This document shows, piece after piece, positions 1 to 53,348 of a stretch of 53,348 nt of DNA; positions within the stretch are counted from its first letter, which is position 1; each line of letters opens with the position of its first letter. The translations under genes were made by a program, and so were the position numbers. Under the pieces are notes generated by a model. The model was not told the origin of the DNA. It saw nothing but the letters and a program-made list of their open reading frames with translations, and did no database searches. The stretch is from Acidobacteriaceae bacterium (lineage in GTDB: Bacteria > Acidobacteriota > Terriglobia > Bryobacterales > Bryobacteraceae). Location of the stretch: NCBI GenBank assembly GCA_019244055.1, contig JAFATG010000345.1:1-53348 (forward strand), given 5' to 3'.

Positions 1-292
1 CCACTCGAAAGTAAATGACGGCGTTTACTTTCACCGTCACGTTGTCGCGGGTAACCAAATCCTGCGGCGGCACCTCCATGGCTTCGATGCGAAGCGAGGT
101 GCGGACCATCCGGTCCAGTGGCGCGAATACCAGAATGATGCCGGGCCCCTTGGTTTCGCGCAATGCGCGGCCGAGCCGGAAGATAACGCCGCGCTCATAC
201 TCCGCCAAAATCTTGATCGAAGAGATCAGATAAAAGATCAGAATGATGAGAACGATTACCAGGACGCCGGAAAAGAGCGTGTCGAGAGTCAA
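1..292 (-). CDS. Slipin / SPFH (band 7) family membrane protein, 3' end cut off by the window
   Basis: The reverse strand reads from a TTG codon into one N-terminal membrane segment (about residues 6-26, rich in Val, Leu and Ile). It continues into a typical slipin start: an AEYERGV-type turn, then [19 protein letters not shown] and [15 protein letters not shown]. Slipins are membrane-anchored scaffold proteins of the stomatin/prohibitin superfamily. The TTG start is supported by a perfect AAGGAGG eight bases upstream and by an in-frame TGA, the stop of the upstream nfeD gene, just before it. It lies immediately downstream of an NfeD gene, the classic slipin partner. About 97 residues are visible and the rest lies outside the window. 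The family call is firm. Confidence 0.88.
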
Positions 293-295
293 AGC

Positions 296-883
296 TCAAG
301 CCTCCTTCACATGAAGTACGAGTTCGTCCACGCGCTCGATGCGCACCGGCTTGCCTGCCGGAATCGCCGAGTCGCTGTGCGCCTTCCAGTATGCGCCCCG
401 GACGAACACCATTCCATCGAGATTGATCTCTGTCCGTGAAACTCCCGTTTCGCCGACCAGCGTTTCGAGGCCCGTCAGCCGCTTCGTTTTGCGAGCCCGG
501 TTTGCCAAGACGCCAAGAAAAATCGCGATCACTCCAAATCCGATCCCCACGCCCACCGCCAAACCCGGCGTGATGCGTCGCGGTCCTTGCAACACCACAA
601 GTGCGCCGCACGCGAGCAGAATCGCCCCGGCCACGCCCGAAACCATATATGTGTAAAATTTGAGCTCGACCCCGAGAAGCAGCAGCGCCAGAATCAGTAG
701 CATCAGCCCATACCAGGTGGGCGTGTCCTCATATAAGCCCCATCCAGCGGCGATTAAGAGCAGAAGGCCTAACGCTCCGGGTATGACCAGTCCGGGAGCG
801 TGCATTTCCCAGTACAGGCCCAATGCGCCAAGCACTAGCAGAATGAAGAGGAGATTGGGGTCGGTAAACGCAATCGGCAGCAT
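296..883 (-). CDS. NfeD family membrane protein, short form without the protease domain
   Basis: The 195-residue protein has about four hydrophobic segments between residues 5 and 125. The first is followed by a WEMHAPGLVIPG-type sequence characteristic of the NfeD membrane region. A C-terminal NfeD beta-barrel (OB-fold-like) domain follows at about 135-193, including GETGVSRTEI and GMVFVRGAYWKA. Long NfeD proteins carry an N-terminal ClpP-like serine protease; it is absent here, and I see no such domain encoded upstream. The gene ends three bases before the slipin TTG start, so the two form an operon. NfeD and slipin proteins are thought to cooperate in membrane organisation or quality control. 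That role comes from the family, not from this sequence. Confidence 0.88.
   Translation of the reverse strand: MLPIAFTDPNLLFILLVLGALGLYWEMHAPGLVIPGALGLLLLIAAGWGLYEDTPTWYGLMLLILALLLLGVELKFYTYMVSGVAGAILLACGALVVLQGPRRITPGLAVGVGIGFGVIAIFLGVLANRARKTKRLTGLETLVGETGVSRTEINLDGMVFVRGAYWKAHSDSAIPAGKPVRIERVDELVLHVKEA
301..307 (-). promoter_or_regulatory. Ribosome binding site that fixes the TTG start of the slipin gene
   Basis: The reverse strand reads AAGGAGG, a perfect Shine-Dalgarno sequence, eight bases before TTG at 292. It sits inside the last codons of the upstream nfeD gene, so the two genes are probably translationally coupled. Confidence 0.75.
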
Positions 884-978
884 GTGGACCGCGCCTCCAG
901 GCGCTCAATCCGAGATTAGCCGAAATCGCGCTAGCTATGGTCGATTAGATAGCGCCGGTTAAATCCAAGGGAACGGAC

Positions 979-1176
979 TTAAGCTAAAGGAGCTTTTTGG
1001 ACTTTGCCGCTGCGAATGCAGGACGTGCAGACGCGCACACGTTTCCCGGCGCCATTGACCAGAGCATGAACGGTCTGCAGGTTCAGATTCCAGCGGCGCT
1101 TCGTTACGTTGTGGGCATGGCTGATGCGATGCCCGAATTGCGGCCCTCTGCCACAAATGTCACAAACTTTTGCCAT
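979..1176 (-). CDS. rpmB: 50S ribosomal protein L28
   Basis: The 65-residue protein starts MAKVCDICGRG and contains the GHRISHAHNVTKRRW region typical of bacterial L28. Four cysteines (C5, C8, C50, C53) form two CxxC pairs, so this is the zinc-binding C+ form. A longer reading frame extends upstream in the same phase, but the family length and conserved N-terminus fix the start at 1176. The gene is alone on this strand and is divergent from the RsbU-type phosphatase gene. Confidence 0.96.
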   Translation of the reverse strand: MAKVCDICGRGPQFGHRISHAHNVTKRRWNLNLQTVHALVNGAGKRVRVCTSCIRSGKVQKAPLA

Positions 1177-1219
1177 AAGAACACACGTACCCCAGCCTCG
1201 ACTCGAGCGGGTAAACATC

Positions 1220-1228
1220 AGTATAACA
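1220..1228 (-). promoter_or_regulatory. Probable extended -10 promoter element for rpmB
   Basis: On the reverse strand the sequence is TGTTATACT, which matches the extended -10 pattern TGnTATAAT with one mismatch. It lies about 45 bases upstream of the rpmB start codon. No good -35 hexamer is visible at 16-18 bases, as is usual for extended -10 promoters. This is pattern matching only. Confidence 0.45.
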
Positions 1229-1270
1229 GCAACACTCGGAGGGACGGCTGCAAGAGATAATCTCAGATGA

Positions 1271-3304
1271 ATGTCGCGGGTTCGGCAAATCGCAAAGGCT
1301 CTCGGCAAGTCGGGAATTGACTTTCTTGTTACGTTCGCCCTCGGCCTACTGTTCTATTTCACCGGTCATGGCCTTCTGACCTTTCTTGCAATCGTAGCGT
1401 TGATCCCTCCCGGTGCGATTCTGGCATTTCGCGGGTTTCGTTACATTAAGAATCACGCGCTGTGGAGCGTGCGCAACCGTCTCCTTTGCGCGTATGGGCT
1501 GATCGGCGTTCTGCCGATTCTGCTCTTGTTCGTTCTATTCGGGCTCGCGGCGTGGGCTTTGACGAACGAACTGGCAATTTATTTGACAAGCTCCGCCCTG
1601 AACGAGCGGCTTAATGCAGCGCAGGCTGCAATTGAGACGATCGAAGGTATGCGGCCACAGCAGCGGCTCATCGCAGCGCCCGAAGTGGTGAAGGGCTTTG
1701 GCCACGCTCTTCCCGGCCTCACCCTCTACATGCGCGATGAGGATGGCGAACATCGCGTTCCTGGTAACGGTCCGCCGCTGGAGGTTCCACCGGCATGGGG
1801 AGATGCAAGCGGGTTGCTCGTTTGGAATAGCCATTTTTATGCCTGGGCTCATGCCAGTACTGCCGATGCGAAATACACCGCTCTCGCGCCTCTCTCAGAT
1901 CAAACGGTGGAAAATCTCGTCCCACACCTCGGCGTGATCGCTCTGCTCGAAAGTCCCCAGGAAGCGAAAACTCGTGGGTCGCTGGCGACCGCCGGATCCG
2001 TTACCGCCCAAATAACACCTCGGCCCAATAGGCCGCGTGGCAACCCCGACGTGAGATTCAATATGGATGGCAAGCCGATGGAAGCATCGGAGATGGTGAA
2101 CCGGCTCCCTCCGGCGATGAGCCGCTTCGACATTCCAGTCATATGGCCATCGACCATTCCGCATTATCATCTGGATAGCCCGAATCGAACTTTCGAAGGT
2201 GTCTTGTGGGTGTATTCGCGGCCTTCCGCGGTGCTGCGCACGTTCTTCTCTCGCACCGAGGTGCTTCGCGGCGTTCTCTTTGACGTCCTGGTCGCGATTG
2301 CGATCTTGTTTTTGATCGTTGAGCTGATCGCGTTCATTATCGGGCTGGCTCTCGCCCGCCGAATGACGCACGCGGTAAATCAACTGTCGGAAGGTACCCG
2401 GCGGGTCATTCACGGCGATTTCCGCCATCGCATCCCTGTCCGTGCGCACGATCAAGTCGGCGAGCTTGCCGAATCCTTCAACCGGATGACCGGCAATATC
2501 GAGCGGCTGATGGTGATCGAGAAAGAGAAAGAGCGTTTGCAGACCGAACTCGAGATCGCGCGAGAAGTGCAAGCGCAGCTCTATCCAAAGGAAGCTCCGC
2601 CCATTCACGGTTTGAAACTGACCGTGCGCTGCGATCCGGCGCGCATGGTCTCGGGCGACTACTACGATTACGTAGAAATCGGCTCGGCCAAGCTGGCCTT
2701 CGCTATTGGGGACGTCGCCGGCAAGGGAATCTCGGCCGCGCTGCTGATGGCGACGCTTCAGGCGGCGTTACGCGCCCAGCTTGCGCACTATCAGCCCACG
2801 CGAAAAGGCGACTGTGCGCCATTGCCGGACGTCGATGTCGCCGACGTGATCTCGCAATTAAATCAGCAGATTTTCGCGAATACGTCACCGGAAAAGTACG
2901 CCACGTTCTTCTTCGCTCTGTTCGACGAGGGCTCGCGCACTCTCACCTACACCAACGCCGGACACCTTTCTCCACTGCTTTTCCGGAATGGCGACGTGCA
3001 CCCTCTCGATTCGAACGGCATGGTCGTCGGCGCCTTTCCATGGTCGAGCTATGACGAAAGTTGCCTGACGATGACGCCGGGAGATCTGCTCGTCTGCTAC
3101 ACCGACGGCATCACCGAGCCCGAAAACGCCTACGGCGAAATGTTCGGGGAAGAACGGCTGATCGATCTGATCAGGAAGCACTGCCACGAAGACGACCACC
3201 AGATCATCGGCGTGGTGCTCGATGCCGTGCGCAGTTGGACTGGTCAGCCGGAGCTGCAGGACGACATGACCTTGCTGCTTGCTCGCGAGGTTCAGAAAAG
3301 GTGA
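1271..3304 (+). CDS. RsbU-type membrane serine phosphatase (HAMP plus SpoIIE/PP2C domain)
   Basis: The 677-residue protein has hydrophobic segments near 16-57 and 76-102, then an extracytoplasmic region of about 230 residues. A further membrane helix follows at about 334-361, then a HAMP linker (about 361-413) and a C-terminal PP2C-like SpoIIE phosphatase domain (about 436-675). Metal-binding motifs are visible: SGDYYDY near 460, AIGDVAGKG near 477, YTNAGH, CYTDGITEP and DDMTLLL. Such proteins sense a signal outside or in the membrane and dephosphorylate an anti-sigma-factor antagonist. No partner STAS or kinase gene is nearby. Its TGA stop overlaps the GTG start of the next gene (GTGA), so the two are coupled. 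Confidence 0.92.
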   Translation: MSRVRQIAKALGKSGIDFLVTFALGLLFYFTGHGLLTFLAIVALIPPGAILAFRGFRYIKNHALWSVRNRLLCAYGLIGVLPILLLFVLFGLAAWALTNELAIYLTSSALNERLNAAQAAIETIEGMRPQQRLIAAPEVVKGFGHALPGLTLYMRDEDGEHRVPGNGPPLEVPPAWGDASGLLVWNSHFYAWAHASTADAKYTALAPLSDQTVENLVPHLGVIALLESPQEAKTRGSLATAGSVTAQITPRPNRPRGNPDVRFNMDGKPMEASEMVNRLPPAMSRFDIPVIWPSTIPHYHLDSPNRTFEGVLWVYSRPSAVLRTFFSRTEVLRGVLFDVLVAIAILFLIVELIAFIIGLALARRMTHAVNQLSEGTRRVIHGDFRHRIPVRAHDQVGELAESFNRMTGNIERLMVIEKEKERLQTELEIAREVQAQLYPKEAPPIHGLKLTVRCDPARMVSGDYYDYVEIGSAKLAFAIGDVAGKGISAALLMATLQAALRAQLAHYQPTRKGDCAPLPDVDVADVISQLNQQIFANTSPEKYATFFFALFDEGSRTLTYTNAGHLSPLLFRNGDVHPLDSNGMVVGAFPWSSYDESCLTMTPGDLLVCYTDGITEPENAYGEMFGEERLIDLIRKHCHEDDHQIIGVVLDAVRSWTGQPELQDDMTLLLAREVQKR

Positions 3305-4839
3305 AGATTCTCACGGCGGCCGAAATGCGCGAGGTGGACCGTTTGACCATCGAGCGCGGCATTCCCGGTCTGATCCTGATGGAAAACGCGGGCAGCCGCG
3401 TAGTGGATTTTCTCCGCGAAACATTCGCTCCCCTCAACGAACACCGAGTCGTCGTTGTTTGTGGCAAAGGAAATAACGGCGGCGACGGCTTCGTGATCGC
3501 GCGCCAACTCTTTACCCGGCGGCTTTGCCGTGACCTTACCGTTATTGAAATGTCTGATCCTGCCGGGCTGACGGGCGATGCTGCCGAAAACCGCCGGATG
3601 CTGGCAGCGTGTGGCTGTCCTATCACTCGGAATTTAGGAAACGAAGCCAATCTGGCAACGGTCGTTGTCGATGCAGTGCTCGGAACCGGACTAACTGGTC
3701 CGGCGAAGGGTCCGGCTCTCGAAGCGATTCAAGCGATCAATAGACAGTTCCCGCTGGCAAAGAAGGTGGCGGTCGACATCCCGTCCGGGCTGCCTTCTGA
3801 GGGAACGAAGCCAACCGGCGAGTTTGTCCGCGCCGACTACACGGTGACCTTCACCGCTGCGAAACAAAGCCAATGCCTGTCTCCGATCTACCAAAACGTG
3901 GGCGAGCTCACCGTTGTACCTATTGGGACGCCGCCCGAGCTGTGCGAAACAAACCCAAATTACCGGGCACACCTCACTACCCGGGCCGATATTCGCCATT
4001 TATTTGCCAAACGTGCCCTGGATAGCAACAAGGGAATGTATGGGCACGTACTGATCGTCGGAGGTTCGTTTGGTAAAAGCGGCGCTCCCGCGATGGCGGG
4101 ATTCGGCGCCTACCGCAGCGGAGCCGGTTTGGTCACGGTCGCCGTTCCAGAAAGTGCGCTCACGGCCGTCGCGATCGTCCGCCCGGAGCTGATGACCGAG
4201 CCGCTGGAGGAAACCCAATCCGGACGGGTTTGTTTCGCAAATGCCGATCACATTCTGGAACTCGCGGAAACGATGACCGTTTTGGCGCTCGGCCCCGGAC
4301 TGGGCACCGAGGACGAAACAGTTCGTTTGGTAAAACGCCTGTACGAGGAAGTTCCCGTTCCAATGGTGGTCGATGCGGATGGTTTGAACGCTCTCGCCGA
4401 GGCGCTCCCAAAAACGGACAAAAACCGCATTCTGACCCCTCACCCGGGGGAAATGGGCCGGCTGATCGGGAAATCGGCCAAGGAGGTTCAGGCGGACCGG
4501 CTCCGCGTGGCGCAGGAACTGGCGGCTCAGAGCGGTGCGACGGTCGTTCTGAAAGGCGACCGGACGATCATCGCGTTTCCGGACGACGAAACCTGGGTGA
4601 ACCCGACCGGCTCGCCCGCAATGGCCACTGGCGGCACCGGGGACATCCTGACGGGCATGGTTTCGGGGCTGATTGGCCAGCACCCGAAAGACTGGAAAAG
4701 GGCGGTTGTAGCGGCCGTGTGGCTGCATGGCCGAAGCGGAGAACTGGCCAGCGACCAGCTCGGGGAAGAATCGACGCTCGCGACAGATCTGCTGGATTTT
4801 CTGCCTGAGGCGATGGATGAGCTCCGTCCTCCGGTTTAA
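3301..4839 (+). CDS. nnr: Bifunctional NAD(P)H-hydrate epimerase / ADP-dependent NAD(P)H-hydrate dehydratase
   Basis: The N-terminal YjeF_N epimerase domain (about 1-215) carries GKGNNGGDG near residue 55 and a VDIPSGLPSE turn. The C-terminal ribokinase-like dehydratase domain (about 225-505) carries LTPHPGEMGRL and ATGGTGDILTG near 441. Together they repair damaged NAD(P)HX: the epimerase interconverts R and S forms, and the dehydratase restores NAD(P)H using ADP. The start is a GTG at 3301 overlapping the previous stop; an in-frame extension upstream encodes low-complexity Arg-rich sequence antisense-like to the phosphatase gene and was discarded. The 512-residue length is normal for the fused form. 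Confidence 0.95.
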   Translation: MKILTAAEMREVDRLTIERGIPGLILMENAGSRVVDFLRETFAPLNEHRVVVVCGKGNNGGDGFVIARQLFTRRLCRDLTVIEMSDPAGLTGDAAENRRMLAACGCPITRNLGNEANLATVVVDAVLGTGLTGPAKGPALEAIQAINRQFPLAKKVAVDIPSGLPSEGTKPTGEFVRADYTVTFTAAKQSQCLSPIYQNVGELTVVPIGTPPELCETNPNYRAHLTTRADIRHLFAKRALDSNKGMYGHVLIVGGSFGKSGAPAMAGFGAYRSGAGLVTVAVPESALTAVAIVRPELMTEPLEETQSGRVCFANADHILELAETMTVLALGPGLGTEDETVRLVKRLYEEVPVPMVVDADGLNALAEALPKTDKNRILTPHPGEMGRLIGKSAKEVQADRLRVAQELAAQSGATVVLKGDRTIIAFPDDETWVNPTGSPAMATGGTGDILTGMVSGLIGQHPKDWKRAVVAAVWLHGRSGELASDQLGEESTLATDLLDFLPEAMDELRPPV

Positions 4840-5287
4840 GACACACTCCGGCGAGGAGACTCAAGCCGTTGGACGCCAGATTGCGCAGCTTCTTCCCGGT
4901 CGCGGGGTGGTGCTCCTCATCGGCAATCTGGGCGCGGGCAAGACTACGTTGACGAAGGGCATCGTGGAAGAGCGCGGGGCGGCGAAAGCGGACGAAGTTT
5001 CGAGTCCGACCTTCACGCTGATTCACGAATACGGTAATCCGGTCCGGATCTATCATGTCGACCTGTATCGCCTAGAAACAATCGAGCAGGTTCAACGGCT
5101 CGGGCTCGACGAACTAATGGACAGTGCTGCGCTGGTGTTGGTCGAGTGGGGTGAGCGCTTCAGCACTTGGTTTCCAGAACAGCGCATCGAAATACGTTTC
5201 ACAAATATCGGTGGTGACAATCGTAAAATCGAAATTTCCGGATTAAATACAACGGAGAAGAGAAAACGAGTCGGTAACGCCATTTGA
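4817..5287 (+). CDS. tsaE: tRNA threonylcarbamoyladenosine biosynthesis ATPase TsaE
   Basis: This 156-residue P-loop protein has GNLGAGKTT (Walker A, about 35-43), the SSPTFTLIHEY segment, YHVDLYRL and LVEWGERF, all TsaE signatures. TsaE is the ATPase of the complex making t6A at position 37 of ANN-decoding tRNAs. The ATG at 4817 lies 23 bases inside the end of the nnr gene. The nnr-tsaE order is common in bacteria. TsaB, TsaC and TsaD are not in the window. Confidence 0.95.
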   Translation: MSSVLRFKTHSGEETQAVGRQIAQLLPGRGVVLLIGNLGAGKTTLTKGIVEERGAAKADEVSSPTFTLIHEYGNPVRIYHVDLYRLETIEQVQRLGLDELMDSAALVLVEWGERFSTWFPEQRIEIRFTNIGGDNRKIEISGLNTTEKRKRVGNAI

Positions 5288-5309
5288 ACCATCTTGTCTC
5301 CTGAAGTGT

Positions 5310-6503
5310 ATGGATACTTTAAAGGCCGAACCGATCGAATTGCAGGGCCTAAAAGAGCTGAAAGAGATGCTCGTGTCAGAGGGCCCATGCATCAGCGCCT
5401 ATCTGCCTCTAAATTCCGAATCTCCGGGGCAGAACACGCGAATCGACGCGCTCGAATGGAAAGAGCTGTTTCGGGGAATCGAGACTAATGTAGACCAATA
5501 CGGCGCGAAAGGACGTGAGCTGTTACGTTCGATCGCCGATTGGAAAGCGTTTGCGCCGGAAGGTGGACCGCGAGGCAGATCGCTGGCTGTATTTCGATCT
5601 CCTAATTATTTTGCATGGACCTGGCTGGGTGAATCAGTCCCGCCCCGCGCTGTTGCCGGGCCGCGATTTTATATCCGGCCGCTGTTACCCGACCTCACCC
5701 GGGGCAGAGAGTTCTACATTCTCGCGCTCAGCCAGAAAGACGTAAGAATGCTGCGCTGCAACTCGCGCACTTCAGAGGAAATAGCATTTGCCCCCGGAGT
5801 GATCACTAGTTTCGATGCCTGGATGAATACATCGAAACCGGATCACACGACGGACAGCATGGCCACTGGCGGGCCATCGACCGGCCATATGAAAGGCGTG
5901 ATTTTCACGACTAGCTCCGACCGCGAGGACAAGGGCGAGTATCTCGCGCACTTTTTCCGCCAAATCGATCGCGGCGTCAACGAAACTTTGCGCGGCAAGA
6001 CCGCGCCGTTGATTCTGGCCGGGGTGGATTATGAACTCGCGCTGTATCGGATCGTGAACACGCATCCGAACCTGGCGGAAGAATGCGTGCGCGGGGCTCC
6101 GAATGGTCTGAAAGCGGGCGGGATGCATGCACGAGCGCTGGAAGCGATATTGCGGGCCAGTGAGAAAAAGATTGAGGCGCTTCTGGCCGAATACAACCAT
6201 AAAGCCGGGGGCGGTGCCTCCAACCGGCTCAAGGATATTGTCAAGGCGGCGCATGATGGCCGCGTGCTGACGCTACTGGTTTCGGATTCGCTGGAGTTGA
6301 CCGGGTCGTTCGATGAAACAACGTATTCAGTAAAAGGCCGCGAGAGCGGAACTTCGAATGACGAGGATCTGATCAACGACGCCGCAGTGCAGACCATTCT
6401 GCACGCGGGTCAAGTGTACGTTGTTCCAAACGGGAAGATGCCGAACGGAGCTCCGCTTTCGGCGATTTATCGGTTTGCCCTTGCCTCGGCGCCGGGTAGT
6501 TAG
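5310..6503 (+). CDS. baeRF-type protein (bacterial archaeo-eukaryotic release factor-like)
   Basis: The 397-residue protein fits the bacterial aRF1/eRF1-like families, probably family 3 or 7. Supporting features are an N-terminal GPCISAYLPLN segment, REFYILALSQKDVRMLRCN near 135, a LAHFFRQIDRGVNETLRG helix and the PLILAGVDYELALYR strand. A C-terminal NDEDLINDAAVQTILHAGQVYVVP segment completes the match. These proteins share the fold of release-factor domains and Pelota/L7Ae, and are proposed to act on stalled or modified ribosomes; function is unproven. I see no GGQ motif. It lies 22 bases after tsaE on the same strand and probably shares its transcript. Its stop overlaps the stop of the convergent GDSL gene by four bases. 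Confidence 0.75.
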   Translation: MDTLKAEPIELQGLKELKEMLVSEGPCISAYLPLNSESPGQNTRIDALEWKELFRGIETNVDQYGAKGRELLRSIADWKAFAPEGGPRGRSLAVFRSPNYFAWTWLGESVPPRAVAGPRFYIRPLLPDLTRGREFYILALSQKDVRMLRCNSRTSEEIAFAPGVITSFDAWMNTSKPDHTTDSMATGGPSTGHMKGVIFTTSSDREDKGEYLAHFFRQIDRGVNETLRGKTAPLILAGVDYELALYRIVNTHPNLAEECVRGAPNGLKAGGMHARALEAILRASEKKIEALLAEYNHKAGGGASNRLKDIVKAAHDGRVLTLLVSDSLELTGSFDETTYSVKGRESGTSNDEDLINDAAVQTILHAGQVYVVPNGKMPNGAPLSAIYRFALASAPGS

Positions 6504-7555
6504 TTTTTCGCGCGGCGAAAGCGCATACCGGCGCAGAGGGTCAGGAGACCAAAGCCTGCAAACAAGAGCGAGCTGGGTTCGGGTGCGGCGGTGAACCGGC
6601 CAGAAATATCGGTTTCAACCAGTTGCGCGATAAAAGCATCAGCTTGCGTCGTGGGATGTATGCCGTCCCAGAACAAATACTCGTTGGGATTGACGTTTAG
6701 ACCTTGTGCAGCATCCGTCACATTAGTGAACTCATACTTCGCAGGGTTGGCAATCATATCAGAAACCAGCGAATGCGTATCAATATCAACGAGGTCTATG
6801 CCAAGCGAGCGAGTGAGCGAAGCGACATCGCCCGTCATCTCGGCGTTGAAGGCCAGAGCGGCGGCGTTCGCCGCAGCAACAACCAGTGGCCCGGCGGATT
6901 GCGCTCTCGGAGTATCCCCCAATGGCGGCATATTGAACCACAAGAAATTCTTGGCTCCTTCACCCGCAAGCGTCTTGATATCGGATTCGATGTTATCGGC
7001 GGCGCTGATCGAATCGCCAATGATGTTTAGAGGGTTAGTCGTCAATGCCTGGATGATGTCGTTGGCGCCCGCCCAAAATGAATATAGGGCGCTGGCAGAG
7101 GCTGTATTGTGATTCAGCGTGTTGTAAATGGCCACCTGATCCGTGGTGCCTGGAATCGCCATGGTAGAGGTGAAATTCTGCTGATTGAAATTCGGGTTAT
7201 GTCCCGTAAGAGCATCGGCGACTGCAAAATTTGTCGCAGCCGGATTGATGGCTAAACCAGTGGGTGTATCGACAACAAAGGGCTTCGGATCGGCCAATCC
7301 GAATTTGGTCGAGAACTGATCCACCCACAAACCAAAGGGACCTCTAGTAGACGGCATTGTATTCGGTCCGTCTGTGACAGCGTTTGCAGCGTAGTTGCCG
7401 AACGTTTTGCCCTGCGATGCGAGAGCGGCAGCGGCGTTTCCGTTATCGGAAAGACTGTCGCCGAAGACTACGAGCTGATTGATTGTGCCCGCTACAACTA
7501 CGTAGCCGGGCAAACAGAGAAGTACCCCTGTTAAAGCGAAAAGCTTCATCCGCAT
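6500..7555 (-). CDS. Exported SGNH/GDSL-family lipase/esterase with PEP-CTERM anchor
   Basis: The 351-residue protein has a signal peptide (about 1-22), then the GDSL block with FGDSLSD (Ser34). It also has a GANDI block in mid-protein and a DGIHPT block near 300 that supplies the catalytic Asp and His. The C-terminus is a PEP-CTERM sorting signal: APEPSS, a hydrophobic helix, then an RFRR basic tail. The fold hydrolyses ester bonds of lipids or acylated polysaccharides; the substrate is unknown. PEP-CTERM tails are cut by an exosortase, which is not in this window. Either the first or third codon (both ATG) may start it. Confidence 0.9.
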   Translation of the reverse strand: MRMKLFALTGVLLCLPGYVVVAGTINQLVVFGDSLSDNGNAAAALASQGKTFGNYAANAVTDGPNTMPSTRGPFGLWVDQFSTKFGLADPKPFVVDTPTGLAINPAATNFAVADALTGHNPNFNQQNFTSTMAIPGTTDQVAIYNTLNHNTASASALYSFWAGANDIIQALTTNPLNIIGDSISAADNIESDIKTLAGEGAKNFLWFNMPPLGDTPRAQSAGPLVVAAANAAALAFNAEMTGDVASLTRSLGIDLVDIDTHSLVSDMIANPAKYEFTNVTDAAQGLNVNPNEYLFWDGIHPTTQADAFIAQLVETDISGRFTAAPEPSSLLFAGFGLLTLCAGMRFRRAKN

Positions 7556-7612
7556 ACTCGATGGATCTCAAGTATGTGCGATAAGGTTTCTTTTCGGTAA
7601 GGAAGCAGTACC

Positions 7613-8167
7613 TTAAGTACGCGAACGACGGCGGCGAAGGAGTGCAAGCCCCACCAGCCCCAAACCGGCCAGAGCCCACGGAAGAGGTTCGGGAGCACCT
7701 ACCGGAGCAGGAATGCCGGTACTGCCGGGTGCCGGAGAAGTTACGCAACCGGCGCAGCCGATGGACGAGGGGTTGATGAGAAAGAAGGAGAAGCTCTGGT
7801 TGCAAAGAGCGTCACTAAAACAGGGTCCGTATTCATTCGATTCGATGCTAAAGCCGAGCCGCATCGTGACGACATCGGGAGCTATAGCATGCGCCAATAT
7901 CACAGGAGGGGCGGCGGGCGCCACGCTGACGGGAGTCGTGGGGGGTGCCGCTGTGATTGGATTGGTAACCGGCAAGCCGTAGCTCATGGCTGGTACCGAG
8001 ACGTACGGTGGCACGACATTCGCATTTGGAACGGCGTCAAGTGGAGGGGCTAGGTCCCTCAGATAGGGCGCATCAAACGGAGCGAACGACAGCAGCCCTG
8101 GTGAGAGCGACACGGCGAATACTGGAGAAACAGTTAAGAAAAAGATCGTGCAGCCTAGAGTTTTCAT
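7613..8167 (-). CDS. Exported Pro/Ala-rich PEP-CTERM protein of unknown function
   Basis: From ATG at 8167 the 184-residue product starts MKTLGCTIFFLTVSPVFA, a signal peptide. A proline-, alanine- and valine-rich middle follows, with four cysteines in the second half. It ends GAPEPLPWALAGLGLVGLA plus RRRRS, a PEP-CTERM sorting signal. An in-frame ATG 33 bases upstream is possible but would spoil the signal peptide. No enzymatic domain is visible. It lies directly upstream of the GDSL PEP-CTERM gene on the same strand, so both may be exported and anchored by the same exosortase route. Confidence 0.8.
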   Translation of the reverse strand: MKTLGCTIFFLTVSPVFAVSLSPGLLSFAPFDAPYLRDLAPPLDAVPNANVVPPYVSVPAMSYGLPVTNPITAAPPTTPVSVAPAAPPVILAHAIAPDVVTMRLGFSIESNEYGPCFSDALCNQSFSFFLINPSSIGCAGCVTSPAPGSTGIPAPVGAPEPLPWALAGLGLVGLALLRRRRSRT

Positions 8168-8293
8168 CGTGTTAGAAACGCTGCCCGCCCTGCATGGCAC
8201 CGCTAGCGTCCCTTAGAGGCTGAAATCAAGCCGATTGTTTCACAATATAACCGTTCTGACCGGGACTCGGCGCCAAGTAAAACTACGGTACCT

Positions 8294-9106
8294 TCATTTG
8301 GACCATGTGGGGCAAGCGATTTCCGTGGTCCAAATTGGGCCGTTAGCATACAAGGGACCCACCATTTTTAGAAAAATCGGGACCTCTCCCTCAGAAACCC
8401 ACATTTCAATATCTGAAGGCTGCTTTCCGATTAAGGGAGCGATAACGCCGGCGATGCCACCAATCTCGATGTGAACCTTGAATTTCTTCGAGTGGCGAAT
8501 CACCCCGCCTATTCGATAGACATCCTCGCCGTCCGGTTTTACAAGAAGCGTTACCAACCGCGGTTTTGAGCTCCCAGCCAGGTAGGAAACCTTCATCTCT
8601 GCCTGGTTCTTCGGAAAGTTTTCGACAACCAACGAAGTCAACCCGTTCACCAAGTCCGAGGGAAGGTCCATGTGCTCAGTTTGAACTTTTTCCTTGCCGG
8701 TCTTAGCGACTCGGAAACGTACCGTTCGCCCTGAAGCGTTTATGGAAAGATCCACCGGATCCGGGAACGACGGACCTTTCTGGATGTGGTGGTCGGTCAA
8801 TAGCCGAAATACGGCCCCTTGCGTGTAGACAGAACTTTCATCATCGATTGATCCGTCACGGAACCGAAAGATCACGCGGGAGCGGACTTTGTCACCGTCG
8901 ATAGTCTCGACCTGATCGCCGTCCGCGATTACGCGGCCATCTGGCGACTTCAATACTAGGAATGCATACATTGCACCCTGCTTTTCTTTCACGGGAATCG
9001 GCTCGGCCGAAGCACGATCAGCGAGAGCGATGAATACGAGGGCGGAAACTATAAAAGAGATCGCTAGTAAGAATCCTTGCCGGCTTTGAAACGCTATAGC
9101 GAACAT
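8294..9106 (-). CDS. Exported protein of unknown function
   Basis: The ATG at 9106 has AGGAG five bases upstream, which favours it over an in-frame ATG 108 bases earlier. The product is about 270 residues with an N-terminal hydrophobic segment ending ALADRASA, a likely signal peptide or anchor. The rest alternates short beta-rich segments (YAFLVLKSPDGRVIADGD, SRVIFRFRDGSID, MKVSYLAGSSKPRLVTLLV), suggesting a beta-sheet periplasmic domain. I do not recognise the family. It is divergent from the next secreted gene. Confidence 0.75.
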   Translation of the reverse strand: MFAIAFQSRQGFLLAISFIVSALVFIALADRASAEPIPVKEKQGAMYAFLVLKSPDGRVIADGDQVETIDGDKVRSRVIFRFRDGSIDDESSVYTQGAVFRLLTDHHIQKGPSFPDPVDLSINASGRTVRFRVAKTGKEKVQTEHMDLPSDLVNGLTSLVVENFPKNQAEMKVSYLAGSSKPRLVTLLVKPDGEDVYRIGGVIRHSKKFKVHIEIGGIAGVIAPLIGKQPSDIEMWVSEGEVPIFLKMVGPLYANGPIWTTEIACPTWSK

Positions 9107-9234
9107 CGCACTCCTAACAGAAGATGCAACTAGCCTGTATGTTCGTTCATGAAGAAGGTTAAAGGGCCGGGGCGGGCAATGAGCGTCGTTGGCCGATTGT
9201 AGTAGACTCGCCATGAACTGGGGAAAATACTTCG

Positions 9235-10068
9235 ATGTTCAGCTTGCGCCCGTTGCTTATTGTGCTGGCCTTGCCCATCATTTCCGTGGGCAGTGGTCAG
9301 CAGAACACGTTCGTTCCTGCCTGCGGCACTCCCTTGTATCCTTCGCCGCCTCCTTCAACTACGCTGGCTATTGACTCTGTCTGCGGCTTGCAGGGAGACG
9401 GCGGCCCTGAGGCTCAACAGAACCGGGCCAAAAACAATTTCTGCGCTTCTGGTGATCTGCAGTTGTTAACTGGGAAGGATTTTCAGAAACTCCAGGAGCA
9501 AGTGGACGCGGACCCAAGCATTCCATTTGGCGATAAAGATTCGGGTACGAGGCCAAAAGGTCCGGCACAGGATCGCGGACCGCTTCAGAAGCTCGGCGAG
9601 GGCAAGCTAGTCAGTTTGCAAGGATACGTGCTGTCGGCGAAGCAGGAAGGCGCCGAAAGCGTGAATTGCCAAAACACGGTTCCGGACAAGCCGGCGTATC
9701 ACGATATCCATATCGAATTGGTCGATAAGGCCTCCGAAACTGACGAATGTGCGGGCATCGTGGCGGAGATGATTCCCCATCATCGACCCGCGAATTGGAG
9801 AGTAGACAATGTTCAGCAGCTCGCGAAGAGTCACACAGAAGTTCGCGTAACGGGACAGCTTTTCTTCGACTCGAGCCATTTCCCCTGTAAGAATGGCCAA
9901 GCAGTTGGCGAAAACCCAAAACGAATCTCGCTGTGGGAGATTCATCCGATTTACAAAATCGACGTTTGCTCGGGAGATTGTACGGGCACCGGGCAGTGGA
10001 TACCGCTGGATCAATGGCTGAAAAAGAAGAAGAGTGCTGCTAGACCCGCTGCTACATCACTGCAGTAA
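9235..10068 (+). CDS. Exported protein of unknown function with a possible OB-like domain
   Basis: The 277-residue product has a signal peptide ([20 protein letters not shown]). A GGGGA-like Shine-Dalgarno sequence lies about 10 bases before ATG. Ten or so cysteines suggest disulfides. Residues about 120-245 read as a beta-rich domain: [40 protein letters not shown] and [14 protein letters not shown]. This resembles bacterial proteins with a nucleic-acid-binding-like OB fold and a WEIHPV-type ending, but that is an impression. The tail is lysine-rich. It converges on and overlaps the 3' end of the alanine dehydrogenase gene. Confidence 0.75.
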
Positions 10069-11164
10069 GCTCGCGCCAGGTCTTGCCCTGCGATTCCGCT
10101 ACAGCTTCGTAGGTGATTTCGCCCTGATAGGTGTTCACACCTTCGCAGATCGCATTACTCTCTTCGCAAGCACGTTCCAGTCCTTTATCCGCTAAGGCCA
10201 ACAGATATGGCACCGTTGCATTGGTCAACCCAAAAGTGGACGTGTGGGGCACGGCGGCGGGCATATTCGAGACGCAGTAGTGGAGGACGCCGTCCACGTA
10301 GTAAACGGGATCCGTATGGGTGGTCGGGTGCGCAGTTTCGACGCAGCCGCCCTGGTCGATGGCGACATCCACGATCACCGAACCCTGCTTCATGCTCGCG
10401 ATCATGTCGCGTCGAACAAGTTTAGGCGCGGCGGCTCCAGGGATGAGGACGGCCCCGACAACGAGGTCCGCCTGGCGCACAGTTTCGCGGATCGTGTAGG
10501 TGTTTGAGGCGAGGGTCCGGATGGAATTGAAATAAACATCGTCGAGCTCGCGCAAACGGTTCAGGTTGCGATCGATGATGGTGACGTTGGCGCCCAGGCC
10601 GCAAGCGATTTTGGCGGCGTTGTGACCGACGATTCCGCCTCCGATGACAACAACATTCGCCGGAGCCACGCCTGGTATTCCGCCCAAGAGAATGCCGCGT
10701 CCCCCATTCGGCCGCTCTAAGTATTGCGCGCCGACCTGCACGGCCATGCGCCCGGCGACCTCGCTCATAGGGGTGAGGAGCGGTAAGGAGTTGTCATGCT
10801 CACGGACCGTTTCGTAGGCAACCGCGTTCACATGCGCTTTGAGAAGGGCGTCCGTCAGTTCGGGCAGCGGAGCCAGATGGAGATAGGTGAACAGGATCAG
10901 ATTGGGACGGAAGTACGGGTATTCGGAAGGCTGCGGCTCCTTGACCTTGACGATGAGATCGGACTTGCTCCAAACTTCGGACGCGGAGTTTACGATTAGG
11001 GCACCGGCTTCGGAATATTCGCTATCGGGAATGGAACTACCTACTCCCGCGCCAGCCTCGACCAGAACCTCATGGCCATGTTCCCGAAGCGAAGTAATCA
11101 TGCTCGGCACACAGCCGACGCGAGTTTCGTGATCTTTGATTTCCTTTGGAACGCCGATGACCAA
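10052..11164 (-). CDS. ald: Alanine dehydrogenase
   Basis: The 370-residue protein matches the NAD-dependent L-alanine dehydrogenase family end to end. It starts [17 protein letters not shown], with [11 protein letters not shown] and a [11 protein letters not shown] block carrying the catalytic-region His. A glycine-rich NAD site, [15 protein letters not shown], lies near residue 172, with [18 protein letters not shown] later. The enzyme interconverts L-alanine and pyruvate plus ammonia. The start is TTG, supported by AAGGGAGA six bases upstream and the conserved N-terminus. It stands alone. Confidence 0.96.
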
Positions 11165-11170
11165 CGTGGG

Positions 11171-11178
11171 TCTCCCTT
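11171..11178 (-). promoter_or_regulatory. Ribosome binding site that fixes the TTG start of ald
   Basis: The reverse strand reads AAGGGAGA six bases before the TTG start at 11164, a strong Shine-Dalgarno match that explains the use of a weak start codon. Confidence 0.65.
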
Positions 11179-11268
11179 TCTTGTACCTTCGCCTCGATTC
11201 TATTCGATTGGGGCGGCGTAGGAACAGTACTCGGGAGACCCAGGCGGGTGGAGCGACTCGGTCAGACT

Positions 11269-12186
11269 CTATTTACCTGATAAACAGCCCCTCTGACCAA
11301 AGCTATTGGGATAACCAGTGCCCGTGTTATAGGCTTTATTCGACCATTCGCCCTGAATTTTCCATTCACTTCCGTTGGAGAACGTTACAAGCGGCGCACC
11401 GAAGGTCCAAGCGCATTTGTCGCCGTTCTCCTCGCCGGAGGAGTCGTACCAGGCGCCCGGGTTGGTTGGATCGGTGCGTGCCTCCGACAGTTCATGCCCG
11501 CTGACGTTTGCAATCGCCGCCAAACCTTGTGAGTGTAATCCCGATGTGTCCTGAGGATCGCAACCCGCATCGCCATCCAGATTGAAGAAATAGGCGAATT
11601 GCATTGGCGTACCGTTGCATGTGCCGGCACTGTGATACGCACAGTAATTGGCGTTGCCGCGTTTGGTGTCTGCGTACACGGCGTAGTAGCCGTATCCGCT
11701 GGGGTCAGGATTCTTAATGACTTTGCACACCTCGGTCAAAATTGTTGACGTACTGTTGCCGCTGGTCGAGGTTGAGGTGTCGATGACGTGGCCCTCGTAC
11801 GTCGTGTTCGGGCCCACCTGTCCGTTGTATGCGGTGTATTCGTCGGAAGTCTTGGCGTAATCGGAGCCACCGAAACCCCCATACCACGAATCCATCCCAG
11901 TGATCTTGTCACCTTTGTAGGTACCCCAGCTTTTCCCCCAGAAAATGCTCTTGGTGAAGACATCGGGCAAAATCGGTCCGCCATGATAGGTCATATCAGG
12001 GTTTGTTCTTGAATTTGCTTCACGTGCGCGGGAGGCGTGCTCAAACCCGCGCGCCCAGTGAATGCCGAGCATAGGAGGTCCACCCTTGTCGGAGAGGTCT
12101 TGCGGAGCAGATTCTGTGGGCTCCACCGCCTGTCCGAAGGCGAAGACCGGCAAACAAACAATTGTCAAAAGAAACAACTTAGTCAT
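11269..12186 (-). CDS. Exported EXORDIUM/phosphate-induced-protein-1-like protein
   Basis: From ATG at 12186 (AAAGGAAA about seven bases upstream) the 305-residue product begins with a signal peptide, [18 protein letters not shown]. It contains [52 protein letters not shown] and [15 protein letters not shown]. These blocks follow the order seen in the plant EXORDIUM/Phi-1 family, where HELAE-TNP and a GD-C block occur at the same place. The HExxE sequence looks like a zinc site, so a metallopeptidase role is possible but unproven. The region after the signal contains paired cysteines suited to disulfides. Function in bacteria is not established. Confidence 0.72.
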
Positions 12187-12331
12187 GAGGAGATTTCCTT
12201 TCACACACAACACGTGGAATCAATAACGACTTTATCGGCGATTCCGTGCCTGCCAGAGTGCTACATTGCAAACGGAATGTCAACTAGATTGCGGTTTGAT
12301 TTGGACTAGACCATCAGAGGGGCGCTGGGGA

Positions 12332-12859
12332 CTACTTTGGCAGTGTAGGCGGGATAGCGGGAGCCGGTTTATCGGGCGTTTGAGTGGGAGGCGGTGGAGC
12401 TGCAGGCATAGAGCTGGCGGGTGTGGACGGCGCAGTCTGAGCGACAGGGCCAGCATCGTGATTCGGCCCCAGGCCTAAGCCGATCAAAGAAAGAGAATTG
12501 ATTTTCCCGTCGTTCGGGATCCGTTGATCGGTCTGGAAGCGTTGCAGCGCGTCCACGGAATCGGGCCCCCATTGCCCGTTGACCTCACCCTTGAAATAAC
12601 CACGATCGGCCAGAGCCTTTTGGACTTCCTGATACCGTTCGGGGGTGGGTTGCGTTTGATAGGAGGGACCTGCAGCGCGATGCGCCTTCGAATGACGGCT
12701 GCGAGAATGCGAGGAGGCGGCGAGAGGCTTTGCCTTGGAAGTCGAGATGCCGGCGCCCTTCGATGCTGCAGCCGACTGTGCTGATTTCGACTGAACGGTC
12801 GCAGCAAATATTGGAACAACCAACGCTGTAGCCGAGAGCACAGCCATCACAAACTTCAT
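12332..12859 (-). CDS. Exported peptidoglycan-binding-domain (PG_binding_1) protein
   Basis: The start at 12859 gives MKFVMAVLSATALVVPIFAA, a clean signal peptide; the longer in-frame start adds an unlikely tail. A basic Ser/Ala-rich linker follows, then one PG_binding_1 unit at about 75-135 (YQEVQKALADRGYF, NGQWGPDSVDALQRFQ). A proline-rich tail ends the 175-residue protein. Such domains bind cell-wall peptidoglycan. There is no catalytic domain. The first 100 bases of this gene plus its upstream region occur again, degraded, about 3 kb away. Confidence 0.82.
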   Translation of the reverse strand: MKFVMAVLSATALVVPIFAATVQSKSAQSAAASKGAGISTSKAKPLAASSHSRSRHSKAHRAAGPSYQTQPTPERYQEVQKALADRGYFKGEVNGQWGPDSVDALQRFQTDQRIPNDGKINSLSLIGLGLGPNHDAGPVAQTAPSTPASSMPAAPPPPTQTPDKPAPAIPPTLPK

Positions 12860-12905
12860 GCCGAAACCAGATGTTAGCACTGAATCGGGGTTTGCATACC
12901 GGGTA
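12791..12905. repeat. Direct repeat copy 1: start and upstream region of the peptidoglycan-binding gene
   Basis: This stretch aligns base by base with 15795-15908 in the same orientation and with a constant offset of 3004 over the central part. The shared blocks include the first ten codons (MKF..AVLSA) and about 45 bases upstream of the ATG. Read on the reverse strand in another frame both copies give the same peptide, IWFRHEVCD, which shows how close they are. Identity is roughly 75-80 percent by eye. Confidence 0.7.
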
Positions 12906-12949
12906 AACACTTATATCGGGTCGCGCTCTGTATTGGATTCGTTGAGCCA

Positions 12950-13476
12950 TTGAGCACAATCCTGCTTGCTTTCGCTCTCTATGTGACCCTTAGGCCGGTC
13001 GATAGCCTGCTGGCCCAATTCGCAATGTACTGGAGGCTCGGAGAAGGATTCTCGGAGGCGTGGGTACCATTTTCGGTTTTCTCACGCTACGCCTTTATAG
13101 CCGCCCACAGCCGATGCGGGCATTGGGAGACGACCAGTTACAGGTTTCGCTCGACCTAACGAACTATGCCGGCTCTATCTTAACCAACATCAGCGCCACT
13201 TTCTTCAGTATCGGCTCAATCCTTTTCTTTTACCTCTTTTTGAAATCGAGATATATCCCCAGACTTCTGTCAGGACTTGGACTGTTTGCTTCGATCATTG
13301 TGATGATTATGTTGTTTGGGAATCTGATCTTTCCCGAACACGCAGCAACGCTCCAATACGGGTGGGCACCGATGGCCATCGCCGAAGTGACTACCGGCTT
13401 CTGGCTTATGTTTGCGGTAAAAATCCCAGCCCAGGGTGATGAGCTATCCGGTGAACGAGCCCCTATTCCCGGTTAG
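12950..13476 (+). pseudogene. Broken DUF4386 membrane protein gene
   Basis: Two overlapping frames carry successive parts of a DUF4386 protein. The first (from 12950) encodes a helix followed by a VDSLLAQFAMYWRLGE-type segment. The second (to 13476) encodes the downstream helices, with TNISATFFSIGSILFFYLFLKS and IPRLLSGLGLFASI, and a terminal helix with FWLMFAVK. The break lies near 13045-13060 and needs a single-base shift. The N-terminal helix or helices and any start codon are missing. The family is a four- to six-helix integral membrane protein of unknown function. Confidence 0.68.
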
Positions 13477-13781
13477 CGGTGCTTTCGCCACCCACGGTCG
13501 AGTGATCGCACTGGGGGGAAGTAATCGGCAGGTTGCGCGGTCAAGTACCGCTATCTTCCACTGCCAATCAAAATCGGCTCGAAGCGACGCCGAGGCTTCA
13601 CTCGGCGATATCGCGGTTTCCGTTTAATTTAAGTGAAATCTCGCAAGCAGGGTTTCGCCGGCTATCGTTGATCTACATATAAGGATGTGGCCGGAGCGAA
13701 GCCGTGGCACACACCTCGCCTAGGCCCGAGATTGCCGGCGGCAGCCAATTCAGCGTTCGGAACAAGTACCTTCGTCAATCC
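13477..13781. other. Gene-free stretch of about 300 bases within the graveyard
   Basis: I see no credible coding frame, RNA gene or promoter here. It separates the broken DUF4386 gene from the TIGR03118 remnant and is probably decayed sequence. Confidence 0.5.
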
Positions 13782-14114
13782 CTATTCTTGGTCTTGCTGA
13801 TCCCTGTCAGCCGAGACGATCTTCCCGAATAAGCCATCAGCGTAATTGTTTGGGCCAGCCGCAAAGAAGAGCTTGTTGCGTTCGCCTTCGTCTCCCCCGC
13901 GATTAAAAACCAGCCCCCACAATTCATCGATGATGATCACATTCCCGTTCCTGTCCGTGAGCTGGCCAAGAAACTGATGTGTCCGCGGATCAAAAGCACT
14001 GATGTGGCCGTCGTCAACGTTTCCAATCAGAATTGCGCCACTGAACGGTCCGAAATCGTCAGGAGCGAGCGCGACACCCCAGGGTGCCTCGAGCGGACCC
14101 CCTGAAGAGTTCAT
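13782..14114 (-). pseudogene. C-terminal remnant of a TIGR03118-family protein
   Basis: The 110 residues read APWGVALAPDDFGPFSGAIL, FDPRTHQFLGQL, VIIIDELWGLVFN and NKLFFAAGPNNYADGLFG. These are the last propeller blades of the TIGR03118 family, whose full-length members are about 350-400 residues with a signal peptide. The N-terminal two thirds are missing: the sequence runs at 14114 straight into a different gene remnant of opposite orientation. It is therefore a truncated, non-functional copy. Confidence 0.72.
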
Positions 14115-14117
14115 CGC

Positions 14118-15691
14118 GAAATGTCAGCCCCAGGTCACCGAGTTGCCGGGCACGGAGGATGCATCCGCGCCATTCTTTTCGCCGGACGGGCAATGGTGGG
14201 ATTCGCCGCTAACAACAAGCTGAAGAAGATCTCGGTGAAGGGCGGCGAGGTGGTCCCACTGACGAGCGTTGCCTACTTCGCCAGCGGTAGTTGGGGTGAG
14301 GACGGCGACATTGTTGTGGGGCGGCCCCTGAAGGAAGGAATGGCGCGGATGCCTTCGAGGGGGGGCGCCCGCCACTCTGACGGAATTGGCGGGCAGTGAG
14401 GTCTTCCACCGGAGCCCGCAAATTCTGCCCGGAGGCAAAGCGGTGTTGTTTGTGGCCGGCATCTTGGACAACCCCGACAAAAACAGCATCGACGTGGTCT
14501 CCTTGGTGGATCATCGCAGGAAGACGTTGGTGCGGGGAGGCCAATGCCCCCGGTACACGCCGAGCGGCCACCTAGTCTATGTCAATAGGGGAACCTTGTT
14601 CGCGATCCCATTCGACGTGGCTCGATTGGAGACGCACGGGAGTGCCGTTCCTGTTCTAGACCAGGTCGCATACAACGCGCTGGGTGACGCCGCTCAGTTT
14701 GACTTGTCTCGCACGGGCATATTGGTGTACCGAAGGGCTGGCGGCGGATTTCGAACGACTACCGTTCAATGGCTCGACGGCACGGGCAAGAAGGAGCCGC
14801 TGCTGACCAAGCCCGGCATCTATAAATACCCGCGGCTCTCGCCGGATGGCAAGCGGCTGGCCCTAGTTCTTATCGCGGGAGGGCGCCGGGATGTCTGGGT
14901 TTACGAATGGCAGCGTGACACGATGACGCGGGTGACGTTCGACGGGGGACCCTTACGGTGATCCAACTTGGAGTTCGGATGGTCGGTACCTCGTCTTCGA
15001 TTCTTACAACAGAGGCGGTATGTTCTGGACCCGTGCGGACGGAGCAGGCCAGCCTAAGCAGTTAACGCAAAGCAAGGGTTTCCAAATACCAGCGTCCTTC
15101 TCGCCCGATGGCAAGCGCCTAGCGTATCACGATTTCACCAGCTCCAACGGGCAGATCTGGACTGTGCCAGTCGATGATAACGGGCGACAGTTGCGGGCCG
15201 GAAAGCCGGAGCAGTTCCTCAAAAGCCAGTTCGAGGACAGCTTTGCGGCGTTCTCACCCGACGGCAGATGGCTGGCGTATGCATCGAACGAGTCGGGGAG
15301 GGACGAGGTGTACGTGCGGGCTTTTCCGGTGCCGGCGGCCGGGCAGGGCGGCAAAACCCAGATATCGAATAGCGGGGGCATCGCCCCGGTCTGGTCGCGG
15401 AATGGGAGCGAGTTACTTTACTATGCCGGCGATCAAATCATGACCGTGAGCTATTCCGTAAGAGGCGACACGTTCTTGGCAGATAAACCCCGGGCGTGGG
15501 CGGAGAACGCAACGGTAAGGCAAGCCAGGGAAGCTGTGGATTGCGATAACTGCTTCGACCTGTCGCCGGATGGCAAGCGCGTGGCTGTGCTTACACCGGT
15601 AGAGCAGGAACCACCGACGGAGGAGCACGAAGTGGTTTTCCTGTTCAACTTCTTCGACGAACTGCAGCGGCGCGTGCCGGCGGAAAAATGA
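14118..15691 (+). pseudogene. Broken PD40/TolB-like propeller, tail of an acidobacterial protein-kinase-type gene
   Basis: Joined across frames, the region reads as a PD40 beta-propeller: TEDASAPFFSPDGQW, KLKKISVKGGEVVPL, SGSWGEDGDIV, ILPGGKAVLFVAG, SGHLVYVNRGTLFAIPFD, SPDGKRLALVL, WSSDGRYLVFDS, FSPDGRWLAYASNE and FDLSPDGKRVAVL. At least three single-base indels break it: near 14192 (a G appears missing), in a run of seven Gs at 14359-14365 (one extra), and near 14957 (an extra T before GATCCA). This propeller normally follows a PknB-type Ser/Thr kinase domain or a transcriptional-regulator domain. Neither is present, and the gene starts abruptly at the junction with the TIGR03118 remnant. 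The end at 15691 is a natural stop. Confidence 0.75.
14359..14365 (+). other. Seven-G run carrying one of the frameshifts of the PD40 pseudogene
   Basis: Upstream of the run the frame gives GMARMPSRGG. Removing one G restores APATLTELAGSEVFHRSPQ and the following propeller blades. Homopolymer slippage or a base-calling error would both produce this. Confidence 0.6.
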
Positions 15692-15794
15692 TCGTCCAAC
15701 AGTTTCACTAACGTAAATGATCGATTCTGCCTGATTCGCCGAACTTCTCCTTGAGGCGTTCTGTGACCCTCCCTGGGCGATACACCGTGACAGC
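15692..15794. other. Short unassigned stretch after the PD40 pseudogene
   Basis: About 100 bases between the natural stop of the PD40 remnant and the second copy of the repeat hold no recognisable gene. Confidence 0.4.
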
Positions 15795-15908
15795 TCTGAC
15801 CCTCCGAAGCAGATATTGGAAAGGGCGCCGTTATGCCGAGAGCACAGCGATCGCAAACTTCATGCCGGAACCAGATGTCAGCACTGAATCGCGGGGTGCA
15901 TCTTGGGT
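15795..15908 (-). pseudogene. Direct repeat copy 2: degraded start of a peptidoglycan-binding gene paralog
   Basis: The reverse strand reads ATG then KFAIAVLSA and a TAA stop after ten codons, matching the signal peptide start of the gene at 12859. Homology continues past the stop for about 50 more bases and covers about 45 bases of upstream sequence. No peptidoglycan-binding domain follows. It is a relic of a second copy, and with copy 1 it brackets most of the decayed region. Confidence 0.65.
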
Positions 15909-16066
15909 GGTGTCCTAAATCTCCGTTGCAGAGTTGAATCGGCAATGGTTGGGCGGTGCGCTAACGCGAAATGAAAACGCCGAGGTGATAGCGAAATTTC
16001 GGATAACGCTGTTTACCGTTCATACCACGGGAAGAATCGTAAGCCGCAACTGTTACGCTAACCGGG
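15909..16066. other. Gap upstream of the small membrane protein
   Basis: About 160 bases hold no open gene. The small membrane-protein gene starts at its end. I see no convincing promoter pair. Confidence 0.4.
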
Positions 16067-16333
16067 ATGCCCCAGTTTCTGAAACTACCTAGCGGCGTGG
16101 TGATCAATGTAGCACTGATTCGCAGAATCGCTCCGAACGAGAACGGTGGGGCTTCCGTTTATTTCGGTAGCGACGATACGATCACGATTGATTCCCAGGA
16201 TGCCGATTTTCTGTCGAAGAGGCTTGGACCAAATACATCGTTGTCGTCGACGATCAAAGTCGCTGTTTTCTGGATCGTGGTAGCTGCCGCTCTTACTCTG
16301 GTCTACCTCGCAACACGCACCACGCATCTCTAG
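16067..16333 (+). CDS. Small membrane-anchored protein of unknown function
   Basis: The 88-residue product has a soluble N-terminal part (about 1-60) with short strands such as FLKLPSGVVINVALIRRI and ASVYFGSDDTITIDSQDADF. One C-terminal membrane helix (about 63-82, VAVFWIVVAAALTLVYLA) follows. The N-terminal pattern resembles small beta-barrel or PH-like modules in which a line of conserved residues carries position and substitution information, but I cannot name the family. About 160 bases of unassigned sequence lie on each side. Confidence 0.6.
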   Translation: MPQFLKLPSGVVINVALIRRIAPNENGGASVYFGSDDTITIDSQDADFLSKRLGPNTSLSSTIKVAVFWIVVAAALTLVYLATRTTHL

Positions 16334-16492
16334 GACCCACTCTTTGCGACTCGTTAACGGATAAACTCGCCTCCCGCCCCCAATGGTTGGTCACACAGAA
16401 GGAATTCAGCCGCTCGCGCACGTTGTGAGTGGCCTTAGAAGAGATACCTCCCGAGAGGCACGGATCCCTTGAAGTAGAGCTCTTTCGCTGTA

Positions 16493-17531
16493 TCAAGCTT
16501 TGGATGCGGGCATGCCGAGGCGACTCTGCGCCTTTCGGCCTATCCAAAGAAGCAGATCCGCGACGATGAACAATATGAGTCCGACGTAAGCAGGTAGGAG
16601 GTGCAGAAAGTCCAGGTAGCCGACTGCAAAGTGTACGCCGATCGCACATCCGAATCCCGCAGCTCCCATAAGGGCGACAATCTGTATCAAGCTCTTGCTG
16701 AGTTTGGCGTGCCGTGCCACCAGCAGGAGGAAGCCGCCGATTGAGCAGGGCCAACTCCGAAGCCGGCGCGGTCATGCGAAATCACAGGAATCAACATGGG
16801 AGAAATTCTCTTTAAGACCGAAACATCCAAACCGATGAACCTAAGGTCTGAGGGGACGAAGACTGTTGTCATTCCGAACACCGCGATGGTTATACCTGCG
16901 ACCATAAGCCCTATCGCCGTGACCGCGAGTAGAAGTCGGCCTGACGTCGCAGCGTAGTTTTCATGGGGACGGCCAGTCCGCCAGACGGAGCTGAGTCTCA
17001 GCGCTTCTGGGCGTAGACGCCACACGCCACCAGCGAAGATCGGGAGGAGAAAAAGTGTCGCGACCGCGTGCCATGAGTCGAGATATCCCTGCCCAAGATA
17101 GGTCAGGAACCCAATGAAGCCAATTGCACCCGATAGCATTAGTGCCCACCACGCCCAGATTTCCCGACGCGCCAGGGGAAAGCCGCGAGCCACATGTATC
17201 CGAAGCCAATGGATAAAAGCGAGCCTCCGCAGGCCACGCGGTCGTGAAACATAAATCCCAGAAGACGCGGATTCCCAGCACGCATCAGGGCAACTGCATC
17301 CATGCCCATTGCCTGACTGTCATGTGGAAGCAAATGGCCGGACGCAGACTGCAGTAGAGCGAAGCCGCCGGTTAAGGCGAGGCAAAACCCGGTGAGCGCG
17401 ACGGGAAATCTGCCGTCTCCAATTCCTGCTTCGAACAGGCCACAGCCGTCGGCGATGGCGGCAGTAGCAAAGCCCGGCGTTGAGTCGATGCTTCCCGCAC
17501 CCAACTTTAGCCGATCGAAGAGACGCGACAT
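16493..17531 (-). pseudogene. Multi-pass membrane protein gene broken by two frameshifts
   Basis: Three reverse-strand frames give consecutive parts of one protein of about 345 residues. The first runs from MSRLFDRLKLGAG to GFGYMWLAAFP. The second runs from LARREIWAWWALM to HDRAGFG, including FVPSDLRFIGLDV. The third runs CSIGGFLLLVARHAK to the stop. Breaks lie near 17170 (in a C run) and near 16745. About eight to ten hydrophobic helices are predicted. The two halves share an internal repeat: GQGYLDSWHAVATLF in one and AVGYLDFLHLLPAYV in the other. I cannot assign a function with confidence. True decay and sequencing errors at short homopolymers are both possible. Confidence 0.68.
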
Positions 17532-17599
17532 TCTTAGAATTTACGACCGTACAGAGTCAGGCGGCTTGTTCGTCCGTCTTCTTCTGAATGAATCAATAG

Positions 17600-17627
17600 C
17601 CCATCCTTCACACCTGCGAAGGATGGG
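17600..17627 (-). terminator. Perfect 10-bp hairpin, probable terminator
   Basis: CCCATCCTTC and GAAGGATGGG form a perfect stem with an eight-base loop. It lies 27 bases after the stop of the minus-strand gene at 17654. On that strand the hairpin is followed by only a weak T-rich stretch, so termination efficiency is uncertain. Confidence 0.55.
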
Positions 17628-17653
17628 TCTGATGATCGGCGTAAACCTAACAG

Positions 17654-18121
17654 CTACGCAGCGGTGTGTTTGCTTCGCTGCTTGCTCATCTGGCTCATGA
17701 ACTCGCGCATGGTGGCGATCTGGCCCGGCGAGCGTTTCTCCGACCACGCCTCGAAGCGCTTGGCGGCGTTTTCCATGTGGACTAGAAAAAATTGGTTTTT
17801 CCACATCTCGCGGCCCTGCTGCAGTCCGGGCCGGATGCGCTCGAACACACCGAAGAACTCGCCACTGGTTTCGAAGAAGAGGTCCTCGTGCAGCAGCCCA
17901 TAATCGAGCAGGGCACACGCCTGCTCCCAGTAACTGACTACCATCATGAAATTGGTGCCGCCTTCGGTGCCGGGGGCCGCTATCTTCATCCCGTCTTCAA
18001 AGGTCTCGGGCCAGTAGTTCTGGAAGAACCAGTCGCGCGCTTTACGCAGACGCTCTTCCCGGCGCTCTTCGTAAACCCGAAGGTGCAGCTGGGCTTGTTC
18101 GAACGTTGGCTTCGTTTCCAT
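17654..18121 (-). CDS. Cytoplasmic protein of unknown function, possibly DUF4760-like
   Basis: The ATG at 18121 has AAGGAGA eight bases upstream, a strong start. The 155-residue protein is helical, rich in Glu, Arg, Phe and Trp, without a signal peptide or membrane helix. Blocks include RKARDWFFQNYWPETFEDG, SYWEQACALLDYGLLHEDLFFE and a RFEAWSEKRSPGQIATMREFM tail. The YWEQ-LL-GL-EDLF pattern resembles DUF4760-type proteins, but the match is tentative. Confidence 0.7.
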   Translation of the reverse strand: METKPTFEQAQLHLRVYEERREERLRKARDWFFQNYWPETFEDGMKIAAPGTEGGTNFMMVVSYWEQACALLDYGLLHEDLFFETSGEFFGVFERIRPGLQQGREMWKNQFFLVHMENAAKRFEAWSEKRSPGQIATMREFMSQMSKQRSKHTAA

Positions 18122-18283
18122 TTTTCAGTCTCCTTTTCTCTCTGTTGCGTAAATCAAAATGTATACCACCGTAAGCTAATCGAGCGGAGGCGGTCGAAAT
18201 CGACAGCGCGCGACGTGATTTTTTGCCCGGCTGCCTAGTCGCCCAACTCTGATGTTTTTTTTGGCGGTCAGCGTGAAATCTTT
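18122..18283. other. Intergenic region upstream of the unknown gene at 18121
   Basis: About 160 bases hold the ribosome binding site of the 18121 gene and presumably its promoter, but no convincing -35/-10 pair is visible. Confidence 0.4.
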
Positions 18284-18493
18284 CTAAATCCATGCTTCTG
18301 GCCCACGCAAGCGGGCGCTGCTGGCATCGAATCCAGATGCCATCTTCACACCCAATTCCTTCGCTAGCTGAATCTCCTGTTGAATTCCAAGCAGGAATTC
18401 GCCAATCCGACGACGCTGCTCAGGAGACAATTGGGTCGTTTTTGCGTTGTTCAATTGTCCTAGGACCAAAGTGTCACCCTTTTCCCGGGCCAT
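18284..18493 (-). CDS. Small hypothetical protein
   Basis: The 69-residue product (MAREKGDTLVLGQLNNAK, SPEQRRRIGEFLLGIQQEI) would form a helix around residues 22-50. No Shine-Dalgarno sequence is visible and I recognise no family. It may be real because its composition is protein-like and it fits the gap between two genes, but it could be chance. Confidence 0.4.
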   Translation of the reverse strand: MAREKGDTLVLGQLNNAKTTQLSPEQRRRIGEFLLGIQQEIQLAKELGVKMASGFDASSARLRGPEAWI

Positions 18494-18595
18494 ACAATTC
18501 GATTCCGTTCCGCTACAGTGAGAACGTCCCTGTTCTTCGTGTCATCTCACGCGTTAGATCCTAGATCTCCTTTAGCCGAATCGCCTGGCACCGCC

Positions 18596-20092
18596 ATGGG
18601 TGTGCTTCATAGGCGCCTGTCGTTGGCGATCTTCATCGCGGTCCTTGCGCTCATCTCGGCCGGCGTGCTCGTTTACTCGGAAACCGTTTCGTTCGTTTGG
18701 GACGAGGGATTCCACCTTGTAGCGGCACAGTTGATCGACGCCGGCAAGACTCCCTATATTGATTTCTGCTTTCCGCAACCTCCCCTGAACGCCTACCTGA
18801 ATGCCGGCTTAATGCGCTTATTTAGCCAAAACTGGCATGTGACTCATGCCGCAGCAGGTTTGTTTGTGGTTGGCGCGATGATCCTCATGGCCGATTTCGT
18901 TCGCCGCCGCTTTCCGATTCGGGAGTGGCGGATGGCCGCCGCGCTCGTAGTTGCAACGGTCGTGGGACTGGATGTAGTCGTCGTCCAGTTCGGCACATCG
19001 GCGCAGGCATACGGGATAGGTATGTTTTTGGCGGTCGCGGCTTTTCGCTGCATGGTGGCCGGCGCTGAGCGTCCGCGCGCCTGGTTCTCATTAGCGGCGG
19101 GCCTCCTGGCCGGCTCTGCCGGGGCTTCGACTCTTTTGACAGCCCCAATCATTCCCATCCTGCTGGTTTGGCTGTGGATCTACAACCGCGATGGCGACCG
19201 GCGGATCAAAGCGATCGTATTCATTGCCGGCGTGGTGATTCCGTTTGCCCCGGTTTTTTGGCTTCTAGTAAAAGCGCGCCGGCAGACATTCTTCAACGTG
19301 GTCGAATACCAAGCCTTGTTCCGGCGCGTGAATTGGGGCGATGTGGGCGCACACGACGTCGATGTTCTCAGTGACTGGTTAGCGTCGACGCAGGCGCTCG
19401 TCATGGGACTGCTGGCCATTGCCGGGCTTCTGTATCTATGGAAGAACAGGCACTGCGAGGAGACCCGGCGCAGTGAAATCTATTTGGCCGCGTGGCTCGC
19501 GATTGGCTTGGGCGTATATATTGCGACGGCGCATCCGACCTTCGGACGGTACTTCGTGTTCATGATCCCGTTTACCGCTGTGTTGGCGGTTATCGGTTTG
19601 TACTCGGTGGGCTCGCGGCTCACGGCGAATGGCCGCCCGTTCTGGCCCGCCGCGGTGGTGATTGCGTTAACTGCGCTGTCATTCGGAAAAGCTCTGTTTG
19701 ACGACCGCAACTCGACCACATGGAAGGATTACCAGCAGATTGCGGACCAGGTGAAGAAAGTCACTCCGCCACACAAGTTGTATTACGCCGATGAGCTGGT
19801 TTATTTTCTGCTACGCCAGGCACCCCCTTCCGGAATGGAGTTTTCCTATTCGCACAAGCTGCAATTGCCGGCTCAGCAGGAGCGCCTCTACCACATCGTC
19901 TCGCTCGATGAACTGAAGAAACAGGTGGCTGCCGGCAGATTCTATACCGTGCAAACCTGTAAGGACGAATTCATCGACGATTTTAGACTGGATGATTTGT
20001 TTCCTAACGAGAAGGACGTTGCGGACTGTTGGGTGTATTGGGGCGAGGTGAAAGGCGGGTCCGGGAGCTCCGGACCCGCCGTTGCGAAGTAA
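18596..20092 (+). CDS. Multi-pass membrane glycosyltransferase of the GT39/ArnT-like type
   Basis: From ATG at 18596 the protein is about 498 residues. The first helix is followed by a loop with VWDEGFHLVAAQLIDAGKTPYIDF and QPPLNAYLNA. This corresponds to the D/E-containing first periplasmic loop of lipid-linked-sugar transferases (PMT/ArnT/GT39). About ten more helices follow, with a TFGRYFVFMIPF segment near 320, and a soluble C-terminal part of about 130 residues. Such enzymes move sugars from polyprenyl-phosphate carriers to lipids or proteins outside the membrane. An upstream in-frame GTG at 18518 is possible. The last codons lie in a perfect 11-bp palindrome. Confidence 0.78.
   Translation: MGVLHRRLSLAIFIAVLALISAGVLVYSETVSFVWDEGFHLVAAQLIDAGKTPYIDFCFPQPPLNAYLNAGLMRLFSQNWHVTHAAAGLFVVGAMILMADFVRRRFPIREWRMAAALVVATVVGLDVVVVQFGTSAQAYGIGMFLAVAAFRCMVAGAERPRAWFSLAAGLLAGSAGASTLLTAPIIPILLVWLWIYNRDGDRRIKAIVFIAGVVIPFAPVFWLLVKARRQTFFNVVEYQALFRRVNWGDVGAHDVDVLSDWLASTQALVMGLLAIAGLLYLWKNRHCEETRRSEIYLAAWLAIGLGVYIATAHPTFGRYFVFMIPFTAVLAVIGLYSVGSRLTANGRPFWPAAVVIALTALSFGKALFDDRNSTTWKDYQQIADQVKKVTPPHKLYYADELVYFLLRQAPPSGMEFSYSHKLQLPAQQERLYHIVSLDELKKQVAAGRFYTVQTCKDEFIDDFRLDDLFPNEKDVADCWVYWGEVKGGSGSSGPAVAK
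20054..20080. repeat. Perfect 11-bp inverted repeat inside the 3' end of the glycosyltransferase gene
   Basis: GGCGGGTCCGG and CCGGACCCGCC form a perfect stem with a five-base loop, GAGCT. It is translated as GGSGSSGPA, ten bases before the stop codon. No T run follows, so it is not a classical terminator; it could be a palindromic extragenic element that has extended the coding end, or a transcript-stabilising hairpin. Confidence 0.7.
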
Positions 20093-20129
20093 CCCAGCCG
20101 AAGCGGTTCCGCCGAAAAGAATCAGATTA

Positions 20130-22970
20130 ATGAACTCACCGCGTTATTGTTTTCGCACTCTCCTGTTCCTCCTAGCTGTTGGATGTGCAGGAGCCGGTGT
20201 CGCCGCGCCGCCAACGAAGATTACAACTCCGAAAGAGGCCCTAGGCTTCAATATCGGCGATGATTACCAGGTCGCTAATTACAGCCAACTCGGGGCGTAC
20301 TGGAAGAGGCTGGCTTCTGAATCCGATCGCATGAACCTGGTGGATATCGGCAAAACCGCCGAAGGGCGACCACAGTACATGGCGATTATCAGCTCTCCCG
20401 AAAACATGCGGCGGCTGGCGCACTACAAGGAGATTTCTCAGCGGCTGGCGAATGCCGAAGGCTTATCGGATGAGCAGGCGCGCGCGCTGGCTCACGAGGG
20501 AAAAGCGATTGTGTGGATTGATGGCGGACTACACGCTTCGGAAACGGTCGGCTCACAGCAATTGATGGAGCACGTGTACCAGATGGTCAGCCGAACCGAT
20601 CCCGAGACCATGCGGTTTCTGAACGATGATATTCAGCTCTGTGTTCTGGCAAACCCGGACGGGCAGGAATTGGTCGCAAACTGGTACATGCGCGAACACG
20701 ACCCGCGGAAGCGCAGCCTGAGCGGACTGCCCAGACTGTTTCAGCACTACATCGGGCACGATAACAATCGCGATTTCTACATGTCGAACATGCCGGAAAC
20801 CACGAACATGAACCGGCAGATGTTCCTGGAATGGTTTCCGCAGATCGTCTATAACCATCACCAGACCGGGCCGGCAGGGGCGGTGATCTTCATGCCGCCG
20901 TTTCGCGATCCCTTCAATTACAACTTTGACCCGCTGGTCCCGCTAGGAGTGGAAGCGGTGGGGACTGCAATGCATGAGCGATTGGTCGCAGAGGGAAAGG
21001 GCGGCTCGGCACAGCGGAGCGGGGCAAACTACTCGACGTGGTGGAACGGCGGCCTGCGCACAATCACGTACTTCCATAACATGATTGGCATCTTGACGGA
21101 AATCATCGGCAATCCAACTCCGATGCAGATCCCTTTGGTTGCCGACAAGCAGTTGCCGACAGGCGACTGGCCGATGCCGGTCGCTCCGCAGACATGGTAT
21201 TACCGGGAATCGATCGAATATGAGTTGACCAACAACCGCGCGATTCTCGATTACGCCTCGCGCAATCGGGAGACGCTGCTATACGATTTCTACGAGATGG
21301 GCCGGAACTCGATCCACAATGGCAGCGAGGATCACTGGACCATTACGCCGGACCGCATCGATGCTCTGGAAGAGGCCGCGAGCGCGGACAAGCAAAAAGC
21401 CGATGATCGCGGCGCGGGAGAGGCGAATCCAGAGCTTCCGGCCGGTCTGTCGGCGGGAGGGTTGAGTGCGCGATTTCTGCCCTCGGATCTATACCAGAAA
21501 GTGCTGCACGATCCGGCGCATCGAGATCCGCGCAGCTACATCATTCCGTCCGATCAACCTGATTTCCTGACCGCCACGAAATTCGTCAATTCGCTATTGA
21601 AGGTGGGAATCGAGGTCGATAGAGCCACCTCTTCGTTCGAGGTCAACGGGAAGAGCTATCCGCCGGGTTCGTACGTCGTGAAGACAGCGCAAGCGTTTCG
21701 ACCGCACGTGATGGATATGTTCGAGCCGCAAAATCATCCCAACGATTTTCTCTATCCGGGCGGACCTCCGATTCCTCCTTACGACAGCGCAGGCTGGACG
21801 CTGGCGTTGCAGATGGGCGTGCGCTTCGATCGCATTCTGGACGGTTTTGACGGTCCGTTTACACGAATTGAGGGGCTGCTGAATCCGCCTCCGGGTAGTG
21901 TGAGCGGTCCGGAGAAGGCAGCGGGCTTTCTCATCAGCCATCAATTGAACGATTCTTTCGTGGTAGTAAACCGGCTTCTCAAGGCAAATTGTGACGTGTA
22001 CTGGCTGAAGATGCCGGAGAACATCGACGGCGAAAGCCTTAGCGCGGGGACGATCTGGGTTCCGTTCTCGGAAGGCGTCCGCGGGATTGTGGCGCGTGGG
22101 GCGAAGGAGCTAGGAGTGAGCGCACACGGGCTGGCGAAAGCTCCAGCCGGCGAAGCGCTGAAGCTGAAGCGGATTCGCATCGGCCTGTATGACCAATACG
22201 GCGGCTTGATGACTTCAGGATGGGATCGATGGCTTTTTGAGGAATACGAATTCCCGTTCCAATTGGTCTACCCGCAAACGCTCGACGCCGGCGATCTAAG
22301 GAGCAAGTTTGACGTGCTCGTGTTCACCGAGGGCGCGTTTCGCCGCGGCGGACCGGATCGCCAAAGCCCGTTTTCTAGCCGGCAACCGAAGCCGGAAGAT
22401 ATTCCCGAAGAATATCGCGCTTGGCTCGGCCATATCAGTGAAGAGAAGACGATCCCGCAGATCAGGAAGTTTGTCGAAGCGGGCGGCGCGGTCGTCACTA
22501 TCGGGGGTTCGACAGGCATAGCCGAACTGCTCGGAGTGCCGGTTGATAATTATTTGGCGCAGATGGGACCGGATGGGAAACTGCATCCGCTGTCGCGCGA
22601 AAAATACTACATTCCAGGATCGCTGCTGAAGGTGAATGTCAATCCGAACGCTCCTCTGGCCTATGGCATGCCGAGCCAGGTAGATGTGTTCTTCGATAAC
22701 AGTCCGGTGTTTAAGCTGCTGCCGGATGCTGAACTGAAGCACACGTCGGCGGTGGCGTGGTTCTCTTCACCGAAGCCATTAGTGAGTGGCTGGGCGTGGG
22801 GACAGCAGTATCTGGACGGCGGAACAGCAGTAGCGGAGGCGAGCGTTGGAGAAGGCAAAGTTTTCCTGCTCGGCCCCGAAGTGACATTCCGTGCGCAGCC
22901 GCACGGCACCTTCAAACTGCTGTTTAATGGCTTGTATTACGGGAGCGCGCAACCGGCTACGCTCGAATGA
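20130..22970 (+). CDS. Exported M14-family zinc metallocarboxypeptidase, large form
   Basis: The 946-residue product starts at ATG 20130 with a signal peptide ending GAGVAA. The peptidase domain (about 45-380) has the zinc motif in GGLHASETVG near 132-141 (HxxE), a downstream zinc His in VYNHHQTGP near 242, and a TEIIGNPT block near 322 that may hold the catalytic Glu. A long C-terminal region (about 450-946) includes FLISHQLNDSF, a RIGLYDQYGG start of a flavodoxin- or amidotransferase-like domain, GGAVVTIGGSTGIAE and KVFLLGPEVTFRAQPHGTFKLLFN. This architecture is common for secreted acidobacterial M14 peptidases. The longer in-frame start at 20082 overlaps the previous gene and is less likely. 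Confidence 0.9.
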   Translation: MNSPRYCFRTLLFLLAVGCAGAGVAAPPTKITTPKEALGFNIGDDYQVANYSQLGAYWKRLASESDRMNLVDIGKTAEGRPQYMAIISSPENMRRLAHYKEISQRLANAEGLSDEQARALAHEGKAIVWIDGGLHASETVGSQQLMEHVYQMVSRTDPETMRFLNDDIQLCVLANPDGQELVANWYMREHDPRKRSLSGLPRLFQHYIGHDNNRDFYMSNMPETTNMNRQMFLEWFPQIVYNHHQTGPAGAVIFMPPFRDPFNYNFDPLVPLGVEAVGTAMHERLVAEGKGGSAQRSGANYSTWWNGGLRTITYFHNMIGILTEIIGNPTPMQIPLVADKQLPTGDWPMPVAPQTWYYRESIEYELTNNRAILDYASRNRETLLYDFYEMGRNSIHNGSEDHWTITPDRIDALEEAASADKQKADDRGAGEANPELPAGLSAGGLSARFLPSDLYQKVLHDPAHRDPRSYIIPSDQPDFLTATKFVNSLLKVGIEVDRATSSFEVNGKSYPPGSYVVKTAQAFRPHVMDMFEPQNHPNDFLYPGGPPIPPYDSAGWTLALQMGVRFDRILDGFDGPFTRIEGLLNPPPGSVSGPEKAAGFLISHQLNDSFVVVNRLLKANCDVYWLKMPENIDGESLSAGTIWVPFSEGVRGIVARGAKELGVSAHGLAKAPAGEALKLKRIRIGLYDQYGGLMTSGWDRWLFEEYEFPFQLVYPQTLDAGDLRSKFDVLVFTEGAFRRGGPDRQSPFSSRQPKPEDIPEEYRAWLGHISEEKTIPQIRKFVEAGGAVVTIGGSTGIAELLGVPVDNYLAQMGPDGKLHPLSREKYYIPGSLLKVNVNPNAPLAYGMPSQVDVFFDNSPVFKLLPDAELKHTSAVAWFSSPKPLVSGWAWGQQYLDGGTAVAEASVGEGKVFLLGPEVTFRAQPHGTFKLLFNGLYYGSAQPATLE

Positions 22971-22986
22971 TTCTCGATCCTGACGC

Positions 22987-23838
22987 TTAGTGCGTCATGG
23001 CGTAGACAATGTAGTTGATTCCGATTCGCACGCCAAGCGCGGAGTACTTTTCCGGGTACTCCGGTGTATCGGCCCACTCCCAGGAATCGCCAATATCGGA
23101 GTTGAACGACGCGGCGACCATCAGGCGGCCTTTGTCGTCGTAGATACCCCGCCAGCGCGCTACGAAGCCATCCAGCTTATGGCCTTCACCCAAGTGCTCC
23201 GCGCCGACGATCTGGTATCGGTCGCTGAGGTCGTAGACCGTATGAAAGATGGCATCCGTGTCGGGTATGTCGACGATTTGCCGGTCTGGGAAGATGCGCT
23301 TCATGGACTCCTGGAAAACCTGCCACTCCACTGTGCCGTGAAAATCGTCGGCCATGAAAAATCCCCCGCGCAGCAGGTAATCGCGGAGCTTTCTTGCCTG
23401 CGCGTCGGTAATGCCCCACTCGCCGACCTGCACGGCGTACAGCCAAGGCCAGTTATACACGTCGTCGCCGTCATCGAGATTCACAGGCTGCTCGACGGAG
23501 CGCACGCTAATGCGCGTGAGGCGGCGAACCGCAAGCGAGAAGTGCCGGTCCGCGCGAGGAAAGTCCTGTGTCCAGAGACAACGGCCTTCATGCCAATCGC
23601 CGTCCTCCCGGCCCGCGTAGCCGTCGTTCCACCCTCCCGGGTACATGAGGCGGGCGAATGCCCATTCGGTCTTCTCCTGGTAATCAGGTGGGAGCGGGAT
23701 GGAACCCAAGCGGTATTCGATCCCTGAGTATTCCCGGAACGGTAGCGGGACAGTTTTGTCGACCGCGTGCGTGGCAGCGAGAACAGCGATCGCGCCAATC
23801 GAAAGCAATAGAGCTACGCGCACCAACGCTCCGAGCAT
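22987..23838 (-). CDS. DUF4159 protein, membrane-anchored or exported
   Basis: The protein starts MLGALVRVALLLSIGAIAVLAA, an N-terminal hydrophobic segment. It contains LMYPGGWND, DFPRADRHFSLAVRRLTRI, WPWLYAVQVGEWGIT, RDYLLRGGFFMADDFHG and a FPDRQIVDIPDTDAIFHTVYD block. It ends LGVRIGINYIVYAMTH. These are DUF4159 hallmarks; the fold resembles a glutamine-amidotransferase/ThuA-like Rossmann domain. A GTG at 23868 gives ten more residues and has AGGAG too close to it. The gene is divergent from RNase T2. Function is unknown. Confidence 0.85.
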   Translation of the reverse strand: MLGALVRVALLLSIGAIAVLAATHAVDKTVPLPFREYSGIEYRLGSIPLPPDYQEKTEWAFARLMYPGGWNDGYAGREDGDWHEGRCLWTQDFPRADRHFSLAVRRLTRISVRSVEQPVNLDDGDDVYNWPWLYAVQVGEWGITDAQARKLRDYLLRGGFFMADDFHGTVEWQVFQESMKRIFPDRQIVDIPDTDAIFHTVYDLSDRYQIVGAEHLGEGHKLDGFVARWRGIYDDKGRLMVAASFNSDIGDSWEWADTPEYPEKYSALGVRIGINYIVYAMTH

Positions 23839-23895
23839 AGCAGCCGGGGATCGAGAGTCCGGTGCCACGCTCCTAAGCTAGAGGCAGGATTCCTG

Positions 23896-24525
23896 ATGGC
23901 ATTTTTTCGGTCGTACGCAATTGGCGCTCTCATCGCCTCCGCAGCATTTCTCTTCGCATATCAGCACGGCGGACAGCCCGGGGTCTTCGATCATTACCTG
24001 CTGACTCTTTCGTGGTCCCCGGAATTCTGCTACAGCAATCCACAAAAAGCGGAGTGCGCCGCAGGACAGCGCCGGGCCTTCATTGTTCACGGACTTTGGC
24101 CGGAGTTCCGCGGCGGCGGAGGACCCGAGTATTGTTCGCCAGCTCCCGGGCCGGCGCAACCGGCGGGAATGCTCGACATGATGCCGGACCTGCACTTGAT
24201 AGAACATGAATGGCTGGCGCACGGCACGTGCAGCGGGCTCAGCGCGGATAATTACTTCGGCCAGATCCGGAAGGCTTTCGAGTCGGTCCGGATTCCGAGG
24301 CAGTTCGCCGCTCCACGAGCCCAGTTCGCGATTTCGCCAGTCGATTTGAAGAAAGCCTTCGAGGGGGCGAATCCCAGCTTGAACGACTCCGGGATCATGA
24401 TCCAGTGCCGAGGCCCATACCTCAGCGCGGTCGAGATCTGCTTATCGAAAGATCTGCGGCCAATTCCCTGCCCCGCAGTCCACGAGTGCCGGGCGCGGAT
24501 GGTCCGCGTCGCGCCCGTGAGGTGA
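23896..24525 (+). CDS. Ribonuclease T2 family, exported
   Basis: The 209-residue protein begins with a hydrophobic segment (about 6-24). It has both T2 active-site boxes: FIVHGLWPEF near 62-71 (first catalytic His) and EHEWLAHGTC near 103-112 (catalytic Glu/His). Cysteines suit disulfides. T2 enzymes cleave single-stranded RNA through 2',3'-cyclic phosphates and act outside the cytoplasm. A GAGGCAGGA site lies six bases upstream of ATG. It converges on the tricorn gene and is divergent from DUF4159. Confidence 0.93.
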   Translation: MAFFRSYAIGALIASAAFLFAYQHGGQPGVFDHYLLTLSWSPEFCYSNPQKAECAAGQRRAFIVHGLWPEFRGGGGPEYCSPAPGPAQPAGMLDMMPDLHLIEHEWLAHGTCSGLSADNYFGQIRKAFESVRIPRQFAAPRAQFAISPVDLKKAFEGANPSLNDSGIMIQCRGPYLSAVEICLSKDLRPIPCPAVHECRARMVRVAPVR

Positions 24526-24531
24526 TCGCGT

Positions 24532-27500
24532 TCATTGCTGCGCTGTTTCGTGCACCGTTCCGAAGCGCTGATGGTAATTCGGGTACGCCGGTTTTTCGAA
24601 TTTCTCGGGCGGATTTTTCTTCATCAGCTCTAACGCTACTGAAACGGCGCGCTCGAGTTGCGGGTCATGCCCTTCGCGCACCAGCTTGGGATCGAGATCC
24701 ACTTCGATATCGGGCGCGATACCGTGGTTTTCCACTTCCCACTGTCCTTTGAGACCGTAAAAGGCCCAGCGCGGAGCGGTAACCCGTCCTCCATCGATCA
24801 ACTCCGGATACCCGCCGATGCCAACTAACCCACCCCATGTTTTCATTCCAACCAGCGGTCCAATACCAGTCTTTCGGAAATACCAAGGCATAGCATCGCC
24901 GCCCGAACCCGCAAATTGATTGATGATCATCACTTTGGGGCCGTAGATCGCTTGGGTCGGATCAGTGACGTCCTCGCCTTCCCGGCTGGTTATGCGGCCC
25001 ATGGGACGGCGGTTTAGGTAATCGATGATGTAATCTGCGACATCGCCGCCGTGATTGAAGCGTTCGTCGAGCACGGCTGCCTGACGGCCGACTTGCGCGA
25101 AGAAGTAGCGGTTGAAATTCGTGAAGCCTCCTTCGGCGGTATCGGGAAGGTGAACGTATGCGACAGCTCCATGAGTCAGTTGATCGACTGTGTTACGGTT
25201 GTGCTCGATCCAGTCTCGATAGCGTAGGTTGTGTTCGCTATCGACGGGAACCACGGTCACCTCGCGAGAGCCGCTGCCATCGGGATTCGGCCCAACTCTA
25301 AGGACGACCTCATTGCCCGCGGTTTCCTGAAAGAAGCTGTAGATGTTGTCAGTAGATCCGAGATCGCGCCCATTCACGGCGAGCAGGTAATCGCCCGCCG
25401 TTACGTTCACGCCCGGTTGCGTGAGGGGCGCCTGCAGCTTGGGATTCCAATTCTCGCCTTGTAGCACTCTCGCGAACCGGTAGCGGCCATTTTCAATTTT
25501 GTAATCGGCGCCTAGCAATCCAACTTTCACGTGCGGAACCTCAGGCATTGTGCCGCCACGAACAAACATGTGGCCGACTGTGATATTGCCGAGCATCTCC
25601 TCAAACAGGTAATTCAGGTCGTCGCGGCTGCGGACGCGAGCGAGATAAGGCGCGTAGTAGGTTTCGGCGGCGCGTAGATCGAGGCCGTGAAAGTGCGGGT
25701 CGTAGAAGAAATCCCGCTCAATGCGCCAGACTTCGTGATACATCTGCTTCCACTCGGCCTGAGGCTCGACATAAACCTCCATTTGCGCCAATTTAAGTAC
25801 GCCCTCGCCCGCTTTCGGCGTCTGACCGGATGCTGCTATGGTCCAATCCTCGCCTTTGCGGAAGAGCATTTTTTCGCCGTTTTCCGAGAGCTGGAACACT
25901 GTGACGCCTTCCAGTACGGTTTCATCCTTGCGGCTCTTGAAATCGAATTTGTGGACGATTAGCGCGGGCGGGCCGGGATTCAATTCGACGATGGGAGCTT
26001 CAACGAGATATACGATTCCTTCTTTGCCGGTTGCAAGCTGCGAATAATTCTTCTCCGGGACCGGGAGCGCGAGAATGCGCTGGCTGATGTTCTCAACATC
26101 GATTCGGACTTCGGGCGGAGCAGCGGGTTTCTTGTCTTTCTCTGCGTCCTTGCCCTTGTCTTTATCGGCCTTGTCCTTGTCCCTCTTGTCTTTGTCTTCG
26201 GCCTTTTGATCCCCGGGCTTCTCTTCATCGCTCTCGGGCGCCAACGGCGACGGCAGATCTTTGCGGAGCACCATCACGTAAGGAGCGCTGGTCACGGGAT
26301 GACCGATGCTGGTCATATCGATCCAGCCCGCTCCTAAAGCGAGGTTCGTGCTTGCAGTGAAGTAAAGATATTTGCCGCTCTTATCAAAGGTAGGAAATAG
26401 AGCGTCACTCATGCCGTCGGTCAGTTGCGTCGATTTCGCATCGCCCAGCGAGTACACAAACACGGCATGCAGATAGTTCGGCAGTTGCTTGGTATAGCCA
26501 ATCCAGCGGCTATCAGGCGACCAGTTGGGGTCCATACGATGAGCCGGGCTATCGAACAGATCGGTATCCACACGAACAGGGGTCTTCTTGTCGAGATCCA
26601 CGTACCAAAGATTCAGACGTTTATCGGTATAGGCGATCTTCTTGCTGTCGGGCGACCAGATGGGCGAATAGAAGAACGAGGGCGGGTCGCCGAGATTAAT
26701 CTTCTTAACCTCTCCGAGGCCGCTTTGATCACGAATGTGGAGCGCATATTCGCCGGATTCGTCAGAGAAGTAAGCGACCCATTTGCCATCGGGCGACCAG
26801 GAGGGATCACGGTCGGCAATGGCCGGAGTGCAGGTAAGGTTGCGGATGTTGCCCTTTTCAGCGGGGACGGTGAGGATCTCGCCGTGTGCTTCGAAGACGG
26901 CGCGCTGACCCGTAGGCGAAATGCCGGAATTGATAATTTTGGTGTTGTTCATCTTCTCCCAGCGCGGACGAACCTCGGCTAGATCGGCGGCTATGCGGAC
27001 TTCTACGGGATGCCATTTTCCGGATTTCAGATCGAAAAATATAGAGCGAGCCGAACTGTTCGTACACGATGGCGCCCCTACCGGATGAAGCTGACTTGAA
27101 ATCCAGGCCCTCGTTCTTCACGATTTCGGTCACCTTGCGGGAAGAGATGTCATAGGCCCAGAGACTGACCGGTCCGTTGCGATCGGACAAGAAATAGACT
27201 TTGTTGCCGACCCACATGGGATTGAAGTCGTTTGAGTTCTCACGCGGAACCGGCACTACGCTTGAATCAGACAAATCCGCGAGCCAGATCTTCATGGTCT
27301 GGCCGTCGCGATAGCGCTTCCAGGACGCTTGCCACTGGAATCCGGGTGCATACGCGATATGGGAAGCGTCGGGCGAGTAAGAGCCGTCTTCGGCAATCGG
27401 AAGCGGCAGCACTTCGGGGAAAACGCCGTTTAGCGCGATGGTGTAGAGCTGGCCTCCGTCGGCGTAGCTGTCGCGGTGAGAGTTGAAGAGGACGCGCTTT

Positions 27501-27853
27501 CCATCCGGTGTCCAGCCAACTGCAACGTCCGGACCCGGATGATAGGTGAGCCGGCGTGGCTCACCGCCCGCGGCGGGGACGACGTAGACATCAATGTTGC
27601 CGTCGTATTCCCCGGTGAACGCGACCAGCGAGCCGTCCGGGGAGAAATGCGGCCCCGTTTCGTGCCCGACACCGTTGGTTAGCCGCTGAGCGTCACCGCC
27701 ATCCCGGCTGACAATCCAAATGTCTCCTGCGTATTCGAAGGCAATTTGCGTCTGACTCACTGTGGGATTCCGGACGAGGGGAGGCGGATCGTTTTGGGCC
27801 TGAATGGGAAGGGCGGTAGCGACCGCAAAAAGCACTGAAAGGAACTTGTGCAT
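24532..27853 (-). pseudogene. Tricorn-type protease gene split by one extra base (frameshift near 27035)
   Basis: The start at 27853 gives a signal peptide (MHKFLSVLFAVATALPIQA) and a first propeller with PHFSPDGSLVAFTG and VGWTPDGKRVLF. This frame runs to about 27030, then fails. In the next frame the protein continues as DLKSGKWHPVEVRIAADLAEVRPRW (overlapping in phase) into MNNTKI at 26952 and the rest. That part holds a second propeller, a Lys/Asp-rich linker, a tricorn C1-like region with VWRIERDFFYDPHFHG, a PDZ domain near GVNVTAGDYLLAVNG, and an S41-type protease domain with QFAGSGGDAMPWYF (nucleophile Ser) and LGNITVGH. The total of about 1106 residues equals a normal tricorn homolog. 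The domain content is intact; only one base disrupts it. It may be a recent mutation, a sequencing error or a +1 frameshift site. Confidence 0.8.
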
Positions 27854-27893
27854 ATAGATGAAGTGGGTTTCGGCCATTATAGGTGACAAGGGT

Positions 27894-28880
27894 ATGCGAC
27901 TTATTGTTAGGGTGCTGGGCGTGGTATTTGTCCTTGCTCTCGGGGGAGAAGGACGATCGCCAGAGCCTTTGAGAAGCATTGGACTGGTGCTATTGCCTCA
28001 TGTCGAGGGGCGGTTGGATCGTATGGCGGCGGACGTCGACGGAAGACGAGTTTTTCTGTCTGCGCTGACCAACAATACCGTTCAAGTAATCGATGCGAAG
28101 CGAAAAACCCTGCTGCATGCGATCTCCGGGCTGGCGCAGCCCAAAGGAATCGGTTATCTAGCAGGGTTCGATCGCATTTATGTTGCGAATGGCGGCGACG
28201 GCACTCTTCGCAAGTACGATGGCGGCACGTATTTGCCATTGCAGAACAAGCGAATCGGTGACAATATCGAAAACTTGCACCCGGGCATAACGGACAGCCG
28301 CGTGTTTGTCGGTTACGGAAGAGGAACGCTGGTTGGACTCGACAACATTGAGAAAAAGCTGTTCGAAGTGACGCTCGACGGCCACCCCGAAGGATTCCGA
28401 TTAGAGGCATTCGGACCAAGGATCTTCATCAACATTCCTGATAGGCGCGAGGTGGAAGTCGTGGATCGCGACACGCATACCGTGGTAGCGAAATGGCATC
28501 TTCAGAGAGAGCGGCGCAACTACGCGATGGCGCTGGATGAAGCAAATCACCGGCTGTTTGTCGCTTGCCGCCAGCCATCCACACTGCTCGTAATGGACGC
28601 GTCAAATGGCGCGGTGATCCAGAGGCTACCTACGATTGGAGACTCGGATGACGTGCATTACGACGGGACGCGAAAACGCATCTACGTGACGGGCGGAGAG
28701 GGCGCGATTTCCATTTACGAGCAGACCGACCCTGATCATTACCGGCAGATCGCCACGGTGCCGACCGCATCCGGAGCGCGAACCAGTCTCTTCGTGGCGA
28801 ATTGGAACCAACTTTTTGTAGCCGTACCTGCGCGTGGAAACCGGAGAGCAGAACTGCGAATTTACCGGGCGCAACCTTAA
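27894..28880 (+). CDS. Exported YncE-like beta-propeller protein
   Basis: From ATG at 27894 (AGGTG about eight bases upstream) the product is 328 residues with a signal peptide. Blades of a YVTN/YncE-type propeller follow: GRLDRMAADVDGRRVFLSALTNNTVQVIDA, GFDRIYVANGGDGTLRKYD, RIFINIPDRREVEVVDR, HRLFVACRQPSTLLVMDAS and KRIYVTGGEGAISIYE. No catalytic domain is attached. Such proteins are usually periplasmic binding or scaffold proteins. It is divergent from the tricorn gene with about 40 bases between starts. Confidence 0.85.
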   Translation: MRLIVRVLGVVFVLALGGEGRSPEPLRSIGLVLLPHVEGRLDRMAADVDGRRVFLSALTNNTVQVIDAKRKTLLHAISGLAQPKGIGYLAGFDRIYVANGGDGTLRKYDGGTYLPLQNKRIGDNIENLHPGITDSRVFVGYGRGTLVGLDNIEKKLFEVTLDGHPEGFRLEAFGPRIFINIPDRREVEVVDRDTHTVVAKWHLQRERRNYAMALDEANHRLFVACRQPSTLLVMDASNGAVIQRLPTIGDSDDVHYDGTRKRIYVTGGEGAISIYEQTDPDHYRQIATVPTASGARTSLFVANWNQLFVAVPARGNRRAELRIYRAQP

Positions 28881-28893
28881 TGCAATTTGAACC

Positions 28894-29862
28894 CTAGCTG
28901 GAGGCAGGAGCGATGGCCTGGACATGCGGGTTCACGCCACCAAGCCACTTGAGATTTTTGGCCGTACTGTCGAAGACATCGCTGGTTTTGAACAGCTCCC
29001 AGCGGCCGTCCTTTGCCGGTTCAGCGGTCTTCGCCAGGATCGCGCCGATCTGTTCGTCTGTCACTTGATGCTGAGTCTGCGCGGCGGCCATGGCCTGGTC
29101 GAGGATCTCCGGTTTATCGATTCCGGTAATCACGACGCTTGCCGGCGTGTGCAGGGCGAAGTGCAGGCATTCCACCGGAGTTACGATGTTGCTTTTCAGA
29201 ATTACGCCATCCCCCATGCTCTTCATTGCGAGGACGCCGATATCGCGTTTGATCAGTTCGGGAACGACGAGACGCGTGAAGCTCCGGAAGTGCGCGTCCA
29301 GAACGTTGATCGGCATCTGCGCGGCATCAAACAGGAAGCCATGTCTCTCCGCCACTTCTAGCATGTAGAGGTGAATTTGCGGATCTTTATGGCCCGTAAA
29401 ACCGATATACCGGATCTTGCCCGCCTTCTTCGCTTCCAGAACTGCTTCGATAGCGCCATCTTGGGCGAAGATACGGTCGGGATCGTCGAAGCGAATAATC
29501 TCGTGAAACTGCAGGAGATCGATACGGTCAGTGCGCAGGCGACGGAGTGATTCGTCGATCTGCTGCGCGGCCGAGTCTTTGGTACGGCCGTCGATCTTGG
29601 TCATGAGAAAGACACGATTCCGGTAACCGTCCTGTTTGAGCGCTCTGCCCATGCGGCGTTCGCTCTCGCCTTTGTTGTAATCCCAGGAGTTATCGAGGAA
29701 GTTGATACCGCGATCAACGGCCGCATGAATCAGGTTGATAGCGTCGGACGACGTGAGCGATTTGAAGCCGAGATGAAACCCGCCCATTCCGATGCAAGAG
29801 ACTTTCTCGCCGGTATGGCCGAGAGTGCGGTAAGGAATTTCACTGCCGTTTGTCACGGCCAT
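28894..29862 (-). CDS. Aldo/keto reductase
   Basis: The start at 29862 gives IPYRTLGHTGEKVSCIGMGGFH, a typical AKR N-terminus. Then come NFLDNSWDYNKGESERRMGRAL (catalytic Asp and Tyr), FLMTKIDGRTK (Lys), DRIDLLQFHEI (His), IRYIGFTGHKD and VLAMKSMGDG. The 322-residue length fits. It lies 26 bases downstream of a secreted-protein gene on the same strand and is likely co-transcribed. The substrate is unknown. An in-frame upstream extension through 30024 lies antisense-like within the neighbour and is not a real start. Confidence 0.92.
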   Translation of the reverse strand: MAVTNGSEIPYRTLGHTGEKVSCIGMGGFHLGFKSLTSSDAINLIHAAVDRGINFLDNSWDYNKGESERRMGRALKQDGYRNRVFLMTKIDGRTKDSAAQQIDESLRRLRTDRIDLLQFHEIIRFDDPDRIFAQDGAIEAVLEAKKAGKIRYIGFTGHKDPQIHLYMLEVAERHGFLFDAAQMPINVLDAHFRSFTRLVVPELIKRDIGVLAMKSMGDGVILKSNIVTPVECLHFALHTPASVVITGIDKPEILDQAMAAAQTQHQVTDEQIGAILAKTAEPAKDGRWELFKTSDVFDSTAKNLKWLGGVNPHVQAIAPASS

Positions 29863-29888
29863 TAGACGCGTCGAGGGCGAATCTTGGA

Positions 29889-30554
29889 TCAGCGATCGTT
29901 CGAGTTGTCCGGTGGGATGTCTTTTAGCCGGACGCCGGCCGGCTTGGCGAACAGCTTGGGGTCGAAGGGGAGTTCCTGGTAGATGATGTACTCGTACTTG
30001 TAAGTACCGTCTTTGGCATGCCAAGTCAAAAAAACGGGTGCTTGAGATTGGGATCGGACGACCAGAGTTGCCGGACCATTGGCGGTATCGAGGACATACT
30101 CATCGGTCGGTTTGCCGTTAATAATCGGGCCGGCGCGGCGACTGGCGCCAGCCTGTTTGAAAAAATGCAGCTCATCGCCGAATTCGAGATCGTCCAGCTC
30201 CGGAAGCTCATGGTTGGGATCGAAAGGCAGAACTATAGGGAGGTGCAAGTCATTCGGACCCCCTTGATCGATCGCGTGAGTACCTTCGCGATCGATGAGG
30301 TTCAAGCTGTAAGCGTCTGGTTCGGCAATGATCGTCAGCTTGTGTACGTGCTGTTTGGCATCGGGCGGATCTTCTACGCGAGCGTAGTGCGGAGCGCTGG
30401 AATAGATTGTCCGAGGAAGAGCGGCGAAGGACCCTGGTTTGATCCCTGGGCCGATCAAGCGCACGACGATCTTCGTCATTGTCTTCGGATAAGCTTGCGG
30501 CTCTTGCGCGGCGGGCGACAGGAGCGTGAGTAGGCCGCCAATCAGTAGCAACAT
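29889..30554 (-). CDS. Exported protein of unknown function
   Basis: The 221-residue product starts with a hydrophobic signal (MLLLIGGLLTLLSPAAQEPQA), then a beta-rich domain: IVVRLIGPGIKPGSFAALPRTIY, HKLTIIAEPDAYSLNLIDREG, DEYVLDTANGPATLVVRS and YKYEYIIYQELPFDPKLFAKP. I do not recognise the family. It precedes the aldo/keto reductase and is divergent from the ABC transporter operon. Confidence 0.78.
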   Translation of the reverse strand: MLLLIGGLLTLLSPAAQEPQAYPKTMTKIVVRLIGPGIKPGSFAALPRTIYSSAPHYARVEDPPDAKQHVHKLTIIAEPDAYSLNLIDREGTHAIDQGGPNDLHLPIVLPFDPNHELPELDDLEFGDELHFFKQAGASRRAGPIINGKPTDEYVLDTANGPATLVVRSQSQAPVFLTWHAKDGTYKYEYIIYQELPFDPKLFAKPAGVRLKDIPPDNSNDR

Positions 30555-30636
30555 GCCTGCTGACCGTGGGATTGCTACGAAGAGCTTATCGTTTCAGGAC
30601 GAAGCACCGCACTGGGGTAGCATTGAAATTCAAGAA

Positions 30637-31611
30637 GTGGAATCGGTCCTGGAGCTCCGCGCTCTTTCCAAACACTATCCATCCCATCGCGCGGTCAACG
30701 GCATTTCCTTCGCTCTGCAACGAGGCGAGTTCTTTTCGCTGGTGGGACCCTCGGGCTGCGGGAAGACGACAACGCTGCGATTGATCGGGGGATTCGAAGA
30801 GCCGACATCGGGCGAAATTTTGTTAGCTGGGCAATCCCTTGCCGGCACGATGCCGTACCAGCGAGACGTCAGCACCGTATTCCAAAATTACGCGCTTTTT
30901 CCCCATTTGACAGTGGAGCAGAACGTGGCGTTCGGCTTGGAACGAAAGCGGCGATTCGGCAAGCGAGACATTCGAGAGAAGGTGGAGAATGCGCTCGCGC
31001 TGGTCCAGCTTTCGGGAAAGGGACGACGCAAGCCGAACGAAATCTCGGGCGGTGAGAAGCAACGAACGGCTCTGGCGCGTTCGCTGGTTGTGGAGCCGAA
31101 AGTGCTGCTGCTGGATGAGCCGCTTTCGGCGCTCGATCCAAAGCTGCGGAAGGAGATGAGAAGCGAGCTGAAAAGCTTGCAGCGCAGGGTTGGGATTGCG
31201 TTTCTCTTCATTACGCACGACCAGGAAGAGGCGCTTTCGTTGTCGGACCGGATGGCGGTGATGAACCGGGGAGTTTTAGAGCAGGTCGGGACGCCGCGAG
31301 AGTTATACCAGCGGCCCGCTTCGCGATTCGTGGCAGAATTTCTGGGAGGCTTGAACTGGCTGAATGGAGCAGGTGTTCGGCCGGAGGCGGTCCGTCTTTC
31401 GAGAGAGCGGCCCGGCGATGGCTCGCGCTGCCTTTCCGGCGTGGTGGAATCCTCGATCTTTCTGGGTAACTGTCTGCACGTGCAGACTCGTTTGGAAGAT
31501 GGCGCCGCGTGCGTGGCAGAACTTCCGCAGAATGGTTGCCAGTTCGAACCCGGCGAAGCTGTGCATGTGTTCTGGAGAGTCGAAGACGAATTACCAGTTT
31601 CCGGGCACTAA
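30637..31611 (+). CDS. potA: Spermidine/putrescine-type ABC transporter ATP-binding protein
   Basis: Walker A GPSGCGKTT, the Q-loop in STVFQNYALFPHLTVEQN, the signature NEISGGEKQR, Walker B VLLLDEPLSALD and the switch His in FITHDQEEALSLSDR are all present. The C-terminal part (about 240-325) is a TOBE-like domain. Signature GGEKQR replaces the usual GGQQQR. I chose GTG at 30637 because the family usually begins close to the LELRALSKHY strand. The ATG at 30553 would share a CATG with the divergent neighbour start and add a nonhomologous tail. It heads a four-gene operon and energises the permeases below. Confidence 0.9.
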   Translation: MESVLELRALSKHYPSHRAVNGISFALQRGEFFSLVGPSGCGKTTTLRLIGGFEEPTSGEILLAGQSLAGTMPYQRDVSTVFQNYALFPHLTVEQNVAFGLERKRRFGKRDIREKVENALALVQLSGKGRRKPNEISGGEKQRTALARSLVVEPKVLLLDEPLSALDPKLRKEMRSELKSLQRRVGIAFLFITHDQEEALSLSDRMAVMNRGVLEQVGTPRELYQRPASRFVAEFLGGLNWLNGAGVRPEAVRLSRERPGDGSRCLSGVVESSIFLGNCLHVQTRLEDGAACVAELPQNGCQFEPGEAVHVFWRVEDELPVSGH

Positions 31612-31612
31612 G

Positions 31613-32440
31613 GTGGGCCGCTTGCGCGCGGTTTTCGTTGCGCCAAGCGCAACGGTAATGGCGGTCTTATTCTTTGCGCCGCTACTCATCATCGTGGCGT
31701 ACAGCTTGTTGTCGCGCGGGCCGTACGGCGGTGTCATGCACCCGTGGACACCGGAGAATTACCGCCGCGTTTTCGATCCACTCTATGGCCAGGTTCTCTG
31801 GCGCTCCATCTGGATTGCGGGAGCAGCTACGGCGCTTTGTCTGATTCTCGGGTTCCCGCTGGCGTTGTATATCGCGCGAGCAAAGCGGCACAGGACGCTC
31901 TTGCTGAATTTGGTGATGCTGCCGTTCTGGACGAGTTTCCTGATCCGCATTTACGCCTGGATGTTTTTGCTGCGCGATACGGGATTGATCAACACGGCGT
32001 TGCAGGAGCTACACGTCATTTCTCAGCCGTTGCCTCTTCTGTTCAACACGGGCGCCGTGATCTTGGGGTTGGTCTACGGCTATCTGCCCTTCACCGTGTT
32101 GCCGCTTTACGCGACACTCGAAAAACTGGATCCGGAGCTGCTCGACGCGGCGGAGGATCTGGGTGCATCTCCGTGGAGCGCCTTGTGGCGCGTCACGGTG
32201 CCGCTGAGCAGATCGGGGATCATTGCGGGTTGTTTGCTGGTGTTCATACCGTGTGTCGGGGCGTACCTCACGCCGGATCTGATGGGCGGAGGAAAGACCG
32301 TCATGGCCGGCAATCTGGTGCAGAACCAGTTCACAACGGCGCGTGACTGGCCATTTGGAGCGGCGGCGTCGCTGGTACTGATGTTGCTGGTGCTCGCCAT
32401 TATGCAAATTCTGAGGCGGCGCAGCGAGGAACTGCTGTGA
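31613..32440 (+). CDS. potB: Spermidine/putrescine-type ABC transporter permease, PotB-like
   Basis: The 275-residue inner-membrane protein has about six helices and the permease EAA-like loop DAAEDLGASPWSALWRVTVPLSRSG near 185. It also shows LLNLVMLPFWTSFLIRIYAWMFLL, characteristic of PotB/PotH. The start is GTG at 31613, one base after the potA stop. A much longer in-frame reading that begins inside potA is a shadow. Its stop overlaps the next gene as GTGA. Confidence 0.92.
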   Translation: MGRLRAVFVAPSATVMAVLFFAPLLIIVAYSLLSRGPYGGVMHPWTPENYRRVFDPLYGQVLWRSIWIAGAATALCLILGFPLALYIARAKRHRTLLLNLVMLPFWTSFLIRIYAWMFLLRDTGLINTALQELHVISQPLPLLFNTGAVILGLVYGYLPFTVLPLYATLEKLDPELLDAAEDLGASPWSALWRVTVPLSRSGIIAGCLLVFIPCVGAYLTPDLMGGGKTVMAGNLVQNQFTTARDWPFGAAASLVLMLLVLAIMQILRRRSEELL

Positions 32441-33195
32441 GGAGATTCTTAGCCGTGTATGCAGCCGCGGCGTACTTGTTTCTATATGCGCCGCTGGCGG
32501 TTTTGAGCGTGTTCAGCTTTAACGCGTCCAAAGTGGCAATGTGGCGCGGCTTCAGTTGGGAGTGGTATCGCAGCGTGTTTCACAATGAGGCGCTCCTCGA
32601 AGCCACGATTAACAGCCTCATTATTGCGACGGTGGCGACAATCATCTCGACTGCAATCGGGACGCTGGCCGGCTATGCGCTCTGGAAGAAGCGGTTCCCG
32701 CTGCTGACAAACTCGCTCTACTTATCGCTGGTTACGCCGGAGATCGTGACGGGCGTTTCGCTGCTGGCATTTTTTGAATGGTCGTTTCGTTTCCTGCACG
32801 TGCAGCTCGGGATGCACACCGTGATCCTCGCGCACATTTCGTTTTGCCTGGCGTATGTGGTCATCGTGATTCTGGCACGTTTGCGGACCTTCGATCCGGC
32901 GCTGGAAGAAGCCGGCCTGGACCTGGGAGCGAACGAATGGCAAGTGTTTTGGCGGGTAACGATTCCGATTCTGCTCCCGGGGATTGTCGCTGCCGCGCTG
33001 CTCTGCTTCACAGTTTCGTTCGATGACTACGTGATCACAAGCCTGGTTGCGGGCGTCAATTCCGAGACCCTGCCGATGAGGATTTACGCGATGGCACGCA
33101 AAGGAGTTAGCCCCGACGTGAATGCATTGTCGCTCATGATCACGGCTGGGCTGGGAGTTTTTATCCTGCTGGCGGGCAGGCTGGAACGGCGATGA
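32437..33195 (+). CDS. potC: Spermidine/putrescine-type ABC transporter permease, PotC-like
   Basis: The 252-residue protein has six predicted helices and the EAA-type loop EEAGLDLGANEWQVFWRVTIP near 151-171. It carries LYLSLVTPEIVTGVSLLAFF and TVSFDDYVITSLVAGVNSETLPMRIY, both typical of PotC/PotI. Its GTG start overlaps the potB stop and its stop overlaps the potD start as ATGA, so all are translationally coupled. Confidence 0.93.
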   Translation: MRRFLAVYAAAAYLFLYAPLAVLSVFSFNASKVAMWRGFSWEWYRSVFHNEALLEATINSLIIATVATIISTAIGTLAGYALWKKRFPLLTNSLYLSLVTPEIVTGVSLLAFFEWSFRFLHVQLGMHTVILAHISFCLAYVVIVILARLRTFDPALEEAGLDLGANEWQVFWRVTIPILLPGIVAAALLCFTVSFDDYVITSLVAGVNSETLPMRIYAMARKGVSPDVNALSLMITAGLGVFILLAGRLERR

Positions 33196-34217
33196 ACCGC
33201 CGCATTTTCTTGCTTTCAGTCGGTGGAGGGCCACTGGCCTGTACTCTAGGCCGCGAGCGCAGGTTGAACGTTTACAACTGGGAGAATTACGTCGCCAGCT
33301 CGACAATTCCGAATTTTGAGCGCGAGTTTCAATGCCGCGTCCGGTATGCGACATATGGCAGCGCTGAAGAGATACTGGCGAAAGTGATGAGCGGCAATTC
33401 GGGCTGGGACGTTGTGTTCCCATCGAACAGTTTTGTTCGACCGATGCGCGAACTTGCTCTGCTAGAGCGGTTAGATCATCAGCGATTGACGAACCTCGAT
33501 CAACTGGAAGCAAGGTTTCGGGCGCCCAAGTGGGATCCATTGCTCGAATGGTGCGTGCCCTACATGCATAGCGCGACAGGAATTCTGTACTCGAAGTCGG
33601 TTTCCCGGACACCGCTGGCTTGGGCCGACCTGTGGACGGATTCCTATCAACGGAGGGTGACGATGCTGGACGATTCCGCGGAGGTGTTCGGCGCATGCCT
33701 GAAACGGATGGGATGTTCGATCAATTCGGGCGATCCGGCGGAGCTGAAAAGAGCGCGTGATATGGCGGTTCGGCAAAAACCGCTGTTGCGTGCGTATTTG
33801 AGCGAAGAAGTGCGGGACCAGGTGATTGCCGGCGATGTCTTAGTAGCGCAGATGTGGGCACAAGTGGCGCAAGTCGCCATGGACAATGCGGCCAATCTGG
33901 CTTTCTCTTTTCCCACCGAAGGGTTCGCGCTTTATGCGGATAACTGCTGTATTTTGCGGGAAAGCAAACACAAAGATCTGGCGTACGAGTTTCTCAATTA
34001 CCTCTTGCGGCCACAGGTGGCGGCGGCTATCGCGATGGAGATGAGAACCGCAACGGCAAACGCGGGCGCGCGGCAACTACTTCCGGAAGCGCAGAGAAGG
34101 GACATCGTGCTGTATCCGACCGCGGAGACACTTGCCCGCGGTGAGTGGTTCGAAGCGTTGCCGGGACGGGTGCAGAGAATTCGGGACCGGTATTGGACGG
34201 AGATTAAGGCGGCGTGA
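33192..34217 (+). CDS. potD: Spermidine/putrescine-type periplasmic binding protein
   Basis: The 341-residue protein begins MNRRIFLLSVGG with an Arg pair and a PLACTLG sequence, a possible Tat-type or lipoprotein signal, though the residue at the lipobox -3 position is Pro rather than Leu. The mature part opens RLNVYNWENYV, the PotD/PotF hallmark, followed by AEEILAKVMSGNSGWDVVFPS and ALYADNCCILRESKHKDLAYEFLNYLLRP. It delivers a polyamine or related ligand to PotABC; the exact ligand cannot be read from sequence. Confidence 0.9.
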   Translation: MNRRIFLLSVGGGPLACTLGRERRLNVYNWENYVASSTIPNFEREFQCRVRYATYGSAEEILAKVMSGNSGWDVVFPSNSFVRPMRELALLERLDHQRLTNLDQLEARFRAPKWDPLLEWCVPYMHSATGILYSKSVSRTPLAWADLWTDSYQRRVTMLDDSAEVFGACLKRMGCSINSGDPAELKRARDMAVRQKPLLRAYLSEEVRDQVIAGDVLVAQMWAQVAQVAMDNAANLAFSFPTEGFALYADNCCILRESKHKDLAYEFLNYLLRPQVAAAIAMEMRTATANAGARQLLPEAQRRDIVLYPTAETLARGEWFEALPGRVQRIRDRYWTEIKAA

Positions 34218-34220
34218 GAT

Positions 34221-34246
34221 TGGCAGACGGCAAGACCGTCTGGCCA
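34221..34246. repeat. Short palindromic repeat, copy 1
   Basis: CAGACGG and CCGTCTG pair around a CAAGA loop, with three more flanking pairs broken by one extra G. It sits between the convergent potD and exonuclease genes. The same unit, with two changes in the first twenty bases, occurs near 46811. No T run follows, so it is an extragenic palindrome rather than a simple terminator. Confidence 0.6.
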
Positions 34247-34264
34247 CGGGGACAACAGAAAGGC

Positions 34265-35539
34265 TTAAAGTAGACGGCGGGGGCGCGGTTTCGAGAGACG
34301 TTTCTCGAGGCGCTGTTTGCGGCGGGCAAGAGTGTCCGACTCGCCAAAGGCGAGAGCCTGGTTCGTGAACTCGAGAGCAATGACGGGATTGCGCTCGTCG
34401 TGCTCATAATATTTGGCCAACTCTTCCAGCGCGAGCACGCGGAATTCGTTGTGGCAGCCGGCTAGCTCGGTAAAGACGGGGATAGCAGCGTGCGGCCGCT
34501 GCAGCTTCTTTTCGAGCACGGCAATTTCCCAAAGCGAACGGAACAGAAGGCGATCCGGGAGACCGGCATCGACCGCGCGTTTGAACAGCGCAAGCGATTG
34601 CCCGTGTTCACCGGCCGCAAGCAGCCAGCGGGCGATTCCGGCGAGATCCTCGCCATGGCGGACGCCAACGCGAGACAGCGAGTCCGAATCGGTACTCCGG
34701 AAGGCGGCGGGGACGATAGCCGTCAGGCAGGCAAGCGTCAGAATGTCCATCGCGTTGTGGTGGAAGATCGGCACCAAGCGGTGGGCCTCGCGCGAACGCA
34801 GGTATTCGAAATAAACGTAAGGAATCAGTTCGCCCGGGAGATCGCCCTCGCGATAGAAACCGAGAATCTCCTGCTCGAGCTGAACCAGGCGGCAGCTTTC
34901 GAGGCGCAGCTTCCAGAGGCGGCGCGCGCCATGGAGCAAATCGAGATGACCGAGACGGGCAAACGGCGGCTTGTGGCGCGTCATGCGATAGCGAGTCTCG
35001 AGCAGCGGCTGATCGTACGATTTCCCGTTATAAGTAATGAGAACGTCGAACTCAGAGAGGTGGGATTCGAGAGCGGCGAGGACACTGCGCTCCTCAGCAT
35101 ACTCGCGCATAAAGAACTGCCGCACGCGGAAGCCGTCAGGGGTGATTCGACCCACACCGATCAAGAACGCATAGATACCCGAGCCGCCGGAGAGACCAGT
35201 CGTTTCGGTATCAAGGAATGCCCAGCGGCGGGGCGAGGCAGGGGGAATCTCGTTTTCGCCAAGCGCATCGAGAAGGGTCTCGGGAAGCTCGGCAAGCGCG
35301 CCGATATCGGCAGAGCCGTGCTGCTTACGACCGACGAAGAGGCGTTCTGTCTGGAAGTGCTGACCGAATTCGTTCGTGACCACCTGGCCTTCCGACCATT
35401 CCTCAATGAAGCTGCGGGCGGACGGTTCGTCTTCTTCCAGAGGCGGCGCAACGGGCTGAGGCGGGCGGTTCGCGAAGCGGGCATTGACGACAGAGATGCG
35501 CTCGCGAAGACGGGCTAATTGATCATCGATATCCAGCAA
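34265..35539 (-). CDS. YprB-type ribonuclease H-like exonuclease with C-terminal helical repeats
   Basis: Residues about 105-270 form a DEDD exonuclease-like fold: FLDTETTGLSGG (DxE), FDVLITYNGKSYDQPLLETR (Asp), LDLLHGARRLW and HHNAMDILTLACL (final Asp). This is the YprB ribonuclease H-like domain. The C-terminal 150 residues are helical with TPR-like features (ALFKRAVDAGLPDRLLFRSLWEIAVLEKKL, LALEELAKYYEHDERNPVIALEF). The 424-residue protein starts at TTG 35539 with AAAGGCG ten bases upstream. The DNA or RNA substrate is unknown. Confidence 0.82.
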   Translation of the reverse strand: MLDIDDQLARLRERISVVNARFANRPPQPVAPPLEEDEPSARSFIEEWSEGQVVTNEFGQHFQTERLFVGRKQHGSADIGALAELPETLLDALGENEIPPASPRRWAFLDTETTGLSGGSGIYAFLIGVGRITPDGFRVRQFFMREYAEERSVLAALESHLSEFDVLITYNGKSYDQPLLETRYRMTRHKPPFARLGHLDLLHGARRLWKLRLESCRLVQLEQEILGFYREGDLPGELIPYVYFEYLRSREAHRLVPIFHHNAMDILTLACLTAIVPAAFRSTDSDSLSRVGVRHGEDLAGIARWLLAAGEHGQSLALFKRAVDAGLPDRLLFRSLWEIAVLEKKLQRPHAAIPVFTELAGCHNEFRVLALEELAKYYEHDERNPVIALEFTNQALAFGESDTLARRKQRLEKRLSKPRPRRLL

Positions 35540-35571
35540 CCAGGGATTCGCCTTTTCTTTGCCATTATAGG

Positions 35572-37422
35572 ATGTCTCTCATGAAGATGCTTCTTGCGGG
35601 ATTCCTCGCTGCGGTGGCGGTATCCTCGCGCGGGGCTGACTCGTTCGACGTTCGCGCGAACTACAACAAATTCGAATATCGAATTCCGATGCGCGACGGC
35701 GTGCGGCTGTTCACCGCGGTCTATGCTCCGAAGGACACTTCGCAGAAATGGCCGATCCTGCTTACGCGGACACCCTACAGCGTGGGCCCGTATGGGGTAG
35801 ACAAATACCGGACGCACGTTGGGCCTTCCGATAAGTTCGCCGAGGACAAATTCATTTTCGTTTACCAGGATGCGCGGGGGCGATTCCAATCCGAGGGCGA
35901 GTTCGTGGATGTCCGGCCTATTAGGAGCGACGCGGTGGGGAGCACATCCACGGACGAGAGCACAGATGCCTACGACACCATTGATTGGCTGGTCAAGAAC
36001 GTTCCGAACAATAACGGCAAAGTCGGAATGGTCGGAATTTCCTATGACGGCTTTTATACCGACGCGGCTTTGGTCCACGCGCATCCGGCGCTGGTCGCGG
36101 CCTCCCCTCAAGCGCCTATGGCGGATTTATACATGGGCGACGATGCGTATCATAATGGCGCCTTCATGCTGGTGGCGAATTTCAGTTTCTACACGGGATT
36201 CATGAAGCAGAGCAACCCTGTGTTTCCGGAGAAGCAAGAGAAAGAATTCGCTTACGGCACGAAAGATGGATACAAGTTTTACCTCAATATGGGGCCGCTG
36301 GCGAACGCGGAGCAAAGTTATTTCCATCGCCAGAATTCATACTGGACGGATCTGATCGAGCACACGACTTACGACCGCTATTGGCAAGAGCGAAACATTC
36401 TTCCACACCTGAAAACCGCGACCCCGGCGGTGCTGGTGGTGGGCGGTTGGTTCGACGCCGAGGATCTATCCGGGACATTGAAGACGTTTCGCGCAATCGA
36501 AGCACAGTCTGCGCAAACGGAGAACAAGTTAGTGATGGGGCCGTGGGCGCATGGAGCTTGGCAGCGGAGCAAGGGCGACAAGCTGGGAGATATTTCCTTC
36601 GGGTCCGACACCGGACCGTTCTTCGAGAATGAAATTCTATTGCCGTTTTTCCGGCATTACCTGAAGGGGGCGCCTGATCCAGGGTTGCCGGCGGCCTATG
36701 TTTTCGAAACAGGGAAAAATGTCTGGCGGAAGGAACAGCATTGGCCGCCAGCAAAGGCGCAGCCGGAAGAACTGTACTTGCGAGCGGGGGGGAAACTGTC
36801 GTTCGATCCGCCTGTCGAGACGTCGGGATTTGATGAGTATGTGAGCGATCCAAACAAACCGGTGCCGTTTCTGAATAAGCCGGCGCTGTATATGGAACCG
36901 GAGTACATGGACGGGGATCAACGATTTGTGAAGAGCCGGCCGGACGTGCTGTCGTATGAGACCGAACCATTGGCGGCGGATGTGACGATTGCCGGACCAA
37001 TTTCGCCGACGCTCGTCGTTTCGAGTTCAGGAACAGATTCAGATTTCGATGTAAAGCTGGTGGACGTTTATCCGGATGATGCACTGGGCGGGGTGGGTGG
37101 CTATGAGCAGTTGGTGCGAGGCGAGCCGTTCCGCGGGAAATTCCGAAACAGTTTCGAGCAACCGCAGCCGTTCACGCCGGGAGAAGTGCAGCAGATTCAC
37201 TTCACGATGCCGGATGCATATCACTGCTTTCTGAAAGGGCACAAGATTCTGGTGCAGGTGCAGAGCTCGTGGTTTCCATTGACGGACAGAAATCCCCAAA
37301 CCTTCAGCGACATACCGCACGCGAGACCCGACCAGTTTGTGAGGGCCACCGAGCGCATTTATCGCTCGCCCGGCGCGGCATCGTTCGTCGAAATCAATAT
37401 CGTACGGGAGCGGGCGCGCTAG
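35572..37422 (+). CDS. CocE/NonD family hydrolase (S15-type acyl-amino-acid esterase or peptidase)
   Basis: The 616-residue exported protein has a signal peptide (about 1-20). An alpha/beta-hydrolase domain follows with the nucleophile elbow GISYDGF near 160, an acid in GGWFDAEDL, and a His in GPWAHGAW. A C-terminal jelly-roll domain includes ADVTIAGPISPTLVVSSSGTDSDFDVKLVDVYPD and HKILVQVQSSWFPLTDRNPQTF. The family hydrolyses acyl esters or amides such as cocaine esters, alpha-amino-acid esters and glutaryl-7-ACA, or dipeptides; the substrate here is unknown. ATG at 35581 is an alternative start. Confidence 0.9.
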   Translation: MSLMKMLLAGFLAAVAVSSRGADSFDVRANYNKFEYRIPMRDGVRLFTAVYAPKDTSQKWPILLTRTPYSVGPYGVDKYRTHVGPSDKFAEDKFIFVYQDARGRFQSEGEFVDVRPIRSDAVGSTSTDESTDAYDTIDWLVKNVPNNNGKVGMVGISYDGFYTDAALVHAHPALVAASPQAPMADLYMGDDAYHNGAFMLVANFSFYTGFMKQSNPVFPEKQEKEFAYGTKDGYKFYLNMGPLANAEQSYFHRQNSYWTDLIEHTTYDRYWQERNILPHLKTATPAVLVVGGWFDAEDLSGTLKTFRAIEAQSAQTENKLVMGPWAHGAWQRSKGDKLGDISFGSDTGPFFENEILLPFFRHYLKGAPDPGLPAAYVFETGKNVWRKEQHWPPAKAQPEELYLRAGGKLSFDPPVETSGFDEYVSDPNKPVPFLNKPALYMEPEYMDGDQRFVKSRPDVLSYETEPLAADVTIAGPISPTLVVSSSGTDSDFDVKLVDVYPDDALGGVGGYEQLVRGEPFRGKFRNSFEQPQPFTPGEVQQIHFTMPDAYHCFLKGHKILVQVQSSWFPLTDRNPQTFSDIPHARPDQFVRATERIYRSPGAASFVEINIVRERAR

Positions 37423-37503
37423 TTTCCCTGTTGGAGGAGAGCGAATGCTCCGATTGCTTTCCGTTCTGAAAAGCGTAGCGGTCATAATAGCGGCGAGGAG
37501 AGT

Positions 37504-37968
37504 ATGTCCCTCACTGACGCGCCTAACCCTGCCCCGGAGCCGAAGCGGCGATCGGTTCTCGAGAAGCTTCTCCCTTTCACGACAGTAGCGGTGATCATTG
37601 CCGCGCTGTACGTAGCCTGGACCTTTTATTCCCGCTACGAGTACAACAAGCGGACAACTGAACGGATCGCGGCAGAGCGGGCCGCGAAAGAGAAGCAAGT
37701 GATGAAGGAGGTGTACGGTTCTGGTGAAATTCGATTTACGACGTTCTCGATCGACACGCAAGTGCTGAAACGTGGACAGACGGCGCAGCTTTGTTACGGC
37801 GTGGTAAACGCTAAAACGGTCACGCTGGACCCACCGGTAGAACCGATTAAGCCGATGTATTTCCACTGCCTCGAGATTGCGCCGAAGAAGACGACCACGT
37901 ACACCATCACCGCCGAGAATGGAGCCGGACAGAAGGAATCGAAGTCGCTGACCTTGCAGGTGAAGTGA
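37504..37968 (+). CDS. Small single-pass membrane protein with an Ig-like outer domain
   Basis: The 154-residue product has a Pro-rich cytoplasmic end, one membrane helix (about 25-42, TTVAVIIAALYVAWTFY) and a charged helix (44-66). A beta-rich domain follows, with ITRFTTFSIDTQVLKRGQTAQLCYGVVNAKTVTLDPP-type order of strands; the two cysteines near 98 and 122 may pair. It ends in a KTTTYTITAENGAGQKESKSLTLQV strand, typical of Ig-like domains that follow an ordering axis in adhesins. The function is unknown. Confidence 0.75.
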   Translation: MSLTDAPNPAPEPKRRSVLEKLLPFTTVAVIIAALYVAWTFYSRYEYNKRTTERIAAERAAKEKQVMKEVYGSGEIRFTTFSIDTQVLKRGQTAQLCYGVVNAKTVTLDPPVEPIKPMYFHCLEIAPKKTTTYTITAENGAGQKESKSLTLQVK

Positions 37969-38032
37969 AGGCGCCTCGGAGGACTTGGCACAACGCGCGC
38001 TGCGGCACTGCCACGTGTAGATACGCGCTTTC

Positions 38033-39001
38033 TCAGCGTGTCGATTCGGAAACGGATGCCACTGGCTGAGCATCCTGGTTCCGACGAAAATAATCAATCG
38101 TAATCGTCAATCCCTCGGGGAGGGACACCTCCGGCTCCCAACCGAGCAGGCGTTTGGCTTTGGCGATGTCCGGGCGGCGCAACTTCGGATCGTCCGAAGG
38201 CAGCGGCTTGAATTCGATGCCGATCGAGTTGTGGAATCGGGCACGGATTTCGTTAGCGAACTCCAGTATGCTCATTTCGACGGGATTGCCCAGATTTACG
38301 GGATAGGCTTCGTCGGATTCGCTCAGGAGAAGCAAACCGCGCACGAGATCGGAAACAAAGCAAAAGCTGCGCGTTTGCGAGCCATCTCCGAAAACAGTCA
38401 AATTGGCTCCCTTCAGGGATTGATCGATGAAGGCGGGCACGACGCGCCCGTCGTTGAGTGCCATGCGGGGTCCATAGGTATTGAATATCCGAGCGATATT
38501 GGTGCGGAGATTATGGACGCGGTGATACGCCATGACAAGCGCTTCGGCGTATCGTTTGCTCTCGTCGTAGCAAGAGCGAAGGCCGACCGGATTGACGTTA
38601 CCCCAATAGGTCTCGGATTGCGGATGCTCGAGGGGATCGCCGTAGCATTCAGAGGTAGAGGTCAGCAGGAAACGGGCGTTCTTTCGGACTGCGAGATCCA
38701 GCATGTTGCGAGTTCCCGTCGATCCGGATTCGAGAGTTTCGATGGGATGTTGGAGATACTCGACGGGACTGGCGAGCGAGGCAAGATGAAAAACGCGATC
38801 GACTGAATCCGGGATGTCAAGAGGCGCGCACACGTTGCATTCGATGAACCGGAAACGGGAGTTGGAGAGGAGATGTTCGATATTCGAGCGATGGCCTGTG
38901 ATCAGATTGTCGAGCGCAATCATCTCGTGGCCCTTTTCGATCAGCCGGTCGCAGACGTGTGATCCAATGAAGCCAGCGGCTCCCGAAATGACATACCTCA
39001 C
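38033..39001 (-). CDS. NAD-dependent UDP-glucuronate decarboxylase-like SDR enzyme
   Basis: The 322-residue extended SDR has the NAD motif GAAGFIGSHV (7-16), HLASLASPVEYLQHPIETLESG, LLTSTSECYGDPLEHPQSET and the catalytic YDESK. It also carries NTYGPRMALNDGRVVPAF. The YWGNVNPVGLRSCYDESKR block is the signature of UDP-xylose synthase (UXS). It would convert UDP-glucuronate to UDP-xylose for surface polysaccharides. The start is GTG at 39001. No glycosyltransferase neighbour is present, so a related epimerase role remains possible. Confidence 0.82.
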   Translation of the reverse strand: MRYVISGAAGFIGSHVCDRLIEKGHEMIALDNLITGHRSNIEHLLSNSRFRFIECNVCAPLDIPDSVDRVFHLASLASPVEYLQHPIETLESGSTGTRNMLDLAVRKNARFLLTSTSECYGDPLEHPQSETYWGNVNPVGLRSCYDESKRYAEALVMAYHRVHNLRTNIARIFNTYGPRMALNDGRVVPAFIDQSLKGANLTVFGDGSQTRSFCFVSDLVRGLLLLSESDEAYPVNLGNPVEMSILEFANEIRARFHNSIGIEFKPLPSDDPKLRRPDIAKAKRLLGWEPEVSLPEGLTITIDYFRRNQDAQPVASVSESTR

Positions 39002-39055
39002 CGTTATTCATGCTACTAGAGGGACAGCGCTGCACCGCATCAATCCTCATTAGAT

Positions 39056-40906
39056 ATGAGCTTTAACTGGATTTCGCGGGTAGTGCTGCTCGCGCTGATC
39101 ATCGCGTCCGTCTGGTTGTTCTGGCTGCGCTTTGGCCGAGTCGTGAAGCGCATCGGGCGTGCGCGGCGGGATGAGGATTTCAAGTTCAGACCGCTGTCCC
39201 GCCGATTGTGGAAGTTCTTTTGGGAAGTGATGTGCCAGGCCAAGGTGATCCGCGAGCGACCGCTACCCGGCTTGGCCCACGCATTCGTGTTCTGGAGCTT
39301 CTGCGCGTTTGCATTGGTGACGCTCAATCACTTCGCCATGGCGTTCGGCGGCCCGTTTCTCAACTATCACGGCTCGCTATTCGGCGGCTTCTACTGGTGG
39401 TTCGCGTTTGCATTTGCGGCGGTGTGCGCGGTGTCGATTGCGGGGTTGGCCTTCCGGCGTTTCGTGATCCGGCCGAAATGGCTGGAGCCACTGTCGTATG
39501 AATCGGGCGTAATTGCGGCACTGATCTTCATCCTAATGGTGACGTACATGCCGGTATGGTGGATGGATGAATCGTCAGCGGGCGCGCGAGTGCTGTGGTG
39601 GATTCATGCGCTAACGATTCTGGCGTTCCTGCCCTTGATTCCGCACACCAAGCACCTTCATCTAGTGCTGAGTCCGGTGACGATTTTTATGGAGCGGCAG
39701 GGGTTCAGTCACATTCCGCCGCTGGCGAGCGATGAAGATTTTGGGCTGGTGGCGGGGAAGGACATTTCGAAGATCACAGCGCTGCAGGCATACTCGTGCG
39801 TGGAGTGCGGACGATGTACCGAGCACTGCCCGGCAAACAACACGGGAAAGGAACTGAATCCGAAGTTGATTGTGCTGGGGATCCGAGCCTATCTGAACGA
39901 ATATGGAAACGCGAATGAGACGCCGATTCTGAGTGCAACGGTATCTCAGAAGGCGATCTTTCAGTGCACGACATGCGGAGCGTGCGAATACCAGTGTCCA
40001 GTGGGGATTCAGCACCTGCCGAGCATCATCGGGCTGCGGCGCGGAGCGGTGAACACGGGCGCTTGGGAAGACGAGTTCGGAACCAAGCTGTTCCTAAATC
40101 TGGAACGGAACGGAAACGCCATGGGGTTCTCGCAAACCGAGCGGGATAAATTTGTCGCGAAGCAGGAGTTTCCGACCTTCGATGGATCACAGGAGTATTG
40201 CCTGTGGCTTGGATGCATGGGCGCCTATGATCCGCGCGGGCGGGAAATCATCGCGTCCTTCGCAACCGTGATGAAGCATTTGGAAACTTCTTTCGGGGTG
40301 CTGAAGAAAGAGCGCTGTACGGGCGACCCGGTGCGGCGATTGGGGAACGACCTGGTGTTCGGACAAATGGCCGAGGCGAACCTGGCGGCGATGCAGGAGG
40401 CGAAGGTGACGAAAATCGTCTCGATTTGCCCGCATTGCGTGCGGACTATGCAGGACGATTGGTGCGAGTTTGGTGCCGAGGTGCAGATTGAACATCACAG
40501 CGAGTTTCTGGCGCGCCATGCCGAGCAGTTGTCCAGAAACGGCGGTGGCGAACGCGTAGTATTTCACGATCCCTGTTATCTGGGACGGTATCGCGGGATT
40601 TACGATGACCCGCGCGAGGTGATTGCGCGATCGAATGAGGTAGTAGACCCGCCGCGTTCGAGAGAGCGGTCGTTTTGCTGTGGCGCGGGTGGTGGACTGG
40701 TGTTTCTGGGAGAGGAAACGGGCGAGCGCGTCAATATGGCGCGAGCAAAGGAACTGGCGGCCACGGGAGCGCCAGTGGTTGGTACGGCGTGCCCCTTCTG
40801 TAACAGCATGTTTCGTGACGCGCTGAGTGCGGTTTCGGAAACTCCGCCGCAGTTGTTGGATATTGCGCAGATAGCGGCCGCGGGGATCGGGAAGACAAGG
40901 GCGTGA
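39056..40906 (+). CDS. Membrane-bound iron-sulfur oxidoreductase, FadF/heterodisulfide-reductase type
   Basis: The 616-residue protein has about six helices in residues 5-205. A cytoplasmic part follows with two 4Fe-4S clusters, CVECGRCTEHCP near 244 and CTTCGACEYQCP near 304. Then come two CCG (HdrB-type) domains with DPCYLGRYRG and CCGAGGGLVFLGEETG. Such proteins pass electrons between a soluble carrier and quinones. The layout resembles FadF-type electron-transfer-flavoprotein:menaquinone reductases and GlpC/HdrD relatives. No ETF, acyl-CoA dehydrogenase or lactate gene is next to it, so the partner is unknown. Confidence 0.82.
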   Translation: MSFNWISRVVLLALIIASVWLFWLRFGRVVKRIGRARRDEDFKFRPLSRRLWKFFWEVMCQAKVIRERPLPGLAHAFVFWSFCAFALVTLNHFAMAFGGPFLNYHGSLFGGFYWWFAFAFAAVCAVSIAGLAFRRFVIRPKWLEPLSYESGVIAALIFILMVTYMPVWWMDESSAGARVLWWIHALTILAFLPLIPHTKHLHLVLSPVTIFMERQGFSHIPPLASDEDFGLVAGKDISKITALQAYSCVECGRCTEHCPANNTGKELNPKLIVLGIRAYLNEYGNANETPILSATVSQKAIFQCTTCGACEYQCPVGIQHLPSIIGLRRGAVNTGAWEDEFGTKLFLNLERNGNAMGFSQTERDKFVAKQEFPTFDGSQEYCLWLGCMGAYDPRGREIIASFATVMKHLETSFGVLKKERCTGDPVRRLGNDLVFGQMAEANLAAMQEAKVTKIVSICPHCVRTMQDDWCEFGAEVQIEHHSEFLARHAEQLSRNGGGERVVFHDPCYLGRYRGIYDDPREVIARSNEVVDPPRSRERSFCCGAGGGLVFLGEETGERVNMARAKELAATGAPVVGTACPFCNSMFRDALSAVSETPPQLLDIAQIAAAGIGKTRA

Positions 40907-40926
40907 GGAACCGGCGATCAAAATCA

Positions 40927-41150
40927 ACCGTACTCGGGCGTTTCCTCCATTTCAAGGAGAGTTGAATGGCTTCGCGAATGCGCTCGGTGACCTCGTCAAG
41001 AGACCGTGATTGCGTATGGCATCCAGGGAGCTGCGGAACGGAAGGCGATGTAGTACCCCTCCGCATCACGTTCAATCACGAGATCAAATTGGCGTGCCAG
41101 ATGGAATCCGATCTCCTGATATCCTGATATTTTAGCGACTTGCGCTAAGA
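40927..41150 (-). pseudogene. Decayed HicAB-type toxin-antitoxin locus
   Basis: The reverse strand reads AKISGYQEIGFHLARQ, which resembles part of HicA. It then runs directly into FDLVIERDAEGYYIA, the start of HicB. After a frame change near 41040, SVPQLPGCHTQSRSLDEVTERIREAIQLSL continues as the HicB middle. HicA is thus a remnant fused to HicB by deletion, and HicB is frameshifted and lacks its DNA-binding tail and a normal stop. No functional toxin or antitoxin is predicted. The HicB assignment is firmer than HicA. Confidence 0.65.
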
Positions 41151-41171
41151 ACACTCCCCTCTCTCGGTGAT

Positions 41172-42602
41172 TTGACTCCTTTGAAGATCGGATTTGTAAG
41201 TTTGGGCTGCCCAAAGAACCTCGTGGACAGCGAGGTCATGATGGGCCAGTTGGCAGCAGATGGACACGAATTGACGGCACAACCGGCCGAGGCCGATGTG
41301 CTGGTTGTGAATACCTGCAGCTTCATCGATCCGGCGAAGCAGGAATCGGTCGACACGATTCTTGAGATGGCCGAATACAAGAAAACCGGCAAGGCGCAAC
41401 GGCTGATCGTGGCGGGCTGCCTGGTGGAGCGATACAGAACCGACATTCAGAAGAATATTCCGGAAGTCGATGCGGTGCTGGGGACAAACGAGCTGGCACA
41501 GATCACGGCGTTGTGTGAAGGACTTGAGCCTCGGCCGGTTGCATCGGAGCCGTACCTGTATCACGACTTGACCGCGCGCGTATTCACGACTCCGAAGCAT
41601 TCGGCGTACATTAAGATCGCGGAAGGGTGCGACCATCCGTGTTCGTTCTGCGTCATTCCGCAGTTTCGGGGAAAGTTCCGGAGCCGGCGGTTTGAGAGCG
41701 TCGTCAACGAAGCTACGCGGATGTTTGCGACCGGCGTACGCGAGATCAACCTGATCGGGCAGGATACGACTTGCTATGGCGAGGACCTCGGATTAAAGAA
41801 CGGTTTGGCGGATCTGCTCGCACGGCTCGCAGAGATTCCAACCGAATTTCCGAAATGGGTGCGATTCCTGTATGCGTATCCCAACAAGATTACGCAGAAG
41901 CTACTGGACACGATGGCGGCGCATGAGGCGCTGGTGAAGTACATCGACATGCCGTTGCAGCATGCGAGCGCCCCGGTATTGAAGCGGATGAAACGCGGTG
42001 CGAACGCGAGTATATTCCTGAATCTGCTGAAACGGATTCGAACTACGATACCTGGCGTAGCCATCAGGACAAGCATGATCGTGGGCTTCCCGGGCGAAAC
42101 GGAACGGGACTTTGAGGAGCTCTGCCAGTTCGTCGAGGCAGCGCAGTTCGACCGGTTGGGCGTGTTCTCTTACAGTGATGAAGAGACCAGCGGAAGTTTC
42201 CATCTGGACGGCAAAGTAGACGCGCGCACGATCTATCGACGGAAACGCAAGCTCATGGCGGTGCAGCGCAAGGTCTCGCTTCGACGAAACAAGATCTTAG
42301 TGGGGCAGGAGCTGCCGGTACTAGTAGAAGGTCCGTCGAAGGAGACGGAGATGCTATGGGAAGCGCGGCTGGCGACGCAAGCACCGGAGATTGACGGTGT
42401 GTGTTACATCAACGAGTTCACGGGAGACGAAGCACGGCCCGGCGAAATGCGCATGCTGCGGGTGACCGAAGCCCACAGTTATGATTTGGTGGGCGCGCTA
42501 GTGGATGGACCGGAGCGGGAATTCGTCGCGCGCAAACAACAAGTGAATCCATTTCCGATCCTGCCGGCTAGCCCAATCTCGAGCGGCATTCCGGCACGCT
42601 AA
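41172..42602 (+). CDS. rimO: Ribosomal protein S12 methylthiotransferase
   Basis: The 476-residue radical-SAM enzyme has the N-terminal MTTase domain with Cys in LGCPKN, NTCSF and VAGCLVE. The radical-SAM motif CDHPCSFC lies near 153-160, with RSRRFESVVNEATRM, a MPLQHAS segment and TSMIVGFPGET. A C-terminal TRAM domain (about 370-445) is present. It adds a methylthio group to Asp88 of S12. The start is TTG at 41172; a second TTG at 41181 is possible. It begins a tight five-gene plus-strand operon. Confidence 0.96.
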   Translation: MTPLKIGFVSLGCPKNLVDSEVMMGQLAADGHELTAQPAEADVLVVNTCSFIDPAKQESVDTILEMAEYKKTGKAQRLIVAGCLVERYRTDIQKNIPEVDAVLGTNELAQITALCEGLEPRPVASEPYLYHDLTARVFTTPKHSAYIKIAEGCDHPCSFCVIPQFRGKFRSRRFESVVNEATRMFATGVREINLIGQDTTCYGEDLGLKNGLADLLARLAEIPTEFPKWVRFLYAYPNKITQKLLDTMAAHEALVKYIDMPLQHASAPVLKRMKRGANASIFLNLLKRIRTTIPGVAIRTSMIVGFPGETERDFEELCQFVEAAQFDRLGVFSYSDEETSGSFHLDGKVDARTIYRRKRKLMAVQRKVSLRRNKILVGQELPVLVEGPSKETEMLWEARLATQAPEIDGVCYINEFTGDEARPGEMRMLRVTEAHSYDLVGALVDGPEREFVARKQQVNPFPILPASPISSGIPAR

Positions 42603-42607
42603 TACTC

Positions 42608-42820
42608 ATGCCGACGGTTGTACGTTGTCCGATCTGCAAGCAGGAAGTGCCCTTCGACGATCCGAACATGCCTTTTTGCAGCGATCGCTGCCGGCTCATT
42701 GATGTGGGGAATTGGGCTTCGGAGAAATACGTCATCTCCAGGCCGACCGGTGGAAACGAACTTGAAGAAGCGGCCTCGGAAGATCCGGACATAGAAACTG
42801 ACGACGGCCCGGTCCAGTGA
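42608..42820 (+). CDS. yacG: YacG zinc-finger protein (DNA gyrase inhibitor)
   Basis: The 70-residue protein has the YacG zinc site, CPICK near 7 and CSDRCR near 24, followed by LIDVGNWASEKY. The acidic tail is typical. YacG binds zinc through four cysteines and inhibits DNA gyrase by binding GyrB. It lies five bases after rimO and overlaps pgpA by four bases. Confidence 0.93.
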   Translation: MPTVVRCPICKQEVPFDDPNMPFCSDRCRLIDVGNWASEKYVISRPTGGNELEEAASEDPDIETDDGPVQ

Positions 42821-43281
42821 ATCGAGCGGCCTTGGCGCTGGCGACCTGGTTCGGTTGCGGGTATTTTCCATTCGGACCGGGAACGGTGGGATCGCTCGCG
42901 GCAGTTCTGATCGCGGCAGCGCTGCATTTCGGGATGGCCGCCGGACGCTTGACGTTAGCATGTCTGGTAATTGCACTGACTGCGCCGGGCATTCTGGCCT
43001 CCACGCGAACCGCACGGCTCGTGGGCAAGACTGATCCGGGCTTGGTGGTGGTGGATGAAGTGCTGGGTCAATGGGTCACGCTGCTGGGTGCAACCAATCT
43101 GAACTGGAAGGCACTGCTTGCGGGGTTCCTATTGTTTCGCGTGTTCGACATCTGGAAGCCGTGGCCAGTTCGTAGATTAGAACGATTGCCGGGTGGAACC
43201 GGGATTGTGGCAGACGATCTGGCGGCCGGAGCATACGGGGCGCTTATCTTGTATATAGGCGGGAGATTTGGACTTTACTGA
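42817..43281 (+). CDS. pgpA: Phosphatidylglycerophosphatase A
   Basis: The 154-residue protein has three or four helices and the PgpA signatures GCGYFPFGPGTVGSLAAV near 14, KTDPGLVVVDEVLGQWV near 71 (metal-binding acids), FRVFDIWKPWPVRRLE and GGTGIVADDLAAG. It removes the phosphate from phosphatidylglycerophosphate to give phosphatidylglycerol. GTG at 42817 overlaps the yacG stop. Confidence 0.95.
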   Translation: MNRAALALATWFGCGYFPFGPGTVGSLAAVLIAAALHFGMAAGRLTLACLVIALTAPGILASTRTARLVGKTDPGLVVVDEVLGQWVTLLGATNLNWKALLAGFLLFRVFDIWKPWPVRRLERLPGGTGIVADDLAAGAYGALILYIGGRFGLY

Positions 43282-43283
43282 TT

Positions 43284-44321
43284 ATGCCGAGCAAACACCA
43301 GGCCGTTGAGCAGAACTCACGGCCGTCGATTTCGAGCATCGAGCCACCCGCGGCCATTTCGGGAGGAGAGATCCGTATTCGAGGCCGGCATCTTGCTTCG
43401 ACTGAACGGCCAATTGTCAGGTTGGGCAACCAGAGCGCGCAACTGGTGGTTGCGGGCGATTCCTACATCATTGCGCGAGTGCCGGAAGGAGCAATCGTCG
43501 GAGAGCTGGTGGTGGCGAACGGAAAGCTCGAAAGCGAAGTACACGAGACTCACCTGGGCATTCAGGTTGCCGACAGCCTTCATCCAGTCGCGAATCCTGC
43601 CGTGGATTCGGAAGGCAACGTGTTCAGCACGTTCAGCGGGCCGCGCGGGCAAAAATCGCCGGTCTCGATTTATAAGATCGATACGAACTACAGTTCGAAA
43701 CCGTTCGTCACTGACCTGATGAACCCTACTGGACTCGCGTTTGACAGGGACGGCCTGCTGTATGTCTCCAGCCGGTATGACGGGATCATTTATCAGATCA
43801 CTCCCACCGGAAACATGACAGTCTATGTGGAGGGGATGGGCGTCGCGACGGGGATCGCCTTCGACCACGAGGAGAACCTCTACGTGGGAGATCGAAGCGG
43901 AACTATTTTTAAGATCAGCCGTTCGCGGCAGATTTACGTCTTTGCGACGCTCGAGCCTTCCATCGCTGCCTATCACTTGGCGTTTGGGCCGGAAGATTAC
44001 CTGTACGTGACCGGACCGACAACATCAAGCTTCGATTCTGTTTTCCGGATCTCAAAAGCCGGAGAAGTGGAGACGTTTTTCCGCGGATTGGGACGGCCGC
44101 AGGGATTGGCCTTCGATGCGCAAGGGCGGCTCTACGTGGCAGCCTCGCTGGGCGGACGCCGTGGAATTGTTCGCATTGATGCGGCGCGCAGGCCGGAGCA
44201 GTTCCTCTCGGGACCGGGAATTGTGGGGCTGGCCTTCACACCATCGAGATCGCTCATGGTGACGACGCATAACGCGCTGTTTCGGGTTGATGTCGAGATT
44301 GCCGGACGGCTGCTGACTTAG
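43284..44321 (+). CDS. TIG/IPT-NHL beta-propeller protein
   Basis: The 345-residue protein has an N-terminal IPT/TIG Ig-like domain (SSIEPPAAISGGEIRIRGRHLAS, about 18-95). It is followed by NHL/SMP-30-like propeller blades such as NPTGLAFDRDGLLYVSSRYDGIIYQI, TGIAFDHEENLYVGDRSGTIFKI, YHLAFGPEDYLYVTG and RPQGLAFDAQGRLYVAA. No signal peptide is visible, so it may be cytoplasmic. It lies two bases after pgpA and 43 bases before cinA on the same strand. The role is unknown; the position suggests a link to lipid or NAD metabolism but that is conjecture. Confidence 0.82.
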   Translation: MPSKHQAVEQNSRPSISSIEPPAAISGGEIRIRGRHLASTERPIVRLGNQSAQLVVAGDSYIIARVPEGAIVGELVVANGKLESEVHETHLGIQVADSLHPVANPAVDSEGNVFSTFSGPRGQKSPVSIYKIDTNYSSKPFVTDLMNPTGLAFDRDGLLYVSSRYDGIIYQITPTGNMTVYVEGMGVATGIAFDHEENLYVGDRSGTIFKISRSRQIYVFATLEPSIAAYHLAFGPEDYLYVTGPTTSSFDSVFRISKAGEVETFFRGLGRPQGLAFDAQGRLYVAASLGGRRGIVRIDAARRPEQFLSGPGIVGLAFTPSRSLMVTTHNALFRVDVEIAGRLLT

Positions 44322-44364
44322 GTTATGAATCCTGTAGCAGCCGGCGATTTCACCGGTGCGCTCC

Positions 44365-45612
44365 ATGACTAAGAACGCGGAAATCATTGCGGTCGGGAGC
44401 GAGATGCTGACACCGCAGCGGCTGGACACCAATTCCCTGCTGGTGACCGAGCATCTGAACCTGCTTGGGGTGGAGGTGGTGATGAAGCAGGTCATCGGCG
44501 ACGATCTGGAGCGGTTGACAGCGGCGATTCGGACGGCGGTTGCGCGTTCAGCGATTCTGATCGTGATCGGTGGATTGGGACCGACGCAAGATGATCTGAC
44601 GCGGGAGGCGACCGCTGCGGCCTTGAACCGAAAGCTGGTGCTCTCGCTCGAGCAGGAATCGATTCTCATCACGCGCTTCCGGCAGATCAACCGGCCGATG
44701 GCGAGAAACAACATCAAACAGGCTTACTTGATCGAGGGGGCGGAAGCGATGCCGAATCCGCACGGGACGGCCCCGGGCCAGTTTCTTTCGACCAGTTGCG
44801 GGGCAGTCGCGCTGCTGCCTGGGCCGCCGCGCGAGCTGAAGCCGATGGTGGAACACGAACTGATACCGAGGCTGAGACCGGTTTTGCCGCGGCATGTCAT
44901 TCGGGTGCGGACGTTTCGGATCACGGGCATTGGGGAATCCGATCTGGACACGCTGATCGCGCCGGTTTACACGAAATACACCAACCCGACGACGACCGTG
45001 CTCTCTTCCCCGGGAGATTTGTCTGTTCATTTGCGGGCCCGGGCAGGAAGCGTGAGCGAGGCGGATGCGCTGTTACGAGAAGTGGGAAATCCGATCGCGG
45101 AGCTGCTGGCGGACCGGGTTTATAGCGAGAATGCGGACGAATCGTTGGAAATGGTGGTCGGACGACTGCTGCGGAAACACCGCGCGACTGTATCGACGGC
45201 CGAGAGCTGCACAGGGGGAACGATTGCGGCGCGATTGACAGAGCGCGGGGGAAGCTCGGATTTCTTTACGGCCGGGTATGTGACGTATACGAACCGCGAG
45301 AAGCAGGAAGTGCTGGGCGTATCAAGAGAGCTGATTGAGAGGCATACCGCAGTGAGCGAGCCGGTTGCGGCAGCGATGGCTGAAGGAGCGAGACGACGAA
45401 GCGGTACAACTTACGCGCTATCTGCAACGGGATATGCGGGCCCGGAAGGCGGGACAGATTTCGATCCCGTAGGAACTGTGTATCTGGGAGTTTCAGGTCC
45501 CGGCGGAACGCGCGTTGTGCGAGTGCGATATGGCCGCGACCGGGATCGAGTGCGTCTGTTAGCGACGCAAGGCGCGCTGGATCTGCTGCGGAAGACGCTG
45601 TTGAAGGGGTAG
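44365..45612 (+). CDS. cinA: CinA family nicotinamide-nucleotide amidase/competence-damage protein
   Basis: The N-terminal MoCF (molybdopterin-binding-like) domain (about 1-170) has EIIAVGSEML, GGLGPTQDDLT and the LPGPPRELKPM block. A C-terminal CinA amidase domain (about 255-415) has STAESCTGGTIAARLT and ATGYAGPEGGTDFDPVGTVY. CinA hydrolyses damaged or excess NMN/ADP-ribose and is fused or unfused in different bacteria. This is the fused form of about 415 residues. ATG at 44365 was chosen over GTG at 44356. It ends the rimO operon. Confidence 0.95.
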   Translation: MTKNAEIIAVGSEMLTPQRLDTNSLLVTEHLNLLGVEVVMKQVIGDDLERLTAAIRTAVARSAILIVIGGLGPTQDDLTREATAAALNRKLVLSLEQESILITRFRQINRPMARNNIKQAYLIEGAEAMPNPHGTAPGQFLSTSCGAVALLPGPPRELKPMVEHELIPRLRPVLPRHVIRVRTFRITGIGESDLDTLIAPVYTKYTNPTTTVLSSPGDLSVHLRARAGSVSEADALLREVGNPIAELLADRVYSENADESLEMVVGRLLRKHRATVSTAESCTGGTIAARLTERGGSSDFFTAGYVTYTNREKQEVLGVSRELIERHTAVSEPVAAAMAEGARRRSGTTYALSATGYAGPEGGTDFDPVGTVYLGVSGPGGTRVVRVRYGRDRDRVRLLATQGALDLLRKTLLKG

Positions 45613-45767
45613 CGATTTCATCGGCAACACCTGCGGCTGGTTCTCGTCATGGTCTAATCGCCGCGGGTAGGGCGCTTCTTAGCCAGTACGAGCAAAACGG
45701 ATTACCTTCCAAAATATTCGTTGCGCAATTAATCTCTAAATCTGGCGGACCCTAAACTGAGCCTTCG

Positions 45768-46785
45768 GTGCACAACTTGACATTGGATTTGTTGCTGGCG
45801 CTCGTGTCGGAGACGTATCCATCGGGGCGTGTGGTGACCACCGCGTATGATGGGGCGAACCGGGTTTCCCAAGTGAGCGGATTGATGAATGGGCTCGCCA
45901 CCACCTACGCGATACCGAGCGGATACTGTCCCCACGGCGAACCCGAGTGGATCACGTACGGGAATACGCTGGTGCGCGGATTCCTGTACAACTCGCGGCT
46001 GCAGCCGACCTATATTGCCGATGCGCTGAACAACAGCGCGCAACAGTTCCTCAGTCAATTTCAGTTGAATTGGGGGACGACCAACAACAATGGGAATCTG
46101 CTAGCCGTGTCGGAAGGCTACTCGCTGACGCCGTCGCCCAACCTGACCTGGCTGAATCAGAATTACAGCTACGATGGCGTGAACCGCTTGACGGCGGTGA
46201 GCGATAGTGGGTACTCGCGCGCGTTTGCGTACGATCCGTTTGGCAACGGGTGGGTGACGCAAAACAGCGGCGTGCCGCTGGCCGGGAACACGCCCGTGAG
46301 CAACGTATACGCGGCCACCGGCAGAAACCAGATCAGCGGGGCCAGCTACGATGCGGCGGGTAACCAGCTTTCGGTCAACGGCGACACCATGGTTTACGAT
46401 GCAGAGGACCGGCAGGTGTCGGCGACGGACGGGATGACGCATGGGGTCGAGAACTACTTCTATGGCGGCGCGGGGCAGCGGGTGGAGAAGGCGGGGCGGG
46501 GCGGAACGACGGTATACGTCTACGATGCGCTGGGGCAGTTGGCAGCGGAATATTCCACCGCGGCGAACATCCCTAGCTGCACCACCTGCTACTTAAGTAG
46601 CGATCATCTGGGCAGCATCCGGCTGGTGACTGATCAGATCGGCAACGTGGTGGCGCGGCATGATTACCTGCCGTTTGGAGAGGAGATTCTGGCGAACACG
46701 GTCGGGCGCGGTTCGCAATGGGGCTCAACCACGGATGTGACACAGAACTTTACCGGCAAGGAACGGGACGGGAGACAGGGCGGCA
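45768..46785 (+). pseudogene. Orphan RHS-repeat core fragment
   Basis: The reading frame opens at GTG 45768 in the middle of RHS repeats: YPSGRVVTTAYDGANRVSQV, YSYDGVNRLTAV, FAYDPFGNGW and MVYDAEDRQVSA. It ends in the RHS-associated core, YLSSDHLGSIRLVTDQIGN, DYLPFGEEI and QNFTGKERD. The N-terminal secretion and repeat region and any C-terminal toxin are missing; after GKERD the sequence departs from the family and runs into unrelated sequence containing a dispersed palindrome and the next gene. It is most likely a relic of a large secreted protein. No immunity gene is adjacent. Confidence 0.72.
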
Positions 46786-46810
46786 AAGCTTCAATAGATA
46801 TTTATAAACC

Positions 46811-46835
46811 GGCAGACGACAAGACCGTCCGCCCC
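46811..46835. repeat. Short palindromic repeat, copy 2
   Basis: This 25-base unit matches 34222-34246, starting GGCAGACG and continuing CAAGACCGTC. Its arms GGCAGACG and CGTCCGCC pair in seven of eight positions. It lies immediately after the RHS fragment. Finding it here and between two convergent genes suggests a small dispersed extragenic family. Confidence 0.55.
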
Positions 46836-46897
46836 ACCCGCCGATCAAGACTGGTCAGCAGAGATCGGGCAGCAATACAAAAGCAAAGTAATCGCCG

Positions 46898-47656
46898 TTA
46901 CTCGCCGCCGGTCACTTGCGGGAAGACCCCGCCGCTTGCTTCTGTGGCTTTGGTGGAAGCAGGAATATCAATAGTGGACAGTGGAATTTTGCGCGGGGTC
47001 GGGCTGGTTAGGTCCCAGAACATCTGATCGACAATCGCGTAGCTTTGCACGGTCATGTGCTGGCCCGTGCGCAGGACTAGCGTGACCGGAGGCGCGGGCG
47101 GTGTTTGAGTCGGCTCGGATGGCGCCGCAGAGGGAGTGGAACCCTGCGGTTGTCCGTTCGCTTGCTGTTGATTTCGAAGCTCATCTACTTCGGCCGCGAG
47201 CTGCTGGATCTGCTCGCCGAGCATATTTTGGTTCGTCAGGTCCGCTTGCATCGCCGGATCCGTACCCGCGTCGTAGGGCGGCGGGTAGGCATCATAGGCG
47301 CTATCGCTGTATCCAAGAAACGGGTAATAGTATGGCGTGTACAAAAAGGGGTACGCACCGTTTCGATAATCCCGATGGCGGTAGAAGCCGCCGTACGACC
47401 TATATGCCCCGGGGTCAATGCCTGTGTAACCAGCGGCAGGAGCCCGCAAGCCGAGCGGAGGTGGACCATAGCTGCGGACCGGGTAATTGCGGCCGCCGCC
47501 GATGGGCTGAGTACCGTGAGCCGCCGGATTCGAGAAATACGCACCGGGAGCGGAGTAATGTGCGCCGCCAGCAGCGCCGTGCTGAGCCAATCCAGGAACC
47601 ACGAAAAATGCGGCTATGAAGGCGATCGTCAGGAGTGTGTGAGCGAATGAACGCAT
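46898..47656 (-). CDS. Exported Gly/Tyr/Pro-rich protein with a short coiled coil
   Basis: The 252-residue product has a signal peptide (MRSFAHTLLTIAFIAAFFVVPGLA). A Gly-, Tyr- and Pro-rich stretch (about 40-125, with YRSYGGFYRHRDYRNGAYPF) follows, then a predicted coiled coil (NMLGEQIQQLAAEVDELRNQQQ, about 145-166). A Pro-rich linker and a C-terminal strand-rich tail (VTLVLRTGQHMTVQSYAIVDQMFWDL) complete it. GGAGGGA lies just before ATG. This build suggests a surface or matrix protein. It overlaps the meaningless 3' run-on of the RHS fragment, so that run-on is not coding. Confidence 0.78.
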   Translation of the reverse strand: MRSFAHTLLTIAFIAAFFVVPGLAQHGAAGGAHYSAPGAYFSNPAAHGTQPIGGGRNYPVRSYGPPPLGLRAPAAGYTGIDPGAYRSYGGFYRHRDYRNGAYPFLYTPYYYPFLGYSDSAYDAYPPPYDAGTDPAMQADLTNQNMLGEQIQQLAAEVDELRNQQQANGQPQGSTPSAAPSEPTQTPPAPPVTLVLRTGQHMTVQSYAIVDQMFWDLTSPTPRKIPLSTIDIPASTKATEASGGVFPQVTGGE

Positions 47657-47712
47657 GATCCCTCCTCTGGTACTAGGGTAGCGCCGATGAGAGCAGCACG
47701 TAGACTGCGGAT

Positions 47713-47973
47713 ATGAGAAAGCAAAATTTCGACCTGGTCAGAACAAAGACGGCGGCACTCGGGGCTGCTTCGGGTGGCGCACTCGCGCTGGGCGCTTTTT
47801 CAATTGGGGCGCTCGCGGTCGGTGCATGTGCAATTGGCGCCCTCGCAATCCGCAAGCTCGCGGTTGGGAAATCACGAATCGATTCGCTCGAGATCAGAGA
47901 TTTGAAGGTAGGCCGGCTAGTAGTGGACGACCTGATCGTAAGGCGGAGCGAGGCGGACGGCCGAACGGTTTGA
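47713..47973 (+). CDS. Small Ala/Gly pentad-repeat protein
   Basis: The 86-residue product opens MRKQNFDLVRTKTAALGAASGG, then runs through about six five-residue units of the type GALALGAFSIGALAVGACAIG. It then switches to a second five-residue rhythm, IDSLEIRDLKVGRLVVDDLIV. The first part could form a membrane helix or a beta-helix core; the second resembles pentapeptide-repeat ladders. Similar small proteins occur in other bacteria but I know no function. It is divergent from the Gly/Tyr-rich gene. Confidence 0.62.
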   Translation: MRKQNFDLVRTKTAALGAASGGALALGAFSIGALAVGACAIGALAIRKLAVGKSRIDSLEIRDLKVGRLVVDDLIVRRSEADGRTV

Positions 47974-48003
47974 GCACCGGCCGGCGAGCATGAGCAGCGC
48001 CGA

Positions 48004-48009
48004 TACAAT
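48004..48009 (+). promoter_or_regulatory. Possible -10 element for nadE
   Basis: TACAAT lies nine bases before the nadE ATG and no Shine-Dalgarno sequence is visible, so a leaderless or very short leader transcript is possible. No matching -35 hexamer at 16-18 bases supports it. Confidence 0.3.
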
Positions 48010-48018
48010 GAGTCTTGC

Positions 48019-49683
48019 ATGCGGATTGCGCTGGCACAGATCGATAACACGGTTGGGGATCTGGCGGCGAACGCGGCAAAGATTCTTGAGTATGCGCGAC
48101 GCGCGGAGCAGGCGGGCGCGCAGTTAATTGCCTTTCCGGAGCTGGCTTTAACGGGCTACCCGCCACGCGATCTGGTAGAGAAAGAATCGTTTCTCAACCG
48201 CACAGAGGAAACTCTACAAGGCATCGCGCGGGACTCAGCGAATCTCGACATCGCGATGATCGTCGGATATGTTGGGCAGTCGCCCGAGAACTCGGCGATT
48301 CGAGCACAGAACGCGGCGGCCGTGATAGAGGGCGGACGCGTGGTCTTCCGCCAGTGCAAGATGCTGCTGCCGAACTACGACGTATTCGATGAAGCTCGCT
48401 ATTTTCAGCCGGCCGCCTCGCAAGACATCTGCACGATCCGCGGCACACGGATAGCGCTGGCGATCTGCGAAGACGCCTGGAACGATAAACAATTCTGGGA
48501 GCGGCGCCGGTATTCACGCGATCCAGTAGAAGAGCTGGTGCAAAAGGGCGCCCAGGTGATTGTTTCCATCAATGCGTCGCCCTGGAACATCGGAAAAAGA
48601 AAATTGCGCGAAGACATTTTCCGGGCCATTGCCTTGAGGTTCAAGTTGCCGGTCCTGTACGTACACATGGTGGGAGGAAACGACCAGCTGGTTTTTGACG
48701 GCTCGAGCTTTGCGATGACGGCAATGGGTAGGGTTGGGGCAGAGGCCAAGTCATTCGAGGAAGATTTGATCCTGTTCGATATGCAGACGGAGAGCGGAGA
48801 TCATCACGCGAATCACTTGATGGGGGATGAGGCCGCCTTCGAAGCGCTGGCTCTCGGGACCGGCGATTATATCCGCAAATGCGGGTTTCGTAGTGTGCTG
48901 GTGGGCTTAAGCGGCGGCATCGACTCGGCACTGGTCGCGGCTATAGCGGTGGAAGCGGTCGGGAAAGAAAATGTGATCGGAATCGGCATGCCGGGGCCGT
49001 ATTCGTCGGAGCACAGCCTCGCGGATGCGCGGACGCTCGCGGAGAACTTGGGCGTGCGGTTTGAAGTGGCGCCGATCAAGCTGGGGTACGAGGCGATGAT
49101 CGAGACTTTGGAGCCGCTGTTCCAGGGCTATAACGCGGACACCACGGAAGAGAACCTGCAGTCGCGGCTGCGCGGTATGGTGCTGATGGCGCTTTCAAAC
49201 AAATACGGTTCGCTGGTGCTTACTACAGGGAACAAGAGCGAAATTGCGGTGGGATACTGCACGCTGTACGGCGATATGTGCGGCGGCCTTGCGGTAATCA
49301 GCGATGTTCCCAAGACGATGGTGTACCGGCTGGCGCGAGTTGCGAATTGCCGTTACGAGCGCAGGAAATTGCCCGCCCCGATTCCCGAAAACACGTTCAG
49401 GAAACCGCCTTCCGCGGAGCTTCGTCCGGATCAAAGAGATACAGACAGCCTGCCCGAATACGAAGTGCTGGATGCGATTTTGGCTGGATATATCGAGAGC
49501 TATGAATCGGTGCCCGAGATCGCGGCAAAAACGAACATTCCGGAAGAGCTGGTGCGCGACATCGTGCGAAAAGTAGACCGGAACGAATATAAACGGCAGC
49601 AGGCCGCGCCCGGCCTGCGAATCACAGCGAAAGCATTCGGCGTGGGACGCCGGTTTCCGATCGCTCACAGGTTTACGGAATGA
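48019..49683 (+). CDS. nadE: Glutamine-hydrolysing NAD+ synthetase
   Basis: The 554-residue protein has an N-terminal nitrilase-like glutaminase domain: Glu in FPELALTGYPPRD near 40, Lys in RQCKMLLPNYD near 114, and Cys in LAICEDAW near 151. The C-terminal synthetase domain has the PP-loop LSGGIDSAL near 297 and TTGNKSEIAVGYCTLYGDMCGG. It makes NAD from NaAD, ATP and glutamine-derived ammonia. Its stop overlaps the next start as ATGA, so the two genes are coupled. Confidence 0.96.
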   Translation: MRIALAQIDNTVGDLAANAAKILEYARRAEQAGAQLIAFPELALTGYPPRDLVEKESFLNRTEETLQGIARDSANLDIAMIVGYVGQSPENSAIRAQNAAAVIEGGRVVFRQCKMLLPNYDVFDEARYFQPAASQDICTIRGTRIALAICEDAWNDKQFWERRRYSRDPVEELVQKGAQVIVSINASPWNIGKRKLREDIFRAIALRFKLPVLYVHMVGGNDQLVFDGSSFAMTAMGRVGAEAKSFEEDLILFDMQTESGDHHANHLMGDEAAFEALALGTGDYIRKCGFRSVLVGLSGGIDSALVAAIAVEAVGKENVIGIGMPGPYSSEHSLADARTLAENLGVRFEVAPIKLGYEAMIETLEPLFQGYNADTTEENLQSRLRGMVLMALSNKYGSLVLTTGNKSEIAVGYCTLYGDMCGGLAVISDVPKTMVYRLARVANCRYERRKLPAPIPENTFRKPPSAELRPDQRDTDSLPEYEVLDAILAGYIESYESVPEIAAKTNIPEELVRDIVRKVDRNEYKRQQAAPGLRITAKAFGVGRRFPIAHRFTE

Positions 49684-52181
49684 AACAGTTGCCTTTGATT
49701 ACGGCCGCCGTTACGACTTTGACGCTGGCGGCCAGCGCTCAAGATCCGGCCAAGCAACAGGTGGGCTCACTGCCGGGAGGCGGATTCCTGCTAAACAGTG
49801 GCTGGACTATACGTCCGGCGGGCACGCAAGTTCCTGTGGACACACTTCCGATGAGCACGGCGGCTTCGCGCGATGGGAAATACCTGTTCGTGCTGAACGG
49901 TGGATATAGCCCGCCGTCAATAAGCGTGATTGACCTGGGGACGAAAAAAGAGATCGGGCGAACCGAGCTGCCGGACGCGTGGCTGGGGCTGACCGTCGCG
50001 CCGGACAAGGACCTGATTTACGTGGGCGGCGGGACGACGGGTAAGGTATTCGAGCTCGCGTTGGATGCAACAAAAGGAACCCTGACGCGCACCCGCGAAT
50101 TTGCGGCGGTCAAAGATCTTAACAACAAGGGCAATGGGTTGATAGGAGACGTGGAGCTTTCGCCCGACGCGGCGGTGCTGTATGCGGCGGATCTGTATGG
50201 CGATAGCGTAGCGGTCATCGGTGTGCAAAGCGGCAAATTGATCGACCGCTGGAAGACGGGGCGGCGTCCGTACCGGATAGTCATCAGTCCGAGCGGAAGA
50301 CAGGTGCTCGTCAGCGCTTGGGGGGATGGCTCCGTGTATCAACACAATGCGATGAACGGAACGGAGTTGGGCAGAACGCGCATTGGCCCCCATCCGACGG
50401 ATATGCTTTGGATCAACAGGCCCGCTCCGAGCCAGGAAGGAGGATCGAGTTATCCTGCAAGACTGTTCGTCACGGCGGGAAATACAAACAACGTGTACTC
50501 GCTCGGTGTAACAGCGGATGGACAATTGACGGCGCTCGAGACAATTAATCTTTCGCTGACGCCGATGCATCCACTCGGGATGACGCCATCGGCGCTGGCC
50601 ACAGATGAACGGGGCTCGCGGTTATTTGTGGTGTGTTCGGACGCGAATGCCGTGGCAGTAGCTGATATTGCGTCCGCCCGGACTAAAGTGCTCGGGTTTA
50701 TACCGACGGGTTGGTATCCGACCGCCGTGCGAACTCTGGGAAACGATCAGCTCGTGATCGTGAACGGGAAAGGTTTGGGGAGCCGCGCGAATCCGCACGG
50801 ACCAAATCCCACAATGCGCCCTGAAACGGCGCACAAAGGACCGATTGCCCCGCCCACGGTCGAATATGTGGCGCACATACAGACAGGAACGGTGGGATTC
50901 GTTCCGGTGCCGAGCGAGCCCGAACTTGCGCAATATACGCGGACCGTGCTCGAAGGTTCGCCTTATCGCGACGAGATGGTTTACGGCCCGATTACGGATG
51001 AGCAGGAAGGATATTTTTCGCGGACACAAGGACACGAGTCGCCGATCAAGCATCTGATTTACATCATTAAGGAGAACCGCACCTACGATCAGGTGCTCGG
51101 CGATATGGCCAAAGGGAACGGGGACAAGTCGCTGAACTTATTTGGCGAGAAGATAACGCCCAATCTGCACGAGTTAGCGCGCGAGTACATACTGTATGAC
51201 AACTTTTACGAAAACGCGGATGTGAGCGCAGACGGCCATAATTGGGCTTCAGCAGCCATTGCGCCAGATTTCACGATGAAGTTATGGCCGAACAATTATG
51301 GTCATCGCGGCAAGACTTACGCTTTCGAAGGCGGCGAGCCGGCGAACACGCCTCCGGCCGGATACCTGTGGGACAACGCGCTGCAGAGCGGGTTGACGGT
51401 GCGCGATTACGGTGAGTGGGTGTCGGATTTGGCCACAAGAGCGGGACCCGGCGAGCGGCAGATTCGGGAGGTTCGAGATCCGATGCTGGCGCAACACACG
51501 GACATGAATTTTCGAAGCTTCGATCTGGAGTACCGGGATGTTGATCGCGCGAAGGAGTTCATTAAGGAATGGCAGCAATTTGAGCAACAAGGCGATGCGC
51601 CGCAACTGACTATTTTGCGTCTGGGCAACGACCACACGGAGGGGACGAGACCGGGCGCCTGGACGCCCTTTGTGTATGTAGCGGACAACGACTATGCGTT
51701 GGGAATGGTGGTGGAGGCGGTCTCACACGGAAACTTTTGGGGATCGACGGCAATTTTCGCGATTGAAGACGACGCGCAGAATGGACCGGATCACGTAGAC
51801 TCCCATCGCGCGCCAGTATGGGTGATCTCGCCCTACACACGCCGCGGCGTGGTGGACTCTACGATGTATAACCAGACGAGCGTGCTGCGCACAATCGAAG
51901 GAATTCTGGGCTTGCACCCGATGACGCATTTTGACGCTGGGGCTCGGCCGATGTTCGGCAGCTTTAGACGAGATGCCGATACAAAAGCATACACGGCGAT
52001 TGCTCCAAAGATCTCACTGAATGACAGGAATCCCGCGAACGGCCCGGGAGCCGAGGCCTCAAGAAAGATGGATTTTTCGGAAGCGGACCTGGCGGATGAT
52101 GACGAGCTGAATGACGTGCTATGGCGGGCGATCAAGCACAGCAAGCCGCCCGCTCCGGTGCGAAGCGCATTCGCACCATAG
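49680..52181 (+). CDS. Exported YVTN propeller / alkaline-phosphatase-fold phosphoesterase fusion
   Basis: The 833-residue product has a signal peptide (about 1-20). A seven-bladed propeller (about 50-400) follows, with DGKYLFVLNGGYSPPSISVIDL, VAPDKDLIYVGGGTTG and SPSGRQVLVSAWGDG. The second half is a phosphoesterase-type domain: IKHLIYIIKENRTYDQVLGDM near 457, YDNFYENADVSADGHNWASAAIAPDF near 504, and AIFAIEDDAQNGPDHVDSHRAPVWVISPYT near 696. The EN-TYD, SADGHNW and EDDAQNGPDHVDSHR blocks hold the likely metal ligands. The substrate is unknown; phospholipids or phosphate esters are typical. ATGA overlap couples it to nadE. Confidence 0.88.
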   Translation: MKQLPLITAAVTTLTLAASAQDPAKQQVGSLPGGGFLLNSGWTIRPAGTQVPVDTLPMSTAASRDGKYLFVLNGGYSPPSISVIDLGTKKEIGRTELPDAWLGLTVAPDKDLIYVGGGTTGKVFELALDATKGTLTRTREFAAVKDLNNKGNGLIGDVELSPDAAVLYAADLYGDSVAVIGVQSGKLIDRWKTGRRPYRIVISPSGRQVLVSAWGDGSVYQHNAMNGTELGRTRIGPHPTDMLWINRPAPSQEGGSSYPARLFVTAGNTNNVYSLGVTADGQLTALETINLSLTPMHPLGMTPSALATDERGSRLFVVCSDANAVAVADIASARTKVLGFIPTGWYPTAVRTLGNDQLVIVNGKGLGSRANPHGPNPTMRPETAHKGPIAPPTVEYVAHIQTGTVGFVPVPSEPELAQYTRTVLEGSPYRDEMVYGPITDEQEGYFSRTQGHESPIKHLIYIIKENRTYDQVLGDMAKGNGDKSLNLFGEKITPNLHELAREYILYDNFYENADVSADGHNWASAAIAPDFTMKLWPNNYGHRGKTYAFEGGEPANTPPAGYLWDNALQSGLTVRDYGEWVSDLATRAGPGERQIREVRDPMLAQHTDMNFRSFDLEYRDVDRAKEFIKEWQQFEQQGDAPQLTILRLGNDHTEGTRPGAWTPFVYVADNDYALGMVVEAVSHGNFWGSTAIFAIEDDAQNGPDHVDSHRAPVWVISPYTRRGVVDSTMYNQTSVLRTIEGILGLHPMTHFDAGARPMFGSFRRDADTKAYTAIAPKISLNDRNPANGPGAEASRKMDFSEADLADDDELNDVLWRAIKHSKPPAPVRSAFAP

Positions 52182-52211
52182 TATGGAGTTCGGTTTTCCG
52201 CGGTGATTGCG

Positions 52212-53348
52212 ATGTCACGCTTGCTGCTCGCATTAGTCCCGCTGCTCCTCACGACGCAGACCGCAGTGCAGACAAGTGTGCCGGGCACTGTAGAGGGACG
52301 AGTAACTAATGCGGTTACCGGCGAGCCGATCAGCGGAGCAACGGTACATCTATATGCGATGAACGGACGCGGAGCTTCTCCAGTTGAGCCGCAGACAGGA
52401 TCGTCCCAAAGTGACGGTGTCTTCCATTTCGACTCAGTGCCGGAGGGGAGCTACTTCGTTGTGGCCCAGGCGAGCGGGTTCAGCAGTGGGCGCGGGTACG
52501 GCCCACGGCAGCGCATAACGATCAGCAGCGGACAACAACTCACGGGAGTTCTTATCCAGCTCAGCCCGCAAGGCAGCATAAGCGGAAAGGTCTTCGTCGA
52601 AGAGGGGAAACCGGTCGCGCACGCGAGAGTGCAAGCCTATTCGACTTATACAAATCGCGGGAAGCTGCAGCTCAGGCGGAACCGGTCGACAACGACCAAC
52701 GAGGCCGGTGAATATACGCTGAACAAGTTGGACTCAGGACGGTATTTCGTTTCAGCGGAGTACGAAACCGGGGGGAAAGAGAAAGAACCGGCTGAATCTC
52801 TCAGTGGAGCGGAGGGCGATGCTCCGGTTTTAGTACGCACGTTTTTTCCGAAGAGCCTGGATTATGAGTCGGCGACTCCAATACAGGCGAGCGCAGGTCA
52901 GGATACTGGAGACATAAATATCCAGTTGAGGCGGACGGCAACTTATCAAGTTACAGGCAAAGTTGCGGAGTGGAATGCGGTCGGGCTTCAAAAAGGTGCG
53001 ACCGTCATGCTGTCCCCTCAAAACACGCTAGACTCGGATGTGCTTGGCCAGAAAGCTCGAATGAATGGGGATGGAACGTTCGAGTTCCAACGCGTTCTGC
53101 CGGGCAGCTATACACTTTGGCTCACAGGCCGCTACGACGAGAGCGGGCCGGCAAATCACGGCCGGGCGACGCGGTTATTGGGTAAGCAACAGATCGAGGT
53201 GGCAGCAAGCGATGTGAGCGGCATCGTGCTGGGTCTGACACCGCCCATCAATTTGACCGGCCGTGTAACAGAAGAGAACGTCAATCCCCAGTTGTTAGGG
53301 AACCTTCGAGTGACGCTCGCGCCGGGAGGGGAGGTGGCGTTCGGGATG
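52212..53348 (+). CDS. Exported protein with carboxypeptidase-regulatory-like repeats, 3' end beyond the window
   Basis: The frame is open from ATG at 52212 to the end of the window (379 codons visible). A signal peptide (MSRLLLALVPLLLTTQTAVQ) leads to at least four Ig-like carboxypeptidase-regulatory repeats: GRVTNAVTGEPISGATVHLYA, ISGKVFVEEGKPVAHARVQAY, VTGKVAEWNAVGLQKGATVMLSP and LTGRVTEENVNPQLLGNLRVTL. Acidobacterial proteins of this kind are exported, and some are attached to TonB-type barrels, but no barrel is visible yet. It starts 30 bases after the phosphoesterase stop and may be co-transcribed. An in-frame GTG at 52203 is an alternative start. Confidence 0.85.
   Translation, partial: MSRLLLALVPLLLTTQTAVQTSVPGTVEGRVTNAVTGEPISGATVHLYAMNGRGASPVEPQTGSSQSDGVFHFDSVPEGSYFVVAQASGFSSGRGYGPRQRITISSGQQLTGVLIQLSPQGSISGKVFVEEGKPVAHARVQAYSTYTNRGKLQLRRNRSTTTNEAGEYTLNKLDSGRYFVSAEYETGGKEKEPAESLSGAEGDAPVLVRTFFPKSLDYESATPIQASAGQDTGDINIQLRRTATYQVTGKVAEWNAVGLQKGATVMLSPQNTLDSDVLGQKARMNGDGTFEFQRVLPGSYTLWLTGRYDESGPANHGRATRLLGKQQIEVAASDVSGIVLGLTPPINLTGRVTEENVNPQLLGNLRVTLAPGGEVAFGM

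Follow-up and report, generated by a model that had tools for sequence, protein, structure and literature searches.

In the available text of Antonov et al. 2013 (PMC3711429), unclustered frame transitions are put down to one of four causes, namely sequencing error, recent indel, adjacent genes and orphan recoding. For singletons validated by homology (BLASTp), sequencing error is expected there in preference to a genuine indel, and recoding is called where both position and motif are conserved. As excerpted, a second source (PMC12421855) describes prfB as carrying an in-frame stop and as frameshifted in many bacteria. The locus considered here is a tricorn-type protease gene on the minus strand, split by a frame change, within a stretch of 53,348 nucleotides (the window) from the draft genome of a Bryobacterales-like acidobacterium, assembled into 372 contigs of up to 130 kb. 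The break falls in a UUU-C context, which may be prone to +1 slippage, and +1 is the direction of programmed shifts of the prfB type. Comparison with relatives identifies the site as a singleton indel of the ordinary kind, either a real recent mutation or a consensus error.

Domain content and PDB sequence matches identify the product as a tricorn-type (S41-family) protease with putative peptidase activity. Pfam places PD40 repeats in both the upstream and the downstream piece of the gene and, in the downstream piece, Tricorn_C1, PDZ_Tricorn and Peptidase_S41, all above cut-offs. Tricorn protease (1k32) was the top match for both pieces in a PDB sequence search, at E 4.7e-18 for the upstream piece (query 66–322) and E 2.5e-70 for the downstream piece (best stretch 358–809). 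These three domains and the N-terminal propellers of tricorn-type proteases are thus present, and the single continuous frame is interrupted at 27039–27034. The nearest named relatives are Acidobacteriota MAGs, several of them labelled Bryobacterales or Bryobacteraceae. The N-terminus resembles a signal peptide (MHKFLSVLFAVATALPIQA), which makes the Met at 27853 the likely true start and suggests that the protein is probably secreted. The neighbouring gene (23896–24525) lies on the other strand and encodes a ribonuclease T2 family protein.

The upstream open frame (26858–27979, minus strand, 373 aa) encodes the N-terminal part of the protein, with its PD40 and 1k32 matches. It stays in phase to Phe315 (codon 27037–27035) before 58 out-of-frame residues lead to a stop codon whose last base is 26858. 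The downstream open frame (24532–27042, minus strand, open from at least 27042 and 836 aa counted from there) holds a PD40 repeat together with Tricorn_C1, PDZ_Tricorn and Peptidase_S41, and its first listed start codon is ATG 26952 (26952–24532, 806 aa). At the break, TAT ATT TTT C GAT (27031–27043, minus strand), there is one nucleotide more than in the homologs read there, with T5 at 27039–27035 followed by C at 27034. The upstream frame reads TAT ATT TTT CGA TCT (...GSLYIF|RSE) and the downstream frame ATA TTT TTC GAT CTG (IFFDLKSGKW). The initial annotation had reported this reverse-strand break, and direct reading and the open reading frames confirm it. Its length of about 1106 residues for the joined product is reproduced from Met 27853 (residue 43 of the upstream ORF) onward, where the two parts sum to 1106, and its statement that the gene has no further break holds, both pieces being otherwise free of stops. 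Skipping the C, as was proposed, restores the expected sequence, but the C is not uniquely the extra base; within TTTTTC the additional nucleotide has no unique position, the C and one alternative lead to identical residues, and homologs with Phe before Asp use both TTC and TTT.

In a search of the genus, all 17 genomes, the window's own included, matched the upstream piece, although not all of these matches are orthologs. A survey of reading frames covered 121 loci, with several contigs present more than once. The two matches were in frame, with no stop between their outer ends, at 97 loci, including one (L029) that spans only 191 residues, may miss the site and is absent from the site comparison. 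Seven further loci were in frame with one stop (L005, L044 and L034, which are one gene, and L063, L089, L111 and L016), none of these stops falling within the 16 codons shown around the site. Five loci were out of frame (L014, L046, L039, L041 and L057), seven matched one side only, two were the window itself and three gave no match.

None of the out-of-frame loci reproduces the break. L014, L046 and L039 are one gene of genome G003, out of frame through an NN gap; this gene was rejected as a sharer of the break, since it lacks the additional base and its frame changes after the gap, 64 bases downstream of the site. The frame change in the G002 paralog (L041/L021) is at another point, about 340 residues after the downstream piece begins. 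The two best pieces of L057 lie 3 kb apart and were taken as different copies, and the site itself is in frame.

Read codon by codon, the site yielded 92 distinct sequences, the window's own and 91 others. Ninety of the others pass through the site in a single frame, their 16 codons free of stops; among them are L002, a paralog from the window's own genome, and several paralogs of greater distance. In most of the ninety the downstream frame reads back into an EQFG-like stretch. The remaining sequence (L046, at the same place as L014) was misregistered in the table, and its direct alignment has no extra base. Of the 91 distinct sequences other than the window's own, not one therefore carries the shift (90 from the table, one by direct alignment). 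A DNA search of 200 genomes of the family returned no closer relative sharing the break, the best identity being 77%, so that no conspecific comparison is possible; the two non-genus loci from this search inspected at the site (L152 and L153) continue in one frame across it. The exact flank of the site had no match in viral contigs. As far as sequences could be read at this position, the break is thus private to one assembly.

This distribution bears directly on programmed frameshifting, in which tRNA-Phe would slip from UUU to UUC before CGA and so yield the full protease. Slippage at this site is conceivable, and omitting one base restores conserved sequence. Against such a mechanism, none of the 91 other site sequences is shifted and no motif is conserved at the site: the codon pair ahead of Asp differs from homolog to homolog (CTG CTC, TTA TTC, CTC TAT, ATC TAC, CTG GTG), and the TTT-C context is not kept. 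The RNA fold of 26940–27080 is also weaker than that of shuffled sequences (z = +1.57), with 192 of 200 shuffles folding at least as well as this one 141-base stretch when pseudoknots are left aside. A scan of the window found neither a tRNA nor an Rfam family that reached its gathering score. On the in-frame homologs, the varying site codons and the unremarkable RNA fold we reject a programmed shift, which we regard as very improbable. Of the three readings offered by the initial annotation, recent mutation and assembly error survive, and the programmed shift is not supported; the homologs read at the site have simple in-frame sequence, the very observation that the annotation itself had set against it. 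A newly arisen, species-specific +1 shift at UUU-C that would keep a broken secreted protease partly productive appears equally far-fetched; if true, it would mean that the broken gene is tolerated without decay.

Gene fission would give the break another meaning, with one polypeptide for the first propeller and a separate, translationally coupled polypeptide, begun at ATG 26952, for the second propeller plus protease. On 1k32 the break falls at about chain position 270, close to where the first aligned stretch ends, and from the known structure we take this stretch to be the first propeller. ATG 26952 is moreover preceded by GGGAGAAG, with a GGGAG stretch. However, Met 26952 is found in only some homologs, which makes an evolved restart there unlikely; the downstream piece would presumably be made without a signal peptide, and a split at the site occurs in none of the homologs read there. 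We consider fission highly doubtful.

Our preferred reading is that the gene of a probably secreted tricorn-type (S41-family) protease is disrupted by a private insertion of one nucleotide into a short run of Ts. The insertion would be a genuine, very recent slippage mutation carried by at least part of the sampled population, and translation of the broken gene would give a first propeller that is truncated and lacks the protease domains. We judge this the most likely explanation, with about an even chance of being correct, and infer the presence of the mutation in living cells. Nearly as likely, at somewhat under an even chance, is a consensus or assembly error, in which the cells keep an intact gene and the extra base exists in the assembly only. 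The gene, about 3.4 kb long and under normal constraint, has this one isolated break, as an error would also produce, and the break falls in a 5-base homopolymer, in a window where only 1.1% of bases lie in runs of at least five. Error is also the explanation favoured for BLASTp-validated singletons in the available text of Antonov et al. 2013 (PMC3711429). Against it stands the character of the assembly, which at 372 contigs of up to 130 kb looks like a short-read product. Homopolymer indels are rare in short-read consensus sequence.

Gene condition fits both readings alike. At the individual codon positions, divergence from close homologs is much the same on the two sides of the break, and in most comparisons the C-terminal protease part is somewhat better conserved. 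Relative to L043, for example, identity is 79% before the break and 74% and 79% after it, with third positions at 0.525–0.536. The two sides are thus similarly constrained, and the gene shows no decay. Such an absence of decay is consistent with a very recent mutation and with a consensus error.

Homopolymers in the rest of the window also bear on the error reading. Its gene set (44,028 bases) contains 85 runs of at least five and nine of at least six, and it speaks against a systematic homopolymer error that the one clear break detected is at a run of five and none is at the nine longer runs. The longer runs in other window genes show no visible break, and the codon-usage frame map of the window, which is no homology test for most genes, has no other switch resembling a break in a well-supported gene. 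Within the window, beyond the protease, homology checks covered a doubtful pair of ORFs and a single further ORF. The pair (29889–30554 and 28894–30024, overlapping on one strand in different frames near an A7 run) was rejected as a second break, relatives having separate genes of similar length. The further ORF, a gene with a T6 run (18518–20092), has counterparts of comparable open length in relatives, with two exceptions: in G001 the match is split into two pieces, and in G011 it spans part of the query.

Coding signal in the frame map is patchy over about 6 kb of the window (12300–18500). PD40 matches occur there in two plus-strand ORFs in different frames (14386–14961 and 15020–15691), along with a partial DUF4386 at 13060–13476 (profile positions 102–208 of 210) and a 74-base direct repeat at 12831 and 15835 (86%). 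The stretch from 12.3 to 18.5 kb may hold decayed genes.

Frame breaks are not unique to the protease gene in this genome. The MacB_PCD family is very large here, with at least 150 matches (150 of 247 first-look candidates were scored), and we examined 18 of its permease stretches. Homologous parts lie in different frames in seven of them (C245, C290, C67, C333, C365, C369 and C364; loci L124, L125, L130, L132, L133, L134 and L138), and one has an in-frame stop (C1). Eight reach or approach contig ends (C168, C101, C90, C337, C85, C325, C84 and C23), one looks like two separate genes (C27) and one had no match (C278). As these stretches were picked mainly for short frames, the counts give no genome-wide rate of breaks. 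Two RND stretches were also inspected: C46 (L122), an RND-type transporter, is in three-frame pieces with a large part missing, and C182 is open. Four of the six inspected break regions (of the seven permease breaks), whose positions are known only to within tens of bases, have no run of at least four, which also counts against a systematic homopolymer error. Some of these other broken genes may be true pseudogenes or assembly faults.

The break matters little beyond annotation, where gene-calling software would probably list a pair of truncated proteins. The site may also be mistaken for recoding, and the relatives show an isolated indel of the usual kind. With the programmed +1 frameshift of the prfB type it shares the direction of the shift; it differs in having no in-frame stop at the shift and in not being shared by relatives. 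It is closer to the singletons in the excerpted text of Antonov et al. 2013 (PMC3711429), as a homology-validated, unclustered frame transition that is not common to relatives, although complete genomes were used there and the present source is a draft of 372 contigs. Compared with tricorn protease itself (PDB 1k32 / 1n6d), the gene in the window is split by one extra base and its product is probably secreted, and the two have in common the propeller repeats, the C1 and PDZ domains and an S41-type C-terminal domain.
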